A DNA stretch of 64,000 nucleotides, from assembly GCA_018268355.1 (NCBI GenBank), contig JAFDWR010000002.1, positions 186,001 to 250,000 on the forward strand. The letters are read 5' to 3'. Shown here in pieces: positions 1-64,000 of the stretch (its first letter is position 1; the number at the start of each line of letters is the position of its first letter). Under the pieces are notes generated by a model that was given only the letters and a program-made list of their open reading frames with translations, had not been told where the DNA came from and did not search any database. This DNA comes from Armatimonadota bacterium (GTDB lineage Bacteria > Armatimonadota > Fimbriimonadia > Fimbriimonadales > Fimbriimonadaceae). The translations under genes and the position numbers were made by a program.

Positions 1-47
1 CTGCATGGAGTCAGGCCCCTGGAGTTACAAGGTCCGTGCCAAAGCGC

Positions 48-1514
48 TTAGTTCCAGCCACTTGCACGCGGATCGCGCTTGATCGACTTGAGCGCACGTC
101 GCAGGCGGTCGAACTGGTTTCGGACGGGCATGATCTTTTCCTTTCGGTGCGGTGCCACGATTCCGAGGATGAACGCAGCCGGGAAGGTCAGGGTCTCCGC
201 GCCGAGACAGTTGGTCACGAGGAGCAAGATTGAGATCGAAACGCCGTAAATGAAGCCTGCAAACGCGGCGACACGTCTTTCGGGCGTAGCGGTATTCATC
301 CTCATGAGCCCAAAAGCACCCGCAATGGTGCCAAAGACCATGATGAGCAGGATCATGAAGCCCGGGAAGCCCGACGTGACGAGCATGAGGCGATAACCCG
401 ACTCGGTGTACATCGCCGTCCAGCGCGAGGGCAGCACGTTACCGTTACCCATAACGCCCGGGTTCGGGCCGATGCCAGTGGCGGGAAACTCGGCAACGAT
501 GTTGTTCGCCGATTCCCAGTTGTTGATACGCGATCCGGTGATCGTGTTCGGACCACGCAAGCCGTATTCGAGCTGGTGCTGGAAGAGGCCGAGCAGGATG
601 GTCATGCCGATCGCGACCATCGCAAGGACGGTCATTCCCTGCTTCTTGTCCCGCTTGAAGACGTAATAGAGCACGAACGGCGCGGTGAACAGCCACGTGA
701 AGTAGAAGGTTCTCGATTGCGCGGTGATGAGCGCCATCGTGCAAAGCAGCATGACGCCGACTTCCCACCACTTCAGCTTGCGGACCATGAGCTGGCCCGC
801 GCAAAGCGCGATGCCAAGGATGCACATCGCCGAAAGGTCGTAGGCGTGGGCACCGAGGCCGACGGTTCGATCCTTGTTGGCATCAACCCAGGCTTGGCCA
901 AGGCTCGTGTCGACGAACTGCGAGTAGTACGTGTACTGCCACTTGAACCCGGGGATCTTAAAGAACTGCCCAAGGCCGACGAAGGCATGGAGAGCGGCAA
1001 GCCCAATCAAAACGTTGATCAGCCGCTTACGCCACAGCTCGTTGAGGGTGCAGAGTGAATAGAAGACGAGGAACGGAATCGCAAGCAGAATCGGCCAATA
1101 CAAGTGACGCCCAATGGGGATGTCTTGGGCGATCTTGGGCACGATGATCAGGTACGAAGCGACGATCCACACCTGGAGCATGCCAAGCGCAACGACGGGG
1201 AACGGTAGGTACATCGTCGTTCGGCCATAGAGCAAGCTCACGAGCACGAACAGGATGCCAAATCCCGCCATGACGATGGTCGTGGTCTGATTTCCTCGGA
1301 TCGAGCCGGGGACGATCAGATAGAGCATGTAGGCGACGGCGACAATGAGCCCCCACCATTGCAAAACGGAGTGGCCAGCAAAGGCTCGGCTGGGCAGCCG
1401 GTCGCGGCCGAGGTTGGTGCGGAGTGCCCGCTGCTTGTCCACCCGGACTTCGGTGCGAAGAGGCAGCCGGACTTTGTCCTGCTGCCTCTTTGCACGACCG
1501 GGAAGAGTTGCCAT
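48..1514 (-). CDS. O-antigen ligase/Wzy-type polysaccharide polymerase, membrane protein
   Basis: A 488-residue polytopic inner-membrane protein with about ten hydrophobic segments. It has a basic cytoplasmic N-terminus and a basic C-terminal tail. Near residues 325-350 it carries the Wzy_C-type signature: GSRxxxW followed by a helix and then FPATGIGPN, the large periplasmic loop where this family binds lipid-linked glycan. Members either ligate O-antigen to lipid A or polymerise or export exopolysaccharide; the sequence alone does not say which. It starts 3 bases after the stop of the Wzz/BY-kinase-like gene, so the two are almost certainly co-transcribed. This favours a polymerase or export role in a Wzx/Wzy-like pathway (inference). 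The remainder of any locus would lie to the left of the window. Confidence 0.8.
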   Translation of the reverse strand: MATLPGRAKRQQDKVRLPLRTEVRVDKQRALRTNLGRDRLPSRAFAGHSVLQWWGLIVAVAYMLYLIVPGSIRGNQTTTIVMAGFGILFVLVSLLYGRTTMYLPFPVVALGMLQVWIVASYLIIVPKIAQDIPIGRHLYWPILLAIPFLVFYSLCTLNELWRKRLINVLIGLAALHAFVGLGQFFKIPGFKWQYTYYSQFVDTSLGQAWVDANKDRTVGLGAHAYDLSAMCILGIALCAGQLMVRKLKWWEVGVMLLCTMALITAQSRTFYFTWLFTAPFVLYYVFKRDKKQGMTVLAMVAIGMTILLGLFQHQLEYGLRGPNTITGSRINNWESANNIVAEFPATGIGPNPGVMGNGNVLPSRWTAMYTESGYRLMLVTSGFPGFMILLIMVFGTIAGAFGLMRMNTATPERRVAAFAGFIYGVSISILLLVTNCLGAETLTFPAAFILGIVAPHRKEKIMPVRNQFDRLRRALKSIKRDPRASGWN

Positions 1515-1517
1515 GCT

Positions 1518-3605
1518 TTAGTTGGCGTGCTTGTATCCGAGGGAATACAGCGCCTGCTTGCTGAGGCCTTCTTCGCCCATGCTGGCGTGGGTGAAGATGA
1601 ACTTCACTTCCTTCGCGCCGGCTTGGGTGAGAACGTCGATACCAGCGGCGACGAGCTTGAGCGTCGCGTGCTTCGCGCTGACGACAAGGTAGACCTCGTC
1701 GACGAACGGGACGAGACGCGTGGCATCCGAAGCGATGGTGCAGGGCGGGCTGTCGAAGACCACGACGTTCTGGCCTTGGCTCAGGAGCTGGACCAGTGCT
1801 TCAATCGAGGGCGTTTGGGCGTCCTTGATCGTCGTCGGGCTTTCCTTACCGGCGGGCATCACGCGGAGGTTCGGGTGAACCGTTGCCTTGCCGAGAGGTT
1901 CGCCGGTGCCACCGATCATCGTCTTGGCGAGGATGTCGCCAACGCCGACGATGTTCTCGGCTTCAAACACGCGGGTGATCGTTTGGCTCTGCAGGTCGGC
2001 ATCAACGAGCATGACCTTCGAACCCGTGTTGCTGAGCGCGGTGGCGAACTGGGCAGCTGAGGTGCTGCATCCGTCGCTGAAGTCCACGCCGGTGAACAGG
2101 ATTCGTCGGGTTTGGCCGGTCGTCGAGATCGGGCTCGTGTAAGCCAGATAGCGATAGCCTTCAAAGAGCCTTGGCTGGTTCGTGTTCAGCTGACCGAGGA
2201 GTCGTCGAGCCGTCGGGCCAGGAATGGCGGGGACGACCGCGGCGACCGGGTAGCCGGTGAACTCGTTGAGCTGGGCCGAACTGTAGATTCGAACTCGGAG
2301 CGACTCAAGCGTGAAGCTGAAGAGGAGGCCGAAAACCGCACCACCGATGAGGCCAACGAGGGCGCAGATCATGGCGTTCGGAGCAACGGGATCGTCGCGC
2401 TGTTGAGCCGAGAAGAGGACGACGGCGGCGCGAGCGGCAACTTCGGTTCGGTTCTTAAGGTCATCGAACATGAGTCGGAGACGCGTGTAGTTGCTCTCCT
2501 TGGTCTTCATCTCGATTTCCTGCTTCTCGATCTCCTTCTGGGCTTCGGGAAGCTTGGCCTTTTCGGTTTGCGCGTTTGCGAGAGCTTGCTGAGCGGTCGC
2601 CATGCGTCGTTCGGCACCGGCTTCGCGGGCTGCTGCCTGGTCGCGCATCTGTCGCATCGTCTGCTGGAGCTGGCTGGGGCCGTTCGACTCTTCGCCCTTG
2701 ATGTATTCCTTCTTTTTTGCAATGGCAAGAAGATCGCGATACTTGGCAAGGCTTCGGTCAATTTCCTTGACCTCTTCCGCGTTCTCGAAGTACTTGGCGA
2801 CGAGCTGAGCGCGTCGGCCTTCGAGATCGGTGATCGAGCGTCGGATGTCGGTAACGACGGGGTCGAGGATGGTCGACGTGTTGCGCGTTTCGGTCAGCGG
2901 GAGGCTGGCGAGAGCGCCTTCCAGTCGCGATCGCTCGGCCATCGAGGCCTGGTAGTCCGCGTTGGCTCGGTCGTATTCGGCCTGCTGCTGGCGAACGAAC
3001 TGCTCGGAGGCACCGCCGCTGGCTTGAACGTCGGCGATGTTGCCCTTGAGCTTGGCATCCGAGAGCTTCTTGCGAGCGTCGTCGAGTTCCTTTTCGGCGA
3101 CCTTGATCTGGCTCTCCAGGTACTGCTGGGCTTGGCTGACCGCGTCGCGCTGGGCTTGCTTTCGGTAGTCGTTATAAACGTCGGCGGCGGCCGTCGCGAG
3201 GGCGGCAGCGTCCTTCTTGTCATAGGCGCGGGCAAGAATCAGGGCTGCATTCGATTCCTTGTCGCCATAGACGTCATACATCTTGTAGAGCCGCTCGTAG
3301 CCATCCTGGATCGCCTGCTTTCCGGTGTCCTTGGCGACCTTTTGGGCAGCGGCGAAGAACAGCGACTCGGAGCGAAGGATGTTCAGCTCCGTGATCGGCT
3401 GAGAGGGTTCGCCACGCTGAAGGATGTTTTGAACGTCGGAGGTCAGCGTCGAGCTCGTCATGCGGTTTGCGTTTCCGCTATCCGCGCCGACGAGGAGCTG
3501 AACTCGGCTTTCATAGACCTTCGGGCTCAACAGGAATACAGCCGCGCCGATGGCGAGACCGATGAGCGCGAAGATGATCACGCGAAGGATGTGCAGCCTA
3601 ATCAT
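1518..3605 (-). CDS. Wzz/GumC-like chain-length determinant fused to a degenerate BY-kinase domain
   Basis: About 695 residues. A TM helix at the N-terminus begins a Wzz domain. A long coiled-coil periplasmic region (roughly residues 130-400) follows, then a second TM helix near 420-445, then a cytoplasmic ParA/Wzc-like domain. In Wzc-type tyrosine kinases this part sets polysaccharide chain length by phosphorylation cycling. Here the Walker A loop reads SDGCST instead of GxGKST, so the invariant lysine is a cysteine (codon at 2067-2069). The Walker A' motif (LVDADLQSQ) and Walker B (VVFDSPP) are recognisable. The C-terminus has only two tyrosines (YSLGY), not a Tyr cluster. The kinase is therefore probably inactive, although the Wzz part looks intact. 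I placed the start at the ATG directly before the first TM helix; an ATG at 3674 in the same frame would add 23 residues. It is the first gene of the pair. Confidence 0.8.
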   Translation of the reverse strand: MIRLHILRVIIFALIGLAIGAAVFLLSPKVYESRVQLLVGADSGNANRMTSSTLTSDVQNILQRGEPSQPITELNILRSESLFFAAAQKVAKDTGKQAIQDGYERLYKMYDVYGDKESNAALILARAYDKKDAAALATAAADVYNDYRKQAQRDAVSQAQQYLESQIKVAEKELDDARKKLSDAKLKGNIADVQASGGASEQFVRQQQAEYDRANADYQASMAERSRLEGALASLPLTETRNTSTILDPVVTDIRRSITDLEGRRAQLVAKYFENAEEVKEIDRSLAKYRDLLAIAKKKEYIKGEESNGPSQLQQTMRQMRDQAAAREAGAERRMATAQQALANAQTEKAKLPEAQKEIEKQEIEMKTKESNYTRLRLMFDDLKNRTEVAARAAVVLFSAQQRDDPVAPNAMICALVGLIGGAVFGLLFSFTLESLRVRIYSSAQLNEFTGYPVAAVVPAIPGPTARRLLGQLNTNQPRLFEGYRYLAYTSPISTTGQTRRILFTGVDFSDGCSTSAAQFATALSNTGSKVMLVDADLQSQTITRVFEAENIVGVGDILAKTMIGGTGEPLGKATVHPNLRVMPAGKESPTTIKDAQTPSIEALVQLLSQGQNVVVFDSPPCTIASDATRLVPFVDEVYLVVSAKHATLKLVAAGIDVLTQAGAKEVKFIFTHASMGEEGLSKQALYSLGYKHAN

Positions 3606-3846
3606 GTTGTCGTTCCATAAGACGGGTGGAGCAAGGCAGTTCGTCTCAGCCTCACCGCACCAAGCAAGTCGCATCCGTGCTAAGCGACGGTCTTGCGGTC
3701 ATTGTACACCACCATCGACACACTCGCGCAGATTCGATTTGTCCCCTATGATCCTCGGAGCAATACCAGGCTGACTGGAGCTTCTCGCGCAATTACCAGC
3801 CTCTCTCTTTTCCCGTCGTGGAAATCCGGCATCGGGGTAATTGGTG

Positions 3847-6417
3847 ATGAAAAAGCGACTTAGCTTAGTTTTAATGATGCTGGTGTTGGCAGCCTTCGGC
3901 TCCGCCCAGCGACTGATGGGGATCTATCAAAACGATGGATCGCTGCAGCTCTTGAATGACGGTCGGTCCGTTGGACTCATCCGGTTCTGGATTTTTGGCT
4001 CGGATTGGCTGCCGGCCACGCCCAGCGCAGGGATGATCGGCTCGAACGGTTCGGTGACGAACACGTTTGACCTGAACGGAACCTCGATCAACGTTCAAAC
4101 GACCTTTTCGACGACGAACGGGGTGACCACGATTACGGTCAACGCCACGCCTTCGGCGACGATCACGACGCAGAGCGATAACATCAACTTTCTGCTCGAT
4201 CCGGCCTATTGGACCGGTTCGACGGCAACGCTCAACGGCACCCAGCGCTCGCTGAGCGGTGCGGCCGTTCCTGCCAATGACTTGCTTGGCGTGGGAAGCT
4301 CGTTCTCGTTCGTGCGGCCCGATGGCGTTCGGATCAATATCACCAACGACACGCCGCAGCCGTTCCTTTATCAGGATTCGCGCCGCTACAACATCGGCTA
4401 CGAGTTCCGCTACGGCATTCGAAGCGGCATTTGGCCGGGTGGTCAGACTCGGACCTACACGGCGAAGATCTCCTTCGACGCGCCGATTCCCATCGCGCCT
4501 GCTGGACCGATGACGATCATGCCGAACAACGGCTGGGTTGGCGTCGCTCCGACGACGACGATTGAGGCGGGCACCGCGCTCGACTGGTCCATCTTCCTCA
4601 CCGGCCCGAGCGGCAATCGAGGATGGCTGATGTCGACCACGGGCGGACAGTTCGCGTTCACCACGCAGCCGAACGTCGTGCAGCGGTTCAACGGCACCAA
4701 TCTCAGCTTTGACGCCGCCGTTCCTTCAAAGGCGGAAGCGCCTCGCATCGTCAACCTGATGGCGCGGATGGGCTACAACTCCGTCCGGCTTCACCACGTG
4801 GATGCCCGCTTGAATGCGCTTTGGGCGAACGATTCGACGTCGATCGATAACGGTCAGCTCGATAAGTTCTTCTACTTCCTGTCGTTGCTGAAGCAGCGCG
4901 GGTTCTATGTGTCGCTCGACCTCTGGTCGTTCCGACTGCCGAAGGACAACGAGATCTACCCGGGCAACCTCGATCAGTTTAACTACAAGGCCCTTTTGCT
5001 GGTCAATTCCGCGGTTCGGAACCACTGGGCGAACTTTGCGACCCAGCTCCTGACCCGAGTGAATCCTTACACCGGCATGGCGATCAAGGACGATCCCTCG
5101 GTGGCTTGGCTCTGCCTTGTCAACGAGAACGATCCCGTCGCTTTTGCGCCGAACAAGCTTCGACCAGACGTCCTCAGCCAGCTCCAAGTCGCCAATGGCG
5201 GCAAGGCCTGGGACCCGACCACCGATGCCGGTGCGCGCGACGCCGCCGAACTCGCCAAGGGCTTCCAAGCCTGGGCGGTGAGCGTGGTTCGCCAGACGGG
5301 CGCCAAGCAGCTCATTACCGATGCCAACGTGGGCTACCTGACCGCAACTTCGGCCCTTCGCGGCACCCAGGCGGTCGATTATGTCGACACCCACTGGTAT
5401 GCGCCCCAGCCGACCTATACGAACGGCGAAGGCCAGATTCCGGTTCGACTTGAGAACTGGTCGCTGCTCCAGCGCCCCTATGAACTCGGTCGCGTCGCCG
5501 GAACCCGCATCGCGGGCAAGCCGTTCACGCTCAGCGAATACTCGACGGTCTATCCGAACCAGTATCGCAGCGAACTCGGCCTCGTCATCGGCACATTGGC
5601 GTCGGTTCAGCAATGGAGCGGCATCTGGAGCTTCAACTTCATGGATACCGATCAGGACATGAAGACCGCCGAGCCCTGCGACTACATCCACCTTTGGAAG
5701 GATCCGATTTCCCTTGCTTCCGAGCGAGCGGCGATCGCTCTCTTCAGCCGATCGGACCTGCGGACGACCGACGCGCTCAACGTGGTGAACCTTCCTTCGA
5801 ACCAAACGGGCAACTTCGACATGTCGATGAACCCCTTTGCACGAAGCGGCGCGTTCCTGCGAGCATTCGGTATCTCGGCAACCTCGGGCTCGTCGAACCA
5901 GACTGACCCGATGAACAACGGTCAGATCGTGCGGACCGACGGCCAAGTCGCGGCGGACTTCAACAACATGAAGCTCTGCGTGAGCACCCAGAACACCTGC
6001 GGCGTCATCGCTTGGCCCGACCAGCAGGGTACGGCGGGCATCTTGACCGCCACCGCCCGAGTTTCACGCGCCACGGTTTGGGTGTCGTCGGTTGATCGAA
6101 AGCCGATCAACCAGAGCCGACGCATGCTCCTGACGCACCTCACGGACGTGCAGAACGCGGGGGCGACCTATGCGGACCCGACCCGAGAGCTCATGACCAA
6201 CTACGGCGACCTGCCCCACCTTGCAAAGGATGGCGACGTCGAAGTGACCCTTCGCATGCCGCAGACCCAGGGCGTGCGCGTCTTCCGCCTCGATATGGCG
6301 GGACGACGAACCCAGCAGGTGACGATCACGCGAACCAGCACGTCGATCTCCTTCCGAGCGACGATGCGGAACCCCGCGACGAACAGCGCGACGTTCTACT
6401 ACGAGATCGTTCGCTAA
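3847..6417 (+). CDS. Secreted clan GH-A glycoside hydrolase (cellulase/mannanase-like)
   Basis: 856 residues with a clear Sec signal peptide (MKKRLSLVL...AAFGSAQ). The first ~280 residues look like beta-rich sandwich material. A TIM-barrel follows from about residue 300: YNSVRLHH marks an early strand, VNENDP carries the likely acid/base Glu427, and FTLSEY carries the likely nucleophile Glu564. This spacing fits clan GH-A (GH5-like). A beta-rich C-terminal tail follows. The ATG at 3847 was chosen over the upstream TTG because it opens directly onto the signal peptide. It is divergent from the exopolysaccharide pair, so it may trim or turn over that polymer, or degrade plant-type glycans (inference). 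The exact GH family and substrate cannot be read from the sequence. Confidence 0.72.
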   Translation: MKKRLSLVLMMLVLAAFGSAQRLMGIYQNDGSLQLLNDGRSVGLIRFWIFGSDWLPATPSAGMIGSNGSVTNTFDLNGTSINVQTTFSTTNGVTTITVNATPSATITTQSDNINFLLDPAYWTGSTATLNGTQRSLSGAAVPANDLLGVGSSFSFVRPDGVRINITNDTPQPFLYQDSRRYNIGYEFRYGIRSGIWPGGQTRTYTAKISFDAPIPIAPAGPMTIMPNNGWVGVAPTTTIEAGTALDWSIFLTGPSGNRGWLMSTTGGQFAFTTQPNVVQRFNGTNLSFDAAVPSKAEAPRIVNLMARMGYNSVRLHHVDARLNALWANDSTSIDNGQLDKFFYFLSLLKQRGFYVSLDLWSFRLPKDNEIYPGNLDQFNYKALLLVNSAVRNHWANFATQLLTRVNPYTGMAIKDDPSVAWLCLVNENDPVAFAPNKLRPDVLSQLQVANGGKAWDPTTDAGARDAAELAKGFQAWAVSVVRQTGAKQLITDANVGYLTATSALRGTQAVDYVDTHWYAPQPTYTNGEGQIPVRLENWSLLQRPYELGRVAGTRIAGKPFTLSEYSTVYPNQYRSELGLVIGTLASVQQWSGIWSFNFMDTDQDMKTAEPCDYIHLWKDPISLASERAAIALFSRSDLRTTDALNVVNLPSNQTGNFDMSMNPFARSGAFLRAFGISATSGSSNQTDPMNNGQIVRTDGQVAADFNNMKLCVSTQNTCGVIAWPDQQGTAGILTATARVSRATVWVSSVDRKPINQSRRMLLTHLTDVQNAGATYADPTRELMTNYGDLPHLAKDGDVEVTLRMPQTQGVRVFRLDMAGRRTQQVTITRTSTSISFRATMRNPATNSATFYYEIVR

Positions 6418-6437
6418 GCCCCGGCAGGGGAAAAAGC

Positions 6438-6469
6438 AACCGAGGGAGGCCAATTGGCCTCCCTCGGTT
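6438..6469. terminator. Bidirectional intrinsic terminator (perfect 32-base palindrome)
   Basis: The half-site AACCGAGGGAGGCCAA is followed immediately by its exact reverse complement. It lies between the convergent stops at 6417 and 6486. On the minus strand the hairpin is followed by GCTTTTT and on the plus strand by a short GTTTG run, so it should stop transcription from both sides, more strongly leftward. Confidence 0.85.
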
Positions 6470-6485
6470 TGCGCTTGCCTTGCCC

Positions 6486-8735
6486 TTAGTTCTGGGGCGG
6501 CTCAGAGCCGCGACCAAAGAACGACGGGTCGAAGAACGGCAGCTTCTTCAGCATCTCCATCCGTTGCTGGATGAGGTTGGTGAACTCGGAACTGAGGTTG
6601 TTCATGTTCACCGGCCGCGAGTTCTGGTCGATCGCGTTGTCGTTGATGCGATACGACGCGCAGACGTCATCGGTGGCAAAGAACTTGAACGTGTAGATCG
6701 TCCGGGTTCCAACGCGAACGTCGCCCAGGCTCGGCATCATCGCCGACATGCCTTGGAACTGGGGCGACTCCTTGAAGAACTTCAGCATGCCAAGTTCGTC
6801 TGCGCCGAGGGTCATGTTGCCGAACATCGAGTTCGCGGTGGGCTTGGCGCAAGGCTCGACCTGGATGCTAAGCTGCACGCCCCAGCCGCTCAGGATGCCC
6901 ATCGGCATGACCTCGGTCGGCTCGGTCTTGAGCGACTTTCCGATCACGGGGGCCATCGCCTCGAACATCGGCGGGAGGACGGATCGCTTCTTGCGGTCGG
7001 CTTCCAGCGCAAGGCGCGTTTCCGGACCGAAGAGAAGGGCGGCGGCGAGCTGCTGCTGCTGGGGCGAGAGTCGGCCAAACGGGACCACCTCGCCGCTCTT
7101 CATCTGGGCACGCATCGGGGCCGGCAGGGTGCCGAAGAATCGAAGCGTTTCCCAGCTGAGGCCCATTCCCATGCCGCCTTGGACGGCTTCCGGCGTGAAC
7201 ATCGTCATGTACGACATCGCGGCGGGGGTTTCGGCTGGCTCGCGGTTGCGGAGGGCGTAGGCAGCAAGGTCGTCGAGAGTCATGACGCCCTTGGTTTGCG
7301 CCGCTCGGATGAATTGGCCCAGCGCAGCGCGGTCAGTGCGCTCGGTTCGAGCGAGATAAGGATCGGCGGGCCGAGCCACCATCCAACCGCCTTCGGTGGT
7401 GATTTCGGTGGACTGCTTGATCTGGTTGAGGAACGCCGCCGCCTTCATCGGCCCCTTGCTCACGCCGAGGCTGAATCCGGTGACGTCGTCGGGCAGCAGC
7501 GCGACAAGGTTCACATTCTTCTTCTCCGCGATCTGGATCAACGCCTCCGATTCGCCAAAGCTGAGCGGATCGCGCTTCTCGGGGTTGAGCATCGCCTCGC
7601 GCAGGTCATCGGGGATCTTCTTGTCCGCCTGGCCCGGCTGTTCGAAGTCGAACATGTTGAATTCGCGGCGCTTCTTGCTCAGCTCGGAGAGGCTGACCTC
7701 GAAGTCCACTTCGTCCTTCGGGGCGGGTGGTTCGGGCTTGTTCTTCACCGAACCCGTCGCGGGGTCAAATTCAAAGTCGTCAAAGTCAAACACGCCGCGG
7801 CCCGCATCGAAGTTCGACGAGCCCCGGAGGAGGATGCTGCCCGTGTTGCTGACGAGGAGTAGCTCGACCTCGACGCTGCCGAACAGCTTGCTGCGCTTGA
7901 TGACGAGCAGGATCTTGGCGGGGGTGCCGTCGAGGGCCTTGGGCTCAAGCTGGTCTTCGAATCCGAAGAGCTCGGCCATTTCCTTCAGCTTGTCTTCATC
8001 AACGCCGTCGGGCGCGGTCTTCGGCTTCTTGGCCTGGGCGCGGCTGTAGGCAGAGACGTAGAGCGAATGCTCGCGCAGAAGCTCGGCAATCGCGGATTGG
8101 GTCGCGCCGGGCAGGGCGCGCTGGGCGCGGGTCGGAGAGGTGGCGTAGACAACGCGCTCGTCGGCTTCCACCGAGGCAAGAGCATTCGGGCCGAGCACTT
8201 GGACCATGCGGATAATCGCACGCGTCGCGGGGTCACCACTAATGTTGCTGCGGACCGCACCGCCTTGACCGCCGATCGCAAGGCCCACCGAGTTCTTGCC
8301 GGAGCCAAACATCTTGTCGGCATCGGAAGCCGAGCGTAGCGGGTTCTGGTTGAGTTGCTCGACCTTCTTCTTCAGGCTCTCGCTGATCTTCTGAGCGCGG
8401 ATCGCCTGGGTTCGGTTGAACTCCCGATTTCGTTCCGCACGGTCTGCGACGAGGCGAAAACCATCCTTCTCCACGTCCCAGCGACCGCTCGTGGCCTTGG
8501 CAAGACGCTCCTTCAGGACGTCGAGCGGCACGTCCTTCAGCCGAAGGATGACGGGCTCGCTATTCATCTCGGGCGAGGCAGAAAGGTTGACGCCGTATTC
8601 CTTCGATAGCGTCGCCAGTTGAACCTTTAAGGGAGCAGCAACGGCGTTCAGGGTCACCGTTTTTGGCGCTTGCCGCGCAATCGCGGGGGTGACCGCAATC
8701 GCGGCAACGACCAAACCGAACCAGCGGTTAGACAT
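6486..8735 (-). CDS. Secreted protein with an N-terminal STN/secretin-like domain, function unknown
   Basis: 749 residues with a signal peptide (first ~21 residues). Residues ~25-95 resemble an STN (secretin/TonB short N-terminal) repeat: L..LSKEYGVNLSASPEM... followed by VILRLKDVPLDVLKERLAKATSG. The next ~650 residues are low in recognisable motifs and rich in acidic and Met/Pro segments. No secretin beta-barrel domain is visible, so this is not a normal secretin or FecA-type receptor. A second weaker STN-like stretch occurs near residues 400-470 (EKKNVNLVALLPDDV). It is a single gene facing the glycosidase across a strong terminator. Long periplasmic proteins with STN modules and no barrel may act as scaffold or accessory proteins, but nothing here fixes a role. 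Confidence 0.6.
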   Translation of the reverse strand: MSNRWFGLVVAAIAVTPAIARQAPKTVTLNAVAAPLKVQLATLSKEYGVNLSASPEMNSEPVILRLKDVPLDVLKERLAKATSGRWDVEKDGFRLVADRAERNREFNRTQAIRAQKISESLKKKVEQLNQNPLRSASDADKMFGSGKNSVGLAIGGQGGAVRSNISGDPATRAIIRMVQVLGPNALASVEADERVVYATSPTRAQRALPGATQSAIAELLREHSLYVSAYSRAQAKKPKTAPDGVDEDKLKEMAELFGFEDQLEPKALDGTPAKILLVIKRSKLFGSVEVELLLVSNTGSILLRGSSNFDAGRGVFDFDDFEFDPATGSVKNKPEPPAPKDEVDFEVSLSELSKKRREFNMFDFEQPGQADKKIPDDLREAMLNPEKRDPLSFGESEALIQIAEKKNVNLVALLPDDVTGFSLGVSKGPMKAAAFLNQIKQSTEITTEGGWMVARPADPYLARTERTDRAALGQFIRAAQTKGVMTLDDLAAYALRNREPAETPAAMSYMTMFTPEAVQGGMGMGLSWETLRFFGTLPAPMRAQMKSGEVVPFGRLSPQQQQLAAALLFGPETRLALEADRKKRSVLPPMFEAMAPVIGKSLKTEPTEVMPMGILSGWGVQLSIQVEPCAKPTANSMFGNMTLGADELGMLKFFKESPQFQGMSAMMPSLGDVRVGTRTIYTFKFFATDDVCASYRINDNAIDQNSRPVNMNNLSSEFTNLIQQRMEMLKKLPFFDPSFFGRGSEPPQN

Positions 8736-8775
8736 AGTTCATTGTATCCATCTACCAGCTTGGTCCTAGGTCTGA

Positions 8776-8781
8776 TACTAT
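8776..8781 (+). promoter_or_regulatory. -10 element (TACTAT) close to the start codon
   Basis: TACTAT lies 9 bases before the ATG at 8791, with no Shine-Dalgarno and no clear -35. Transcription would begin at or just before the start codon, so a leaderless or near-leaderless mRNA is likely. Confidence 0.4.
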
Positions 8782-8790
8782 GTTCGCGTC

Positions 8791-9309
8791 ATGAAAAAGA
8801 CTCTTATGATTACCGGGCTCGTCACGAGCGCGGTGCTCTGTCTGGCCCAAGGTGGAACGTCGAAAACCGACGCTAGCGGCAAGATGTCCTGCCGGTTTGT
8901 TGCCGCGCCCAAGACCCAGACGATGGACGCCAACACGAACATGGGCAAGATCACGATCACAATGTATCTTGCCGTGAGCGACAAGTTCCTCCAAGTCGTC
9001 GCCTGGAACAAGGTTCCCCAGAAGATCGCCGCCAACAAGCGAGCGGAAGTGCTCGACAGCGCGTTCAAGGGCTACCTCGCCAAGCAGACCGGCGGCGTGG
9101 CGGGCAAGGCTCGGTCGATCAGCCTGGGCAATGCCAGCGGTCGCGAGTACACCTACACGATGACGACGCAAGGCAAGACGCTGAAGGGCCTTTGGCGCGG
9201 ATTCATTTCCGACACGCGGATGTATCAGGTCATCGGCACCGACCTTACGGGCGCGGATCCGATGAAGTCGATGGGGTCGTACCTCAATTCGTTTAGCATC
9301 CTTCCGTAA
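8791..9309 (+). CDS. Small secreted protein of unknown function
   Basis: 172 residues with a signal peptide (MKKTLMITGLVTSAVLCLAQ). The mature part is a mixed alpha/beta domain with KITITMYLAVSDKFLQVVAW and a TMTTQGKTLKGLWRGFI segment. The pattern is reminiscent of DcrB/PsbP-like proteins, whose substrates are unknown, but the match is not strong enough to name it. It ends 9 bases before the Gfo/Idh/MocA gene and is likely co-transcribed with it. Confidence 0.6.
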   Translation: MKKTLMITGLVTSAVLCLAQGGTSKTDASGKMSCRFVAAPKTQTMDANTNMGKITITMYLAVSDKFLQVVAWNKVPQKIAANKRAEVLDSAFKGYLAKQTGGVAGKARSISLGNASGREYTYTMTTQGKTLKGLWRGFISDTRMYQVIGTDLTGADPMKSMGSYLNSFSILP

Positions 9310-9318
9310 GTCAGCACC

Positions 9319-10287
9319 ATGAGTCTTCGAATTGGGATCATCGGGTGTGGCGGCTTTGCACGCTACCGCCTTGGAAACTTGTTGCGGGTCAAAGACATCG
9401 AGGTTGTCGCCCTCGTTGATCCCAGTTCAGAACAGATTGCGCTCATGCGGGAGCAGCATGAGCCGGTGGCCCTCGCCCGAGACTTTGCCCGGCTCGAAGA
9501 TGTGTCGGCGGGCTCGCTCGATGCGGTGATCATCAACACGCCTCACTCGGACCACTGCGACCAGATCTGCTTTGCCTTTCAACAGGGTTGGCACGTGCTT
9601 TGCGAAAAGCCGCTTGTCGATACGCTCGACGAGTTCCAGGCGATCTGCAAGGCGCGAGATGCGGCCGGGAAGATCGGCATGGTGAGCTATCAGCGGCACT
9701 TTGACGCGATGTTTCGCACCATCCGCCAGCGAATTCGGGACGGCCATGCGGGCCAGATTTCCGTGCTCAGCGCGTTCCTTGCCCAGAACTGGAAGCAGCT
9801 CACGATGGGATCGTGGCGACAGGACCCCTCGGTTTCGAGGGGTGGCATGTTCCACGACAGCGGTAGCCATATGGTCGACGCCCTGCTCTTTTGTTCGGGC
9901 GAAGTCCCGAAGACGGTGTCGGGTCGGTTCGACTCTAGGGGCACCAAGGTCGAGATTGATGGCTCGATCAGCTTCCTTACCGACAATGGCGCGCTCGGCA
10001 CGATCAGCATCGCGGGTGCGGCGGCGGGTTGGGTGGAGGAGATCACCATTGTTGGCGAACTCGAGTCTTACTTCGTTCGCGAAGGCAAGCTGACGATCAA
10101 GGATGAGGCGGGGCGAATCGTTCCGTTTGACCTGCTCGATGGCTCCAGTCCCGACGAGGCCTTCGTCCATGCCATCGCAAAGGGTGGCCCCAACGATGCC
10201 GAATTTGAATCCGCGCTGGGCGTGATCAAGCTCACCGAAGCCGCCTATCTAAGCCACGAGCGTGGTGGCCAGCCGGTGACTATTTAA
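9319..10287 (+). CDS. Gfo/Idh/MocA-family NAD(P)-dependent oxidoreductase
   Basis: 322 residues. The N-terminal Rossmann fold shows GIIGCGGFARYRLGNLL as the dinucleotide loop. The family signature CEKPL lies at about residue 96. A C-terminal alpha/beta domain contains the usual His-bearing region (FHDSGSHMVDALLF). Relatives oxidise or isomerise sugars, inositols or amino-sugar nucleotides; the substrate cannot be told from this sequence. It follows the small secreted protein closely, and its 3' end overlaps the convergent gene by 8 bases, leaving no room for a separate terminator. Confidence 0.85.
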   Translation: MSLRIGIIGCGGFARYRLGNLLRVKDIEVVALVDPSSEQIALMREQHEPVALARDFARLEDVSAGSLDAVIINTPHSDHCDQICFAFQQGWHVLCEKPLVDTLDEFQAICKARDAAGKIGMVSYQRHFDAMFRTIRQRIRDGHAGQISVLSAFLAQNWKQLTMGSWRQDPSVSRGGMFHDSGSHMVDALLFCSGEVPKTVSGRFDSRGTKVEIDGSISFLTDNGALGTISIAGAAAGWVEEITIVGELESYFVREGKLTIKDEAGRIVPFDLLDGSSPDEAFVHAIAKGGPNDAEFESALGVIKLTEAAYLSHERGGQPVTI

Positions 10288-11488
10288 GCCAGGTCCAGCT
10301 GTCGATCGCGCGGTCCATGTCCTTCACCGACTCTTCGAACGCCTCGTTCGTCGAGCCAACGGTGAGGACCACTGCCTGACCATTCTTCAGGGCGAGGATC
10401 ACGCCGCTCTTGCCGGGCACATTACCCGGAAGGGTGATCGTGCCGAACAGCAACTTGCACATCTCGGTGCCAAGCTTCTGGTCGGTGACCGATTGCACCT
10501 TGAATCCGGTTGAGCCCTCATTCAGGATCTTCTTCGCGTTCTCGGCGAACTGATCCAGCGTGATTCCTTCGGCGGCGGTGACCACGCGAAGGTCCATGAT
10601 CCCGGAGTTCTCGCCGTCGGGGTGCTCCCACTGGACGCTGCTGTCGTTGGAAACCTTGAACTTCCAGTTGGCGGGCGGGAAGAACTTGAAGGATCGGTCG
10701 CCCGCAAAGTACCAACCGTCCTCGATGCTGCCGACCTGGGCCACTGGCGTTGGGGAGGGCGTCGGCGACGGCATCGACGTTTGAGTCGGGCTGACCGTCG
10801 GGGTGGGTCCCGCCGAGTTCGTCGGCGTGGGTTGGCCTCCTCCGGTCGCCGTCGTGGTCGCGGCGGCATTGCCCTTGGGCCGCAAGAAGAAGATGCCACC
10901 GCCGATGACGACAAGAGCGATAACGGCCGCAATGACCGGCGTCGCGCTCTTCGCCGCCGGTGCCGGCGTCGGCATCACAACGGGGGCAAACTCGCGCTGC
11001 GGCGGAACCGGGTTTTGCTGGATGGGCGCGGGCGGAACCGGACTTGTGGGCGTCGGCGGAATCGGGTCGGAATATGGGGTGGACGGAACGACGGTCGGCG
11101 CCGCGTAAGGCGGCTCGGAGGAGGTCACGTTCGGGACCACCGATTCGCCGGGGAGGTTCGCGGGAGGCGCGCTCACCGCAAAGTGGACTTCAATCCCGAT
11201 CGCGGCGGCCCAGGTTTCCACCGCCCAGTTGGCGGCATCTTCGGCAAGACCGGTTTCCTCGCGGAGTCGAACGGAAAGACGGTCGGCGGTGATCGCGATG
11301 GGTCCGCTCGAAGACTTCAAGTCCTGGGGGACGCCCGCCCGAAGGGCACTCATGAGAAGGTTGATCTCGCGCCGATGCTGCCCGGCAAGGTCCTTCAACA
11401 AGCCCTGGACCTTGGCAGGGTCGTCAATGACGTCCATCCCGTATTGCTGGACGATCTTGGCTAACGTTTCGCGGACTTGGTTCTCCAT
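10280..11488 (-). CDS. Single-TM protein: cytoplasmic helical domain, Pro/Thr linker, DcrB/PsbP-like outer domain
   Basis: 402 residues. Residues 1-105 form an all-helical domain (LAKIVQQYG..., LMSALRAGVP, LREETGLAEDAANWAVETWAAAIG), a type seen fused to many membrane or sensor proteins. A Pro-rich linker leads to a TM helix near 175-195 (VIAAVIALVVIGGGIFFL). A second Pro/Thr/Ser linker follows, then a ~145-residue domain (GWYFAGDRSFKFFPPANWKF...) that resembles the DcrB/PsbP (Mog1) fold. Likely topology is N-terminus in and C-terminal domain in the periplasm. The role is unknown. Upstream of the start there is only a short gap to the methyltransferase gene end. Confidence 0.55.
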   Translation of the reverse strand: MENQVRETLAKIVQQYGMDVIDDPAKVQGLLKDLAGQHRREINLLMSALRAGVPQDLKSSSGPIAITADRLSVRLREETGLAEDAANWAVETWAAAIGIEVHFAVSAPPANLPGESVVPNVTSSEPPYAAPTVVPSTPYSDPIPPTPTSPVPPAPIQQNPVPPQREFAPVVMPTPAPAAKSATPVIAAVIALVVIGGGIFFLRPKGNAAATTTATGGGQPTPTNSAGPTPTVSPTQTSMPSPTPSPTPVAQVGSIEDGWYFAGDRSFKFFPPANWKFKVSNDSSVQWEHPDGENSGIMDLRVVTAAEGITLDQFAENAKKILNEGSTGFKVQSVTDQKLGTEMCKLLFGTITLPGNVPGKSGVILALKNGQAVVLTVGSTNEAFEESVKDMDRAIDSWTWLK

Positions 11489-11518
11489 GAGGCTCTAGTT
11501 CGGTTCAGCTTAGCACCT

Positions 11519-12289
11519 TTAGGGCTTTCGCGCGGAGATGAACAGCCGGCGGAAGGTGAAGAGGAACGGCTTTTGGTCGGGAAGGATGCTGAGAAGGCGG
11601 CTGGAATAGGCAGCCATGAACTCCGCGAAGTCCTCGGCGTTCATCTCGCGCTCGTAGTGAGTCAGGAACGTTCCGCGAACCCATTCGATCACTGCGGTTC
11701 GGTCTTCTAGGTGGTGCATGTAGACCTTGAGGAAAACGTTGATGTCTTCAAGACCGAGGGTGTCAAGGAACTCGGCGTAGCCTTCGGGCGAGAGGACATT
11801 GCTGTCGATCTTGTTCGGCGCGTAGTGGCTGAACCGGGGATCGGATTCGAGTTCGTAGGCCACGGACTGGCTGGGGTGGCTGCCATTATTGGGAATTTGG
11901 TGGACGATTTGGCCGCCGGACTTCAGTGCGCGGTGCATCTTGCGGAAAAGCGAGCCATGGTCGGGGACCCATTGCAGCGCGGCGTTGCTCGTGATCAGGT
12001 CCCACTCTTCGTCGCCCTCGAACTCGAGGATATCAGCGTTGCGGAAGCTGAGACCCGGCGCGCTCGGCACCTTGGCGAGCATGTTCTCTGAGTTGTCGAT
12101 CCCGACGGTTTCCGCGAAGGCACCCTGGCTATGGAGCAGAAGCGTCATCGCACCGGGTCCGCAGCCGAGGTCGATCGCTCGACCGCCCTTGGGCAGATCG
12201 ACGAGCTTCAGGAGGTCAAAAAATGGCTGGCTTCGCTCGTTGCGAAACTTCTCGTACTGGCCTAAATTCCAGGTGTCCCGACCCTTCAT
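11519..12289 (-). CDS. tam: Trans-aconitate 2-methyltransferase-like class I SAM methyltransferase
   Basis: 256 residues. The start (MKGRDTWNLGQYEKFRNER) matches the Tam pattern of a W...Y.kF...R opening. The SAM-binding motif is IDLGCGPGAMTLLL. ITSNAALQWVPDH is typical of the Tam/BioC group. Tam methylates trans-aconitate, a by-product of the aconitase reaction. This assignment rests on overall resemblance and could equally be another small-acid methyltransferase. I chose the ATG at 12289 over one 29 codons upstream because the upstream stretch is unlike the family and overlaps the neighbouring gene. It is the last gene of an apparent trxB-metallopeptidase-tam unit. Confidence 0.7.
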   Translation of the reverse strand: MKGRDTWNLGQYEKFRNERSQPFFDLLKLVDLPKGGRAIDLGCGPGAMTLLLHSQGAFAETVGIDNSENMLAKVPSAPGLSFRNADILEFEGDEEWDLITSNAALQWVPDHGSLFRKMHRALKSGGQIVHQIPNNGSHPSQSVAYELESDPRFSHYAPNKIDSNVLSPEGYAEFLDTLGLEDINVFLKVYMHHLEDRTAVIEWVRGTFLTHYEREMNAEDFAEFMAAYSSRLLSILPDQKPFLFTFRRLFISARKP

Positions 12290-12300
12290 CGCCCGCAAGC

Positions 12301-13323
12301 TTACCGAGTCGTTGCGCCGTCTGGCGACTCGGGAATCGCAATGATTCCTTTCGGTCCCGGCTGGACCTTCGCCCATTTGCCGCTACGGCTCAGGATCTTT
12401 CCACTTGTGAGCTTGCCCTTTCCGAGCGGCAGCCAAACCGGGCCAGGTTGGGCGGGGCGAACATCCACCCGTTCCAGCTCGCCGAACGCGAGTTCAAGGC
12501 CGCCAAAGTAGTCGGTTGACTTCGTTCCACCGAGGACGAGGCTGCGGGCAAAGATCGACCTCGGAAAGGTGGCATACGCCCAAAGCACCCTGGCGTGGTA
12601 GGCCCGCATCGCCTTGGCGGTGGTGCCTTTGAGGCTGGCGGGCTTCGGCTCGACTTGGTTGGCTTCCTTTACCAGCGGGTCCACTTCGCGGCTGACCCAG
12701 CGATCGAGCGAGGCGGGTTCGACGCCAAACAGGTCGGCGGAAGGCCACGCGCCGCTCCGCAACTTCTCTTGGGTCATCTTCAGATACAGCTTTTCGCCGA
12801 GGTAGCCGTTCGCCCAATCTTCGGGCTCGCGGTAGCCGCCCACCGCAGGAAGCGAGGCATGACCGAATTCGTGGGCGATCTCGCGCAGCCACTCGACCTT
12901 GTCGGTCAGCGACCCCACGTCGTAAACGAGGATCACGTTCGCGGTGACAGGACGGCCGTCGTCGTCAAAGTCGCCAGCCAATCGCTGCTCGCCGCCGCTC
13001 GGACCGCCTTGGCAAAGGTAGACGTCCACCTTGCCGCCCGAATCGGGTGACAGTCGGAGTCGAAGGGCGCCGCTGGAAAGCTCATAGAGCCGCAGGAGGA
13101 ACCGCGCGGTGGCCATGGCATGGCCAACCTCGGGCTTTTCCTGGGCGAAGACCCGAAACCGGACCACGCCGTCCACGCGACAGGTGATCTGGGTCGAAAA
13201 CTGTGGCTTGGCGTCGCCGACCTGGACCGGGCAGACCTTTGGCGTGGCGAGCGGGAACGGCTCCACCTGGACGGTGGCGCTCCCCTGCTTCATGGCCAAA
13301 AGGGTCAGAACCGCGGCGAGCAT
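12301..13323 (-). CDS. Putative secreted zinc metallopeptidase (HEFGH motif)
   Basis: 340 residues with a short hydrophobic leader (MLAAVLTLLA) likely serving as a signal peptide. The zincin motif HEFGH occupies residues 151-155 (LREIAHEFGHASLP). The downstream EPEDWANGYLGEKLYL segment offers candidate third zinc ligands (Glu/Asp). An N-terminal beta-rich part (CRVDGVVRFRVFAQEK) precedes it. A DFDDDGRP stretch could bind calcium. The motif is good evidence for a metal-dependent peptidase fold, but I cannot assign a family. It starts 5 bases after the trxB stop, so it is probably co-transcribed with trxB. Confidence 0.55.
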   Translation of the reverse strand: MLAAVLTLLAMKQGSATVQVEPFPLATPKVCPVQVGDAKPQFSTQITCRVDGVVRFRVFAQEKPEVGHAMATARFLLRLYELSSGALRLRLSPDSGGKVDVYLCQGGPSGGEQRLAGDFDDDGRPVTANVILVYDVGSLTDKVEWLREIAHEFGHASLPAVGGYREPEDWANGYLGEKLYLKMTQEKLRSGAWPSADLFGVEPASLDRWVSREVDPLVKEANQVEPKPASLKGTTAKAMRAYHARVLWAYATFPRSIFARSLVLGGTKSTDYFGGLELAFGELERVDVRPAQPGPVWLPLGKGKLTSGKILSRSGKWAKVQPGPKGIIAIPESPDGATTR

Positions 13324-13328
13324 CGACC

Positions 13329-14264
13329 TTATCCGTGGTTGGCTTCGATCCAGCGCTCGGCGTCAATGGCGGCCATGCATCCGGTGCCTGCCGCGGTGAC
13401 CGCTTGGCGATAAACGCTGTCGGCAACGTCGCCCGCCGCAAAGACGCCGGGGATGTTGGTCGCCGTGCTGCCGGGTTGGACCTTCAGGTAGCCGACATCA
13501 TCCATGTCGAGGAGTCCCTTAAAGAGCGAGCTGTTTGGCTGGTGGCCGATGGCGATAAAAACGCCGTCGATCGGCATCTCTTCCTTCTTCTCGGTCTTCA
13601 GGTTCAAAAGGGTGACGCCGGTGACCTTCTTGAACGGCTCCATCTGGCCGTGAATGTCCTCAAGAACGGTGTCGGTGATGACCTCAATCTTCGGATTGGC
13701 CATGACGCAGTCGAGCATGATCTTGCTCGCACGGAAGCTGTCTCGACGGTGGACCAAGTAGACCTTTTCGCAGTGCTTGGTGAGGTAGTTCGCCTCTTCC
13801 ATCGCGGTGTCACCGCCGCCAACCACGATGACCTTTTTGCCTCGGAAGAAGAATCCGTCGCAGGTGGCGCATGCGCTCACGCCGAAGCCGCCGAAGGTCA
13901 CTTCCCCTTCGAGGCCCAGCCACTTTGCGCTTGCGCCAGTGGCCACAATGATCGCCTTTGCCTCGTGCCAAGTCTCGCCAACGCGAACGCGGAAGGGCTT
14001 GCCACTGAAGTCGACCTCGTCGACCATGACGTCGTGGATCACGGTGCCGAACCGTTCGGCTTGCTCGCGGAACATCGCCATCATCTCGGGACCCATGATG
14101 CCCTTCGGGAATCCGGGGTAGTTCTCCACATCGGTGGTGATCATGAGTTGGCCGCCGGGTTGGAGGCCGGAGAACATCACCGGCTTCAGGTCAGCGCGAG
14201 CCGCATAGATGGCGGCGGTGTATCCGGCAGGTCCAGAGCCGATGATAATGACGTCGTTTAGCAT
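13329..14264 (-). CDS. trxB: Thioredoxin reductase
   Basis: 311 residues, standard length for low-molecular-weight thioredoxin reductase. The FAD-binding GxGPAGYTAAIYAARA is at the N-terminus. The redox-active CATC disulfide is at Cys132/Cys135, and an NADPH-binding VVGGGDTAMEEA motif follows it. The C-terminal FAD motif is PGVFAAGDVADSVYRQA. It reduces thioredoxin with NADPH in the cytoplasm. The 5' region is unusual: an inverted repeat 10 bases upstream of the ATG, then a three-way-junction-like element and a 29-codon small ORF further upstream. Two genes follow closely in the same direction. Confidence 0.95.
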   Translation of the reverse strand: MLNDVIIIGSGPAGYTAAIYAARADLKPVMFSGLQPGGQLMITTDVENYPGFPKGIMGPEMMAMFREQAERFGTVIHDVMVDEVDFSGKPFRVRVGETWHEAKAIIVATGASAKWLGLEGEVTFGGFGVSACATCDGFFFRGKKVIVVGGGDTAMEEANYLTKHCEKVYLVHRRDSFRASKIMLDCVMANPKIEVITDTVLEDIHGQMEPFKKVTGVTLLNLKTEKKEEMPIDGVFIAIGHQPNSSLFKGLLDMDDVGYLKVQPGSTATNIPGVFAAGDVADSVYRQAVTAAGTGCMAAIDAERWIEANHG

Positions 14265-14273
14265 AGAAAACTC

Positions 14274-14290
14274 GGTAGCTTGATGCTACC
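14274..14290 (-). promoter_or_regulatory. Inverted repeat just upstream of trxB
   Basis: GGTAGC-TTGAT-GCTACC is a perfect 6-bp inverted repeat with a 5-base spacer, ending 10 bases before the trxB start. On the transcribed strand it is followed by GAGTTTTCT. It could be an operator (for example redox control) or a small 5'-UTR stem-loop. Confidence 0.4.
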
Positions 14291-14356
14291 AAACCTGTTT
14301 AACGTCCGACCATGGGGAGATGTCACCCAGTCTTTCCGCCATGTCCAGAAATGAGG

Positions 14357-14397
14357 AACCCCCGGGCTGCGAGCAGCACCGAGGGCCTTCGGGGGTT
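14357..14397 (-). other. Structured RNA/terminator-like element between a small ORF and trxB
   Basis: The ends AACCCCCG and CGGGGGTT pair perfectly (8 bp). Inside, CCGA..TCGG and GCTG-CTCG-CAGC can form two small hairpins, giving a three-way junction. Read leftward it follows the 29-codon ORF and precedes trxB by about 90 bases, with no strong U-run after it. It may be the terminator of the small transcript, or part of a leader that controls trxB. Read rightward it is followed by TTTT, but no gene ends there. Confidence 0.45.
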
Positions 14398-14435
14398 TTG
14401 GGTTGGCTGGAGGGTTATGGGATCGGGTGAAAAAC

Positions 14436-14525
14436 CTAGACGGGAACGTCGTAGTCTTTGAGCAAAGCGAACGCTCCCACAAGCGATGCGATTGCTGCGA
14501 CTGCCATTGCTATGGTGAATAACAT
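14436..14525 (-). CDS. 29-residue hydrophobic small protein
   Basis: The ATG at 14525 is preceded by a strong Shine-Dalgarno (AAGGAGAGGAG, 8 bases of spacing), one of the best ribosome sites in the window. The ORF encodes MLFTIAMAVAAIASLVGAFA and then a short polar tail ending KDYDVPV. This is one TM helix with a charged C-terminal tail. It is short but the ribosome site and composition argue for translation. It lies upstream of trxB, separated by a structured element, so it could be a small membrane protein or a leader peptide. No family is recognised. Confidence 0.5.
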   Translation of the reverse strand: MLFTIAMAVAAIASLVGAFALLKDYDVPV

Positions 14526-14748
14526 GTTCTGTACTCCTCTCCTTCAATCCGGCTGATTCCAATCGAATCAAGCCTTACATGAAGGGATATTGGAGGAACA
14601 CGATTTTTCCTTCCCCGCAATTGAGCCTGCCCCGGCGAAGTCAGGATGGTTTACCGTTGGTACCGTTACTGGCTCGCAAATAGGTTTGCCGGGAAGATTT
14701 GAACCTCGTCCCCCGTGGATTGCGAGGAACGAGATTCGAACCCAGAAT
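14526..14748. other. Non-coding stretch
   Basis: This stretch contains the ribosome site of the 29-codon ORF at its left end. The rest shows no convincing gene, repeat or RNA. Two T-arm-like motifs near 14690-14745 do not fold into tRNAs. Confidence 0.4.
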
Positions 14749-15231
14749 TTACGGTTGGACGTCGATCATCCGCTCGGCGGTGGTCTCACTAGTGGTTCGA
14801 TTGAGCGCGCGAATGTCGCGCATTCGATTGCCTTCGTGGACGAATCGCTTGATCGTCCAAGTGTTGTCCGCGCCCGCTTTGGTCATGCCACAAACGAACT
14901 TATCGATCTTTAGAACGACGATCTCGCCCTCCTTGGCCTTGCCCCTGAACAGGTTGTCTCCAACTTTAATGCTCCCGCCGGTCGCGGGTTCATCCATCGT
15001 GAAGGCGACCTCTCCCGCGGGCACCGGCGTCGGGGTGATCGACGGTGAGGGTTGCGCGGGTGCACTCGCAGCGGGTGAAGGCGCCGCTCCAGCCATGGCC
15101 ATATCGCTGTCCTCCTTGGGCTTGTGCAAGAACCAGCTGATGACGGCGGCGGCAAGAAGCAGGAGTAGGCCAACCAACTTCCGGAAATCATGCCGCTTCC
15201 ACTCGTCTTGATGAATGCGATAGCGAGTCAT
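14749..15231 (-). CDS. Membrane-anchored protein with Pro/Ala linker, unknown function
   Basis: 160 residues. A basic N-terminus (MTRYRIHQDEWKRHDFRK) is followed by one TM helix (LVGLLLLLAAAVISWFL), a Ser/Ala/Pro-rich linker and a ~75-residue beta-rich outer domain. That domain has two cognate strands (GEVAFTMDEP, GDNLFRGKAKEGEIVVLKI), a single Cys, and resembles a small Ig/BON-like sandwich. Its start overlaps the stop of the upstream helix-hairpin-helix gene by one base (TAATG), which implies translational coupling and a shared role. Confidence 0.6.
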   Translation of the reverse strand: MTRYRIHQDEWKRHDFRKLVGLLLLLAAAVISWFLHKPKEDSDMAMAGAAPSPAASAPAQPSPSITPTPVPAGEVAFTMDEPATGGSIKVGDNLFRGKAKEGEIVVLKIDKFVCGMTKAGADNTWTIKRFVHEGNRMRDIRALNRTTSETTAERMIDVQP

Positions 15232-15760
15232 TACTTCCCTCGCTTGGCGAATTCAGCAGATTCCGCAATCCACTTGTCAGGTTCGATCCTCTGCCAATTC
15301 TGAGGCTTGATGATCTCCGTAATCTTCGCGGGACTCGTTGCCGCCAGTTGGGCAAAGGTAAAGATGCCCGCATCATAGAGCTTTCGCTCGAAGACGGGTC
15401 CGATGCCGTCAATCTCTTCCAGATCATCGCGGACGTCTCCGGTGGATGGGAGCTGCGCACGAACGGTGCCGAGTTCGGCCTTTGCCGAAGCAAAGGCGGC
15501 GTTCACCGCTTCTAGCTCGCCTCGAAGCTGGGCGATGGTGTCGTTCGCACCGTTCAGCTTTAAGTTGAGCGCCTCCCGCTCACCCTGACACGCGTCGAGT
15601 TTGGCCTGAAGGCCGGAATCAACGTTCACCGAGGCGGCTGCGGACGAGCTTGCGCCGTCAATTTTTCGGTAGATGGGTTTGTCGATGAGGAACCATTGCC
15701 CAGCCCAGCCCAGCCAACAGCACCACCAACGAGACCGGCAGTAACAGGATCGATAGCCAT
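15231..15760 (-). CDS. Helix-hairpin-helix membrane protein, frameshifted near its N-terminus
   Basis: Starting at the ATG at 15760 the frame reads MAIDPVTAGLVGGAVGWAG, a good TM helix, and then runs out of frame into a stop. The downstream frame continues as QWFLIDKPIYRK, then a Ser/Ala linker, a coiled coil (LDACQGEREALNLKLNGAND...) and a C-terminal helix-hairpin-helix module (DDLEEIDGIGPVFERKLYDAG) of the DUF4332 type, which may bind DNA or protein. The two frames join exactly if one copy of a 5-base repeat (CCCAG on the plus strand) is removed. This is either a real inactivating or phase-switching indel, or a sequence error. The 3' end overlaps the next gene start by one base. Confidence 0.55.
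15699..15715. repeat. Pentanucleotide tandem repeat (CCCAG)x3
   Basis: Three perfect CCCAG units plus CC lie at the exact point where the reading frame of the helix-hairpin-helix gene is lost. Going from three to two units restores the frame. Confidence 0.8.
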
Positions 15761-15872
15761 GGTTTGGGATATCACGAAACGGGCCGGTACCCAATAGAAT
15801 TGCTTGAGAAAGGCCTCTTGGCGTTTGAAGTTTGCGCGTGACCCCTAATAGGGCGATAAATCTTGCCTCCAG

Positions 15873-15911
15873 CTTGCAATTCGCCTTCCAACTGCTGGGT
15901 GGTATTGCAAG
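15873..15911. promoter_or_regulatory. Inverted repeat upstream of the metH-like gene
   Basis: CTTGCAAT at 15873-15880 and ATTGCAAG at 15904-15911 are perfect inverted arms with a 23-base spacer, in the divergent intergenic region. They could be an operator pair or a stem-loop. It does not match a cobalamin or SAM riboswitch that I recognise. Confidence 0.35.
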
Positions 15912-15920
15912 ACCACAAAA

Positions 15921-15933
15921 TGACCTGAGGTCA
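15921..15933. promoter_or_regulatory. Palindromic operator-like site TGACCT-G-AGGTCA
   Basis: A perfect 6-bp inverted repeat with a one-base centre lies 37 bases before the -10-like element of the metH-like gene. Its size and symmetry suit a dimeric repressor. Confidence 0.4.
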
Positions 15934-15969
15934 AGAGCCAAACCAGAGTATTGGCCCCTCGCCGACCGA

Positions 15970-15975
15970 TAAAAT
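15970..15975 (+). promoter_or_regulatory. -10 element (TAAAAT) for a leaderless metH-like transcript
   Basis: TAAAAT ends 6 bases before the ATG at 15982. No Shine-Dalgarno and no clear -35 are seen. Confidence 0.45.
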
Positions 15976-15981
15976 GGTGAT

Positions 15982-17925
15982 ATGGATTCACGGTTGTTGG
16001 AAGTGCTCGAAGAGCGCGTGCTGATTTATGACGGCGCGATGGGGACCCAGATTCAAAACGCGGGGGTTGCCGACGAAGACTTCTTGCTGCCGACCGGCTC
16101 TGAGTTCGCTGAAGTCGTCCGCGCGGCTGCCGCGCGCATCGGTGACAAGCCGCTGGATGGCTGCAACGAGCTGCTGAACCTGACCCGGCCCGACGTCATC
16201 GAGTCGATCCATTCAGCCTACTTTGCCGCTGGTTCCGACATGGTGGAGACCAACACCTTTGGTTCGACGACCATCGTTATGGCGGAATACGACGCCCCCG
16301 AGCTCGTGCGCGAAATCTCGCTCGCGGCGGCCAAGATCGCTCGCCGTGCCGCCGACAAGTTTTCCACTCCCGAGAAGCCGCGCTTTGTCGTGGGCGCCCT
16401 CGGACCCGGCACCAAGCTCGTGACCCTCGGTCAGACGACGTGGGCTGATCTGGAATCCACCTATTGCGATTCGTTCTGCGGGCTGCTCGAAGGCGGCGCA
16501 GATGCGCTCCTGCTCGAAACCCTCCAAGACCTGCTCATGGTCAAGGCGGGCGTGGTCGCCGCCGAGCGCGCAATGGCCGAATTCGGTCGCCAGGTGCCGC
16601 TCTTCGTCCAGGTGACGATGGAGCAAACCGGAACCATGCTCCTCGGCAGCGAGCTGAGCGCAGCGGTGAACATGCTCGAGTCGTTCCCCATCGTGAAGGC
16701 GATCGGCATGAACTGCGCCACCGGCCCGGTCGAGATGCAGCCCCACATCCGCTACCTTTCGCAGAATTCCACTCGGCCGATTGCGGTCCAGCCCAACGCG
16801 GGCCTGCCCATCATGGAAAAGGGTCAGGCGGTTTACAAGCTCGGCCCCGAGGACCTCGCCAAGCACCACGACCACTTTGTCACCGAGTTCGGCGTCGCCC
16901 TTGCGGGTGGATGCTGCGGTACGACCCCCGCCCACATTAAGGCGGTGGCCGACCAGCTCAGCGGTCGCAAGCACAGCGCAGATTGCCATTGGCGCAAGGT
17001 GCGCGGACTCTTCCCCGGCTTTGACTTCACCCTGCGGACGCCCGAACAGGCAGAGGCGGTCCAGCTCAAGGGCTGCAGCAGCCTCTATGGCTTCACGCCC
17101 TACGAGCAGGACAACAGCTACCTCATCGTTGGCGAGAAGACGAACGCGAACGGCTCCAAGGCCTTCCGCGAGATGCTCGCCGCCGAGAACTGGGAGGGCC
17201 TGACCGAGCTCGCCCGCGAACTTGAGGGCGAAGGGTCGCACGTTCTCGACGTCTGTACCGCCTATGTCGGCCGCGACGAGGTCCGCGACATGAAGACCCT
17301 TCTCGCTGCCTACAACCGCCACATCACGGTGCCGATCATGATCGACTCCACCGAGGTCCCGGTGGTCGAGGCGTCGCTGCAGTGCCTTGCGGGTAAGCCG
17401 ATCATCAACTCGATCAACTTTGAGGACGGCGAGGCGCGAACGCAGAAGGTGCTTGCCCTTTGTCGGAAGTACGGCGCAGCGGTCGTCGCGCTCACCATCG
17501 ACGAGGACGGCATGGCGAAGACCGCCGAGAAGAAGATCGAGATTGCCGAGCGCATCCTCGAGCGGACCCGCGCGGCGGGCGTTCCCGACTACGACGTCTT
17601 CATCGACTGCCTCACCTTCACGCTCGGTTCGGGCGATGAGGAGTTCCGCGAGAGCGCGATGGCGACGATTGACGCGATTCGCGAGCTGAAGGCGCGCCAT
17701 CCGCGCGTCAACACGATTCTCGGCGTCTCAAACGTGAGCTTTGGCCTCAAGCCGGCCGCGCGTATGGCGCTGAACTCCGCGTTCTTGCACTACTGCCGCG
17801 AGGCGGGACTCACGAGCGCGATTGTCCACTTCAGCAAGATCCTGCCCGAGAACCGGATCGAACCCGAGGTGTGGAAGATTGCCTCGGACCTGGTGTACGA
17901 CAAGCGCGAATTCGCGATGGCGTAA
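15982..17925 (+). CDS. metH: Methionine synthase N-terminal half: homocysteine- and pterin-binding domains only
   Basis: 647 residues. Residues ~1-330 are the Hcy-binding barrel: YDGAMGTQIQ near the start, with zinc ligands in GMNCATGP and GGCCGTTPAH. Residues ~355-645 are the pterin-binding barrel (LIVGEKTNANGSKAFR; DVCTAYVGRDE, closer to the actinobacterial form than to the E. coli one). In MetH these domains move a methyl group from methyl-tetrahydrofolate to homocysteine through B12. The protein ends at the domain border, so the cobalamin-binding and SAM-reactivation domains (the last ~550 residues of E. coli MetH) are absent and are not found in any frame downstream. It must either work with a separate B12-domain protein or be a different methyltransferase. 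Confidence 0.85.
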   Translation: MDSRLLEVLEERVLIYDGAMGTQIQNAGVADEDFLLPTGSEFAEVVRAAAARIGDKPLDGCNELLNLTRPDVIESIHSAYFAAGSDMVETNTFGSTTIVMAEYDAPELVREISLAAAKIARRAADKFSTPEKPRFVVGALGPGTKLVTLGQTTWADLESTYCDSFCGLLEGGADALLLETLQDLLMVKAGVVAAERAMAEFGRQVPLFVQVTMEQTGTMLLGSELSAAVNMLESFPIVKAIGMNCATGPVEMQPHIRYLSQNSTRPIAVQPNAGLPIMEKGQAVYKLGPEDLAKHHDHFVTEFGVALAGGCCGTTPAHIKAVADQLSGRKHSADCHWRKVRGLFPGFDFTLRTPEQAEAVQLKGCSSLYGFTPYEQDNSYLIVGEKTNANGSKAFREMLAAENWEGLTELARELEGEGSHVLDVCTAYVGRDEVRDMKTLLAAYNRHITVPIMIDSTEVPVVEASLQCLAGKPIINSINFEDGEARTQKVLALCRKYGAAVVALTIDEDGMAKTAEKKIEIAERILERTRAAGVPDYDVFIDCLTFTLGSGDEEFRESAMATIDAIRELKARHPRVNTILGVSNVSFGLKPAARMALNSAFLHYCREAGLTSAIVHFSKILPENRIEPEVWKIASDLVYDKREFAMA

Positions 17926-17931
17926 GATGCC

Positions 17932-17960
17932 TTGACACGAGGTCCGTGTCGCCTTAGACT
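17932..17960 (+). promoter_or_regulatory. Sigma70-type promoter TTGACA-17-TAGACT, leaderless
   Basis: A perfect -35 (17932-17937) is spaced 17 bases from TAGACT (17955-17960). The ATG of the next gene is 7 bases further on, so the predicted start site falls on or next to the A of the ATG. Confidence 0.7.
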
Positions 17961-17967
17961 GGGCGGC

Positions 17968-18411
17968 ATGGACCTCGTTGAAATTGAACCGACACGCTAT
18001 GCGGTGAAGTCGGGCTCCTGCGGACACCACGAAATCGGCCAACTTCTTGGCCAACTGTTCAATGAGGTCGCCCAGGGCGTTGGCGACACTCCGGTTGGCG
18101 TTCCCGTCGCGATCTACACCGCCTGGAACGAGACAACCTGCGACATTCTCGCGGGTTTTTCTGTGCCCGACGGCACCACGGTTGAGGGTCTGATCACCTT
18201 CGACATGGAGGGGCTCACTGCCGCCCACACCACCCACAACGGGCCGTATCAGAACATGATGGCGACGTGGAATCAGCTTTGGGCCGACTTCAGCGCGGCC
18301 GGAATGCAAGCGGGCGGTCCGCCGTGGGAAGAGTACGTCGTCGGGATGCAGGAGACAAGCGACCCGAGCCAGCTCGTCACCGACATTTACATCCCCTTGG
18401 CCAAGCTATGA
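17968..18411 (+). CDS. GyrI/AraC-effector-binding-like small protein
   Basis: 147 residues with the GyrI-like (SOUL/effector-binding) pattern: MDLVEIEPTRYAVKSGSCGH at the start and a long central helix (GQLLGQLFNEVAQGV). GVPVAIYTAW, then TTHNGPYQNMMATWNQLWADF, and an EEYVVGMQE...DIYIPL ending with the conserved D..T.iyiPl strand. Members bind small hydrophobic molecules as stand-alone proteins or as domains of AraC-type regulators. No DNA-binding domain is present here. The start lies directly after a strong promoter. An ATGA overlap couples it to the next gene. Confidence 0.75.
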   Translation: MDLVEIEPTRYAVKSGSCGHHEIGQLLGQLFNEVAQGVGDTPVGVPVAIYTAWNETTCDILAGFSVPDGTTVEGLITFDMEGLTAAHTTHNGPYQNMMATWNQLWADFSAAGMQAGGPPWEEYVVGMQETSDPSQLVTDIYIPLAKL

Positions 18412-19247
18412 GGCTGCGTTCAACCCTCGTCTGCCTCACCCTCGCATGTGCCGCGATGTCTTTGGCGGGCTTCGTTCCCGTGGGGGACATTAACCCGCTG
18501 AGTCGTCCGGTCTATGCGGATGGCATCAAGAGAATCAACCCTCAGACCAAGCAGGAGTACGCACCGACGCTCGTTGCATTCCCAGATCGAACCATCAATC
18601 TCTACGGAAACGGATCGGTGGGGCCGGAATCGTTCACCGACCTCGCAACGGAGACGGTGGCCCTCAGTCGCAACCTGGGCATCAAGTTGGGCTTCTTGCA
18701 AGAGTCGCTCGGTGGCTCGGCGACAATTGGGTTCGTCGTCAGCGACACGCAGCTATTCTTTCGAGTTCTCGCCACGAAGGGCGACATTCCCGCGGAGATC
18801 GAAACCGCCTATCTTGCCCACGTGAACGAAGAGCGGATGAAGCGCTGGAAGGCTGAGGTCCGCGCGGCGAAGCTCAAGCTCAAGAAGCCGCCTGCCAAGC
18901 CCTTGCCCGCCGAGATTATCAAGCGAACGATCCGAGTCGGCGTTTCGGTCCGCATGGAGCTCCGCGCGGAAACGAGCAAGGCCAGTGCCTCAGGTGCAGC
19001 CCAAGACTTCACCGGTTCCATCGACTTTGGTCGGGACCGGTTCGTTTGCAGGGTCTCGCTGAATGGCGTCCTGTCGCCGTCGCTCGTTGGAGCTTTGCCC
19101 AGGGCAACCACGCTCTCCGATAAATCGGCCTACGACAAAGTCATGGTGGAATTCGGAGACCTGGGCCGAAAGCTCCCGACGACCTCGCAAGAGAATACGG
19201 CGATCAACACACGTATCCTCGGCTACGATCTCACGCTGAAGAACTAA
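18408..19247 (+). CDS. Secreted protein of unknown function
   Basis: 279 residues with a signal peptide (MRLRSTLVCLTLACAAMSLAGF). The start ATG overlaps the GyrI-like gene stop (ATGA), so the two are translationally coupled. The mature part is mixed alpha/beta with a Lys/Arg-rich helical stretch near residues 130-165 (EERMKRWKAEVRAAKLKLKK). I recognise no domain. The 3' end overlaps the convergent propeller lipoprotein by 4 bases. Confidence 0.6.
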   Translation: MRLRSTLVCLTLACAAMSLAGFVPVGDINPLSRPVYADGIKRINPQTKQEYAPTLVAFPDRTINLYGNGSVGPESFTDLATETVALSRNLGIKLGFLQESLGGSATIGFVVSDTQLFFRVLATKGDIPAEIETAYLAHVNEERMKRWKAEVRAAKLKLKKPPAKPLPAEIIKRTIRVGVSVRMELRAETSKASASGAAQDFTGSIDFGRDRFVCRVSLNGVLSPSLVGALPRATTLSDKSAYDKVMVEFGDLGRKLPTTSQENTAINTRILGYDLTLKN

Positions 19248-20404
19248 CCGCCGGTTGTCTTCGGCTTGTCGTCCTTCTTCTCGTCCTTCTTGTCCGCATC
19301 AGGGGCGGGGGAAGGGGCGGCTGGCTTTGGCATCTTGATATCGGGCAGGTTCAGGAGCCGCTTCGCGCGGGCCGACATCAGCATCGCGAGGGGGCCGGGT
19401 TGCTCGGCGTTCTTGCCCGGGGTGACGCTGGGCGTCGTCCAGTACAAGGGGCCGGTGACGACCGGGCGATCGTGAATTCGCATCGGCTTGCCGCTACCGA
19501 GGGTGAGCATGAACACACCGGACTCTTCGGGCTTGGTCGAGACCTTGCTGTAGACCATTCGCTTGCCGTCGGGGCTGAGACTTCCGCCAAAGACCACCGC
19601 GTCTTCGACGAGGAGCTTGGAGACCTTGCCACCGCCCGCGCCGACCGCATAGAGGCCAAACTTGCCGTCGCGGTTCGAGGTGAAGACCACGCGCTTGGAA
19701 TCCTTGCTCCACTGCGGGATCAGGTCGTCAAACTTGCCGTCGGTGAGCTTGCGCTCGCCCTTGCCATCGACGCCGCGGACAAAGATCGCTGACTTTCCGC
19801 CCACGACCTTCGAGTAGACGATGGTCTTGCCGTTGGGCGAAAGCGAGGCGTCGTCGCCTTCGTCAATCTTGCGGAACACTTTGCCGTCGATCGAGGCGGC
19901 GTAAACCGAGCTGGGATCGCCGCCAAGCTGACCGGCGACGATAATGCGCTTGCCGTCGGGCGCGAACTGGATGGAACCGAACGACGCAAAGCCGCTCGGT
20001 CCGAGGGGAATCGCACGCTCCAGCGTGTTCGTGGTGTTCGCAAAGAGGCCGAGGCCGGTTTCCTTCTTCGCGATGAACGCAACGAAGTCACCTTGCGCAC
20101 TTGGGACGTAGGCGAGTTGCTCGACGGGGAGCTTGGCCACTGACGAGATGCTCTTGCTCGCCGGATTAATGAGCTGAATCGCAGGACCTTCATCGGTCAG
20201 CTCAGCGATGAGGATCTCATCGCCCGCCATGCCGGGAGCAGCGGCCGCACCCGGATTACCAGCCGTTCCCTGCTGACGTTGGGTGTCAAAGCTGCCCGCC
20301 GTTGTCGTCGTCGTGCTGAAGACTCCGTTGCCGTTGCCTCCGCATCCGAGGACCACCATCCAGGTTGCAAGCCCGGCACCAACCATCCATTTCGTGCGAT
20401 TCAT
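19244..20404 (-). CDS. TolB/PD40-type beta-propeller lipoprotein
   Basis: 386 residues. A signal peptide ends in a lipobox (VVLGCGG), so the Cys is the probable lipidation site. Repeated blades of the PD40/TolB kind follow: FAPDGKRIIVAG, LSPNGKTIVYSK, WSKDSKRVVFTSNRDGKFGLY and LSPDGKRMVYSK. The C-terminus is Lys/Asp-rich. Such propellers usually bind other periplasmic proteins or peptides. It is not in a Tol-Pal context here, so tolB itself is not claimed. A TAATGG-like element lies a few bases before the ATG. Confidence 0.75.
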   Translation of the reverse strand: MNRTKWMVGAGLATWMVVLGCGGNGNGVFSTTTTTAGSFDTQRQQGTAGNPGAAAAPGMAGDEILIAELTDEGPAIQLINPASKSISSVAKLPVEQLAYVPSAQGDFVAFIAKKETGLGLFANTTNTLERAIPLGPSGFASFGSIQFAPDGKRIIVAGQLGGDPSSVYAASIDGKVFRKIDEGDDASLSPNGKTIVYSKVVGGKSAIFVRGVDGKGERKLTDGKFDDLIPQWSKDSKRVVFTSNRDGKFGLYAVGAGGGKVSKLLVEDAVVFGGSLSPDGKRMVYSKVSTKPEESGVFMLTLGSGKPMRIHDRPVVTGPLYWTTPSVTPGKNAEQPGPLAMLMSARAKRLLNLPDIKMPKPAAPSPAPDADKKDEKKDDKPKTTGG

Positions 20405-20443
20405 GTTCCCATTATTTTGACGCCTTGGCGGATAGATCGGTTC

Positions 20444-21145
20444 TTATCCGTTCGCTTTTGCCCGCTTTACAATTTCGGCCTTGAGCTTGGTCGCATTGGC
20501 GCGGTCGGTCTTCGCGAGGGTGGCGATCCCCATGTCGATGCCGCGCTTGTCATAGTAGGCGGGCATGTTCTTTTCCACCGGCACCATCCAGCCGTTTGCA
20601 AGGGTGTCGAGCCAAAGCTCGCGCTCGGTCTTGCTCGACGACATGTGGTTCCAAACAAACTTGGGCGCGAGGGCGAAGAGGCGCAGCAGTTCGCTTTCTT
20701 TGATCTCGGCGACTGCGCCGTCGGACGGCATCTCGAGGAACCACTTCAGGCCGTTCATGGTCTGGCGGCGAAGGAGCACGTCGACGTAGGCGGTCTGGAG
20801 GGATTCCTGCCAGTATTGCCCTTCGTTTTTGCCCCACCAGACCTTGGCGTTGTCTGCCAACCACTTGAGGTTCTTTGCGGTGTCGCAGTTGTAGAGCGCC
20901 ATCACGTAGGCCGCGCCGATTGCGTCAACGCTGCTCGATGGATAGCCCTTCATGACGGGGACGAGCCACTTGCGAAGCTGGTCGGGCGACGCGCCCTTGT
21001 AGGTCTTGATCCCCTGCGAGCGGTAAGCCTTGTACCGGTTGCTGGGGTCATAGCCGTCCTTGCCGAGGAAGAGCGCGCCGGCCATGCGGGCGCGCGAATC
21101 GAGCGAAGCGTCCTGGAGGACGATCAATGCCGTGAGAAGTACCAT
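20444..21145 (-). CDS. Secreted helical protein of unknown function
   Basis: 233 residues with a short signal-peptide-like N-terminus (MVLLTALIVLQDASLDS). The rest is helical, with Trp/Lys-rich segments such as RKWLVPVMKGYPSSSVDAIGAAYVMAL and CDTAKNLKWLADNAKVWWGKN. It has features of helical-repeat (HEAT/TPR-like) proteins, but no clear repeat was traced. A TATACT element lies 6 bases before the ATG. Confidence 0.55.
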   Translation of the reverse strand: MVLLTALIVLQDASLDSRARMAGALFLGKDGYDPSNRYKAYRSQGIKTYKGASPDQLRKWLVPVMKGYPSSSVDAIGAAYVMALYNCDTAKNLKWLADNAKVWWGKNEGQYWQESLQTAYVDVLLRRQTMNGLKWFLEMPSDGAVAEIKESELLRLFALAPKFVWNHMSSSKTERELWLDTLANGWMVPVEKNMPAYYDKRGIDMGIATLAKTDRANATKLKAEIVKRAKANG

Positions 21146-21151
21146 GCCCCT

Positions 21152-21157
21152 AGTATA
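21152..21157 (-). promoter_or_regulatory. -10 element (TATACT) 6 bases before the start codon
   Basis: On the minus strand TATACT is followed by AGGGGC and the ATG. The AGGGG could act as a weak ribosome site, but the geometry predicts a leaderless or very short leader mRNA. Confidence 0.45.
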
Positions 21158-21272
21158 AGGACTAACTCGTAGCGTTGCGGGAAAGGTCCCAGGCCCACAC
21201 AGTTACCTGCTCGTCGAACCTGAATTCGGTGGAAAGAAACCCCTGTTGATTGGAGAGGAGGGTTCATACCGC

Positions 21273-22991
21273 ATGTTGACGGGTGAGCAGTTTGTATCTG
21301 AAGGTTTGATTTCTTATGAGCAACTCGAGGTTGCGTTGCACAAGCAACGTGAACTTGGGGGCACAGAACCCATTGCGCGGGTCTTGGTCCAGATGGGCTT
21401 TGTCACCGAGCGCGATCGGGTCCGCTGTTTGGGCCGTGTTTGGGGCTTCCCGTTCGTTGATTTGAACGAGGTGAACCCAAAACAAGAGGTGATCCACCTC
21501 ATTTCGCCCCAGCTTGCAAAGCGCTTTAAGGCGATTCCCATTGACCGGAACGAAAACCGGCTGATGGTGGCGATGGCCAACCCGCTCGACGTTTTTGCGA
21601 TCGACGAGTTGCGCCTGAGCACCGGTCTCGACATCGAGCCGCTCATCGCGATTGAAGACGACCTCGTCGCCGCGATGTCGGGCTATATGCGGTCGGATCA
21701 TGGCGTGAGCGAAGCCCTCGCTGGCGTGATGAAGGACTTCGACGGCGACGTCGAGATTGCCCAGGTCAAAGAAGAGGAAGTCAGTGAAGAAGAGCTGCGC
21801 GAGATGGGCGATGATGCGCCGATCATCCGCCTCGCGAACCTCATCATCGGTCAGGGAATTGCCGACAAGGCGAGCGACATCCACATCGAGCCCCAGAAGG
21901 ACGGCCTGCGCGTGCGTTACCGCATCGACGGCGTGATGCTCGACGGCATGCAGTTGCCCAAGAAGGTCATGGCCCCGCTCATCAGCCGCATGAAGATCAT
22001 GTCGGAGATGGACATCGCGGAAAAGCGCGTCCCCCAGGACAACCGCATCACTGCGATCATCGCGGGCCGGGAGTACGACTTCCGCGTCAGCACCCTGCCG
22101 ATGGTCTATGGCGAGAAGATCGTTATGCGCGTTCTCGATAAGAACGGCATCAACGTCGGGCTTTCCAAGCTCGGATTCTTGCCCGACATCATGAACACGT
22201 TGGAGGACATGTGCTCGAAGACCTACGGCATCCTCCTCGTCACCGGTCCCACCGGTTCGGGTAAGTCGACGACGCTCTATTCGATCCTCAACAAGATCAA
22301 CACCGGCGACAACAACATCATCACGATTGAAGATCCGGTGGAATATGAGCTTGCCGGCATCAACCAGTGCGGCGTGAACAACAAGGCGGGCATGACCTTT
22401 GCCCGCGGCCTTCGTGCGATGCTTCGCCAAGACCCTGACGTGATCATGGTCGGTGAAATGCGCGACGCGGAAACCGCCCGAATCGCGATGGAAGCCGCTC
22501 TTACCGGCCACTTCGTCCTTAGCACGCTGCACACCAACGATGCCCCGAGCGCGGCAACCCGACTCATGGACATGGGTGTGGAGCCGTTCCTCATCAGCTC
22601 GGCGGTGCTTGGCGTCCTTGCCCAACGACTCATTCGCCAGATCTGTCCGAAGTGTAAGACGAGCTACCAGGCTCCGCGTGAGATCTTCCTGCGCAGCGGA
22701 TTCCCGCTGCCTGAGGAGATTGCCGCCGAAACCGGCGGTGAAGTCACCCTGTTTAAGGGTGAAGGGTGCGATTTCTGTAAGGGAACCGGTTACAAGGGGA
22801 GAACCGGCGTCCACGAACTTCTGACCATGACGGACCAGCTCCGAGACCTCATTCTTGGGGGATCGGCCGGTCACAGCCTTCGACACCAGGCGATTGAACA
22901 GGGCATGCGAACCCTTCAATTCGACGCCGCGCAAAAGGTCCTGATGGGTGTGACCACGCTCGACGAAGCCATTCGAGTGCTGTACGCCTAG
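21273..22991 (+). CDS. pilB: Type IV pilus/type II secretion assembly ATPase
   Basis: 572 residues. The N-terminal ~150 residues are a GspE_N/MshEN-type domain. The ATPase core has Walker A GPTGSGKST (~residue 325), an Asp box and Walker B DPDVIMVGEMRDAETA. The C-terminal Cys pairs CPKC and CDFC form the usual zinc site. The ATG at 21273 is preceded by GAGGAGGG with a good spacer. This hexameric motor powers pilin polymerisation or pseudopilus assembly. PilB and GspE cannot be separated reliably by sequence. The R/K-L-G signature of c-di-GMP-binding MshEN domains is not evident. An HDOD gene follows 38 bases later. Confidence 0.9.
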   Translation: MLTGEQFVSEGLISYEQLEVALHKQRELGGTEPIARVLVQMGFVTERDRVRCLGRVWGFPFVDLNEVNPKQEVIHLISPQLAKRFKAIPIDRNENRLMVAMANPLDVFAIDELRLSTGLDIEPLIAIEDDLVAAMSGYMRSDHGVSEALAGVMKDFDGDVEIAQVKEEEVSEEELREMGDDAPIIRLANLIIGQGIADKASDIHIEPQKDGLRVRYRIDGVMLDGMQLPKKVMAPLISRMKIMSEMDIAEKRVPQDNRITAIIAGREYDFRVSTLPMVYGEKIVMRVLDKNGINVGLSKLGFLPDIMNTLEDMCSKTYGILLVTGPTGSGKSTTLYSILNKINTGDNNIITIEDPVEYELAGINQCGVNNKAGMTFARGLRAMLRQDPDVIMVGEMRDAETARIAMEAALTGHFVLSTLHTNDAPSAATRLMDMGVEPFLISSAVLGVLAQRLIRQICPKCKTSYQAPREIFLRSGFPLPEEIAAETGGEVTLFKGEGCDFCKGTGYKGRTGVHELLTMTDQLRDLILGGSAGHSLRHQAIEQGMRTLQFDAAQKVLMGVTTLDEAIRVLYA

Positions 22992-23029
22992 ATCGCCCAA
23001 ACACGGAACAACGATACTGAGAGGCCGAC

Positions 23030-23878
23030 ATGTCTGCAATGCCAACCACCCCCGACGTCCTCACTCGAATCCTCAACCACATGGATTCGACTCCCGTGTT
23101 GCCGCACGTCGTGTTTCGAGTGCTCGAGGTCTCGAACTCCTCGGACGCTGGGCTCCATGAGATGGAACGGGCGATTGCAATTGACCCCGGCTTCACCGCG
23201 AAGGTGCTTTCGATGGTCAATTCGGCGGCCTATGCCCTGCCGAAGAAGGTGGCGAGCATTCGCGACGCGCTCATGTTCCTCGGCATCAAGCAGGTTCGAA
23301 ACCTTGCGATGACGATTGGCGTTTTCGACCTTTTCGTCGGCAAGAGCGACCAAGAGTCGCTCCGGCGACGCGGATGGTGGCGACAATCGCTCGATACTGC
23401 GGTTTGTGCGCGGCTGATCGCACGGGAAACGGGCCTCGCAACGCCCGATGACGTCTACACCTGCGGCCTTTTGCACCTCATCGGCAAGACCTTCTTGGAC
23501 CGCTTTGGCGGCTCGGTTTATGAGGCGGTTTTGATCCTGCAGAAGCAGGGGATGTCCGACATTTCGGCCGAACGGCGCGTCTATGGCTGCGACCACGTCG
23601 AGGTTGGCGTTGCCGCCGCGACGAAGTGGGCGATGCCACTCGTGATCACCGAAGGCATGGGCTATTGCCAGCCCTCGATGGATTCCAGCCCTGCCCGGGC
23701 GGCCACCGCGCTCGGCCACTACATGGCGAACTGCTTGCAAGAAGGCCACGAACGCAACACTGACCATGCGGGGGCGCCGCGCTGGGCCCTCGAAGCGCTC
23801 GGTTATGACGTGCTTGCATTGGACGAGTTGAGCGACCGTTGTTCATCTGCAATCGCTCAAGCACGCCTTGAGATGTGA
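23030..23878 (+). CDS. HDOD-domain signalling protein
   Basis: 282 residues. An HDOD domain spans roughly residues 15-215: LPHVVFRVLEVSNSSDAGLHEMERAIAID, then KVLSMVNSAAYALPKKV, IRDALMFLGIKQVRNLAMTIGVF and the HD-like TCGLLHLIGKTFLD. These proteins lack the full HD catalytic set and usually act as regulators of motility, biofilm or c-di-GMP signalling. Co-orientation 38 bases after pilB suggests it controls or accompanies pilus function (inference). GAGAGG lies about 5 bases before the ATG. Confidence 0.8.
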   Translation: MSAMPTTPDVLTRILNHMDSTPVLPHVVFRVLEVSNSSDAGLHEMERAIAIDPGFTAKVLSMVNSAAYALPKKVASIRDALMFLGIKQVRNLAMTIGVFDLFVGKSDQESLRRRGWWRQSLDTAVCARLIARETGLATPDDVYTCGLLHLIGKTFLDRFGGSVYEAVLILQKQGMSDISAERRVYGCDHVEVGVAAATKWAMPLVITEGMGYCQPSMDSSPARAATALGHYMANCLQEGHERNTDHAGAPRWALEALGYDVLALDELSDRCSSAIAQARLEM

Positions 23879-23901
23879 GCTTAGGCTAAACTATGGCCCT
23901 C

Positions 23902-25761
23902 ATGGGCCACGACATTCGGCGAATTATCGCGACGGACTGTGGGTCGACGACGACCAAAGCCATCCTTATCGAGCGAAACGACCAGGGCGAGTATCGACTT
24001 GTCGCCCGCGGCGAAGCTCCGACCACGGTTGAAAAGCCGTTTGAGGACGTGACGCTCGGCGTTGTCAACTCGATCACCGAACTCGAGGACATCACGGCGG
24101 TCGAAGTGCCCGAAGGCTATAAGGTGGGTCGCCGCACCCTCGTCGAGAACGGCACCGTCAAGCGCGTTTTGAAGGAGGGCAAGGAAACCTTCAAGAGCAG
24201 CGGCGAGAACGACGCGGCCGACCTTTATGTCAGCACGAGCTCGGCGGGTGGTGGCCTCCAGATGATGGTCACCGGCGTCGTGAAGGCGATGTCGGCCGAA
24301 TCGGCTGAGCGCGCTGCCCTCGGCGCGGGCGCGATCCTCATGGACACGCTTTCGGTTGACGATGGCCGCAAGGATTACCAAAAGGTTGAGCGACTTCGAC
24401 AGCTTCGCCCCGACATCATCCTCATGTCGGGCGGAACCGACGGCGGCAACGTGGACCTCCTCGTCGAGATGGCAGAAATCGTTCGCCGCGCCGACCCGAA
24501 GCCGCGATTTGGCGACATGAAGCTCCCGATCATCTACGCCGGAAACAAGGACGCTTCGGACAAGGTGAAGGCGGTCGTCGGTGAGGAAATTGAACTCCAC
24601 GTCACCCCCAATCTTCGCCCTTCGATGGCCCAGGAGAACCTTGGCCCCGCGCGCGAAGAGATTCACGAGATGTTCCTTGAGCACGTCATGCAGCAGGCGC
24701 CGGGTTACAGCAAGCTGCTGGATTGGACGAGCGAAGAGGTCATGGCGACCCCGAACGCGGTTGGCAAGCTCCTGAAGGAGTACGCCGAGAACGAGAAGAT
24801 CAACGTTCTCGGTGTGGACATCGGCGGCGCAACCACCGACGTCTTTTCGGTCTTTTTGAACAAGTCTGGCGAGCGAATCTATAACCGAACGGTCTCTGCG
24901 AACCTCGGCATGAGCTACTCGATCTGTAACGTCCTCAAGGAGGCCGGCATCGAGAACATCGCCCGCTGGCTGCCGTTCCAGATCGACCCCGCGGAAGTGC
25001 GAAACCGACTTCGCAACAAGATGATTCGCCCCACGACGATCCCGCAGACCTATGAAGACCTGCTGATCGAGCATGCGGTTAGCCGAGAGGCTCTTCGCCT
25101 TGCGTTCATCCACCACAAGTCGCTCGCTCGAGACCTTACCGGTCAGCAGCAGCAGCGCGACGTCGGTCAGATATTCAACCAGGACGAGTCGGGCCAGACC
25201 CTCGTCAAGATGATGGAGCTCGACATGGTCATCGGTTCGGGCGGCGTGCTTTCCCACGCTCCGCGACGTGCCCAGTCCGCGCTCATGATGATGGACGCCT
25301 ATCAGCCGGAGGGCATCACGATGCTCACCGTCGACTCGATCTTCATGATGCCGCACCTCGGCGTGCTCAGCCAGCACTTCTATGAAGCGGCGAAGCAGGT
25401 GTTCGAATACGACTGTATCGTCAAGTGCGGCCACTGCATCGCTCCGGTTGGCGTCGCCAAGCCGGGTGAAGCCTGCGTGACCGTTCGCGGCGAAGGCATC
25501 AACGAGGTCGTTCCGTTCGGCGAGATTCGCGTCATCCCCTGCGACCGCAAGGAGTTCAAGGACCTCACGATCGAGCCTGCGAAGGGCTTCGACGTCGGCG
25601 AGGGCGCAGGCAAGGCGGTTACCCGCAAGCTGGAAGGTGGCACCGTTGGCATCATCATCGACGCTCGCGGTCGCCCGTTCGACGTGAAGCTCGACGATCC
25701 CGCCCGAATCGGCAACCTCCGCAAGTGGCTTGAGGCGTTCGGCCTGCCGCTGCCCAAGTAA
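23902..25761 (+). CDS. Orphan GlmL/MutL-family protein (glutamate mutase accessory, hydantoinase-fold)
   Basis: 619 residues. An ASKHA-type ATPase fold is visible: an N-terminal phosphate loop (TDCGSTTTKAIL), MSGGTDGGN, and a second ASKHA loop VDIGGATTDVFSV. It matches the MutL/GlmL family, whose members chaperone B12-dependent mutases such as glutamate mutase. No glutamate mutase (mutS/glmES) is next to it. A C-terminal ~150-residue extension (CIVKCGHCIAPVGVAKPGE) contains a Cys pair. Two ATGs lie close together: 23893 directly after a TAAACT hexamer, and 23902, which I prefer. It ends 4 bases before pheS. Confidence 0.75.
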   Translation: MGHDIRRIIATDCGSTTTKAILIERNDQGEYRLVARGEAPTTVEKPFEDVTLGVVNSITELEDITAVEVPEGYKVGRRTLVENGTVKRVLKEGKETFKSSGENDAADLYVSTSSAGGGLQMMVTGVVKAMSAESAERAALGAGAILMDTLSVDDGRKDYQKVERLRQLRPDIILMSGGTDGGNVDLLVEMAEIVRRADPKPRFGDMKLPIIYAGNKDASDKVKAVVGEEIELHVTPNLRPSMAQENLGPAREEIHEMFLEHVMQQAPGYSKLLDWTSEEVMATPNAVGKLLKEYAENEKINVLGVDIGGATTDVFSVFLNKSGERIYNRTVSANLGMSYSICNVLKEAGIENIARWLPFQIDPAEVRNRLRNKMIRPTTIPQTYEDLLIEHAVSREALRLAFIHHKSLARDLTGQQQQRDVGQIFNQDESGQTLVKMMELDMVIGSGGVLSHAPRRAQSALMMMDAYQPEGITMLTVDSIFMMPHLGVLSQHFYEAAKQVFEYDCIVKCGHCIAPVGVAKPGEACVTVRGEGINEVVPFGEIRVIPCDRKEFKDLTIEPAKGFDVGEGAGKAVTRKLEGGTVGIIIDARGRPFDVKLDDPARIGNLRKWLEAFGLPLPK

Positions 25762-25765
25762 GTCG

Positions 25766-26776
25766 ATGACGAGCACGGCAGACATCCAAGCGTTGGTCGG
25801 TGAGGCAGTGGCGGGTATTGATGCCGCCACCACCTCGGCCCGATTGAAGGAGATTGAGCGCGACTTCCTCGGGAAGTCGGGTTCGATCACGAGCCTCACT
25901 CGCCTCATCGGCTCGCTGCCGACCCCGGAAGAGAAGCAGGCGTTCGGCGCGGCGGTGAACCAGGCCAAGCAGCACGTTCAAGGCCTCATCGACGCCAAGG
26001 CCGATGCCCTGATCCGCGCCGAGCGAGAAGCCCAGATGGAGGCCGAGCGCATCGACATCACGATGCCGGGACGGCGGATGCGCGCGGGCAACACCCACGT
26101 GCTCTATCAGACGATGCAGAAGATCAAGCGCGTCCTCGGTGGGCTTGGTTTTCGGTATCTGGAGTCGCCCGAGCTCGAAGAGTTTAAGTACAACTTTGAC
26201 AAGCTAAACTATCCCAAAGACCACCCGGCGATGGATGAACAGGACACGTTCTACATCGACGACGATCACGTGCTTCGCACCCAGATGACCGCGATCCAGG
26301 GGCGCATTTTTGAGACCACGAAGCCGCCGCTCCGCTGCTTCACCATTGGCCGCACCTATCGCAACGAGGCGGTCGACCGGACCCACCTTCACACCTTCCA
26401 CCAGGTCGATGCCTTCATGATCGACAAGGGCGTTTCGATGGCCCACCTGAAGGGGACGCTGGAGGCGTTTGCACGCGCGATGTTCGGCGAGGATGCGAAG
26501 CTCCGGTTCCGACCCGACTTCTTCCCGTTCGTTGAGCCGGGCGTGGACTACGCGGTTTCAACGCAAAAGCTGTTCAACGGTCGCTGGGTCGAGCTCGGCG
26601 GCGCCGGTCTGATCCACCCGAACATCCTCGAGGCCCACGGTATCGACCCCGATGTCTATTCTGGCTTTGCGTTCGGCCTCGGCGTGGACCGCATTCCGAT
26701 GATGGCTTACGGCGTGGACGACGTTCGGCTGTTCCTTGAGAACGACCTTCGGTTCCTTTCTCAGTTCCGCGAATAG
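25766..26776 (+). CDS. pheS: Phenylalanyl-tRNA synthetase alpha subunit
   Basis: 336 residues. The N-terminal helical region is of the type that contacts tRNA. The class II core has GRRMRAGNTHVLYQTM, LRTQMTAIQGR (motif 2 region), RTYRNEAVDRTHLHTFHQ, and motif 3 FAFGLGVDRIPMMAYGV. PheS charges tRNA-Phe as an alpha2-beta2 enzyme with PheT, but pheT is not next to it here: the following gene is convergent. The start follows the glmL-like stop by 4 bases. The 3' end overlaps the GH4 gene by 16 bases. Confidence 0.95.
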   Translation: MTSTADIQALVGEAVAGIDAATTSARLKEIERDFLGKSGSITSLTRLIGSLPTPEEKQAFGAAVNQAKQHVQGLIDAKADALIRAEREAQMEAERIDITMPGRRMRAGNTHVLYQTMQKIKRVLGGLGFRYLESPELEEFKYNFDKLNYPKDHPAMDEQDTFYIDDDHVLRTQMTAIQGRIFETTKPPLRCFTIGRTYRNEAVDRTHLHTFHQVDAFMIDKGVSMAHLKGTLEAFARAMFGEDAKLRFRPDFFPFVEPGVDYAVSTQKLFNGRWVELGGAGLIHPNILEAHGIDPDVYSGFAFGLGVDRIPMMAYGVDDVRLFLENDLRFLSQFRE

Positions 26777-28152
26777 CCTGGCAAGAACGCTTCTTCCGCT
26801 TCGAAGAGCCGGTCGACCATCTGGAAGACCTCTTCGGGCGAGCAAACCGCTGCCGTCAGCGGGTCCATGAGCAGCGCGAGCTTCGCCAGGTGGCGTGACC
26901 GCTGGATGGCGGCGTCCGCCGCAAGGTCAAAGAACTGCATGTTCGAGGCGCAGATCGCGGCCATCTGCTTCGGAAGTCGGCCGTAGACGGTGGGCTGGAT
27001 TCCTCGGCGGTCGATGAGGCAGGCGACTTCCACGCAGCCATCTTGGGGCAGGTTGGTGATCAATCCGTGGTTCGTGACGTTGCCGTGGACGACGAAGGGC
27101 TGGTTTTTCTCAATCGCCTCGATGATCCAGGAGCCGTATTCCCAGGTTCGCTGGGTCGTGACCTTGTCTTCCCCGCTGATGAGGCGGCGGCGGTTCTCGT
27201 CCTGGCCCTTGCGCCAGTTCGGCCAGTTGTTGGCATAGAAGCTCTCTTCGCCGCGATAGCCGGTGTCAGTGTACTTGTCGAGGAGGTCCTTTCGCTTGCG
27301 GTAGTAGGGCAGGTATTCGCTGAGGTGGCCGCTCGATTCGGTGATGAAGGCCCCGAAGTGGCGCATCATGTCGCTGCGGACGGGCTCGGCCTTGGCGAAC
27401 TCGGACGAGCGGTCGTTGGCCTGGGCCATGAGGACGGGATAGAGGTCCTTGCCGCCCTTGGTCTCCCATCGCGTGAACCAAGCGAGATGGTTGATGCCGG
27501 CGCAATCCCAGCGGATGTCCTCGATGGGCACGCCGGAGTAGCGTGCGAGCATCGCCGACGTGCCTTGGACCGAGTGGCAAAGGCCGATGTTCGGCAGTCG
27601 GCTCACCCGCGAGGCGGCGAGCATCAACATGCTCATCGGGTTCGTGTAGTTGAGGACGACGACCTGGGGGCAAAGCTCTTCGGCATCACGGAGGATGTCG
27701 AGCCAAACGGGAATCGTCCGCAGGCCCTTCATCAGGCCGCCGGGGCCCATCGTGTCGCCGATATTCTGGCTCACGCCGAATTCGAGCGGGATGTCGTTGT
27801 CGAACCGCACGCACTCGACGCCGCTGACCTCGATGGAGTTGATGAGGTAGTCGCTTCCGGGGAGGAGCTCGCGCCGGTCGAGGCTCGCCCGAACGGTCCA
27901 GCGCTCGGCCTGGTCGGTCGCCTCGAGGATCTTCAGCATGAGCTGACGGCTGAGTTCGAGTCGCTCACCGTCGACATCCACAAGGCGAAGTTCACCGCCG
28001 AGGTTGCCAGGGATAAGGAGGACATCCTTCAGCACGGACGCGGTGAAGAAGCTGCCCGCCCCCATCATGGTGACGTTGATCTTCCGGCCCATCGTGCCGG
28101 GGAGACCGAGCGCTTCGACGGGCTTGGAGTGGTCTGCGTGGGATTCAGCCAT
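26761..28152 (-). CDS. GH4-family NAD-dependent glycosidase (alpha-galactosidase/glucosidase-like)
   Basis: 463 residues. The NAD loop GAGSFFTASVLKD is at the N-terminus. GH4 hallmarks follow: VLNYTNPM, the metal-binding Cys in GLCHSVQG and His in AGINHLAWF. GH4 enzymes use NAD, Mn2+ and a redox-elimination mechanism on alpha- or 6-phospho-glycosides. The sequence is MelA/AglA-like but the exact substrate is open. I chose the ATG at 28152, which overlaps the uppS stop by 8 bases; internal ATGs further in are possible. It is the last gene of pyrH-frr-uppS, a setting not usual for a glycosidase, so the association may be only co-transcription. Confidence 0.8.
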   Translation of the reverse strand: MAESHADHSKPVEALGLPGTMGRKINVTMMGAGSFFTASVLKDVLLIPGNLGGELRLVDVDGERLELSRQLMLKILEATDQAERWTVRASLDRRELLPGSDYLINSIEVSGVECVRFDNDIPLEFGVSQNIGDTMGPGGLMKGLRTIPVWLDILRDAEELCPQVVVLNYTNPMSMLMLAASRVSRLPNIGLCHSVQGTSAMLARYSGVPIEDIRWDCAGINHLAWFTRWETKGGKDLYPVLMAQANDRSSEFAKAEPVRSDMMRHFGAFITESSGHLSEYLPYYRKRKDLLDKYTDTGYRGEESFYANNWPNWRKGQDENRRRLISGEDKVTTQRTWEYGSWIIEAIEKNQPFVVHGNVTNHGLITNLPQDGCVEVACLIDRRGIQPTVYGRLPKQMAAICASNMQFFDLAADAAIQRSRHLAKLALLMDPLTAAVCSPEEVFQMVDRLFEAEEAFLPGYSRN

Positions 28153-28861
28153 GAGGAATCGGGGTGGGTTCGTCCACGACGGCGCCAAACTTCCGGGTGC
28201 GGGTCGCATACTCATCGAGGCACCGTCGGAGGGAGTTCTCGTCGAACTCGGGCCACGTTTCGCTAACGACGACGAGCTCGGTGTAGGCCGATTGCCAGAG
28301 GAGGAAGTTGCTCCAGCGCATCTCGCCCGCGGTGCGGATCATGAGATCGGGTTCGGGCTGGTCGGGGTTATAAAGGTGGGCCGAAATCGCCTCTTCGGTC
28401 ACTTCCCCGCCTTCGGCGAGGATCGCGCGGACGGCGTCAACGACTTCGGCACGGCCGCCGTAGTTGATCGCGAGGGTGAAGGTGATGCCGGTGTTGTCCT
28501 TGGTCGTCTCGATGCCGTCACAAAGGGCTTGGCGAAGCGTGGCGGGCACCTCGTCGATGCGACCAGCGACGCGCACGCGCACATTGTTCTTGTGCATCAC
28601 GCGCAATTCGTCGCGAGCGGCGGTCTCGATGAGCTTCATCAGCCCTTTGACTTCTTCTTCGGGGCGTCGCCAGTTCTCCGCGCTAAAGGCATAGACGGTC
28701 AGGTAGCGGACGCCCAGCTCGCTGGCGGCGAGAAGGACCTTGCGGAGGGTGCGATAGCCTTCGCGGTGGCCGAGAAGCCGACCGAGGCCGCGACGCTTGG
28801 CCCAACGCCCGTTCCCGTCCATGATGATGGCAACATGAGCGGGAAGGCGGTCGGTGATCAT
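28145..28861 (-). CDS. uppS: Undecaprenyl diphosphate synthase (isoprenyl transferase)
   Basis: 238 residues, usual length. The start MITDRLPAHVAIIMDGNGRW contains the catalytic Asp of the cis-prenyltransferase family. Also present are GHREGYRTLR, the YAFSAENWRRP block and the C-terminal RTAGEMRWSNFLLWQSAYTE with the conserved Arg/Glu. It makes the C55 lipid carrier for peptidoglycan and O-antigen synthesis. It follows frr by 14 bases in the pyrH-frr-uppS arrangement common across bacteria. Confidence 0.95.
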   Translation of the reverse strand: MITDRLPAHVAIIMDGNGRWAKRRGLGRLLGHREGYRTLRKVLLAASELGVRYLTVYAFSAENWRRPEEEVKGLMKLIETAARDELRVMHKNNVRVRVAGRIDEVPATLRQALCDGIETTKDNTGITFTLAINYGGRAEVVDAVRAILAEGGEVTEEAISAHLYNPDQPEPDLMIRTAGEMRWSNFLLWQSAYTELVVVSETWPEFDENSLRRCLDEYATRTRKFGAVVDEPTPIPHG

Positions 28862-28875
28862 CGTCTTCGACGGGC

Positions 28876-29436
28876 TTAGACTTGCATGAGCTCGGCTTCT
28901 TTCTTCTTGCCGAGATCGTCTGCCTGGTGGACAAAGGTGTCGGTGAGCTTCTGGATCTTTGCTTCGTAGCCCTTCACTTCGTCTTCCGTCACTTCCTTCT
29001 TCTTTTCCAGACCCTTGATGTGGTCGATGGCGTCGCGACGGACGTTTCGGATGGCGATGCGCGCGGTTTCGGTTCGGGCATGAACCTGCTTGGCCATGTC
29101 CTTTCGTCGGTCTTCGGTCATCTGCGGGAAATTCAAGCGGATGCCGGTGCCGTCGTTGACGGGGTTGATGCCGAGGTCGCTCTTCATGATCGCGCGTTCG
29201 ATGACCGGGTACATGCTCTTGTCATAAGGAACAATCAGCAGCTGTCGCGGTTCCGGGACGCTGACGTTGGCGACCTGGTTGACCGGCGTTTCGGTGCCGT
29301 AATAGTCCACGTGAACGCGGTCGAGCACGTTGGGAGTGGCTCGGCCGGTTCGATAACTGGCGAAGTCATGATTCATGGCGTCAATCGCCGCCTTCATTCG
29401 ATGTTCTGCATCCTGCAGGATTTCCTGAGCGTTCAT
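28876..29436 (-). CDS. frr: Ribosome recycling factor
   Basis: 186 residues, the normal RRF length. Recognisable segments include MKAAIDAMNHDFASYRTGRATPNVLDRVHVDYYGT, PEPRQLLIVPYDKSMYPVIERAIMKSDLGINPVNDG and the C-terminal helix with RRDAIDHIKGLEKKKEVTEDEVKGYEAKIQKLTD. RRF splits post-termination ribosomes with EF-G. The start overlaps the pyrH stop (ATGA). Confidence 0.95.
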   Translation of the reverse strand: MNAQEILQDAEHRMKAAIDAMNHDFASYRTGRATPNVLDRVHVDYYGTETPVNQVANVSVPEPRQLLIVPYDKSMYPVIERAIMKSDLGINPVNDGTGIRLNFPQMTEDRRKDMAKQVHARTETARIAIRNVRRDAIDHIKGLEKKKEVTEDEVKGYEAKIQKLTDTFVHQADDLGKKKEAELMQV

Positions 29437-30176
29437 TCGGGGTTTCCTCCAACAAGGGTGCCCGTCTCGCCGCCGGTTAGGGCGTCGAGCAGTGCACCGG
29501 GTTTATGAAAGTCGAGGACGATCAGCGGAAGCTGATGGTCTTGGGCCATGGTGAACGAAGTCTGATCCATGACCTTGAGTCGATTTTGGATAGCGGTGTC
29601 GTAGGTCAGCGTGCTGTAGCGCTTGGCTGACGGGTTCTTTTTGGGGTCGCTGTCATAGACGCCGTCAACCTTGGTGGCCTTCACGAGGACGTCGGCTTCG
29701 ATCTCGAGCGCGCGAAGGACCGCCGCAGTGTCGGTGCTGAAGAACGGATTGCCCGTTCCGGCGGCGAAGACGACCATGCGACCCTTTTGCATGTGGCGGA
29801 TGGCTCGTCGTCGGATGAAGGGCTCGGCGACAGCGGAGACGCCAATCGCGCTTTGGACGCGGACCTCAATGCCTTGCTTCTCGATCGCCGATTGGAGACC
29901 GAGCGAGTTCATGAGCGTGCCGAGCATGCCCATTTGGTCGGCGACCGAGCGGTCGATGCCGCCTTCCGCGCTGAAGGTCTCGCCACGGATGAAGTTTCCG
30001 CCGCCCACGACGATGGCGGCTTCGATGCCCGCCTTGTGGACCGCCGCGACCTCCGAAGCGATGTAGTTCAGAACGTTGGGGTCGAGGCCAAAGCGAAGAT
30101 CACCGGCAAGCGCCTCGCCACTCAACTTGATCAAGGCCCGTTTGAATGATTTTCTCGCTGATTCCTGTTTTCCCAT
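29433..30176 (-). CDS. pyrH: Uridylate kinase
   Basis: 247 residues from the ATG at 30176. The amino-acid-kinase fold is recognised by ALIKLSGEALAG, the IVVGGGNFIRGE loop, and FAAGTGNPFFSTDTAAVLRALE with the following KVDGVYDSDPKK. It phosphorylates UMP to UDP in pyrimidine synthesis. An alternative start 20 codons upstream gives an unlike, basic-poor N-terminus and runs into the divergent promoter region. A TACACT element sits about 15 bases before the chosen ATG. Confidence 0.93.
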   Translation of the reverse strand: MGKQESARKSFKRALIKLSGEALAGDLRFGLDPNVLNYIASEVAAVHKAGIEAAIVVGGGNFIRGETFSAEGGIDRSVADQMGMLGTLMNSLGLQSAIEKQGIEVRVQSAIGVSAVAEPFIRRRAIRHMQKGRMVVFAAGTGNPFFSTDTAAVLRALEIEADVLVKATKVDGVYDSDPKKNPSAKRYSTLTYDTAIQNRLKVMDQTSFTMAQDHQLPLIVLDFHKPGALLDALTGGETGTLVGGNPE

Positions 30177-30216
30177 GCAAACCCGACCGTTAGTGTACCG
30201 TTCGCACTCAGCGACG

Positions 30217-30222
30217 TATGAT
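30217..30222 (+). promoter_or_regulatory. -10 element (TATGAT) 5 bases before the start codon
   Basis: TATGAT is followed by ACGGT and the ATG at 30228, in the 51-base region between the divergent pyrH and PafA/Dop-like genes. No Shine-Dalgarno is visible, so the transcript is probably leaderless. Confidence 0.4.
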
Positions 30223-30227
30223 ACGGT

Positions 30228-31712
30228 ATGCCCCATTCTCCCGGTGAACGCATCTTTGGTCTTGAGACCGAGTTTGGGTGCTGGGTCGATCCGTCCGTTG
30301 GGCGTCCTGAGGCTGCGGTCGAGTTAGTAAAGGACTGCCTCTTTTACGACATGAAGATCGGGGCGCTGGACCTCCATGCCCGCGATGACGTCTTTGAGCC
30401 CGCCGAAGCGGGTGGGTTCTTGCTGAACGGGGGTCGAATGTACATCGACGCGGTGGGCTCGCACCTGGAATATGCGACCGCCGAATGTCGCGACCTTCGG
30501 GATGTCGTCGCGAACGACCGCGCTGGTCATCGCCTCATCGTCCGTGCGCTCAACGAGCTCGGGCTCAGCGACCAGGTGTCGTTCTACAACAACTCAGTCG
30601 ACCACGTCGGCGGGCACACCTTCGGCTGTCACGAGAACTACCTCGTTAAGGACTATGAGGGCTTCCTCACCGACAAGATTGCCCTTCTCTTTCCATTCCT
30701 CGTCACCCGCCAAATTTATGCGGGCGTGGGGCGCGTTGGCGGGCACATCCTCGATTCCGAAGGGCTGCGGCCAACCTACGAAGACCTTGTCAACAACCCG
30801 GTGGACTACATTTGGGTGAGCCACGTTTACGGCGTTCGCCCCGATCCGAGCGTGGATTTTCAGCTCAGCCAACGCGCCGACCACATCATCAAGACCATCG
30901 CGAGCCGGGTGCGCTTCAATCGCGCCTTGATCAACCCGAAGTGGGAGCACTACTACTCGCACGACGGCTACACGAGGCTCCACATGCTCTTTGGCGAGGG
31001 CAACCCGAACGAGTACGCCTATGCGCTGAAGGTCGGCACCACCCACCTCATGCTGCGCCTACTGGAAGACGAAATCGTGGACACGAAGTGGCTGATGAAG
31101 AACCCGCTTCTGGAGCTTCGAAAGGTCTCCCGCGATGCCAGTTACCGCTGGCTGGTCGAGCTCGCCGATGGCACCACCCTGAGCGCGATTGACCTCCACC
31201 GCGAGTACCTGCGGCTCGCCGAACGCTACCGCGGGACCGACGAGCAGACCGATTGGATTCTCGACGAGTGGACGTCCATCCTCGATGGCTTGGAGAAGGA
31301 CCCGATGGCGCTCGGCGACCGGGTGGACTGGGTCGCAAAGAAGACGATTCTCACCCAGTACCTCGAAGAGGCGGGCACCGATTGGACCGATGATGCGCTC
31401 CACTCGGTTGACATGGAATACCACAACATCGACCCCGAGAAGTCACTCTTCCACGGCCTTCAGGAGATGGGTGAGACCCGCCGGATGCTCAAGGAGATCG
31501 ACATCGTCAAGGCGATGACCGACCCGCCCGCCAACACCCGCGCGAAGGGGCGATCCAAGCTCGTCGAAAAGGTGCTCCAGCGCAAGCGGCCAGGGGTTTA
31601 CATGTTTGACTGGAACGGCGTCGCCGTTGACCGCCACCGGTACGTTGAGATGCCCGACCCGTTTGAGACCTACGAGGACCTGCCCGACCAGTGGCAGATC
31701 CCCGTGACCTAG
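30228..31712 (+). CDS. Orphan PafA/Dop-family protein (Pup ligase-like)
   Basis: 494 residues. The glutamine-synthetase-like core starts with GLETEFG (Glu13/Glu15, metal ligands). A catalytic-type Asp74 sits in GGRMYIDAVGSH, followed by LEYATAEC. Then come NNSVDHVGGHTFGCHENYLV, PFLVTRQIYAGVGRVGGH and a C-terminal DMEYHNIDPEKSLFHGL block. These are the conserved PafA/Dop segments. The absence of the long Dop-specific loop and the closeness of several blocks to PafA favour a ligase, but this is not proven. PafA attaches Pup, or the related UBact in some Gram-negative phyla, to lysines. No pup/ubact, proteasome or Mpa gene is in the window. Confidence 0.75.
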   Translation: MPHSPGERIFGLETEFGCWVDPSVGRPEAAVELVKDCLFYDMKIGALDLHARDDVFEPAEAGGFLLNGGRMYIDAVGSHLEYATAECRDLRDVVANDRAGHRLIVRALNELGLSDQVSFYNNSVDHVGGHTFGCHENYLVKDYEGFLTDKIALLFPFLVTRQIYAGVGRVGGHILDSEGLRPTYEDLVNNPVDYIWVSHVYGVRPDPSVDFQLSQRADHIIKTIASRVRFNRALINPKWEHYYSHDGYTRLHMLFGEGNPNEYAYALKVGTTHLMLRLLEDEIVDTKWLMKNPLLELRKVSRDASYRWLVELADGTTLSAIDLHREYLRLAERYRGTDEQTDWILDEWTSILDGLEKDPMALGDRVDWVAKKTILTQYLEEAGTDWTDDALHSVDMEYHNIDPEKSLFHGLQEMGETRRMLKEIDIVKAMTDPPANTRAKGRSKLVEKVLQRKRPGVYMFDWNGVAVDRHRYVEMPDPFETYEDLPDQWQIPVT

Positions 31713-31714
31713 TC

Positions 31715-33970
31715 TTAGATGCCCTTCGGGGCCTGGTCGACCAGGTAGATCCGAACGCGGTCGATCTTGCCGTTCACGCCGTCGCTGCGCGGCAGGAGCT
31801 GGATCGAGCGTGCCGATTGCGCTGATCCGAGGTCGAGGATGAGAACGTGGGGGTGCTTCGGCTCCCCGCTGCTCCATTCCGTGTGCCAGAAGGTGGTCGG
31901 CTGGTTGTCGATTGCGTTCGTGGCCTTGCCGTCCTCGCCGTCGGTCTCTTCGCTGTCCACGTAGGCAACCTTCCAGTTCGTCTTCTTGAGGGCGGCTCCG
32001 CTCGCGTCATAAAGGTCCACCTCGGCGAGCGTGGTCCAGGGTCCACCGCGCGCCTCGGACATCGCTTCGATGACGAGGTAGCGACCCTTCGTGCCTTCGG
32101 GCAGCGCGACCTTGGTGCCGGTGACGCTCAGTTTGACGTCGAGCGCGGGCTTGAGGCCGCTCAGGTCGGCTACCTTGTTGTTCTTTCGCGCGGGCGTCGG
32201 CGGGGTCTCGATCTGGTCAAGGATCGGCTTGGTGAGGCCTTGAATCGTGGGGCTCGCGGTGCCTTCGTCGTCCATGACGACGACCTCATTCTTGCCCTTC
32301 TTGAGCCAGCTCCGCGGCACGAAGAGCGTCTGTTGGGGGCCGATCTTCCAGAAGCGACCGAGGTTGCGACCGTTCAGCCAGACAAAGCCCTTGTTCCAAG
32401 CGCGCATGTCGAAGAACGTGTCGCCGGTCGAGGCGAGGGTGAACGAACCACGATAGACGATCGGGCCGCTGCCCTTGCCGCCGGTGGGCGCGACGTCGAG
32501 CGGATAGCCCTCGACTTCCCAGCTCTTCAGCTCGGTCTCGCCGAGCAGGACGGGACCCTTGAGGCCCTTTCGCTCGTGGGGGATCATCTCGCCGAAGTTG
32601 ATCCGCGAGAGGGTCTCGACGTCAATTTCCAAGCGGTCGCCCTTGCCGACGGTGATTTCGACCGACTTTTGGTTTCGGCGGCGATCCATGATGCCAGCGA
32701 GCTTGCCGTTCACGAGCACGCGGGCGTAATCGAAGACGCCGCCGGTGGTGAGGGTGAGCTTGCCGCCGACGGGCGAAGTGGTTCGATACCGGACGATGCC
32801 GTGGGCTTGGTCAAGGTCCTCGAAGGTGGGAAGGTCCTTCACCTTGCGCGCGGTTTTGCCCGAGAGCGCGGTGCCTTCCGCCTTCAGCGAGAAGGTCGGC
32901 ACCTCAACCGGGTCGGGCATGGCCGGGATCGGCGGGAGGGGGGCCTTTGAATACTTTTGGAGCAGCTCGCGGAAGGCCATGAACTTCGGCGTCACGCGGC
33001 CCGATTCGTCGAGCGCGCTGTCGTAGTCATAGCTCGTGGTGTCGACGTTGAAGTCGTTGCGACCGCCGTTCGCGCCTTGCATCCAGCCGAAGTTGGTTCC
33101 GCCGTGGAACATGTAGATGCTGAAGCTCGCGCCGTTCTTGAGGCACCATTCGAGGTCTGCGACGTTTGCTGAGATGCTGCTGGTATGGTGTCGCTTGCCC
33201 CAGTGGTCGAACCAGCCCGCCCAGAACTCGCCGATCATTTTCGGGGTGCCTTTGCGGAACTTCTCGAGTTCCGGGAACGCCTTGGGAGCGCCACCGCCAA
33301 AGTTGATCACCGGGGTGACGTCGGGGAGGGTGCCGCCTTCGAGGTAGCCGACGCCGGGTCCGTCACTCGTGAACATCGTGCCCTTGAATCCGGCTTGGCG
33401 AAGAGCGTCGCGAACACCGCCGAGGTAGACCTTGTCCTTGCCGTAGCTGCCGTACTCGTTTTCGACCTGGGTCATGATGATCGGCCCGCCGTTTTCGATG
33501 AGGAGCGGAACGACCTCTTCGCCGAGGCGCTTGAAGTAAGCCTGGGTCGCCTTCATGAATTCGGGCGCCTTGCTTCGGATCTGGAAGCTGCGATCCTTGA
33601 GCAGCCAGCTCGGCAGTCCACCGAGGTCCCATTCGGTGCAGACATAAGGTCCGGGGCGAAGGAGGACGTAGAGCCCTTCCTCTTGGGCGGTGCGGACGAA
33701 CTTTGCGACGTTCAGGTTGCCGGAGAAGTCCCACTCGCCCGGTCGCCGCTCGTGGGCGTTCCAAAAGACGTAGGTGCAGATCGTGTTGAGACCCATCGCG
33801 CGGGCCATCTTCATTCGGACGCGCCACTCGGCCTCGGGCACGCGCGGGTAGTGCATTTCGCCCGAATGGATTTGGAAGGGCTTTCCATTGAGGATGAACT
33901 GATCCCCTTGGACGGAGAAGGATTGCGGAGCAGATTGCATGACGGCAAGAGCAGAGAGTTGGGCAAACAT
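31715..33970 (-). CDS. GH35 beta-galactosidase with C-terminal carbohydrate-binding-like domains
   Basis: 751 residues. The signal-like N-terminus (MFAQLSALAVMQSA) is short. The GH35 barrel is unmistakable: HSGEMHYPRVP, TYVFWNAHERRPGEWDFSG, LRPGPYVCTEWDLGGLPSWLL, acid/base Glu172 in VENEYGSYG and nucleophile Glu248 in MIGEFWAGW. Two beta-sandwich modules follow (jelly-roll GH35 C-terminal domains), with a discoidin/galactose-binding-like tail (ARSIQLLPRSDG...). It probably cleaves beta-1,3/1,4-galactosides outside the cytoplasm. It lies 9 bases after the FkbM methyltransferase gene. Confidence 0.9.
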   Translation of the reverse strand: MFAQLSALAVMQSAPQSFSVQGDQFILNGKPFQIHSGEMHYPRVPEAEWRVRMKMARAMGLNTICTYVFWNAHERRPGEWDFSGNLNVAKFVRTAQEEGLYVLLRPGPYVCTEWDLGGLPSWLLKDRSFQIRSKAPEFMKATQAYFKRLGEEVVPLLIENGGPIIMTQVENEYGSYGKDKVYLGGVRDALRQAGFKGTMFTSDGPGVGYLEGGTLPDVTPVINFGGGAPKAFPELEKFRKGTPKMIGEFWAGWFDHWGKRHHTSSISANVADLEWCLKNGASFSIYMFHGGTNFGWMQGANGGRNDFNVDTTSYDYDSALDESGRVTPKFMAFRELLQKYSKAPLPPIPAMPDPVEVPTFSLKAEGTALSGKTARKVKDLPTFEDLDQAHGIVRYRTTSPVGGKLTLTTGGVFDYARVLVNGKLAGIMDRRRNQKSVEITVGKGDRLEIDVETLSRINFGEMIPHERKGLKGPVLLGETELKSWEVEGYPLDVAPTGGKGSGPIVYRGSFTLASTGDTFFDMRAWNKGFVWLNGRNLGRFWKIGPQQTLFVPRSWLKKGKNEVVVMDDEGTASPTIQGLTKPILDQIETPPTPARKNNKVADLSGLKPALDVKLSVTGTKVALPEGTKGRYLVIEAMSEARGGPWTTLAEVDLYDASGAALKKTNWKVAYVDSEETDGEDGKATNAIDNQPTTFWHTEWSSGEPKHPHVLILDLGSAQSARSIQLLPRSDGVNGKIDRVRIYLVDQAPKGI

Positions 33971-33979
33971 AGTCGTGGT

Positions 33980-34753
33980 TTATCGAGTGGCGATGAAATC
34001 GTGTTTGTGGAGCTTGCGAACGTGGTAGCCGCGACGGGTGAACCAGGCGTGGACCTCTTCTTCCGTAGTCCCGAAGGCGGTGCAGTGCTTGGGGTTGCAC
34101 TCATAGATGAAGGCGCGGGGCGGGTGCTTCTCGAAGAAGCTCGCACCGCCTTGGAGGACCATGAGCTCGGCCCCTTCGACGTCGATCTTCACGACGTCGG
34201 CCTTTTCGATCCCCTTCGACTCGGTGTAGTGGTCGAGGGTCGTCGCGGGGACGTCGCCCTCACCCAGGCTCACATAGGAGTGGCCGAGGTTGCCGGGATC
34301 GTCGCTGACAAGGCCGACTTGGCCGATCCGATCGAGGAGTGCGACGAAGTTGATGCTGACCTTGTCTTCCAGTCGATTCAGCTCGATGTTGCGGCTGAGA
34401 ACGCCGAACTGGCGCTTGCCGGGTTCAAACGAGTGGACGGAAGCTGCTCGCTGGGCCATGCGGAGGCTCACATAGCCAAAGTGCGCACCGATGTCGAGCA
34501 CGGTGTCGCCGGGCTGGATGGAGTTGACAATCGCATCCATGACGACGGGCTGGAATTCGCCGCGCAGGTAAAGCTGAAACGCGAGGTGCTCGCTGAGGTC
34601 GGCCTCCATCTCCATTCCGCCGGGGATCGAGAACCGCACCACCTCGGCCTCAGGCTTGGAGAGCTTCCCAGCAAGGCGCGAAAGGGGGCCGCGCAGGCCG
34701 CGCGGCATCTTCTGGATGATCGGCCTCGCCGTCTTGTGGAGCTTCTTGGGCAT
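33980..34753 (-). CDS. FkbM-family SAM methyltransferase
   Basis: 257 residues. The FkbM domain is recognised by VLDIGAHFGYVSLRMAQ (SAM loop), VHSFEPGKRQFGVLSRNIELN, and the family signature VVKIDVEGAELMVLQG near residue 190. FkbM members O-methylate sugars, polyketides or lipids; in glycan loci they often methylate surface sugars. The neighbourhood (GH35 beta-galactosidase, coiled-coil membrane protein) is compatible with a glycan substrate, but this is an inference. GAAGGG precedes the ATG closely. Confidence 0.85.
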   Translation of the reverse strand: MPKKLHKTARPIIQKMPRGLRGPLSRLAGKLSKPEAEVVRFSIPGGMEMEADLSEHLAFQLYLRGEFQPVVMDAIVNSIQPGDTVLDIGAHFGYVSLRMAQRAASVHSFEPGKRQFGVLSRNIELNRLEDKVSINFVALLDRIGQVGLVSDDPGNLGHSYVSLGEGDVPATTLDHYTESKGIEKADVVKIDVEGAELMVLQGGASFFEKHPPRAFIYECNPKHCTAFGTTEEEVHAWFTRRGYHVRKLHKHDFIATR

Positions 34754-34769
34754 TCGCCCTTCAACTATA

Positions 34770-36530
34770 TCAGCCCGCGAGCTTGTCGAGTAGCTTGAGA
34801 GCGTTCTCCGCCCGGTCGTACCGCAATTCTGCTTCGGTTACGACGCTCTCAAGCGCATTGATTTCCTCGTTGCAGAGTGCTTCCGCGTGGGCGATTCGAG
34901 CGCGCAGCACCCGGTTGGCTTCCATCGCGACCTTGCCAACGGTGACATCGAGATCGGCCCTCATGCGGCCCGACTTGAACTGCCAACTCACGGCAAAGAG
35001 AACCGGGACGGACGCGACGCCAATGACAGCCAGTCCCAACGGCGACGTAAGGCCAGCTTGGATGCCCTTGTAGGTGAGATAAGCCGCAAACCCAAGATAG
35101 GCGATAAACCCGCCGCAACCCATGCTGAACGACTTGAGCGCCCTGGACTGGAGGTGGTCGATGCCCTCATAGTCCGGGGTCATCGACTCGCGATAGGCCT
35201 CGAGGGTGCGGTTTCGCTCGCGCTCGGCGGCGCGGACATAGGCATCGCGCTTCTTCCGCGCGAGTTCGAGTTGGGACCTCGCGGTGGAAATCTCGGATTC
35301 GCACCGTTCGCGGTAGTCCACGGTGCCGCGCTGGGCGCGCTTGATGACGTCGCGGATTGCGCTTTCGGACCGGGCGGAAATGTACACCGCGGTCAACCAA
35401 TCGGCATCGGGAAGCGCGTGCTGGAGCGTGGTGCGGTACTCACGGAGCGAGGTGGGCAGGTCGATCTCAACCTGGCACTCTTCTTCGACGCCGCGGACCT
35501 TGTCGAGGGCCGCACCCCAGGTCGTAATGAGGTTTAGGCTGTCGGTTCGGATCGCGGCCTGGGTCGCCATGAGCACGCTCAGGATTGAGCGCGTGATCGA
35601 CATCAGGTGGGGATCGGAAAGCGCGAAGTGGCCGAGAATCGGGTCCTGGGCGCAGGCTCGTTCAACCTGGTCGATTGCCTGGTCGGGGCGCTGGGCGCGC
35701 AGGTGGTGGTGGGCAACGAGCAGCCGCACTTCGGGGGCGACTCCGGGCGTGCTGGCGATCGCATCGAGCACCGCGCCCGCTTCCTTCTTGTCGCCCGACG
35801 TGCGCAAGAACTCGCTGTACATCGCGGCGAGGACATGGGTGATCGCATCGACCACGCCCGACCGCTTTTCCCACGCCATGCGCAGGCTTTGGCCGACGTC
35901 GGCCGCGCCGAAGCCGAGTCGCCAGCAAACGGCGGCGTAAGCAAGCCAGGGAATCTCGGGTCGAAGTCCGGCGTCGGCGAGGGCGACCTCTTGGAGTCGG
36001 CCACGGACGTCGCGGAGGGCTTCGCTGGCGTCAATGCCAGTGGCGGTCAGGGCCGAGCGCAGGAGTCGTTCGGCCTTGATCCAACGTGGGCCATGGGTCT
36101 CGCCCATTCCGGACGCCATCTTGGTGACCACGCGCCGAACCTCGTTTCGGTCGGAGGTTACGCGCGTGATCACGCGCGAGAGCGCGTGGGCGGAGGCTTC
36201 TTCGACGACGGTATCGAAGCCCTTGAGGCTCTGGCCCTCAAAGATGCACTGGACGATCTTCGCGACCGCTTCGACGCCCACGAGCATCTTGATTCGCTCT
36301 TCGTTGGAGTCCAGCCCGCGAACGTCGATCCGCGAGAACAGCTTGGAGTCGTTGACCAGGGTGCGGAGTCCCGGAAGGGCACCTTGGAGTTCGGTGGCAT
36401 AACTCACCATGAGGTCCCGCTCGGAATGTTCTCCGAACAGGAATTCGAAACGACGTAGCGGATGCAGGGCTGCTCTCCCGAATCCCTGATCGGCACCGTC
36501 GTCATGCCAGAACTGCGCAGCGGCACCCAC
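34770..36530 (-). CDS. Large helical membrane protein of unknown function
   Basis: 586 residues with a GTG start (AAGG just upstream). The first ~390 residues are helical and soluble-like. A coiled coil follows (ESEISTARSQLELARKKRDAYVRAAERERNRTLEAYRESM). Two TM helices at about 465-485 and 495-515 (FSMGCGGFIAYLGFAAYLTYKGI; LGLAVIGVASVPVLFAVSW) lead to a second, shorter C-terminal coiled coil. Both long helical regions probably face the cytoplasm. I recognise no domain. It lies 16 bases upstream of the FkbM gene, same strand, so it is the likely first gene of that unit. Confidence 0.6.
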   Translation of the reverse strand: MGAAAQFWHDDGADQGFGRAALHPLRRFEFLFGEHSERDLMVSYATELQGALPGLRTLVNDSKLFSRIDVRGLDSNEERIKMLVGVEAVAKIVQCIFEGQSLKGFDTVVEEASAHALSRVITRVTSDRNEVRRVVTKMASGMGETHGPRWIKAERLLRSALTATGIDASEALRDVRGRLQEVALADAGLRPEIPWLAYAAVCWRLGFGAADVGQSLRMAWEKRSGVVDAITHVLAAMYSEFLRTSGDKKEAGAVLDAIASTPGVAPEVRLLVAHHHLRAQRPDQAIDQVERACAQDPILGHFALSDPHLMSITRSILSVLMATQAAIRTDSLNLITTWGAALDKVRGVEEECQVEIDLPTSLREYRTTLQHALPDADWLTAVYISARSESAIRDVIKRAQRGTVDYRERCESEISTARSQLELARKKRDAYVRAAERERNRTLEAYRESMTPDYEGIDHLQSRALKSFSMGCGGFIAYLGFAAYLTYKGIQAGLTSPLGLAVIGVASVPVLFAVSWQFKSGRMRADLDVTVGKVAMEANRVLRARIAHAEALCNEEINALESVVTEAELRYDRAENALKLLDKLAG

Positions 36531-36615
36531 TTACCTTAAAGATGTTCGGCAAGTTTTAGATTGAATCCAGCCCTTTCTGCGCAAGTTGACCACTTTCGTC
36601 TAACCTAAGGTCACG

Positions 36616-38013
36616 ATGGCAGCACCGCTTGCGCGATTTGGCATGGTGGGTCTGGGCACGATGGGCCGCAGCCTCCTTCTCAACATTCTTGACCATGGCT
36701 ATCCAGTGAGTGGCCTCGACACCGACCCCGAAAAGGTGCGCCGATTCAACGAAGAGACTGCCGCAAAGGGCGGACGAGCGTTCACCGATGCCAAGGAGTT
36801 CGTTGCTTCGCTCCAGCCGCCGAGGACGATCATGATGCTCGTTCCCGCTGGCGCGCCGGTCGATTCGGTGATTGCCAACCTTCGGCCACTGCTTGAGAAG
36901 GACGACTTTCTCATCGACGGTGGCAACAGCTTTTTCCGGGACACCGAGCGCCGGACGGCGGAATTGGAATCGTCGGGGCTTGGATTCATCGGCATCGGCG
37001 TGAGCGGTGGCGAGGCGGGTGCGCGCACCGGCCCTTCGATGATGGCGGGCGGAACCGCAGCGAGCTATGGCCACGTTCAGCAGGTTCTGGAAGCGGTGGC
37101 AGCACGGTCGCCCGAGGGTCGGCCCTGCGTCGCTCGGCTTGGCCCGGGCGGTGCGGGCCACTACGTGAAGATGGTCCACAACGGCATCGAATACGGCATG
37201 ATGCAGCTCCTTGCCGAGGCCTATGACCTCATGCGGCGCGGCCACGGTCTTTCGATGCCGGAGGCGGCAGACTTCTTTGCCTCGCTTGATGACGGCGAAA
37301 TGGGCGGCTTCCTCGTTGAGATTGCGGCGCAGGTCTTGCGCGTGAAGGACGACCTCGGTGACGGCTGGCTGGTGGATAAGATCCTAGACCAAGCCAAGCA
37401 AAAGGGGACCGGAAAGTGGACCTCGCAAGAAGCGATGGACCTCGGCATCCCGATTCCGACGATCGACGCGGCGGTGAGCGCGCGGCAGATTTCAGCCCTG
37501 CGGGCCGACCGGCTCCGGGCCGAAGGGCTCGCACCGCGCACGGTTTCGACGACACCGTTTGACGCGAACGCCTTGCGCAACGGTCTCAAGCGCGGGTTCC
37601 TCGCCTGCTATGCCCAAGGCTTCTCGCTCCTGCGGGCGGCGGCGACCGAGCACAACTATGGCTTTGACCTTGAGGCATGTGCCTCGGTTTGGCGTGCGGG
37701 CTGCATCATTCGGTCCGCGCTGATTGGGCCGCTCCAGGAAGCGCTGCGGAACGGCGACCTGCCGAACGTGCTCCTCAGTCCGGTGATCACCAAGCCGGGC
37801 GACGATGACGCGCTGCGGGCGGTGGTTTCCGCTGGGGTGCAGTCCCAGGTGCCCCTTCCCTGCTTCTCCGCGAGCCTCGCCTATGTTGACGGACTCTTCA
37901 CGGGTCGGCTTCCCGCCAACTTCATCCAGGCTCAGCGCGACTTCTTTGGCGCGCACACCTATGAACGGACCGACCAACCCGGGACCTTCCACTCCACCTG
38001 GGGGCAGGCGTAA
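36616..38013 (+). CDS. gnd: 6-phosphogluconate dehydrogenase, decarboxylating
   Basis: 465 residues, typical of the long NADP-dependent form. The dinucleotide loop is GLGTMGRSLLLNIL. The substrate site is SGGEAGARTGPSMMAGG. The catalytic-lysine block is GHYVKMVHNGIEYGMMQLLAEAYDL. The C-terminal helical domain is complete. It oxidises 6-phosphogluconate to ribulose 5-phosphate plus CO2. The stop overlaps the zwf start by one base (TAATG), joining the two oxidative pentose-phosphate steps. AAGG lies 5 bases before the ATG. Confidence 0.95.
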   Translation: MAAPLARFGMVGLGTMGRSLLLNILDHGYPVSGLDTDPEKVRRFNEETAAKGGRAFTDAKEFVASLQPPRTIMMLVPAGAPVDSVIANLRPLLEKDDFLIDGGNSFFRDTERRTAELESSGLGFIGIGVSGGEAGARTGPSMMAGGTAASYGHVQQVLEAVAARSPEGRPCVARLGPGGAGHYVKMVHNGIEYGMMQLLAEAYDLMRRGHGLSMPEAADFFASLDDGEMGGFLVEIAAQVLRVKDDLGDGWLVDKILDQAKQKGTGKWTSQEAMDLGIPIPTIDAAVSARQISALRADRLRAEGLAPRTVSTTPFDANALRNGLKRGFLACYAQGFSLLRAAATEHNYGFDLEACASVWRAGCIIRSALIGPLQEALRNGDLPNVLLSPVITKPGDDDALRAVVSAGVQSQVPLPCFSASLAYVDGLFTGRLPANFIQAQRDFFGAHTYERTDQPGTFHSTWGQA

Positions 38014-39515
38014 TGCAGCTTCACGAGCCAGCAATCATCACGATTTTTGGCGCGCTCGGCGACCTGAGCAAGCGCAAGCTGCTGCCCGCGCTGTTCAACC
38101 TTTGGCACGAGAAGATGCTGCCCGAGCAGTTCTACATCCTCGGCCTCGGACGAGGGTCGACCCTTGATGGCTTTGTCGAATACGCCCGGGCGAGCCTCAA
38201 CGAGTTCAGTCGACGCGGCGTCCCCACCGAAGAGGAGTGGACCCAGTTCTCCGCGCACCTGCGGTACCTGGACGGCTCGTTTGAGGACCCCACGCTTCAC
38301 GCCGCGATCTCGACCGAGACCTCGGAGCTGATGAAGGGCACCTCGGTGCCGTGGGTGCGGATGTTCTACCTTTCGACGCCGCCTTCGCTCATCGAAGTGA
38401 TCGCCCAGCAGCTTCATGCGGCGGGTCTTTCGGGCCCGAAGGATCGACTGGTCATCGAGAAGCCGTTTGGGCGCGACCTGGAGAGCGCGACGAAGCTCAA
38501 TACTTCTCTGCTGAACTATTTTGACGAGGATCGGATCTACCGAATCGACCACTACCTCGGCAAGGAAACCGTGCAGAACATCCTCGCCTTCCGCTTTGCG
38601 AACGCGATGTATGAACCGATTTGGAAGCGCGGCTACATCGACCACGTGCAGATCACGGTGAGCGAAGAGGTCGGCGTGGAGACGCGCGGCAAGTTCTATG
38701 AGAGCGCGGGCGCGCTCCGCGACATGATCCAGAACCACTTGCTGCAGCTGCTCTGCATGGTCGCCATGGAGCCGCCGATTTCGCTCGACGCGGACGAGGT
38801 GCGCAACAAGAAGGTCGACGTTCTCAAGGCCTTGCGGCCGATCCCGCCCGACGAGCTTTACCGATTCGTGGTCCGCGGGCAATATGGCCCCGGCTACGTG
38901 AAGGGCCAGGTCGTTCGCGGCTACCGCCAGGAGGACAATGTTGATCCGAACAGCAGCACGGAGACGTTCGTCGCGCTGAAGCTGTATGTGGACAACTGGC
39001 GCTGGCAGGACGTGCCGTTCTACCTGCGGACGGGCAAGCGGATGGCGGCGAAGGCCTCAAAGATCTCGATTCAATTTCGCCCCGTTCCCCACCAGATGTT
39101 CCCCGAGAAGACCTCGGACCACTGGGAGCCGAACCGGCTGACGATCAACATCCAGCCCGAAGAAGGCATCACGGTTCGCATTCAGGCGAAGCAGCCCGGC
39201 CAGAAGATGAAGCTGCGCACGGTGAACATGGACTTCGACTACGATCTTTCGTTCACCGCCGAGCCGCCGGAAGCCTATGAGACTCTGCTCTATGACGTGC
39301 TGGAAGCGGACGGAACCCTGTTCATGCGGTCGGACCAGGAGCACTACGCGTGGTCGGTGGTCACCCCGATATTGGAGGCTTGGGAGAACTCTCCGAGTCA
39401 GGACTTCCCGAACTATGCGGCGGGAAGTTGGGGTCCCGAAGCCGCCGAGGCGCTCATCGCGCGCGACGGACGAAGCTGGCACGCGATCCCGGTGATCCTG
39501 CCACCGGCGACTTGA
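38013..39515 (+). CDS. zwf: Glucose-6-phosphate 1-dehydrogenase
   Basis: 500 residues, normal length. The cofactor site GDLSKRKLLPALFNL is near the N-terminus. The catalytic signature RIDHYLGKETVQNILAFRFAN lies at about residue 180, and KPFGRDLESA follows the Rossmann fold. It makes 6-phosphoglucono-lactone and NADPH. It is the second gene of the gnd-zwf pair. Its stop codon TGA is part of a TTGACA box that begins the promoter of the next gene. Confidence 0.95.
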   Translation: MQLHEPAIITIFGALGDLSKRKLLPALFNLWHEKMLPEQFYILGLGRGSTLDGFVEYARASLNEFSRRGVPTEEEWTQFSAHLRYLDGSFEDPTLHAAISTETSELMKGTSVPWVRMFYLSTPPSLIEVIAQQLHAAGLSGPKDRLVIEKPFGRDLESATKLNTSLLNYFDEDRIYRIDHYLGKETVQNILAFRFANAMYEPIWKRGYIDHVQITVSEEVGVETRGKFYESAGALRDMIQNHLLQLLCMVAMEPPISLDADEVRNKKVDVLKALRPIPPDELYRFVVRGQYGPGYVKGQVVRGYRQEDNVDPNSSTETFVALKLYVDNWRWQDVPFYLRTGKRMAAKASKISIQFRPVPHQMFPEKTSDHWEPNRLTINIQPEEGITVRIQAKQPGQKMKLRTVNMDFDYDLSFTAEPPEAYETLLYDVLEADGTLFMRSDQEHYAWSVVTPILEAWENSPSQDFPNYAAGSWGPEAAEALIARDGRSWHAIPVILPPAT

Positions 39516-39540
39516 CAAAAGTGTGCGACAGGAGTGAAGT
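39512..39540 (+). promoter_or_regulatory. Promoter TTGACA-17-TGAAGT for the small gene after zwf
   Basis: A perfect -35 at 39512-39517 overlaps the zwf stop codon. It is spaced 17 bases from TGAAGT (39535-39540). The ATG is 5 bases later, so transcription is predicted to start at or next to the start codon. A GGAG 11 bases upstream could still allow leadered initiation. Confidence 0.5.
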
Positions 39541-39545
39541 AGTGC

Positions 39546-39980
39546 ATGGCACGAAAATTTGGCTTCACTCCCGTCGTCGATGGCGATGACCTCGTCGTTC
39601 GCGGGACGATTGCGTCGAACTTTGGCGACCCCGCCGACGTGGCGAGCGGTCAGGACAACGGGGTCGGCGCGTCCGGCTTTCGCTACATCGACCATCCCGA
39701 GTACATGGGGGTTGCCCTCCCGATGCGCGGGTTCAAGGTGCCGAGCCTCTATGGTTCGCCGATCCCACGGCTACCTTGGTACACCGACGTCCGCGTTTTT
39801 TGTCCCGCCACGAACAAGGTGGTGATGGCCAAGGTCGTTGACCTCGGCCCGAGCGGCGGCCTAAACCGCGGCATCGACCTGCTCCAGGCAGTCGTGAAGG
39901 GCCTCGGCCTACGGATGAAGGACGGGCTGTACCGCGTGGACTACCGGATCGTCGGCGGTGCGAAGTACTTGAAGAAGTAG
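39546..39980 (+). CDS. Small double-psi beta-barrel-like protein
   Basis: 144 residues, no signal peptide. The pattern VASGQDNGVGASGFR ... VRVFCPATNKVVMAKVVDLGPS ... RGIDLLQAV suggests a double-psi beta-barrel like RlpA/expansin-type proteins, where VVDxGP and GIDL are characteristic. RlpA-type relatives act on peptidoglycan, but this protein lacks an export signal, so I do not assign that role. It has its own promoter after zwf. Confidence 0.5.
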   Translation: MARKFGFTPVVDGDDLVVRGTIASNFGDPADVASGQDNGVGASGFRYIDHPEYMGVALPMRGFKVPSLYGSPIPRLPWYTDVRVFCPATNKVVMAKVVDLGPSGGLNRGIDLLQAVVKGLGLRMKDGLYRVDYRIVGGAKYLKK

Positions 39981-39985
39981 GTCGC

Positions 39986-40789
39986 CTACTTCCACTTCAC
40001 CTTGGCGACTTCCGCCTTCGTCATCGCTTTAACATGGCCGTCGCAAAAAACGACGACCGTCCTGTTGCCAAATCGGTAGTCCGGCTGGCCACCTTTGCCC
40101 AGGTAGAAGAAGACAACCGCCTCCGGATTCTCGATCAGCGCCCAAGATTTGCCCGCGAGTTTGCCGTTATAGCTCCAACTAACAGTCCCCGCCTTATCCG
40201 GGGGGACGGTGAAAGGGTCGCCGCTCCGAACGTAGGGAAGGATGGCCTTCTTCCAGTTCGCCGCCTTGGGTAAGACGTCGTCATTGTCCGCCACGTACAA
40301 CAGCATGCAAGTTGCTAGCTGTTTTCCTCGCCGCACAGTCTTGGAGCACTCGACATTTTGCGCGATCACTCGGAGGCCAGAATCGCCGTAGCGGCCTAAG
40401 AGAAAGACAAGTTGGTTCACGTGTAGCGGCCGGTTGACATAGAGATTGGGATCGAGGAGACAAATCTTCCATTGCTCACCGACCTTCGTGAGCTGTACCT
40501 CTTCGTTATCGCCCGTTACGGGGTCGGTTCGAAACTCTCTGCTCGTTGACTTCCGCGCGCGGCACGTTACAATCGCGCTGTTGGCGTCCCTCGACTTCAA
40601 CTCGCATCGCTGAAGCTCAAGTTTGAATCCGATCACCTTGAGGCTCTCGGCGTCATTTGAATTCCCGGGAGCAAGAAGCTGCATCCTGGCTGACACGAAA
40701 TCTCCCGCGTTAATCGCGGCGACAAACGCCTTGACCGTGGCCACCGGGGAAATGCCAAGGATGAGTGTAGAAAGAGCGGCTAGAACCAT
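39986..40789 (-). CDS. Secreted paralog 3 of a tandem triplet (NTF2-like plus DG-type C-terminus)
   Basis: 267 residues. The N-terminal signal peptide (MVLAALSTLILGIS) leads into an NTF2/SnoaL-like domain (VATVKAFVAAINAGDFVSARMQLL). A second domain, residues ~165-267, reads LLYVADNDDVLPKAANWKKAILPYV ... FTVPPDKAG ... DYRFGNRTVVVFCDGHVKAM. That ending resembles the carboxy part of pseudopilin-like proteins with an H-x9-DG motif. It is the most diverged of three adjacent copies, at the 3' end of the array. Confidence 0.65.
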   Translation of the reverse strand: MVLAALSTLILGISPVATVKAFVAAINAGDFVSARMQLLAPGNSNDAESLKVIGFKLELQRCELKSRDANSAIVTCRARKSTSREFRTDPVTGDNEEVQLTKVGEQWKICLLDPNLYVNRPLHVNQLVFLLGRYGDSGLRVIAQNVECSKTVRRGKQLATCMLLYVADNDDVLPKAANWKKAILPYVRSGDPFTVPPDKAGTVSWSYNGKLAGKSWALIENPEAVVFFYLGKGGQPDYRFGNRTVVVFCDGHVKAMTKAEVAKVKWK

Positions 40790-40828
40790 CGATGTAGGTC
40801 TGATGCCAGTTGGAACGCGGTCAGTTCC

Positions 40829-41632
40829 TTACTTCCACTTCACCTTGGCGAACTGTTCCTTCGAGAGAACTTTCGCGCTGCCATCGGAGAAGGCGACAAT
40901 CGTCTTGCCGCCAAAGCGGTAGTCCGGCTTCCCGTTCTTGCTCAAAAAAATGAGAACGGTTTGGGCTGGGAATTCAATGATCGTGGTGGGTTTACCCGCG
41001 ATGTTCTTGTTGTAGGTCCAGCTGAGGGCCCCTTTCTTGTCCGGAGGAACGGTGAAGAGCTCTTCGTTCTTCACGTAGGGGAAGAGGCTCTTTTTCCAGT
41101 TGTCGTACTTAGGCAAGACGTCGTCATAGTCCGTGCAGTAGATCATGAATCCGGTCGCGAGCTGCTTGGCCTTGCTGAGAGCAGACGTCTTTTGGGCGGC
41201 CTCTCGGGCCCCCGCAAAGGCTTCCGATCCACGCGGGCTGAGCAGGTAGGCCATGATGTTGAGGATCTGCCGCTCGGTACCGCCCATGCCTTGATTGACA
41301 AACTGGATTTTCCAATCGGAGCCGACCTTGGTGAGCTGGACCTCCTCGTTGTCACCCTTGAAAGGCTCTTTGCCACCGTCCCGAGATGTCGTCCCCACCG
41401 CGCGACAAACGACGACCGCCTTTGTTCCCGAGCTGTACTTCACGCGGAACTGCTGGAGCTCAATCTTGAGCCCCATCTCCTTCAAGAAGGCGTCGCGGTC
41501 GGGCTTGCCCGGGGCCACGAGGTGTTTCCTGGCCGCGTTGAAGTCCTGCGCGTTGACGGCCGCGATGAACTCTTTGATTGTCGCTTCGGGCGTGGTGCCG
41601 AGGAGAAGGGCGGAGAGGGCAGCGAGAACCAT
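40829..41632 (-). CDS. Secreted paralog 2 of the tandem triplet
   Basis: 267 residues. Same layout as its neighbours: signal peptide (MVLAALSALLLGTTPEATIKEF), NTF2-like domain, then a C-terminal module with FMIYCTDYDDVLPKYDNWKK, FTVPPDKKGALSWTYNKNIAG and IVAFSDGSAKVLSKEQFAKV. A GTG at 41638, two codons upstream, is an alternative start. Its first 74 bases are nearly identical to those of paralog 1. The C-terminal DG is conserved, but the paired His of paralog 3 is absent here (SDGSAKV). Confidence 0.65.
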   Translation of the reverse strand: MVLAALSALLLGTTPEATIKEFIAAVNAQDFNAARKHLVAPGKPDRDAFLKEMGLKIELQQFRVKYSSGTKAVVVCRAVGTTSRDGGKEPFKGDNEEVQLTKVGSDWKIQFVNQGMGGTERQILNIMAYLLSPRGSEAFAGAREAAQKTSALSKAKQLATGFMIYCTDYDDVLPKYDNWKKSLFPYVKNEELFTVPPDKKGALSWTYNKNIAGKPTTIIEFPAQTVLIFLSKNGKPDYRFGGKTIVAFSDGSAKVLSKEQFAKVKWK

Positions 41633-41644
41633 AGTCACAGCATA
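41571..41644. repeat. 5'-end repeat of paralog 2
   Basis: 74 bases spanning the start of the gene and 12 bases upstream match 42421-42494 with 5 mismatches (69/74). The two genes diverge far more elsewhere. Confidence 0.75.
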
Positions 41645-41678
41645 CAGACTACTGGCAAGGAGTTCAAGCCGAACTCGC

Positions 41679-42482
41679 TTACTTCAACTTGAGCTTCGCG
41701 AATTCGGCCTTGGTCATCGCCTTCGCACCGGTATCGCAGAAGGCGACGATCGTCTTTCCGTCGTATCGAAAGTCCGGCTGGCCATTCTTGCTGAGATAGA
41801 GGAGAACGGTTTGCGACGCATCCTTGATCTGGGTGGCGGACTTTCCGGCAACGTTCTTATTGTAGGTCCAGCTGCGGGTTCCCTTCTTGTCGGGTGGGGC
41901 GGAGAAGACCTCTTCCTTGTCCACGTATGGCAGCAGCGCCTTCTTCCAGTTTTTGATGCTGGGGAAAACGTCGTTGTGTTCCTCCAAATACATCGTGAAC
42001 CCCACCGCAAGCTTCTTGACATTGACTAGCGCAGACGTCCATTGTACGGATCGCCGCGATTTCTCGAACATCTCTTTTCCTCGGGGACTGAGGACAAAGG
42101 CGAGCTGGTTGAGTAGCTTCTTGCCGTTGCTGCCCAGGCCATCATTCACGTATTGGATCTTCCACTCCGACCCGATTTTGGTGAGGTTCACTTCCTCATC
42201 GTCGCCGCCCATCTTCTGCTCCGGGCCACCCCATTCCGGCGCTGCGATGACACTGCAGATGAGGACCGCCTTGCTTCCGGAATTGGATTTGACCGAGCAA
42301 CGCTGGAGTTGGAGTTTCACTCTGAAGTCTTTCAGGAAGGAGTCCGACAGCTTGTTCCCAGGCTCGACCAGCAGCCGCCTCACGGCATCAAAGTTGTTGG
42401 CATTGAACGCGGCGACAAACTCCTTGATCGTCGCTTCCGGCGTGGTGCCGAGGACGAGGGCGGAGAGGGCAGCGAGAACCAT
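41679..42482 (-). CDS. Secreted paralog 1 of the tandem triplet
   Basis: 267 residues from the ATG at 42482. Signal peptide MVLAALSALVLGTTPEATIKEF, NTF2-like domain, then FTMYLEEHNDVFPSIKNWKK, FSAPPDKKGTRSWTYNKNVAG and IVAFCDTGAKAMTKAEF. The C-terminal DG motif has become DTG. An in-frame extension to 42614 would overlap galE and lacks the signal peptide at its front, so I rejected it. The three copies have the same length and the same domain order, so they arose by tandem duplication. Confidence 0.65.
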   Translation of the reverse strand: MVLAALSALVLGTTPEATIKEFVAAFNANNFDAVRRLLVEPGNKLSDSFLKDFRVKLQLQRCSVKSNSGSKAVLICSVIAAPEWGGPEQKMGGDDEEVNLTKIGSEWKIQYVNDGLGSNGKKLLNQLAFVLSPRGKEMFEKSRRSVQWTSALVNVKKLAVGFTMYLEEHNDVFPSIKNWKKALLPYVDKEEVFSAPPDKKGTRSWTYNKNVAGKSATQIKDASQTVLLYLSKNGQPDFRYDGKTIVAFCDTGAKAMTKAEFAKLKLK

Positions 42483-42494
42483 AGTCACAGCATA
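42421..42494. repeat. 5'-end repeat of paralog 1
   Basis: The partner of 41571-41644. Both include identical bases before the ATG, so signal peptide and proximal 5' region are shared. Confidence 0.75.
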
Positions 42495-42523
42495 GGGTGA
42501 AATCGGCCCCGTGTCAATCCAGC

Positions 42524-42529
42524 CATAAT
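42524..42529 (+). promoter_or_regulatory. -10 element (CATAAT) for galE
   Basis: CATAAT ends 7 bases before the ATG at 42537. No clear -35 or Shine-Dalgarno is seen. The region is shared with the divergent paralog 1. Confidence 0.4.
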
Positions 42530-42536
42530 CGGGGCG

Positions 42537-43523
42537 ATGGTGCTGGTGATTGGGGGAGCGGGATACGTCGGGTCGCATGTGCTCCATGCCTTGCGCGGGG
42601 CCAACGAAGCCCACCTCGCCTATGACGACTTCTCGTCGGGATGGGAGCCCGCGCTAAAGGGCAGCCCATGCATTCGTGGCGACCTTCTCGACACCGATTT
42701 CCTCACCCAAACCTTGCTCGACCACCCCGAAATCGACACCCTCATGGTGTTTGCGGCGAAGATCTCGGTGGGCGAAAGCGTCCGCCATCCCGAGCTTTAT
42801 CACCACGTCAACACGGGCGGGATCGCCTCTGCGCTCACCGCGATGGAGCGTGCAGGCCTGCGGCGGATCATCATGAGCTCGACCGCCGCGGTCTACGGAA
42901 ACCCGCTCGGCCCGCTTGTGGAAGACCACCCCAAGAACCCCACCTCGCCCTACGGCGAATCGAAGTGGAACGCGGAGCGGCTGATCGGGGAGGCGGGGGT
43001 GGACTCGATTCGATTTCGCTACTTCAACGCGGCGGGTGCCGCGCCCGAGCATGGCCTTGGCGAACACCACGAGCCCGAGGAACACCTCATTCCGCTTTGC
43101 ATTGACGCCGCCCTCGGACGCAGGGACGGCATCGCCCTCTTTGGCGAGGACTACCCCACTCCCGACGGGACCTGCGTGCGCGACTACATCCACGTCCTTG
43201 ACCTTGCCGATGCCCACGTACGCGCGCTTCACTATCTGCGGGCCAACGGCGGTTCTCAGGCGCTCAATCTTGGCACCGGGCAGGGCCATTCGGTCTGCGA
43301 GGTGATCCAAACCGTGCAAGAAGAGGTCGGCCCGTTCGACGTGCGACATGAGGGACGCCGCCCGGGTGACCCGTCGGAGCTGGTGGCGAGATGTGAAAAA
43401 GCCGAGCAGCTGCTCGGCTGGAAAGCGACGAGGAGCGATCTTCGCAGCCTCGTGCGGGATGCGGCCGCGTTTCGGCGCGACCGCCCGGACGGTTATCGGA
43501 AGTTGACGAAGTCAACCGGGTAG
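42537..43523 (+). CDS. galE: UDP-glucose 4-epimerase
   Basis: 328 residues. The extended SDR fold shows GGAGYVGSHVL at the N-terminus, FAAKISVGESVRHPELY, MSSTAAVYGNP with the catalytic Ser/Thr, and YGESKW (YxxxK). NLGTGQGHSVCEV is typical of GalE. It interconverts UDP-glucose and UDP-galactose, supplying galactose for polysaccharide or allowing use of free galactose. That fits the GH35 and GH4 enzymes and the polysaccharide genes elsewhere in the window (inference). The last 31 bases overlap the convergent yajQ gene. Confidence 0.93.
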   Translation: MVLVIGGAGYVGSHVLHALRGANEAHLAYDDFSSGWEPALKGSPCIRGDLLDTDFLTQTLLDHPEIDTLMVFAAKISVGESVRHPELYHHVNTGGIASALTAMERAGLRRIIMSSTAAVYGNPLGPLVEDHPKNPTSPYGESKWNAERLIGEAGVDSIRFRYFNAAGAAPEHGLGEHHEPEEHLIPLCIDAALGRRDGIALFGEDYPTPDGTCVRDYIHVLDLADAHVRALHYLRANGGSQALNLGTGQGHSVCEVIQTVQEEVGPFDVRHEGRRPGDPSELVARCEKAEQLLGWKATRSDLRSLVRDAAAFRRDRPDGYRKLTKSTG

Positions 43524-43987
43524 TCGAGGTCGAGTCCCTTCACAAAGGTGATCGTCTTCTGGAGGTCGTCCTTCGACTTGCTCGCCACGCGGACCTCTTC
43601 ACCTTGAATCTGGGCGGTGACCTTGAGCCCCTTGTCGCGAATCTGCTTGATGAGGGCCTTTGCCTTGTCCTGGGCGATGCCCTGCTTCAGCTTGAGCTTG
43701 CACTTCACGCTGAGGCCCGATCCCGGCTCGATGCTTCCCCACTCGATGCTGCGGGAGTCGATGCCGCGCTTGATGAGCTTGCTGAAGACGATGTCCTTCA
43801 GTTGGTCCATGCGGAACTCGTCGTCGGCAACGAGGGTGACGTCTTCCTTTTCCACCTCAATTTCGCACTTGGTGCCCTTGAGGTCATAGCGGTTGGCGAG
43901 CTCCTTTTGAGCTTGGTCAAGCGCGTTCTTGACCTCCATCTTGTCCGCCTTGGACACGATATCGAAGCTGAATTCTCCGCTCGCCAT
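43493..43987 (-). CDS. yajQ: YajQ-family nucleotide-binding protein
   Basis: 164 residues, the family's normal length. The N-terminus MASGEFSFDIVSKADKMEVKNALDQA, the DDEFRMDQLKDIVFSKLIKRGID block and the C-terminal strand with VRVASKSKDDLQKTI match YajQ (DUF520). Members bind nucleotides or c-di-GMP and affect several cellular processes; the precise function is not defined. It follows the 110-residue gene by 3 bases. Confidence 0.9.
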   Translation of the reverse strand: MASGEFSFDIVSKADKMEVKNALDQAQKELANRYDLKGTKCEIEVEKEDVTLVADDEFRMDQLKDIVFSKLIKRGIDSRSIEWGSIEPGSGLSVKCKLKLKQGIAQDKAKALIKQIRDKGLKVTAQIQGEEVRVASKSKDDLQKTITFVKGLDLDYPVDFVNFR

Positions 43988-43990
43988 GGG

Positions 43991-44323
43991 TTAGGCCTTC
44001 TCCAGGTCGTCGCTGTGGACGAGGATCACAAAGTTCGGCTGGAAGTTCAGCTCTTCGCTCGTGAGCATCTTCTTTTGCTCCTCGCTGATCTCATCGCCGA
44101 CGCGGGCGCGGAGACGGCGGGTCGACTCGGTGAGAACGTCGCGGGTGACCGGAGAAAGGCAATCCTTGTCCACTCGAAGGGCAATCTCGCTCTCGGCATA
44201 GACCGCGTCGATCACGCCCACCAATCCGCTCATGTGATCGAAGTAGCGATGACTCTTCCGGTCATTCTCGGTGACTGCACGAGCGACAACACGGGCACGT
44301 TGGCCCGCCTTCCAATTCGACAT
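43991..44323 (-). CDS. Small protein of unknown function between dxs and yajQ
   Basis: 110 residues, no signal peptide or TM helix. The first half is basic and beta-rich (MSNWKAGQRARVVARAVTENDR...), SH3/KOW-like in feel, while the second is helical (TRRLRARVGDEISEEQKKML). No family recognised. A TAAACT element overlaps the dxs stop codon and sits 6 bases from the ATG. It is either co-transcribed with dxs (9 bases) or has its own leaderless start. Confidence 0.5.
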   Translation of the reverse strand: MSNWKAGQRARVVARAVTENDRKSHRYFDHMSGLVGVIDAVYAESEIALRVDKDCLSPVTRDVLTESTRRLRARVGDEISEEQKKMLTSEELNFQPNFVILVHSDDLEKA

Positions 44324-44329
44324 GTTCCT

Positions 44330-44335
44330 AGTTTA
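44330..44335 (-). promoter_or_regulatory. -10-like element (TAAACT) overlapping the dxs stop
   Basis: TAAACT-AGGAAC-ATG on the minus strand. The TAA is also the dxs stop codon, so this could be coincidence, but the same hexamer precedes two other genes at a similar distance. Confidence 0.3.
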
Positions 44336-46240
44336 CCGGGGTTGCTGAACGAGAGCCTTGGCGCGGGCGATGATCGCGGGCGCATCGAGGCCAACCTCGG
44401 CCCGCAAGATCGGCTGCGTTCCGTGCTCAACAAAGTGGTCGGGCAACGCGATCAGGTCGAGTCGGCCCTTCCAGCCTTGCTTGTTGAGCAGGGTTTGGAC
44501 TTGCTGACCAAAGCCGCCGGGGAGCGAGTTCTCTTCGAGCGTGAGGATCGCGGTGCATTCGCCTGCGATTTCGAGGATCGTCTTCTCGTCAATCGGCTTG
44601 GCAAATCGCGCATTGATGAGCGCGACATCCAACCCGTCCGCCATGAGCGTTTGGGCGGCCTCGTGGGCGGGTCCAACCATGCTGCCAATCGCAATCAGGG
44701 CGACCTTTTCACCCTTGCCGGTGAAGTTCAGCAGGGTTTCGGCGACGCCGAGTCGGATCGGCGTGCGCGATTCCGGAAGTCGCTCGTCGCTCGAGCCTCG
44801 GGGGTAGCGAACCGCAGTCGGACCGCGATCATAGCCCGCCATGAAGAGGGTCATTTCGCGGAGCTCGGTGGTGTCGCGCGGGGCCATGACAATCATGTTG
44901 GGGATGAAGGTCAGGTAGCTGAGGTCAAATGCGCCGTGGTGGGTCGCGCCGTCATCGCCGACGAGTCCGGCACGGTCCATGAAGAACCGGACGGGCAGGT
45001 TTTGGATGGCGACGTCGTGGAGGACCTGGTCGAAGCCTCGCTGGAGGAACGTCGAGTAGATCGCGCAGAATGGCTTGATGCCGCCAGCGGCGAGTCCAGC
45101 GGCGAACGTCACCGCGTGTTGCTCGGCAATGCCGGTGTCGTAGTAGCGCTCGGGGAACTTCTTGCTGAAGCCGACGAGGCCGGTGCCATCGGGCATGGCG
45201 GCGGTGATCGCGACCATCTTGGGGTCGGCTTCCGCGCATTCCATCGCGGTTTCACCGAAGACCTGGGTGTAGGTGACGGGTCCCGCCGACTTCACCATCT
45301 CGCACTTCTCGAGGTCAAACGGGATGACGCCGTGCCACTTGGTCGCATCGTCTTCGGCGACGTCGTAGCCCTTACCCTTCACGGTGATCGCGTGGACAAA
45401 AACGGGTCCGCCGAGCTGGCGCACGTTGCGGAACACCTCAAGCAGGAGCGGCAGATCGTGTCCGTCGACCGGTCCGATGTATTCCAGGCCCATCTCTTCA
45501 AAGATCGTTCCCGTCTCATCGGGGGCGAGGTAGTGGGTGATGCCGTGGCGCAGGCCCGCCGCGACCTTGGTCACCGGGTTGGGCATCTTCTCGATGGCGG
45601 TCTTTGCCTTGCGGGCGGCGCGTTGGAGCCACGGCCTGCTGCGGAGCTTGGAGAGGTAGTTCTTGAGCGCACCAACGTTGGGGGCAATCGACATGCGATT
45701 GTCGTTGAGCACGATGGTGAGGTCGGTTTGGAGCTCGCCCACGTGGTTGAGGGCTTCCCAGCTCATGCCGCTTGCGATCGAGGCGTCGCCAGCGACCGCG
45801 ATGACCCTTTCGTCGGTTCCGAGCTGGTCTCGCGCGACGGCAAAGCCGAGGGCGGCGCTAACCGCCGTTCCCGCGTGGCCGGCACCGAAGACATCCAGCT
45901 CATGCTCTTCGCGGCGAAGGAAGCCGCTGATGCCCTTGTGCTTGCGGAGGGTGTCAAATCGGGGGAGGCGACCGGTGAGAAGCTTGTGGGGATAGGCCTG
46001 GTGGCCGGTGTCCCAGACGACCTTGTCGGGAGGGATGTTATAGGCGGCGTACATCGCCACCGTGAGTTCAACCGTGCCGAGATTCGACGAAAAGTGGCCG
46101 CCGGTGACGCTGACTTTGTCGAGGATGGCCTGGCGTACCTCCACCGCGAGTTCCTGCAACTCCTTGTCGCTAAGGCGGTGCAGATCGGTCGGATTCACGA
46201 TCGTCGGAAGGATCCGATAGGCTTCATCCATCATTTTCAT
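44333..46240 (-). CDS. dxs: 1-deoxy-D-xylulose-5-phosphate synthase
   Basis: 635 residues, standard length. Thiamine-diphosphate motif GDASIASGMSWEALNHVG ... VLNDNRMSI, with SSNLGTVELTVAMYAAYN at the start and the later transketolase half (DTGIAEQHAVTFAAGLA) and C-terminal domain. It condenses pyruvate with glyceraldehyde 3-phosphate, the first step of the MEP isoprenoid route that feeds the UppS lipid carrier. AAGG lies just before the ATG. Confidence 0.95.
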   Translation of the reverse strand: MKMMDEAYRILPTIVNPTDLHRLSDKELQELAVEVRQAILDKVSVTGGHFSSNLGTVELTVAMYAAYNIPPDKVVWDTGHQAYPHKLLTGRLPRFDTLRKHKGISGFLRREEHELDVFGAGHAGTAVSAALGFAVARDQLGTDERVIAVAGDASIASGMSWEALNHVGELQTDLTIVLNDNRMSIAPNVGALKNYLSKLRSRPWLQRAARKAKTAIEKMPNPVTKVAAGLRHGITHYLAPDETGTIFEEMGLEYIGPVDGHDLPLLLEVFRNVRQLGGPVFVHAITVKGKGYDVAEDDATKWHGVIPFDLEKCEMVKSAGPVTYTQVFGETAMECAEADPKMVAITAAMPDGTGLVGFSKKFPERYYDTGIAEQHAVTFAAGLAAGGIKPFCAIYSTFLQRGFDQVLHDVAIQNLPVRFFMDRAGLVGDDGATHHGAFDLSYLTFIPNMIVMAPRDTTELREMTLFMAGYDRGPTAVRYPRGSSDERLPESRTPIRLGVAETLLNFTGKGEKVALIAIGSMVGPAHEAAQTLMADGLDVALINARFAKPIDEKTILEIAGECTAILTLEENSLPGGFGQQVQTLLNKQGWKGRLDLIALPDHFVEHGTQPILRAEVGLDAPAIIARAKALVQQPR

Positions 46241-46322
46241 TTAACCTTGTTGAACCTAGATACGATCCCATTCGTCAATCAATTGCGTTGAAATTTGCGG
46301 TGAACAGAGCCGATTGTGCACC

Positions 46323-46351
46323 TTGAATTCAATAGTGTAATTGCCTATAAT
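46323..46351 (+). promoter_or_regulatory. Strong sigma70-type promoter TTGAAT-17-TATAAT
   Basis: A perfect TATAAT (46346-46351) is spaced 17 bases from TTGAAT (46323-46328), upstream of the response regulator. The predicted start site is near 46358. This is the best -10/-35 pair in the window. Confidence 0.8.
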
Positions 46352-46388
46352 TTTTGTCGGCCTACGAAGCTGTAGAGGAACCTTGCCA

Positions 46389-46811
46389 TTGGATCTATTG
46401 GAAGTCAAGCGCGTTTTGGTGGTTGAAGACAACCCGGAGGATGAGAAACTCACCCTTCGCGCCCTCCGTGCTTGCGACATCCCATCCGAAATCCTCGTTG
46501 CCCGCGATGGTGACGAGGCTTGGCAACAATTGGACCAGGCTCACCCGACGGACCTTCCGCACCTGATTCTCCTTGATCTCAAGCTGCCGAAATTGAGCGG
46601 CCTCGACCTCCTCAAGCTGGTTCGCGCCAAGGACAGCCTGCGGCATATCCCGGTGATCCTCCTGACGAGCTCAAACGAGGAGCGCGACGTCAGCGACAGC
46701 TATTCGGCGGGGGCGAACTCCTACGTCCAGAAGCCGGTTGACTACGACGCCTTCATCGAAACCGTGCGTCAGGTCGGGGCCTATTGGCTCGCCTGTAACG
46801 AGACCCTTTAG
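46389..46811 (+). CDS. Stand-alone Rcp-type response regulator receiver protein
   Basis: 140 residues with a TTG start at 46389, preceded by GAGGAA with an 8-base spacer; an in-frame TTG at 46383 is less well placed. The receiver has acidic residues Glu13/Asp14, phospho-acceptor Asp63 (LILLDLKLPKLSGLDLL), a Thr/Ser switch (LLTSSN) and the conserved Lys (VQKPVD). There is no output domain. Rcp-like receivers typically pair with phytochrome-type or hybrid histidine kinases; none lies nearby. The promoter is strong. Confidence 0.85.
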   Translation: MDLLEVKRVLVVEDNPEDEKLTLRALRACDIPSEILVARDGDEAWQQLDQAHPTDLPHLILLDLKLPKLSGLDLLKLVRAKDSLRHIPVILLTSSNEERDVSDSYSAGANSYVQKPVDYDAFIETVRQVGAYWLACNETL

Positions 46812-47686
46812 GGCATTCTCAGCGCGAGCAGCGCGCCGCGCGTGGTTCCTGGGCTCTGGGGACCGAGTTCCAAGACGTCTTGTCCGTGGCGTGACTTCAT
46901 CGCCACAAGCACAAACGGCATCGCTTCTGCGCCGACCGTCTCTCCCGGACGAAACTTCTCACCCAGCATCACGGAATGGGCGAGCGTGTAGAGCAAGTCG
47001 ACGCCCAGTTCTAGGATGTCTTCGTCGACGTCGGAACAGTGGAACTCTGGCAGGTCGAACTTGCACAAACCGCGTGTATCGAGGACGAGGCCGTGGTCTG
47101 GCGTCCGGCGAATCGTCACATCGACCATGTCCCGGACGCTGAAGCGCACGTCAAGGTCGCGGGGGAAAAAGAGGTGCTCGGGAAGGAGCCAGCGCTCGCT
47201 GAGCGGGTCGGCAACCACCGCCTCGGAGAGGACTCCGATTCGCTCGGCCAGGTGGAGGATGAAGTCGATCGCGGGATAGACCTCGGGAGCGTGGGAGAGG
47301 AATTTCAGCTGGATCATCACCGACACGCGCTCGAGGCGGCTGCGCTTGATCGGGTCGATGCCCTGCATCTCCTTTCGGGCGAGCAGGTCGCGCTCGTCGA
47401 ATCCCAGTTCGCTCTTGGTGAGCACGGTGGCGGCGACCACGGACCGCTTATCCCGCGTCGTGAAGGTGTAGCTGCCGCGAATCAAGGGCTGGGTGAGCGT
47501 GTCCTTGCCCATCATCGGGTCGTTCGGCACTCCCATTCCGGCGACCGCACCATCCTTGCCATAAGGATCGACGATCTCGGCGAGGGCGGGAAGCGGTGTC
47601 CGGGAGGCGGCGAGGGTGAGGTAGTAGCTTGCCGAGATGCCGAATCCCGGTGTCTTAGGCATCCCGAACTTAAAGAGGTTTTTCAC
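46808..47686 (-). CDS. Protein of unknown function, last gene of the HTTM operon
   Basis: 292 residues from a GTG start that overlaps the HTTM stop (GTGA), with AGGAG 8 bases upstream. A second possible ATG lies 8 codons in. No signal peptide or TM helix. It is an alpha/beta protein with ERVSVMIQLKFL, FILHLAERIGVLSEAVVADPLSERW and HSVMLGEKFRPGETVGAEAMPFVL. I recognise no family. The overlap suggests coupling to the HTTM gene. It overlaps the convergent response regulator by 4 bases. Confidence 0.55.
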   Translation of the reverse strand: MKNLFKFGMPKTPGFGISASYYLTLAASRTPLPALAEIVDPYGKDGAVAGMGVPNDPMMGKDTLTQPLIRGSYTFTTRDKRSVVAATVLTKSELGFDERDLLARKEMQGIDPIKRSRLERVSVMIQLKFLSHAPEVYPAIDFILHLAERIGVLSEAVVADPLSERWLLPEHLFFPRDLDVRFSVRDMVDVTIRRTPDHGLVLDTRGLCKFDLPEFHCSDVDEDILELGVDLLYTLAHSVMLGEKFRPGETVGAEAMPFVLVAMKSRHGQDVLELGPQSPGTTRGALLALRMP

Positions 47687-48864
47687 TTGGCCGGCTCCTG
47701 GAGGGACTTCTGGAGCCAGCGCCGGTAGAGCGGTCCAAACGCCCAAGCGCCCATCGAGCGGAGCCAAGCACCGCGGGTGGGGCCAAGCGTGGTCGCCTCG
47801 CCAGGCTCAAATTGGACAAGACCCAGCGGGTCCATCGCCTCAAGGAACGGGGCCTTTTCGGGAGCGATCTTGGCTCCTTTGGGAAGGAAGAAGGTCAGCT
47901 TCCACCGCCTCAGGCGCTCGCCCAGCTTCTTTGCCCAGGCAGAAATCTCTTCCCCGCTGTAGAAGCAAACGTACATTGCGCAGATCGTGAACGCGAAGAG
48001 CGGGATGTTCATCGACCACTCGATGTAGCTGTGCAGGGCGAGGCCGCCGAGGATGACGTAGTTGCGCCACGGCTTGTAGAACACGACGGTACCGAGGGCC
48101 AGCTCGATGAGAAGCGTGAAGGCCGTCGTGAAGTAGATCATCGGCGGCTGGTTGAAGAACTCGGGCACCCAGAACCGCTTGAACTCGGCGATATGGGCAG
48201 GATAGTAGGTCGCGGTCATGTTGCGCCAGAGTCCGCCGTAGCCGAGCTTGTGCCAGAAGGTGGTGAAGTAGACCAGCGCACAGTTGTAGGCGATGAGCTT
48301 CTGGGACCAGAGCGGCACCGGCGAGGGGATCGCGGGGGCAGTTCCCTTCCAGAGGCCAATCAGCCGGTCGACCGAACACGCGCGTCCGCAGGGCGCGAGG
48401 GCAAGATAGAGCACGCCGACCCGCATCGTTGTGTCGCCGCCGTGGAGAATGAGGCCGTTGCGATGGTGGAGGCTCACGACGCCGATCGCGAGCAGGATCG
48501 TGCTGAGGCGCGTCCAGAGGCCGAGGGTGGTGAGAATCGCGGCGAGCAGCGTGAGCGAGAAGACGATAAGGGTGACGGTGTCGTTGGTCACCCCAGAAAG
48601 CACGTTGAGGCGGGGCAGCTCAAACGGCAGCGAGACGGTCGCGCCAAAGAAGCTGAAGCTCTTCGGGAGTCCGGCCGGGAGGTAGCGGTCCCCCAGCGCA
48701 GCAGGGACAAACCCGCGCTCCGTGAACCACATGTTGTAGCTCAATGCGGTGATCGCGAGGCTGGCGACGGAGATCAGTCCGAAGATGATCCTGAACACAC
48801 CCAGCGCAACCGGCGAACCGCTCGGGAACCAGAACTGGTCGACCTTTTTCAGCCATGCCTTCAT
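47683..48864 (-). CDS. HTTM-domain membrane protein (vitamin K-dependent gamma-carboxylase-like)
   Basis: 393 residues with multiple TM helices. The HTTM pattern starts with FRIIFGLISVASLAITAL and includes a loop with WFTERGFV, HHRNGLILHGGDTTMRVGVLYLALAPCGRACSVDRL and PLWSQKLIAYNCALVYFTTFWHKL. HTTM proteins are bacterial homologues of the membrane part of gamma-glutamyl carboxylase; their own function is mostly unknown. It overlaps the upstream partner gene and the downstream gene by 4 bases each, so the three are coupled. Confidence 0.8.
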   Translation of the reverse strand: MKAWLKKVDQFWFPSGSPVALGVFRIIFGLISVASLAITALSYNMWFTERGFVPAALGDRYLPAGLPKSFSFFGATVSLPFELPRLNVLSGVTNDTVTLIVFSLTLLAAILTTLGLWTRLSTILLAIGVVSLHHRNGLILHGGDTTMRVGVLYLALAPCGRACSVDRLIGLWKGTAPAIPSPVPLWSQKLIAYNCALVYFTTFWHKLGYGGLWRNMTATYYPAHIAEFKRFWVPEFFNQPPMIYFTTAFTLLIELALGTVVFYKPWRNYVILGGLALHSYIEWSMNIPLFAFTICAMYVCFYSGEEISAWAKKLGERLRRWKLTFFLPKGAKIAPEKAPFLEAMDPLGLVQFEPGEATTLGPTRGAWLRSMGAWAFGPLYRRWLQKSLQEPAK

Positions 48865-49490
48865 GACTTCGTCTCCAGGTCGCCCGGCTTAACGTCGTAC
48901 TTGAAGTATTCGTACTCCTGATAGTCGGTCGGGATCGGCTTGCCGGGGGGCGGGATGATCAGCCAGTGGCGTCGGAGCCGCACTCGGACGGGATGGGTTC
49001 CCGGCCGGTTGTCGGTCAACCGTGCGATCTCGGCGGCGACGTAGGGCCAGGTGTAGGCATAGTCGTCCACGTGGAATCGCTCGTGGAACTTGCGATACCG
49101 CTCAAAGAAGTAGCGCTCGAATGTTCCGAGCTCGGCAATCCGCGGGTACTTGTACAGCGCGACGTTGCCGTTCGAGTATTCGATGATGGCGGTGCCGAAG
49201 TAGTCCTGCTGCACCGGGTTCGGGGCGAACATGTCCCAGTACTGCCAGAACCCGGTGGACAAGACGTAGTGTTGGAAAATGCTCGTCTTCAGGTACTTCG
49301 CGTTGAAGCCCAGAAGACCATCAAGCACGGTCCGCGAGGCGGTTCGAGCAACACCGGCGGGCGAACTCCAGTCCGGCTTGACCTTATCCGAGTCGCTCGG
49401 AGGGGGCGGCAAGGTCCAAGCGGTGATCGCAAGGACGTGGAAGGCGACAAACGCCTTGATCCACCCCTTGGTCTTTGGACCTTCCTGCAT
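48861..49490 (-). CDS. Single-TM partner of the HTTM protein
   Basis: 209 residues. One N-terminal TM helix (IKAFVAFHVLAITAWTLPPPP) is followed by an outer domain rich in aromatic residues (FWQYWDMFAPNPVQQDYFGTAI..., RYFFERYRKFHERFHVDDYAYTWP). WxMFAPNP is a motif I associate with proteins encoded next to HTTM genes. The function is unknown. An ATGA overlap with the HTTM gene supports a complex. Confidence 0.65.
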   Translation of the reverse strand: MQEGPKTKGWIKAFVAFHVLAITAWTLPPPPSDSDKVKPDWSSPAGVARTASRTVLDGLLGFNAKYLKTSIFQHYVLSTGFWQYWDMFAPNPVQQDYFGTAIIEYSNGNVALYKYPRIAELGTFERYFFERYRKFHERFHVDDYAYTWPYVAAEIARLTDNRPGTHPVRVRLRRHWLIIPPPGKPIPTDYQEYEYFKYDVKPGDLETKS

Positions 49491-49501
49491 GACCTTCTGG
49501 C

Positions 49502-51340
49502 TTAGCTTGCCGATTCCATTTCGCGAAGAACGGGCTCAAGCTGCTCGTTCGAGCCCACGAGTTCGCGGACCTGTTGTGCAATGCTCTTGGCCTCGTCGAA
49601 GTGACCCGCGCGCTTAGCGGCAAGGCCAAGGTTGATCGCCACTTCCAGCGAGTTGCTCACGTTCTGGGCGACGTAGCGCATGACGTTGTAGGCTTCCTCG
49701 TGTCGACCTTCGGCGTTGAATGCCGATGCGAGCTCGGCATAGGCGGGCTCGCAGCCCGGGAAGAGCTCGATCAGCCGGTTAGCCGCGTCCATCGCCTCTT
49801 CGGTCTCGCCCGAACGGTTGTGCGCACTCGCAAGGAGGAGCCACATCTTCCAGTAGTCGGCAAGCCAGTTGCGCAGCGGCTTGAGTTCGCGGAGGGCGCC
49901 TTCGTGGTCGCCTTCTTCGAGCTTCTTGGCCGCGTTCTGGACGCTCTCCACTCGCTTCGGCTGCTCGATCTCGATGTTGAGCGCGAGGGCCTGGGCGCGA
50001 AGGTTGGGATCCGGGTTCGTGGCGAGGAGGTTCTTCAGAACGCCCGGGATTTCGAAGTCGCGACCCGCGATCTGGAGCGTCTGGGCGTACTCCCACATCA
50101 GCTGGGCATCGGTCGGCGCGACGTCGAGGCAGTCCTCGTAGAAGTCCATCGCTCGGTCGACGTCGTCGTTCTGCGCGAGGTAAGGCGCATAGAACCGCTT
50201 GACCACGGTGTTGTCTTCCAGCGACTCGAGCGCGTTGTCGAACACCTTCTGACCTTCGTCGGTCTTGCCCTGGTTGATGAGCGAGACGGCGTACTTCACG
50301 TGGGCCTGGGCCGACTGCGGGTACTTCTCCACCATCTCCTTCCAGAGGGCGGGCACTTCGTGGCCGCGACCGGTTTGCTCGAGGACGCCCGCGAGCATGT
50401 CCATGGTCGGCTTGTCCTCATCCTCCATCTCAACCGCCTTACGGAAGTTGCGCTCGGCGTTGACGGGCATGCCCATGTTCATCTGCGCCATGCCGAGTCG
50501 GGTGTAAAGGGCGGACTCGTTCGGCTCGCGCTCGATCGCCTTCTCGAAGGCGGCAGCCGCATCGCCGTGCGCGCCACCCATGCCGAGGAGCTCACCAAGA
50601 ACGTAGTGGGCGCGCCACTCGCCGGGGACGAGTTCGGTCGCCTTCTTCAGCGCGCCGAGGATGCCTTGGTAGTCACCAACCTGGTGCTGGGCGAGCGTTC
50701 GAGCGTATTCGCAAAGCGTCTCGTAGGGGGCGACGAAGTCGGCATCAAGCTCAAGCGCCTTGATGAGCGATTCGGTACCGATGCGGTAGTCGAATTCTTG
50801 GACCACGCGCGGACCGGCCTGCTGGACGTAGTGGAAAGCATCGTAGCCTTCGAGGAACGCCATCATCGACTCGGCGTTCGCGGTTCCGAACTCCATCTCT
50901 TCGCCCGCGAGCTCGTCGGGGAGCTGGATCTCGGCAACTTCGGCAAGTCGCTTCACGAGCTTGTGGAGGGTGGTGAAAATGTCGGCCGACGTGAACTTGT
51001 AGTCGTCGGTCGCCACCGGCTCGGGGAGGCCAGCCTTGTGGAAGCGGACCGAGAGGTCAAAGCTGTCGCCATCTTGCTGCAGGAAACCATCGGTGAGGAG
51101 GTCGACGCCCGTTTGCTCAATCATTCCTGCGACCTGGGGCAATTCAAGGAAGCCGTCGGTGATATTCACGAATCCGACGCGCGGTTGACCTTCTTGTTCG
51201 ACCTCGGCGAGGAAGCTCACCGTGTTGACATCTGCATCCGACGCCGTTCGAAGTTGGTCGCCCATGAAGGCGGCAAACTGTCGACCAAAGGCTTGCTTGG
51301 TGCCCTCGGCAGAGTTAAAAGGAAGAACGGCGATTTTCAT
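49502..51340 (-). CDS. TPR-repeat protein with an N-terminal TolB/FlgO-like domain
   Basis: 612 residues. The N-terminal ~190 residues (MKIAVLPFNSAEGTKQAFGRQFAAFM...) resemble the domain that precedes TPRs in many FlgO/adenylate-cyclase-type proteins. TPR-like repeats follow: GMAQMNMGMPVNAERNFRKAVEM, TQRYPQ-type helices and AYAELASAFNAEGRHEEAYNVM. No signal peptide or TM helix, so it is probably cytoplasmic. It is first in line before the HTTM operon (11-base gap). A TAAAAT element lies 8 bases before the ATG. Confidence 0.75.
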   Translation of the reverse strand: MKIAVLPFNSAEGTKQAFGRQFAAFMGDQLRTASDADVNTVSFLAEVEQEGQPRVGFVNITDGFLELPQVAGMIEQTGVDLLTDGFLQQDGDSFDLSVRFHKAGLPEPVATDDYKFTSADIFTTLHKLVKRLAEVAEIQLPDELAGEEMEFGTANAESMMAFLEGYDAFHYVQQAGPRVVQEFDYRIGTESLIKALELDADFVAPYETLCEYARTLAQHQVGDYQGILGALKKATELVPGEWRAHYVLGELLGMGGAHGDAAAAFEKAIEREPNESALYTRLGMAQMNMGMPVNAERNFRKAVEMEDEDKPTMDMLAGVLEQTGRGHEVPALWKEMVEKYPQSAQAHVKYAVSLINQGKTDEGQKVFDNALESLEDNTVVKRFYAPYLAQNDDVDRAMDFYEDCLDVAPTDAQLMWEYAQTLQIAGRDFEIPGVLKNLLATNPDPNLRAQALALNIEIEQPKRVESVQNAAKKLEEGDHEGALRELKPLRNWLADYWKMWLLLASAHNRSGETEEAMDAANRLIELFPGCEPAYAELASAFNAEGRHEEAYNVMRYVAQNVSNSLEVAINLGLAAKRAGHFDEAKSIAQQVRELVGSNEQLEPVLREMESAS

Positions 51341-51348
51341 TGCCCTGC

Positions 51349-51354
51349 ATTTTA
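51349..51354 (-). promoter_or_regulatory. -10 element (TAAAAT) 8 bases before the start codon
   Basis: TAAAAT on the minus strand is followed by GCAGGGCA and the ATG at 51340. GCAGGG could act as a weak ribosome site; the geometry suits a leaderless mRNA. It lies in the divergent region with recN. Confidence 0.4.
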
Positions 51355-51412
51355 CCGGACCGCCATCGAACCCTTTGTCATCGAAACGTCGTACGTAGTG
51401 GATTGAGAGCCC

Positions 51413-53089
51413 ATGTTGATTGAACTCACGGTCGAGAACCTCGCGATCATCGACCGAACGGATGTGACGTTTGGCCCGGGCCTTTCTGTTTTTACCGGCG
51501 AGACGGGCGCGGGAAAATCCCTCATCATCGACGCGATCGAGCTTGTTCTCGGTGGACGGGCCGAGGCGGACGCGGTGCGCACGGGAGCACGTTCGGCGAG
51601 CGTTCACCTCGCGATGGACCTTTCTTCACGGCCCGACCTTTTGGCGCTGGTTGAAGCCGAGGGCGTCCAGATTGAAGATGGGCTGTTGACCCTGCAGCGC
51701 GAGGTGTTTGCCGAGGGTCGAAGTAGCGCACGGTTGGGCGGAAAGGTCGCGACGGTTGGCTCGCTGCGTGCGCTCAGCCGATTGCTCGTTGACATGCACG
51801 GGCAGCACGACCACCAAACGCTGATTGACCCCGCCCGCCACGTGGGGCTGCTGGATGCCTGGATTGGCGAACCCGCCGTGGGTGCGCGGGAAGCGGTCTC
51901 GGTGGCTATTGGGGGCTTTTCCGAAGCGAAGCGGCGGCTAGACCGAGCGCGATCGGGCGAGCGTGAGCGGGAGCGGCGGCGCGACCTCCTCAGCTTTGAA
52001 GTCGAAGAGATTCGGGCGGTGAGTCCGGTGGCGGGCGAGTTCGACGAGCTCGACGGCCAGATTCGGCGGCTCGCGAACCAGGAACGGCTGCTGGAGCAGT
52101 CGGGTACCGCGCTCAATGCGCTCAGCGAGCTGGAAGGGTCGGCCTCAGAGAAGATCGGCGAGGCGATCTCGGCCTTGCGCGCGGCTTCACGATTGGATGA
52201 GTCGGTGGAGGAAACCCTCCAGGCTGCGATTTTGCTTCAGGAACGGCTCGCCGAAGTCGTGGGCGCGGTGCAGGGCTATACCGAGATGCTGGACCTCGAT
52301 CCGGGCGAGCTGGAGCGACTGGAAGAGCGTCGCCACGCACTGGTTCGGTTGCGGAAGAAGTACGGCGAGGACGAGGAGGCGATTCTGGCCTACCTGGCGG
52401 AGGCGGAAGCCGAACTCGCGGAGATGGATCAGGGCGATCAAAACCCTGAGGCCCTGGAACAGGAGCTTTTGGCGGCGGAGCAGCGGCTCAATGAGGCGGC
52501 GGCCAAGCTCACCGCACTCCGGAAGGCGGCAATCCCCGACTTTGATCGCGGCGTTCTGCAACACCTGGGCGACCTCGCCCTCGAGAAGGCCCGATTTGAA
52601 ACTCACCTGGTCCCGCGCCCGGTCGACGCTGAAGGCGCAGATACGGTCGAGTTCTTCTTCTCCGCGAACCCGGGCGAATACCTGCGGCCGCTCGCGAAGG
52701 TGGCGAGCGGCGGCGAGATGAGCCGGGTGATGCTCGCGCTCAAGGCCGCAATGGCGGGCAAGAGCGGCCCTGCCGTCCTCATCTTTGATGAAGTGGATAG
52801 CGGGTTGAGCGGGCGCGCGGCAGCCGCGGTTGCGACCAAGCTCCAGACCCTCGCCGAGCACATGCAGGTCCTCGTCATCACCCACCTCGCCCAAGTTGCG
52901 GCCTGCGGCACTTCGCACTACCGGATCGAAAAGCACGAGCGGAACGGACGAGTGGTCACCCAGGTCACCTCGCTCTCCCACGAGGAGCGGATCGATGAGA
53001 TCGCCCGAATGATCACCGGCGACGACCTCACGGATTCGGCGCGACTCCACGCCGCCGAACTGTTGAAGAAGCAACTTCAGATAAACTGA
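51413..53089 (+). CDS. recN: DNA repair protein RecN
   Basis: 558 residues, the normal size of this SMC-like protein. The N-terminal half holds Walker A GETGAGKS (after VENLAIIDRTDVTFGPGLSVF). The central coiled coil is long. The C-terminal half has the ABC signature VASGGEMSRVMLALKAAM and Walker B LIFDEVDSGLSGRAAA. RecN acts at double-strand breaks in recombinational repair. The next feature is a tRNA 7 bases downstream. Confidence 0.95.
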   Translation: MLIELTVENLAIIDRTDVTFGPGLSVFTGETGAGKSLIIDAIELVLGGRAEADAVRTGARSASVHLAMDLSSRPDLLALVEAEGVQIEDGLLTLQREVFAEGRSSARLGGKVATVGSLRALSRLLVDMHGQHDHQTLIDPARHVGLLDAWIGEPAVGAREAVSVAIGGFSEAKRRLDRARSGERERERRRDLLSFEVEEIRAVSPVAGEFDELDGQIRRLANQERLLEQSGTALNALSELEGSASEKIGEAISALRAASRLDESVEETLQAAILLQERLAEVVGAVQGYTEMLDLDPGELERLEERRHALVRLRKKYGEDEEAILAYLAEAEAELAEMDQGDQNPEALEQELLAAEQRLNEAAAKLTALRKAAIPDFDRGVLQHLGDLALEKARFETHLVPRPVDAEGADTVEFFFSANPGEYLRPLAKVASGGEMSRVMLALKAAMAGKSGPAVLIFDEVDSGLSGRAAAAVATKLQTLAEHMQVLVITHLAQVAACGTSHYRIEKHERNGRVVTQVTSLSHEERIDEIARMITGDDLTDSARLHAAELLKKQLQIN

Positions 53090-53096
53090 TCCCCGC

Positions 53097-53182
53097 GCCT
53101 GGGTGGTGGAATGGTAGACACAGGGGACTTAAAATCCCTTGCTTGAAAAAGCGTGTGGGTTCGAGTCCCACCCTGGGCACCA
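53097..53182 (+). tRNA. tRNA-Leu (anticodon UAA), CCA encoded
   Basis: GCCTGGGTGGTGGAATGG opens a class II tRNA with a D-arm and a long variable arm. The anticodon stem has GGGACTTAAAATCCC, giving anticodon TAA. The T-arm GTGGGTTCGAGTCCCAC is perfect, and the acceptor pairs (two G-U pairs allowed) before CCA. The long variable arm is in keeping with Leu. Confidence 0.9.
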
Positions 53183-53191
53183 GCTTGATCT

Positions 53192-53710
53192 ATGCAAGTT
53201 TTTGTCACCGGATTTGGACCTTTCGGTCGCCACAAGGAGAACCCTTCCCAGCGACTCGCCGAATCCTACGCGCCCGATTCTATCGTGCTCGACGTGAGCT
53301 ATGACGCAGCGAAGGCGTGGGTCGATGGTTTTGATCCGTCGCCTTACGATGCCATCGTCCTCACCGGCGTGGCGACGAACCGGAAGCACACGAGCCTGGA
53401 GCTCTTTGCTCGCAACCACCGCGCGCTCACCCAAGACAACGCAGGGTCGAGCATCCTCGGTGATCTCGTCGAGGGTGGCGAGCTGCTGATCACGAGCACG
53501 CTTTGGACTCCCGAGCGAGTGGCCCGACTGGCGAGCCACGAGGTTCACGCGAGCCTAAACGCGGGGGCTTATCTTTGCAATGCGATCAGCTATTGGGCGC
53601 TGATGCGGTGGCCCGACAGGTTGGTGGGATTCCTCCACTTGCCGGACCCGCAGTTTGTGCCCATCCCCGAGACGGTCGCCGCCGCCCGAGCGCTTATCGC
53701 CCGACTGTAA
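53192..53710 (+). CDS. pcp: Pyroglutamyl-peptidase I-like cysteine peptidase
   Basis: 172 residues, shorter than the ~210 of classical Pcp. The peptidase C15 fold is recognised by VFVTGFGPFGRHKENPS at the start. A possible triad is Glu70 (SLELFARN), Cys129 (NAGAYLCNAISY) and His149 (GFLHLP). C15 enzymes remove N-terminal pyroglutamate. Because it is short and diverged, activity is uncertain. It starts 9 bases after the tRNA and overlaps the convergent gene. Confidence 0.75.
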   Translation: MQVFVTGFGPFGRHKENPSQRLAESYAPDSIVLDVSYDAAKAWVDGFDPSPYDAIVLTGVATNRKHTSLELFARNHRALTQDNAGSSILGDLVEGGELLITSTLWTPERVARLASHEVHASLNAGAYLCNAISYWALMRWPDRLVGFLHLPDPQFVPIPETVAAARALIARL

Positions 53711-54068
53711 GCACATCTTCAACCTCGTTCATGTTGAGGTTGAGGGCTTCGTCGTCGGGCCAGATTTCGAACTGACCCCATGTGCGGAAGAGCTCGTTGG
53801 TGATCGTCCAGCGGCCATGAATCACCGCGCCGTCCCACTTGCCGGAATAGCGGACCTGGTGGGTGGCGTAGTTCTTCACGAACCTCACCTTCTCGGTGGC
53901 GCGTTCATAGGTGCCGTTGATGAGGAACGGGCCGATGATGTCGTCGCCCGCGCCGAGCACACGGTCCTCGGCAATGGTGAGAAGAAGCTTCATGTCGCCG
54001 CGCTGGCGAGCTTGTTGATAGAAACCACTCCACGGGCCGGAAGCGTCGCGGAGGTCTTTGCCTTGCAC
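53694..54068 (-). CDS. Small beta-rich protein of unknown function
   Basis: 124 residues, GTG start with no good ribosome site. It has a GPWSGFYQQARQRGDMKLLLTIAEDRVLGAGDDIIGPF opening and VRFVKNYATHQVRYSGKWDGAVIHGRWTI, a pattern shared by small beta-barrel proteins of unknown function. The reading frame is well formed and not an antisense shadow of pcp over most of its length. It overlaps the pcp 3' end by 17 bases. Confidence 0.5.
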   Translation of the reverse strand: MQGKDLRDASGPWSGFYQQARQRGDMKLLLTIAEDRVLGAGDDIIGPFLINGTYERATEKVRFVKNYATHQVRYSGKWDGAVIHGRWTITNELFRTWGQFEIWPDDEALNLNMNEVEDVLTVGR

Positions 54069-54180
54069 GAAAGAGGTAGACGCCCGAGGGCGGTGGGGGG
54101 TTCCTTTGAGGCTTCTGTTGCCCTGCCAATTGATTTGGCAAAGTTATGGCATTGAGGTGTACGACTCGGTCTTGGGCCCT

Positions 54181-54186
54181 TAAACT
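54181..54186 (+). promoter_or_regulatory. -10 element (TAAACT) 6 bases before a GTG start
   Basis: TAAACT-GAAGTT-GTG leads into the lipoprotein gene. No Shine-Dalgarno or -35 is obvious. Confidence 0.4.
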
Positions 54187-54192
54187 GAAGTT

Positions 54193-55083
54193 GTGAAAAG
54201 TTGGCTTCCCGTACTTGTTGTGCCGACCCTGATGATCTTGGGTTGCAACCGAAAGCCCGCCCAACCAACCGCAGCATCAGGCAAAGCGGCGGCGGTGGGC
54301 GGCCCGGGTACCTACCTGAAGAAGATCGGCCTCACGAACGGACTTCCCGGCATGAACCTCTGCCGACGCTCTGACATTGGTCTCGAAGTCTATGCTCCGG
54401 CTGGGTTTGAATGGCGGGGCGCCCGAAACTATCTTGCCGCTCTCGCGGAAGCAGACCCCAACGTAACTGGCGCTCAGATTGGCGAGGACGAAATCGCGGT
54501 CAGCCTCTTTGATGCTCGACCGGACAACAATCGTCCGGAGCTTTATCCGTCCACATTGAGAATCGCCCGATACGAACCCAATTTGAGCATTGAAGCAGCC
54601 AAGGCGGAGCTGAACAAGCCCACCCAAACAGCCTGGAGAGTGCTTCCACCGCTAAAGACCGTCATGGGTGAAGTCCCCGTATGGGAAGCCGAGATCAACG
54701 ATAAGGGTTTCTTTGGCACCGAAGTGATCGTCATCCGGCGCCGGTACTACTTTGCCTGGGAAGGATCCAGCTTCTTGGCCTTCGCCACAAGGCTCAAGCG
54801 ACTCCCCTCCGTGGGGCTGGACATGGAGCGAGCGCTGACCACTTTTCGGTTGGGAAGCTTCAACGCTCAAGACCAGGCCATCCTTCCTCCCGTCTCACCC
54901 AAGTCAACCAAATTTGGCACCGCCGGAGAACAGCAGTCCGAGGAGTACTTCCGGCGAAAGGAGGCCGAGCGTCAGCAACAGCAAATCGACGACATTAACC
55001 GGATCAATGAAATGAACCGGCGGCGTCAGGAGATGCAGGGGCAGAATGGCGGAGGACAGGTCCCACCACCACCGGGTCCTTAG
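54193..55083 (+). CDS. Lipoprotein of unknown function
   Basis: 296 residues with a GTG start. The signal peptide ends in a lipobox (LMILGCNR). The outer domain (residues ~60-230) is alpha/beta, with YAPAGFEWRGARNYLAAL and VWEAEINDKGFFGTEVIVIRRRYYF, possibly DcrB/PsbP-like. A Gln-rich helix (EEYFRRKEAERQQQQIDDINRINEMNRRR) and a Pro-rich end follow. The function is unknown. It overlaps the convergent isomerase gene by 4 bases. Confidence 0.65.
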   Translation: MKSWLPVLVVPTLMILGCNRKPAQPTAASGKAAAVGGPGTYLKKIGLTNGLPGMNLCRRSDIGLEVYAPAGFEWRGARNYLAALAEADPNVTGAQIGEDEIAVSLFDARPDNNRPELYPSTLRIARYEPNLSIEAAKAELNKPTQTAWRVLPPLKTVMGEVPVWEAEINDKGFFGTEVIVIRRRYYFAWEGSSFLAFATRLKRLPSVGLDMERALTTFRLGSFNAQDQAILPPVSPKSTKFGTAGEQQSEEYFRRKEAERQQQQIDDINRINEMNRRRQEMQGQNGGGQVPPPPGP

Positions 55084-55946
55084 AGATACCGTCGGGCGTT
55101 CGCGAGGCTGCGCGGGACCGCCGTCATCGGATCCTCTTCGCCTTCGTATTCCACGCTGAGCCAGCCGTCATAACCAGATTCCTTCAGGAGCCGGATGCAC
55201 GTCTCAAGCTCAACCACACCTTCGCCGACCGCCGCGCCCTGGAACACGGTGCCATCAAGCGCGACAAATGGGCCGTCCCCGAGGTTGAAGTCCTTGAAGT
55301 GGACCATATAGGCCAGCGAAGCAACCTCTTCAATCGCGACGTGGCTGGGCTGGTTCACGAGGAGGAAGTTGCCGGTGTCGGGGTTTGCGCCGAGAGTGTC
55401 GTGGCCGCAGGCGGCGCGGACGTCCTCGATGATGCTCCGAACCTGGTCACCGCGTCCCGCGAGCTTGCCATGGTTCTCGAGCGCGAGTTTGACGCCGTGC
55501 TCGTGGGCATAGTTCGCGCCCGCGGTGAGGCCTTCGATGATCCACTGGCGGGTGGTGTCGAACGTGAGGTCGCCGTGGAGGTCGCCCGCGAAGACGCGGA
55601 CCACGCCTGCGCCGTAGTGCAGCGCCTCATCGACGCCAAACCGGATCTTTGCGACTTCGATCTCTCGCGCGGCGGGGTCGGCCTTCGCAAAGTTCTGTCC
55701 CACCGAGAAGATCGGGCAAGGGAGCCCGGTCTCGGCGAGGGCCTCAAGGGCAGCGGCGCGCTCGGGGGCGACGTCGGCCTCGGTGAGGACAACCGGCTTG
55801 TCGGAGCCGATGCCCTTGTAGAAGAAATCGAGGAGTTCGACGCCTTCCGCGCCCGCCACCTTGGCGGTGCGGATGAAATCGGGAATCGAAAAGTCGCCCG
55901 CCCGCCACGTGCGGAAGTACGACCACATGCTGACCGCAAGCTTCAT
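55080..55946 (-). CDS. Sugar phosphate isomerase/epimerase (AP endonuclease family 2 TIM barrel)
   Basis: 288 residues. The TIM-barrel pattern is MKLAVSMWSYFR..., VAGAEGVELLDFF, LALENHGKL (metal Glu and His), GANPDTGNFL, and VHFKDFNL with a final SVEYEGEEDP (metal Glu). Members isomerise or epimerise sugars and are often in sugar catabolism loci. It lies 4 bases after nuoN, so it is read as the tail of the nuo operon here, which is unexpected for its function. Confidence 0.8.
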   Translation of the reverse strand: MKLAVSMWSYFRTWRAGDFSIPDFIRTAKVAGAEGVELLDFFYKGIGSDKPVVLTEADVAPERAAALEALAETGLPCPIFSVGQNFAKADPAAREIEVAKIRFGVDEALHYGAGVVRVFAGDLHGDLTFDTTRQWIIEGLTAGANYAHEHGVKLALENHGKLAGRGDQVRSIIEDVRAACGHDTLGANPDTGNFLLVNQPSHVAIEEVASLAYMVHFKDFNLGDGPFVALDGTVFQGAAVGEGVVELETCIRLLKESGYDGWLSVEYEGEEDPMTAVPRSLANARRYL

Positions 55947-55950
55947 ATCG

Positions 55951-57414
55951 TTAGCTCTTTCCTACCAAGAATTCGATGACGACCGGGGTGAAGATGAACG
56001 CGGCAACGATGCCACCGGCGCAGAGTGCACAGACCGTCGTCATGCCGAGCGAGACCGGTCGCTTCTCGATCACTTCATCGCCTTCGACGTCATCGACGAA
56101 CATCGCCTTGATCATCTGGAGATAGTAAGCGACGCTCAGGATCGAGTTGATCGCGAGGGCGATGGCGAGCACGGTGAGGTTGGCCTTGAGCGCGTCACCA
56201 AAGATCATGAACTTCCCAGCGAAGCCGCTCGTGAGCGGGATACCAATCAGCGAGGCGACAAAGACGATCAAGCAAGCAACCGCGAACGGCGACCGTCGCC
56301 AAAGGCCGCGGAGCTCTTCGAACTTCGTCCCTTCCTTGCCCTTGTTCGCGCCGAGGCTAACCACCGCGAACGCGCCGACCGTCATCAGCGTGTAGCTGAG
56401 CAAGTAGTAGGCGAGCGAGCCAAAGCCGACCTTGTCGGGTGCGGCGAAGTGGGCGAGGATGCCAACGAGGATGTAGCCCGCGTGGGAGATGCTGGAATAG
56501 CCGAGGACGCGCTTGGCGTCCTTTTGGACGAGCGCAGCGAGGTTGCCGGCGGTCATCGTGAGGATGGCGACGACGGTCAGCGCGGGCATCCAGATCGCCT
56601 TCATGCCTTCGGCGCCTTCCAGGAATCGCCAGAGCGCAGCGAGGGCGCCAATCTTCGATCCCGCTGCCATGAACGCGCTGACGTTGGTCGGCGCGCCTTG
56701 GTAAACGTCGGGCGTCCACTGGTGGAACGGAACAAAGGCGGACTTGAACCCAAGGCCAACAAAGACCATGCCGAAGCCGAAGACGAGCAGGGTCTGGTGC
56801 ATTAGGTCGGCTCGCGGCCAGGCACTGGCAATCGCCGAGATGTCGAGCGAGCCGGTTGCACCATAAAGCAGGGCGACGCCATAGAGCAAGAAGCCGCTCG
56901 CGAACGAGCCGAGCAAGAAGTATTTGAGCGCGGACTCTTCGGACTTGGATTCGGATCGGGAGAGTCCGGCGAGGACGTACAGCGCAATGGAGAGGATTTC
57001 GATGCCGAGGAACATCAGGAGCATGTTCCGCGTGGTGACCATCACCATGCCGCCGACGAGCGACCAAAGGATGATGGGATAGAACTCGCCGTAGCTGATC
57101 CGCTTGTCGCGCAGGTAGCTCTCGGAGAACAGGAGGCTACAGAAGGCCGCGACAATCAGCAGGAGCTGCATGACGAGGGCAAAGCGGTCACGGATCACCG
57201 TATCGGAGAACGTGGTGGCTTCGGGATAGCTGAACTGAGCCACCACCGAAACGGCGGCCATGATGAGACCGACCAGGCTGACGCCGATGATCCAAGTGTT
57301 GTCCCTCTTCGGCCAGATCATCTCAAGACACAGGGCCAAGAGACCCGTGATCGAGACAATCATGGTGGGGGCAATGATCACCCAGTCAATCGTCGGTGCG
57401 GGAAAGTTAAACAT
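55951..57414 (-). CDS. nuoN: NADH-quinone oxidoreductase subunit N
   Basis: 487 residues with about 13-14 TM helices. The antiporter-like core motifs are present: LFLGIEILSIALYVLAG, KYFLLGSFASGFLLYG, the FHQWTPDVYQGAPTNVSAFMA block and KRVLGYSSISHAGYIL. It is one of the three proton-pumping antiporter-like subunits. It begins 3 bases after the short UroD-like gene. Confidence 0.95.
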   Translation of the reverse strand: MFNFPAPTIDWVIIAPTMIVSITGLLALCLEMIWPKRDNTWIIGVSLVGLIMAAVSVVAQFSYPEATTFSDTVIRDRFALVMQLLLIVAAFCSLLFSESYLRDKRISYGEFYPIILWSLVGGMVMVTTRNMLLMFLGIEILSIALYVLAGLSRSESKSEESALKYFLLGSFASGFLLYGVALLYGATGSLDISAIASAWPRADLMHQTLLVFGFGMVFVGLGFKSAFVPFHQWTPDVYQGAPTNVSAFMAAGSKIGALAALWRFLEGAEGMKAIWMPALTVVAILTMTAGNLAALVQKDAKRVLGYSSISHAGYILVGILAHFAAPDKVGFGSLAYYLLSYTLMTVGAFAVVSLGANKGKEGTKFEELRGLWRRSPFAVACLIVFVASLIGIPLTSGFAGKFMIFGDALKANLTVLAIALAINSILSVAYYLQMIKAMFVDDVEGDEVIEKRPVSLGMTTVCALCAGGIVAAFIFTPVVIEFLVGKS

Positions 57415-57417
57415 GGC

Positions 57418-57990
57418 TTATCGGGCGAGGGCAGCCGGCGTCCAACCGGCAAAGTCGGCTTGAGGGTCCTGGCAGGCCAGGAGTCCAGTGCGGAGCGATC
57501 TCAACTGGTCGACGGAGGCGCCAGTTCGCACGCTATCCCAGATGAAGGCGTGGGCGGGAAGATCGCTGACAAAGTCGATGTAGGCTTCTTCCCCGCTTGC
57601 GATCTCTAGGAAGGTCGGGCATCGGTCGAACGCGGCTTGGAGCAGCTCTCGGTCGCGCTCCAGGAAGTAACCGCCGTATTCCATCGGCGAGCACTCGCTG
57701 GGCGAGGCACCGGAAAGGCGATAAAGGATGCCGTCGGTCGTTGCGGCGGCGATTTCGGCGCGCGTCTCATCGACGAGCTGATCGAGGACCTGGTTACCGG
57801 CCTCGGGGTCGGCCTGAAGCTGGGAAAGGACGTCGATCCCGGCCTGGTGGGCGCGGCCAAACGGGTTATGAACGAGGGTCAGGGTGAATCGCCCGGGTTC
57901 GCCGACCAAGGTGGCGTCGTCGCCGAGCGAGACCTTGGGCGAGACGCTCTCGCCGTTCAAGACTGCCTGAATCCGCTCGCGACCGTTCAT
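57418..57990 (-). CDS. Short UroD-family-like protein inside the nuo operon
   Basis: 190 residues. The opening MNGRERIQAVLNGE and later ATTDGILYRLSG, FLEIASGEEAYIDFVSDLPAHAFIWD resemble the uroporphyrinogen decarboxylase/MtaA family. Yet it is only about half the usual ~340-350 residues, so a complete barrel cannot form. The catalytic relevance is doubtful. Its start overlaps the nuoM stop by 4 bases and it ends 3 bases before nuoN, so it is embedded in the operon. Confidence 0.55.
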   Translation of the reverse strand: MNGRERIQAVLNGESVSPKVSLGDDATLVGEPGRFTLTLVHNPFGRAHQAGIDVLSQLQADPEAGNQVLDQLVDETRAEIAAATTDGILYRLSGASPSECSPMEYGGYFLERDRELLQAAFDRCPTFLEIASGEEAYIDFVSDLPAHAFIWDSVRTGASVDQLRSLRTGLLACQDPQADFAGWTPAALAR

Positions 57991-59696
57991 CGAGAGAGGT
58001 TGGCCTCCAGGTTCGTCGCCTGCTTCACCGGGAAGTGGAGGTTGGCGGGGGTGAGGACCGCTTCGTTGCCCTTGAGCGGCTCGGTGATCTTGCTTCCATC
58101 GCGGTTCGGCGCATAGACGAGGTTCATCTTGGCGTCGATCTCATGATCCGATTCGGCCCAGCTGGGTCGATTTCCGGCCGGGCTCACCGCCATCAGCCGC
58201 GCCGCACCAATCGAGGCTTCCATCGGCTTGAGGAAGGTGTTGGGATAGATGCCGCCCCAGAAGATGAAGACGACGAGGATGCCGCTGATCGCGATTTCCC
58301 AAGGCTTGATGTCCTTCAGCCGCTGGTTCTCGGGGTTGTTGTTCGGGCCATAGAACACCTGCATGAACATGTACAGCAGGTAGACGGCGGCGAGGATGAC
58401 ACCGCAGGCCGCGATGACGGCGAGGCCGAGGTTGAGGCCATAGGCTCCCGCGAAGGAGGATTCAAAGGCACCCATGAGGGCCATGAATTCGCCGATGAAG
58501 CCGTTTGTGCCGGGGAGGCCGACCGAGCTGAGCATGACGATCAGGAAGATCGTCGCGTAGATCGGCATCTGGGCCTTAAGGCCGCCGAACTCGGTGAACA
58601 TGCGGGTGTGACGTCGCTCATAGATGAGGCCAACGAGAAGGAACAACGCGCCTGTGCTGATGCCGTGGTTCAGCTGCTGGTAGGTGCCGCCGAGCATGCC
58701 CGTGTGGTTCAGCGAGAAGAGTCCAACCAGGACAAATCCCATGTGGGCGACCGAAGAATAGGCGATGAGCTTCTTCAAGTCGGGCTGGATCGCGGCGACA
58801 ATCGCTCCGTAGATGATGCCGATGACCGCGAGCGTCATGACATACGGCGCCATCGTCGGGATGACGTCGGGGAAGAGCGGCATCACGAATCGCAGGAAGC
58901 CATAGGTGCCCATCTTCAGGAGCACACCGGCGAGGATGATCGAGCCTGCGGTGGGTGCTTCGACGTGGGCGTCGGGCAGCCAGGTGTGGAACGGGAACGC
59001 GGGACACTTCACGAGAAAGGCCACTGCGAACGACCAGAACAGCCACGCTTGAAGCTGGAACGCGCCTGCCCAAAGCTTGCCGTTGGCGACCTGGGCTTGG
59101 ATGTCGATGATGCTGAAGCTCAGGGTGCCCGTCGCCTTCTGATGCAGCGAGGCGAGGGTGATCATGCCGAGGAGCATGAAGATCGAGCCTGCAAACGTGT
59201 AGATGAAGAACTTCTTGCTCGCGTAGGCCCTGCGAGCGCCGCCCCAGATGCTGATGAGGAAGTACATCGGGATGAGGCTGGCTTCGAAGAAGCTGTAGAA
59301 CAGCACCATGTCGAGCGAGCAGAACACGCCGAGCATGGCGGTCTCGAGCACGAAGATCCAGACGAAGTATTGCTTCACCCGGTCATTCACGTAGAAGCTG
59401 AACCAGATCGAGATCGCGGTAAGGAACGTCGTGAGCAGGACGAGCCAGAATGAGATGCCGTCGATGCCCATCCGGTAGGCGATGCCCATGCCCTTCATCC
59501 ACTCGATGTTCTCGGTGAACTGGAAGTGGAAGGTGTTGGACGAGAAGTCCTTGAGCAGGGTCAGCGAGACCGCGAAGACGCCCAGCGACCAGCCGAGAGC
59601 GGCCCACTTGACGGTGCTTGTCTTCGAACTCGGGATGAGGTTGAGGAGCAGGGCGCCAAGGAGCGGCAGGAACGTGATGACGGAAAGGATGCCCAT
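57987..59696 (-). CDS. nuoM: NADH-quinone oxidoreductase subunit M
   Basis: 569 residues with about 14 TM helices. Key motifs are SFFEASLIPMYFLISIWGG with the essential Glu, KCPAFPFHTWLPDAHVEAPTAGSIILAGVLLKMGTYGFLR with the Lys/His set, and KKLIAYSSVAHMGFVL. It is an antiporter-like, proton-translocating subunit. The start overlaps the nuoL stop by one base. The C-terminal ~80 residues extend beyond the last TM helix. Confidence 0.96.
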   Translation of the reverse strand: MGILSVITFLPLLGALLLNLIPSSKTSTVKWAALGWSLGVFAVSLTLLKDFSSNTFHFQFTENIEWMKGMGIAYRMGIDGISFWLVLLTTFLTAISIWFSFYVNDRVKQYFVWIFVLETAMLGVFCSLDMVLFYSFFEASLIPMYFLISIWGGARRAYASKKFFIYTFAGSIFMLLGMITLASLHQKATGTLSFSIIDIQAQVANGKLWAGAFQLQAWLFWSFAVAFLVKCPAFPFHTWLPDAHVEAPTAGSIILAGVLLKMGTYGFLRFVMPLFPDVIPTMAPYVMTLAVIGIIYGAIVAAIQPDLKKLIAYSSVAHMGFVLVGLFSLNHTGMLGGTYQQLNHGISTGALFLLVGLIYERRHTRMFTEFGGLKAQMPIYATIFLIVMLSSVGLPGTNGFIGEFMALMGAFESSFAGAYGLNLGLAVIAACGVILAAVYLLYMFMQVFYGPNNNPENQRLKDIKPWEIAISGILVVFIFWGGIYPNTFLKPMEASIGAARLMAVSPAGNRPSWAESDHEIDAKMNLVYAPNRDGSKITEPLKGNEAVLTPANLHFPVKQATNLEANLSR

Positions 59697-61897
59697 TACT
59701 TCTTCACCCCCGTGAACAGCGCGTAAGCGAGGTAGCCGAGGATGGCGACCCCTCCCAGCAACATGCCCGCCGCGTAAGCGCGGATGAAACCGTTTTGGAG
59801 CCAGCCGAGCACCTTACCGATGCCAGTGGCGAGCCAGCCGGAGCCGTTGACCGCGCCGTCGATGACGGTTGCGTCGAGGCCGCGCCAGCTGAAGGTCGCG
59901 AGGTCGCGTCCTCCGTCAACGCTTGCGCTCACCATGGCGTTGTCATAGCCAAACTGGTCGCGAGCGGCGCGTCGGAACGGCGACCACTTCGACTCGTCCC
60001 AGCCTTCCTTCTTCGGCAGGCCGCGGAAGTAGATGATCGCGCCGAAAACGATGCCAAGTCCGGCGGCGATGATCGAGTAGGCCATGAGGCTCAGGCCGCC
60101 CGGAAGGTGGTGCGGATGCTCCTCAAGCTCCTTCAGAACCGAGAGTCCGTTCGGATAAAGCCAGTGCTCGAAGAGGTGGTTGTTCGCGAGGACATAACCA
60201 CCGCCCGCCGAAAGGACGCCAAGAACAACGAGCGGAACCCACATGCTGACCGGCACTTCGTGCGGCGTGTGGTTCTTGTCGAGATCGTGGTGATGCTCGT
60301 GCTCGTGGGGCTGGGCGGCGAGTTCCTCGTCGGTGTAGAAGAAGCCGTGCTCGTCGGGGCCGTGGTCCTCGTGAGCGTGGTGCGCATGGTCGTGATGACC
60401 GTGGTCATCGTGCGCGTGGTCATGCTCGTCGTGGTGATGCGGTTCGATGCTGCGCCACTGTTCGGTCTTGCCGTTGAAGGTGAGAAGCGTCATTCGCGTC
60501 ATGTAGAACGCGGTGAGCATGGCAACGCCGAGACCGACCCAACCGACGATGTAGCTGAAGTTCACACCGCTGATCTGAGCGTGATCATTGGCAAGCGCGT
60601 AGCCGAGGATCGCTTCCTTCGAGAAGAAGCCGGAAAGGCCGGGGATTCCCGCAATCGCGAAGTAGCCAATGAACATCGTCACCGCGGTGATCGGGATGTA
60701 CTTGAACAGCTTGCCGTAGTTGCGCATGTCCTGGTTGTGGGCCATCGCGTGGATGACCGCGCCCGAACCAAGGAAGAGCAGCGCCTTGAAGAACGCGTGC
60801 GTGGTGACGTGGAACATGCCCACCCAGTACGCGCCCGCGCCGCAGGCCATGAACATGAAGCCAAGCTGGGAAACCGTCGAATAGGCGAGCACCTTCTTGA
60901 TGTCCGTCTGTCCGAAGGCGATCAGCGCGGCGAACAAGGCGGTGAAGGCACCGACGATACAGACAATCGCGCTCGCGACAGGCGACATCTGGAAGACGAT
61001 GTTCATCCGGTTCAGGAGCACGATGCCCGAGGTGACCATCGTCGCGGCGTGGATGAGGGCGGAAACCGGGGTGGGGCCCGCCATTGCGTCAGGGAGCCAA
61101 AGGTAGAGCGGGAACTGGGCCGACTTACCGCAAGCGCCAACGAAGAGACAAAGCGCGATCGCGGTCGTCATCCCGGGGTTGCCCTTGAGCAGCTCGCCGA
61201 GGTGGGGGAGCATGACGTCGTAGCTCAGCCAGCGGCCCGAAGCACCATCGATGCCCAGCTTGTCCTTGTTGCCCGCGAGGAGCACGACAAGGAGGAACAT
61301 GCCGACGGTGAGGCCGACGTCACCGATGCGGTTGACAATAAACGCCTTGTTGGCTGCCCGCGAGTTTGCGAGGTCCTTGTACCAAAAGCCGATGAGTAGG
61401 TAGGAACAGACGCCGACCCCTTCCCATCCGATGAAGAGCAACGCGAGGTTGTTCCCAAGGACGAGGATGAGCATCGCGGCGATGAAGAGGTTCAGGTAGG
61501 TGAAGAACCGGGTGTAGTCCTTCTCCTCTGCCATGTAGCCGGTTGCGTAGAGGTGGATGAGCGAACCGATGCCGGTGATGATGAGCACCATCGTCATCGA
61601 CAGGGTGTCGATTCGAACCTCGAACGGGATGTTGATCGAGGCGATCTTGATCCAGCTGAAGAGGGTTTGGACCACGCCCACTTCGGCGCGTTGGGTGGCA
61701 TCCATTCCCGCGAGCTGCTTGGTGAGGAGCACCGCGACGCCAAAGGCGGCGACGATCGGAATGACCGCGAGGAATCCGGCGACGCGTCGACCGAATGCCT
61801 TCTCGATCCGCTTGCCCAGCAGCGATTGGATCAGAAATCCAAAGAGCGGGAAGCCCAGAACGAGCCAGATGAGGTTAAAGCTTTGGTTGCCTTCCAT
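59696..61897 (-). CDS. nuoL: NADH-quinone oxidoreductase subunit L with a His-rich loop
   Basis: 733 residues. Core motifs are FIGWEGVGVCSYLLIGFWY, RIGDVGLTVGM, GACGKSAQFPLYLWLPDAMAGPTPVSALIHAATMVTSG and KKVLAYSTVSQLGFM. The C-terminal amphipathic long-helix region is present. Residues ~486-547 form a soluble loop with about 22 His, many in HHH or HxH runs. The loop lies after FNGKTEQW. It is the largest pumping subunit of complex I. Confidence 0.96.
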   Translation of the reverse strand: MEGNQSFNLIWLVLGFPLFGFLIQSLLGKRIEKAFGRRVAGFLAVIPIVAAFGVAVLLTKQLAGMDATQRAEVGVVQTLFSWIKIASINIPFEVRIDTLSMTMVLIITGIGSLIHLYATGYMAEEKDYTRFFTYLNLFIAAMLILVLGNNLALLFIGWEGVGVCSYLLIGFWYKDLANSRAANKAFIVNRIGDVGLTVGMFLLVVLLAGNKDKLGIDGASGRWLSYDVMLPHLGELLKGNPGMTTAIALCLFVGACGKSAQFPLYLWLPDAMAGPTPVSALIHAATMVTSGIVLLNRMNIVFQMSPVASAIVCIVGAFTALFAALIAFGQTDIKKVLAYSTVSQLGFMFMACGAGAYWVGMFHVTTHAFFKALLFLGSGAVIHAMAHNQDMRNYGKLFKYIPITAVTMFIGYFAIAGIPGLSGFFSKEAILGYALANDHAQISGVNFSYIVGWVGLGVAMLTAFYMTRMTLLTFNGKTEQWRSIEPHHHDEHDHAHDDHGHHDHAHHAHEDHGPDEHGFFYTDEELAAQPHEHEHHHDLDKNHTPHEVPVSMWVPLVVLGVLSAGGGYVLANNHLFEHWLYPNGLSVLKELEEHPHHLPGGLSLMAYSIIAAGLGIVFGAIIYFRGLPKKEGWDESKWSPFRRAARDQFGYDNAMVSASVDGGRDLATFSWRGLDATVIDGAVNGSGWLATGIGKVLGWLQNGFIRAYAAGMLLGGVAILGYLAYALFTGVKK

Positions 61898-61903
61898 TCT
61901 GAG

Positions 61904-62248
61904 TTATCCGCGAAGCAGGTTCATTTCGTCGATGTCGATGTTCTGTCGAAGTCGGTAGATCGCCATGATGATGCCGAGGCCGACCGCAACTTCCGCCGCC
62001 GCCACGGCCATGACGAAGATGACCATCATCTGGCCCGACATCACCGCTTGGGCTTGGCCAGTCGGCGCGACATTGCTCGAGGGCATGTAGCGGGCGAAGG
62101 CGAGGAACGTGAGGTTGGCCGCGTTGAGCATGAGCTCAATGCACATGAAGATCACGATGGGGTTGCGGCGGATGACGACACCCACCACGCCGATCGTGAA
62201 CATGAAGAGGCCAACGAGAAGGTAGGCAACGAGGGGGACTCCGTTCAT
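61904..62248 (-). CDS. nuoK: NADH-quinone oxidoreductase subunit K
   Basis: 114 residues with three TM helices. RNPIVIFMCIELMLNAANLTFLAF carries the conserved Glu. A second conserved Glu lies in MAVAAAEVAVGLGIIMAIYR. Both are part of the proton pathway of the membrane arm. The start overlaps the nuoJ stop by 4 bases. Confidence 0.95.
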   Translation of the reverse strand: MNGVPLVAYLLVGLFMFTIGVVGVVIRRNPIVIFMCIELMLNAANLTFLAFARYMPSSNVAPTGQAQAVMSGQMMVIFVMAVAAAEVAVGLGIIMAIYRLRQNIDIDEMNLLRG

Positions 62249-62784
62249 GGGTTCAGCCTCCGCTTGGCAAGCAGAATGGACCCCACGATCCCAACCAGCA
62301 GAAGGATGCTGGCGATTTCGAAGGGGTAAAGATAGTTGGAGAACAGGGTGTTCCCGACTGCTTGGGGCGAACCGAAGTTATCGGGCGCCTTTGGCGTTTG
62401 AATCTTGATCATCTGGGGCACGATCTGCGAGGCGATGAGGGAGAAGAGGCCCAGACCCAGCATGATGCCCACCGGTAGCTTGATGTCGAGCTTCTCGTCC
62501 TTGTCCGTTTGGATCGCGCCCAGGTTGAGGAGCATGATCACGAACAGGAAGAGGACCATGATCGCGCCGGTGTAAACGACGATCTGGACGATGCCGAGCA
62601 TCTCGCAGTTCAGCGTGAAGTAAAGGAACGCGAGAACAAAGAAGTTCAGGACCAAGCAGAGCGCGGACCGAATCGCGTTTCGGAAGAAGATCACGCCCAC
62701 TGCCGAGGCCATCGCGATCCCCGCCAGGAGCAAGAAGATCCCGAGTTCGGGAGTCGGCTTCACGGGAAGTTTCGACAGATCCAT
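62245..62784 (-). CDS. nuoJ: NADH-quinone oxidoreductase subunit J
   Basis: 179 residues with five hydrophobic helices. The pattern RNAIRSALCLVLNFFVLAFLYF, LGIVQIVVYTGAIMVLFLFVIMLLNL is the NuoJ signature. It lies directly after nuoH with a 3-base gap, so no nuoI is present at the usual place. Confidence 0.95.
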   Translation of the reverse strand: MDLSKLPVKPTPELGIFLLLAGIAMASAVGVIFFRNAIRSALCLVLNFFVLAFLYFTLNCEMLGIVQIVVYTGAIMVLFLFVIMLLNLGAIQTDKDEKLDIKLPVGIMLGLGLFSLIASQIVPQMIKIQTPKAPDNFGSPQAVGNTLFSNYLYPFEIASILLLVGIVGSILLAKRRLNP

Positions 62785-62787
62785 GAT

Positions 62788-64000
62788 TTAGTTCACCGCC
62801 TCCGCAACTCGTTCGGGGTCGACTTCGACCACTGGGGCGGGCTTGCCGCCAACCATCTTGACCGTACGAACCTCGAGATCGGCGCCCTTGTCGATCGACT
62901 TCAGGAGTCGCCAGAGCGTGAAGACGACCACACCGGCCACGACCCACATGCCGATTCCTGCCGCCGAGCCGTATCGAGCGGAGATAAAGATCCAGGTCGC
63001 CACCGCCATGAAGTTGAGCGTGGCGAGGGGGAGCATCGATCGCCAACCGATCGACATGAGCTGGTCGTAGCGAAGCCTGGGGAGCGTGGCTCGGAGCCAG
63101 ATGTAGAACGTGAGTCCCGCGATGATCTTGCCGACCATCCAGATCGGCGAGAGGTAGATCGTCATCGACTTCATGAAGCCGAAGAGGCCGTTCAGGACGG
63201 GCGAGTTGTCGGCGAGGAAGCCCCAATTGATCGGAACGATGTTCCAGCCGCCGAGGAAGACGGTGGCGAACACCGCGGAGAAGATGAACATCGCCGCGTA
63301 CTCACCCATGAAGTAGACCGCGAACTTCATCGAGCTGTACTCGGTGTGGTAGCCGGCGATGAGTTCGTTTTCAGCCTCCGGAAGGTCGAACGGGGCTCGG
63401 TTCGTTTCTGCGACCATACAGACGAGGAAGATGATGCCGCTGATGAACCCGTAGGGAGTGAGGATGAACCAGTTCTGGAAGATCTGGCCGTAGCCGCCCA
63501 TGCCCCAGAGCGGCTGCTCTTGCATCGCGACCATGTCGGTCATCCGCAGGCTGCCGGTGGCGAGAACGATCGCGGCAAGCGACATGCCCATCGAAAGTTC
63601 GTAGCTGATGAGCTGGGCCGAGGATCGCAGGCCACCCATGAGCGAGTACTTGTTGTTGCCCGCATAGCCGCCGAGCACGACGCCATAGACGCCGAGCGAG
63701 CTAATCGCAAGCATGTACAGCACGCCGATGTTCACGTCGGCGACCGGAGTGAGCAGCGTGTACGGGCCAAACGGGATCGTCGCACCGAGCGCGAACGCCG
63801 GGAAAAGGGCGAGCGCGGGAGCGAGGAAGTAGATCACGCGGTCGACGCTCGCGGGGGTGACGTCTTCCTTAAAGAACAGCTTGACGCCGTCCGCAATCGG
63901 CTGAAGAAGACCGAACAGCTTGAACTTTCGGCCGCGCAGTCCCGGCGGAAGGATCTTCCAGTGGGCCGGAAGCCGGAAGTTCCCGACTCGGTTCGGACCG
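62788..64000 (-). CDS. nuoH: NADH-quinone oxidoreductase subunit H, 5' end beyond the window
   Basis: About 404 residues of a longer protein: the reading frame runs off the right edge of the window without a start. Core motifs are GPNRVG near the edge, GLLQPIADGVKLFFKED, ELSMGMSLAAIVLATGSL, NRAPFDLPEAENELIAGYHTEYSSMKF and LRATLPRLRYDQLMSIGW. Between GPNRVG and GLLQP is an insert of about 23 residues, absent in E. coli. NuoH forms much of the quinone chamber. A GTG at 63837 lies within the protein and should not be taken as the start. The C-terminal tail is ~30 residues after the last TM helix. Confidence 0.95.
   Translation of the reverse strand, partial: GPNRVGNFRLPAHWKILPPGLRGRKFKLFGLLQPIADGVKLFFKEDVTPASVDRVIYFLAPALALFPAFALGATIPFGPYTLLTPVADVNIGVLYMLAISSLGVYGVVLGGYAGNNKYSLMGGLRSSAQLISYELSMGMSLAAIVLATGSLRMTDMVAMQEQPLWGMGGYGQIFQNWFILTPYGFISGIIFLVCMVAETNRAPFDLPEAENELIAGYHTEYSSMKFAVYFMGEYAAMFIFSAVFATVFLGGWNIVPINWGFLADNSPVLNGLFGFMKSMTIYLSPIWMVGKIIAGLTFYIWLRATLPRLRYDQLMSIGWRSMLPLATLNFMAVATWIFISARYGSAAGIGMWVVAGVVVFTLWRLLKSIDKGADLEVRTVKMVGGKPAPVVEVDPERVAEAVN

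Follow-up and report, generated by a model that had tools for sequence, protein, structure and literature searches.

The closest described counterpart of the genes analysed here is the UBact-proteasome system of Gram-negative bacteria (PF20513, NF033388), the main paper on which is by Lehmann and colleagues. It combines a modifier ending in RQRSG[QE] with two PF03136 enzymes, an ARC/Mpa-type ATPase, and the proteasome subunits PrcA and PrcB, and the genome under study holds the same parts. In contrast to the operon of that system, its genes lie at four loci, with only dop, ubact, and prcB together. Two further points of comparison are actinobacterial PafA (4b0t, 4bjr), for which the modifier is Pup rather than the UBact predicted here, and Dop (4b0r, 5lrt), a Pup deamidase/depupylase. 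Features that distinguish PafA from Dop are tabulated in PMC7947786 (Table 1), where a tree that includes Nitrospirae has a single ancient PafA/Dop split, and the roles of the metal ligands and of the catalytic Asp in Dop are given in PMC8599861.

The 64-kb stretch of DNA that was analysed (hereafter, the window) contains an intact ORF with an ATG start (Table 1) whose product matches the Pfam Pup_ligase profile almost from end to end (PF03136: 407.7 bits, E 8e-122, profile positions 1-440 of 441; cut-off 25). Judging from sequence, this protein is very probably the PafA-type ligase of a complete UBact-proteasome system, the ancestral-looking operon of which has been dispersed in Fimbriimonadaceae. 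The first-pass annotation had recognised a PafA/Dop-family gene with ETEFG and other conserved blocks, and the full-length profile match and the location of ETEFG at residues 13-17 bear this out. The same annotation had described the gene as divergent from pyrH and convergent with a GH35 gene; both neighbours were confirmed by their Pfam matches on the corresponding strands. The GH35 gene is separated from pafA by 2 nt, and the longest pyrH ORF, if used, overlaps the pafA start. Upstream of pafA, pyrH, frr, and uppS point away on the minus strand. A functional tie of pafA to pyrH, frr, uppS, or the GH35 gene was rejected because other pafA loci share none of them (0/76 other Armatimonadota pafA loci compared), and the pyrH-adjacent site is therefore best read as an accident of lineage. 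Close proximity of pheS to pafA was found in two other genomes only.

Table 1 Coordinates of the window features and of the partner genes on other contigs (C3, C4, C6) of the same genome.
Feature	Position	Strand	Evidence
pafA-like gene, predicted UBact-protein ligase, 494 aa	30228..31712	+	PF03136 full length; AF2 model
pyrH (UMP kinase), divergent neighbour, outside the system	29433..30236	-	PF00696
GH35 beta-galactosidase, convergent neighbour, outside the system	31715..33970	-	PF01301, 375.6 bits
ETEFG codons, residues 13-17; metal ligands E13 and E15 correspond to Glu8/Glu10 in Acidothermus Dop	30264..30278	+	alignment, residue mapping; ligand roles from PMC8599861
Residues N67-E86 (NGGRMYIDAVGSHLEYATAE): catalytic Asp74, ligands Tyr72 and Glu81, PafA-type VGS/ATAE signature	30426..30485	+	spacing; signature positions from PMC7947786 Table 1
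Residues N236-S244, NPKWEHYYS replacing NTRDEPHAD; Lys238 at the place of Dop Arg227	30933..30959	+	residue mapping
dop, second PF03136 gene, directly upstream of ubact	C3:267749-269197		Dop model 322 bits vs. PafA model 217
PrcA-like alpha subunit, alone on contig 4	C4:254265-254930		TIGR03691 best match, 60 bits, below equivalog cut-off
ARC/Mpa-type ATPase, 557 aa	C6:41098-42768		TIGR03689 best match, 449 bits, below cut-off 505

Family searches of the window returned no UBact-, proteasome-, or ARC-family match above any cut-off, in agreement with the earlier observation that no modifier, Mpa ATPase, or proteasome gene lies within 30 kb of pafA. The UBact tail motif is absent from all window ORFs, including the only two short ones (≤130 aa) that end in GE or GQ. 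A single 20-bit UBact match was rejected, as it carries a stop codon and falls below the cut-off. Elsewhere in the window, a minus-strand ORF (34770-36530, 586 aa) went unmatched in Pfam at E 0.001; towards its C-terminal third it has a hydrophobic segment, rich in glycine, that could cross a membrane.

Searching the whole genome (2.70 Mb, 7 contigs, 97.7% complete) by family revealed exactly two PF03136 genes, the window pafA and dop on contig 3. The contig-3 protein contains the Dop-loop, HGHPEYSTPE, and NTRDEPHAD. Directly after dop and before prcB lies a 59-aa ORF (MEPDRLNRPISRPGERKLGDESGPSGPEVNKPKSDNELMRRLKKVDPDRAKNYRQRSGQ) that ends in RQRSGQ and scores 68 bits with Pfam UBact (PF20513) and 65.7 bits with the NCBIfam UBact equivalog (NF033388; cut-off 35); on this sequence evidence, it is a bona fide UBact. 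The contig-3 PrcB has TIGR03690 as its best match (121 bits, below the equivalog cut-off), and PF00227 and PF16450 were above their cut-offs for the proteasome/ARC genes. The set thus occupies four loci: the window pafA, dop-ubact-prcB on contig 3, prcA on contig 4, and ARC on contig 6. The modifier, proteasome subunits, and Mpa/ARC ATPase that the first-pass annotation had proposed to look for were all found, at three loci outside the window. Its description of the gene as an orphan is contradicted by these partners, and its suggestion of a remote component of a UBact-like system agrees with them. The other suggestion, a ligase with a different partner, does not fit a genome with only two PF03136 genes, one of them directly upstream of ubact.

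To place this layout in its family and phylum, gene order was compared among related genomes. The window PafA is up to 73% identical to named relatives, which belong to Armatimonadota and for the most part carry the label Fimbriimonadaceae or Armatimonadetes. Outside the family, the order ARC-dop-ubact-prcB-prcA-pafA is found at six loci (L077, L078, L146, L159, L162, and L163), where pafA is 53-57% identical to the window gene. Within the family, the PafA and Dop genes are apart in 20/20 sampled genomes (different contigs or >250 kb), and ubact and prcB directly follow dop at all 18 dop loci. It is most likely that the six-gene order represents the ancestral-looking operon and that pafA left it in Fimbriimonadaceae. 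The rest of the set is widely kept in the family: ARC is full-length or nearly so in 39 of 41 genomes (G180 has only a C-terminal piece at a contig end), and PrcA is present in 37 of 41. The ARC/Mpa ATPases of Armatimonadota (L164-L193 and the operon loci L077, L078, L146, L159, L162, and L163) lack the GQYL tail of the actinobacterial (Tsukamurella) ARC used for comparison and end in ..NVI, ..NII, or similar residues. Across 151 phylum genomes, Pup_ligase was found in 84 and UBact above cut-off in 77, all 77 within the 84; no genome without PF03136 had UBact above cut-off.

Several variants of the layout were also recorded. In the family, dop-ubact-prcB is immediately preceded in every case (18 dop loci) by a putative lipoprotein gene (~440 aa; e.g., L003:8417-9745); it is fast-evolving (25-35% identity between species), and the copy in the window genome has no Pfam match. 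Neither ARC nor PrcA was found in the family genome G169 (1.5 Mb, 97% complete), where the system may have been lost secondarily. In one Fimbriimonadales genome (L121:7983-12205), pafA and dop are ~1.4 kb apart with no UBact/PrcB detected between or behind them, which is perhaps an intermediate arrangement. Tandem pairs of UBact-like stretches, the second partial or weaker, occur in two genomes (G013:C4:768105-768378; G079:C30:12142-12415).

A separate cluster, found in other Armatimonadota and distinct from the window genome, combines two divergent Pup_ligase-family genes with an ARC-like AAA ATPase (L254:850-10313, L255:6568-12792, L257:3363-9601, and L256:6452-11124). In L254, the ATPase has a proteasomal OB domain, and the cluster also encodes a ThiF/E1-like protein, a very weakly E2-like protein, and a protein with weak similarity to Prok-JAB, comparable proteins being present in L255 and L257; no proteasome gene was seen near it. 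Small ORFs with Pup/UBact-like tails lie between the Pup_ligase genes in L254 (2898-3185, 95 aa, ending ..SKQRGGQ) and L255 (8174-8368, 64 aa, ending ..STRQQGGE), and no clear modifier ORF was found in the L257 and L256 clusters. Close relatives of the first Pup_ligase gene of this cluster were found in 5 of 291 phylum genomes. The cluster looks like a Pup-like modifier combined with E1/E2/JAB parts, and a literature search returned no description of one, which is weak evidence.

The catalytic residues of the window protein are conserved. E13, E15, Y72, D74, E81, H135, and H252 align with Acidothermus Dop Glu8, Glu10, Tyr92, Asp94, Glu99, His155, and His241, and R232 is likewise conserved. A check for these residues had been proposed with the first-pass annotation; the metal ligands and the catalytic Asp are in place, and one Arg is replaced by Lys238. 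This phosphate-contacting Arg (Arg227 in Dop) is shared by the known enzymes and is outside the Pfam definition of the family. Its surroundings have also changed: NTRDEPHA, which is shared by actinobacterial PafA and nearly all Dops compared, reads NPKWEHYY in the window protein, and NPKW is present in 98/100 Armatimonadota PafA ORFs.

Based on these alignments, signatures that separate ligases from Dops were compared. The Dop-loop (40-65 residues) is absent upstream of N67-E86, and ETEFG is 54 aa from NGxR in the window protein versus 79-83 aa in four Dops. PafA-type residues surround the catalytic Asp (D74-A-VGSHLEYATAE; motif D-x-VGSHxEYATAE), and His219, where the alpha-loop begins, and Asp461 are of the same type. 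Among the 22 diagnostic positions of PMC7947786 (Table 1), 9 are PafA-type, 2 Dop-type, 9 neither, and 2 uninformative; positions at the catalytic Asp belong to the first of these classes, and those in the alpha-loop mostly to the third. We therefore predict a ligase rather than a depupylase from these signatures and from the partner clearly being Dop. The protein remained below the NCBIfam equivalog cut-offs of both pupylate_PafA (292.1 bits; cut-off 551.3) and Dop (273.5 bits; cut-off 492). Because the homologue from the L077 operon is also under the PafA cut-off (320 bits), that model seems to be restricted to actinobacterial-type PafA.

The AF2 model of the window protein (pLDDT 89.5) is most similar to the crystal structures of Dop (Z 51.9) and PafA (Z 43.8), and the next group, YbdK-like ligases, follows at Z 23. 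With actinobacterial PafA, the protein shares the fold, catalytic Asp, metal ligands, lack of a Dop-loop, and VGSHxEYATAE; it differs in being only 33% identical, in having NPKWEHYYS for NTRDEPHAD, in a ~30-residue insertion around 172-205, and in an alpha-loop that is mostly non-helical in the model, whereas it is a helix in actinobacterial PafA. The fold and active site are also those of Dop, to which the structural score is slightly higher, but the window protein differs from Dop in the missing Dop-loop and the PafA-type residues near the catalytic Asp, and a separate Dop is encoded in the same genome. In trees whose references were PDB chain alignments and a Nonomuraea replicon (few sequences with long branches, without Nitrospirota or Verrucomicrobiota), the Armatimonadota PafA, including the window protein, formed one clade (support 100/100). 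The best trees kept this clade apart from actinobacterial PafA (the grouping had 11% and 0% bootstrap support), and forcing the two PafA groups together was not rejected (AU p 0.45 and 0.29). In the smaller tree, it joined Armatimonadota Dop with weak support (81/90). The tree that had been proposed as a check thus places the protein firmly among Armatimonadota PafA, and sisterhood to actinobacterial PafA was neither recovered nor rejected.

Several of these results count against the ligase assignment, namely the failed NCBIfam cut-offs, the Dop-closer structure score, the non-helical alpha-loop, the tree placement, the replaced NTRDEPHA motif, and the ARC without a GQYL tail. Some of them would suit a second UBact hydrolase/deamidase or a bifunctional enzyme, with the contig-3 'Dop' acting as the ligase or sharing the role: fold and sequence scores are nearer to Dop structures, the alpha-loop is mostly non-helical, and trees do not group the protein with actinobacterial PafA. 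We regard this as improbable given the missing Dop-loop with its shortened spacing, the PafA-type VGS and ATAE residues at the catalytic Asp, and a contig-3 protein that has the Dop-loop and both Dop motifs and scores higher with the Dop than with the PafA model (Table 1). Even less credible is an orphan PafA/Dop-family ligase that pairs with some modifier or partner distinct from UBact and the proteasome. The empty 30 kb on either side and the pafA neighbours that vary from genome to genome are what such a gene would have, but UBact, Dop, PrcA, PrcB, and ARC are all in the genome, orthologues end the UBact-proteasome operon in other families, UBact co-occurs with PF03136 across the phylum, and a genome minus the window gene would have no ligase for its own UBact.

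A different proposal concerns ancestry, and it overlaps the preferred explanation, as the window protein would still be a UBact ligase. The Armatimonadota ligase may be a lineage apart from actinobacterial PafA that lost the Dop-loop independently from a Dop-like ancestor and carries Lys238 for Arg. The two PafA groups that remain unjoined in the best trees, the weak link to Armatimonadota Dop in the smaller tree, and the near-universal NPKW for NTRD are in line with this. We nevertheless consider it rather unlikely, because a single PafA clade was not rejected, VGSHxEYATAE is common to both PafA groups, and the published tree with Nitrospirae has one ancient split. If it were true, PafA-type ligation would have arisen twice from Dop-like ancestors, with a remodelled phosphate site (NPKWEHYY).

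For the PafA-type ligase of a dispersed UBact-proteasome system, homology suggests the following sequence of steps. At the UBact C-terminus (..RQRSGQ), Dop (contig 3) would deamidate the last residue, Gln, giving Glu. The window protein would then bind ATP and Mg, phosphorylate the side-chain carboxylate of this Glu, and transfer the acyl group to a target-protein lysine. The ARC/Mpa-type ATPase (contig 6) would recognise the tagged protein, unfold it, and pass it into the 20S core formed by PrcA (contig 4) and PrcB (contig 3), and UBact removal would also be carried out by Dop.

These results remove a false orphan and reveal UBact-proteasome genes that are spread over four loci in one bacterial family, so that neighbourhood searches alone would miss ligases of this kind. 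They also provide ~100 sequences of predicted UBact ligases in which the active site is consistently altered, a change open to testing by mutagenesis.
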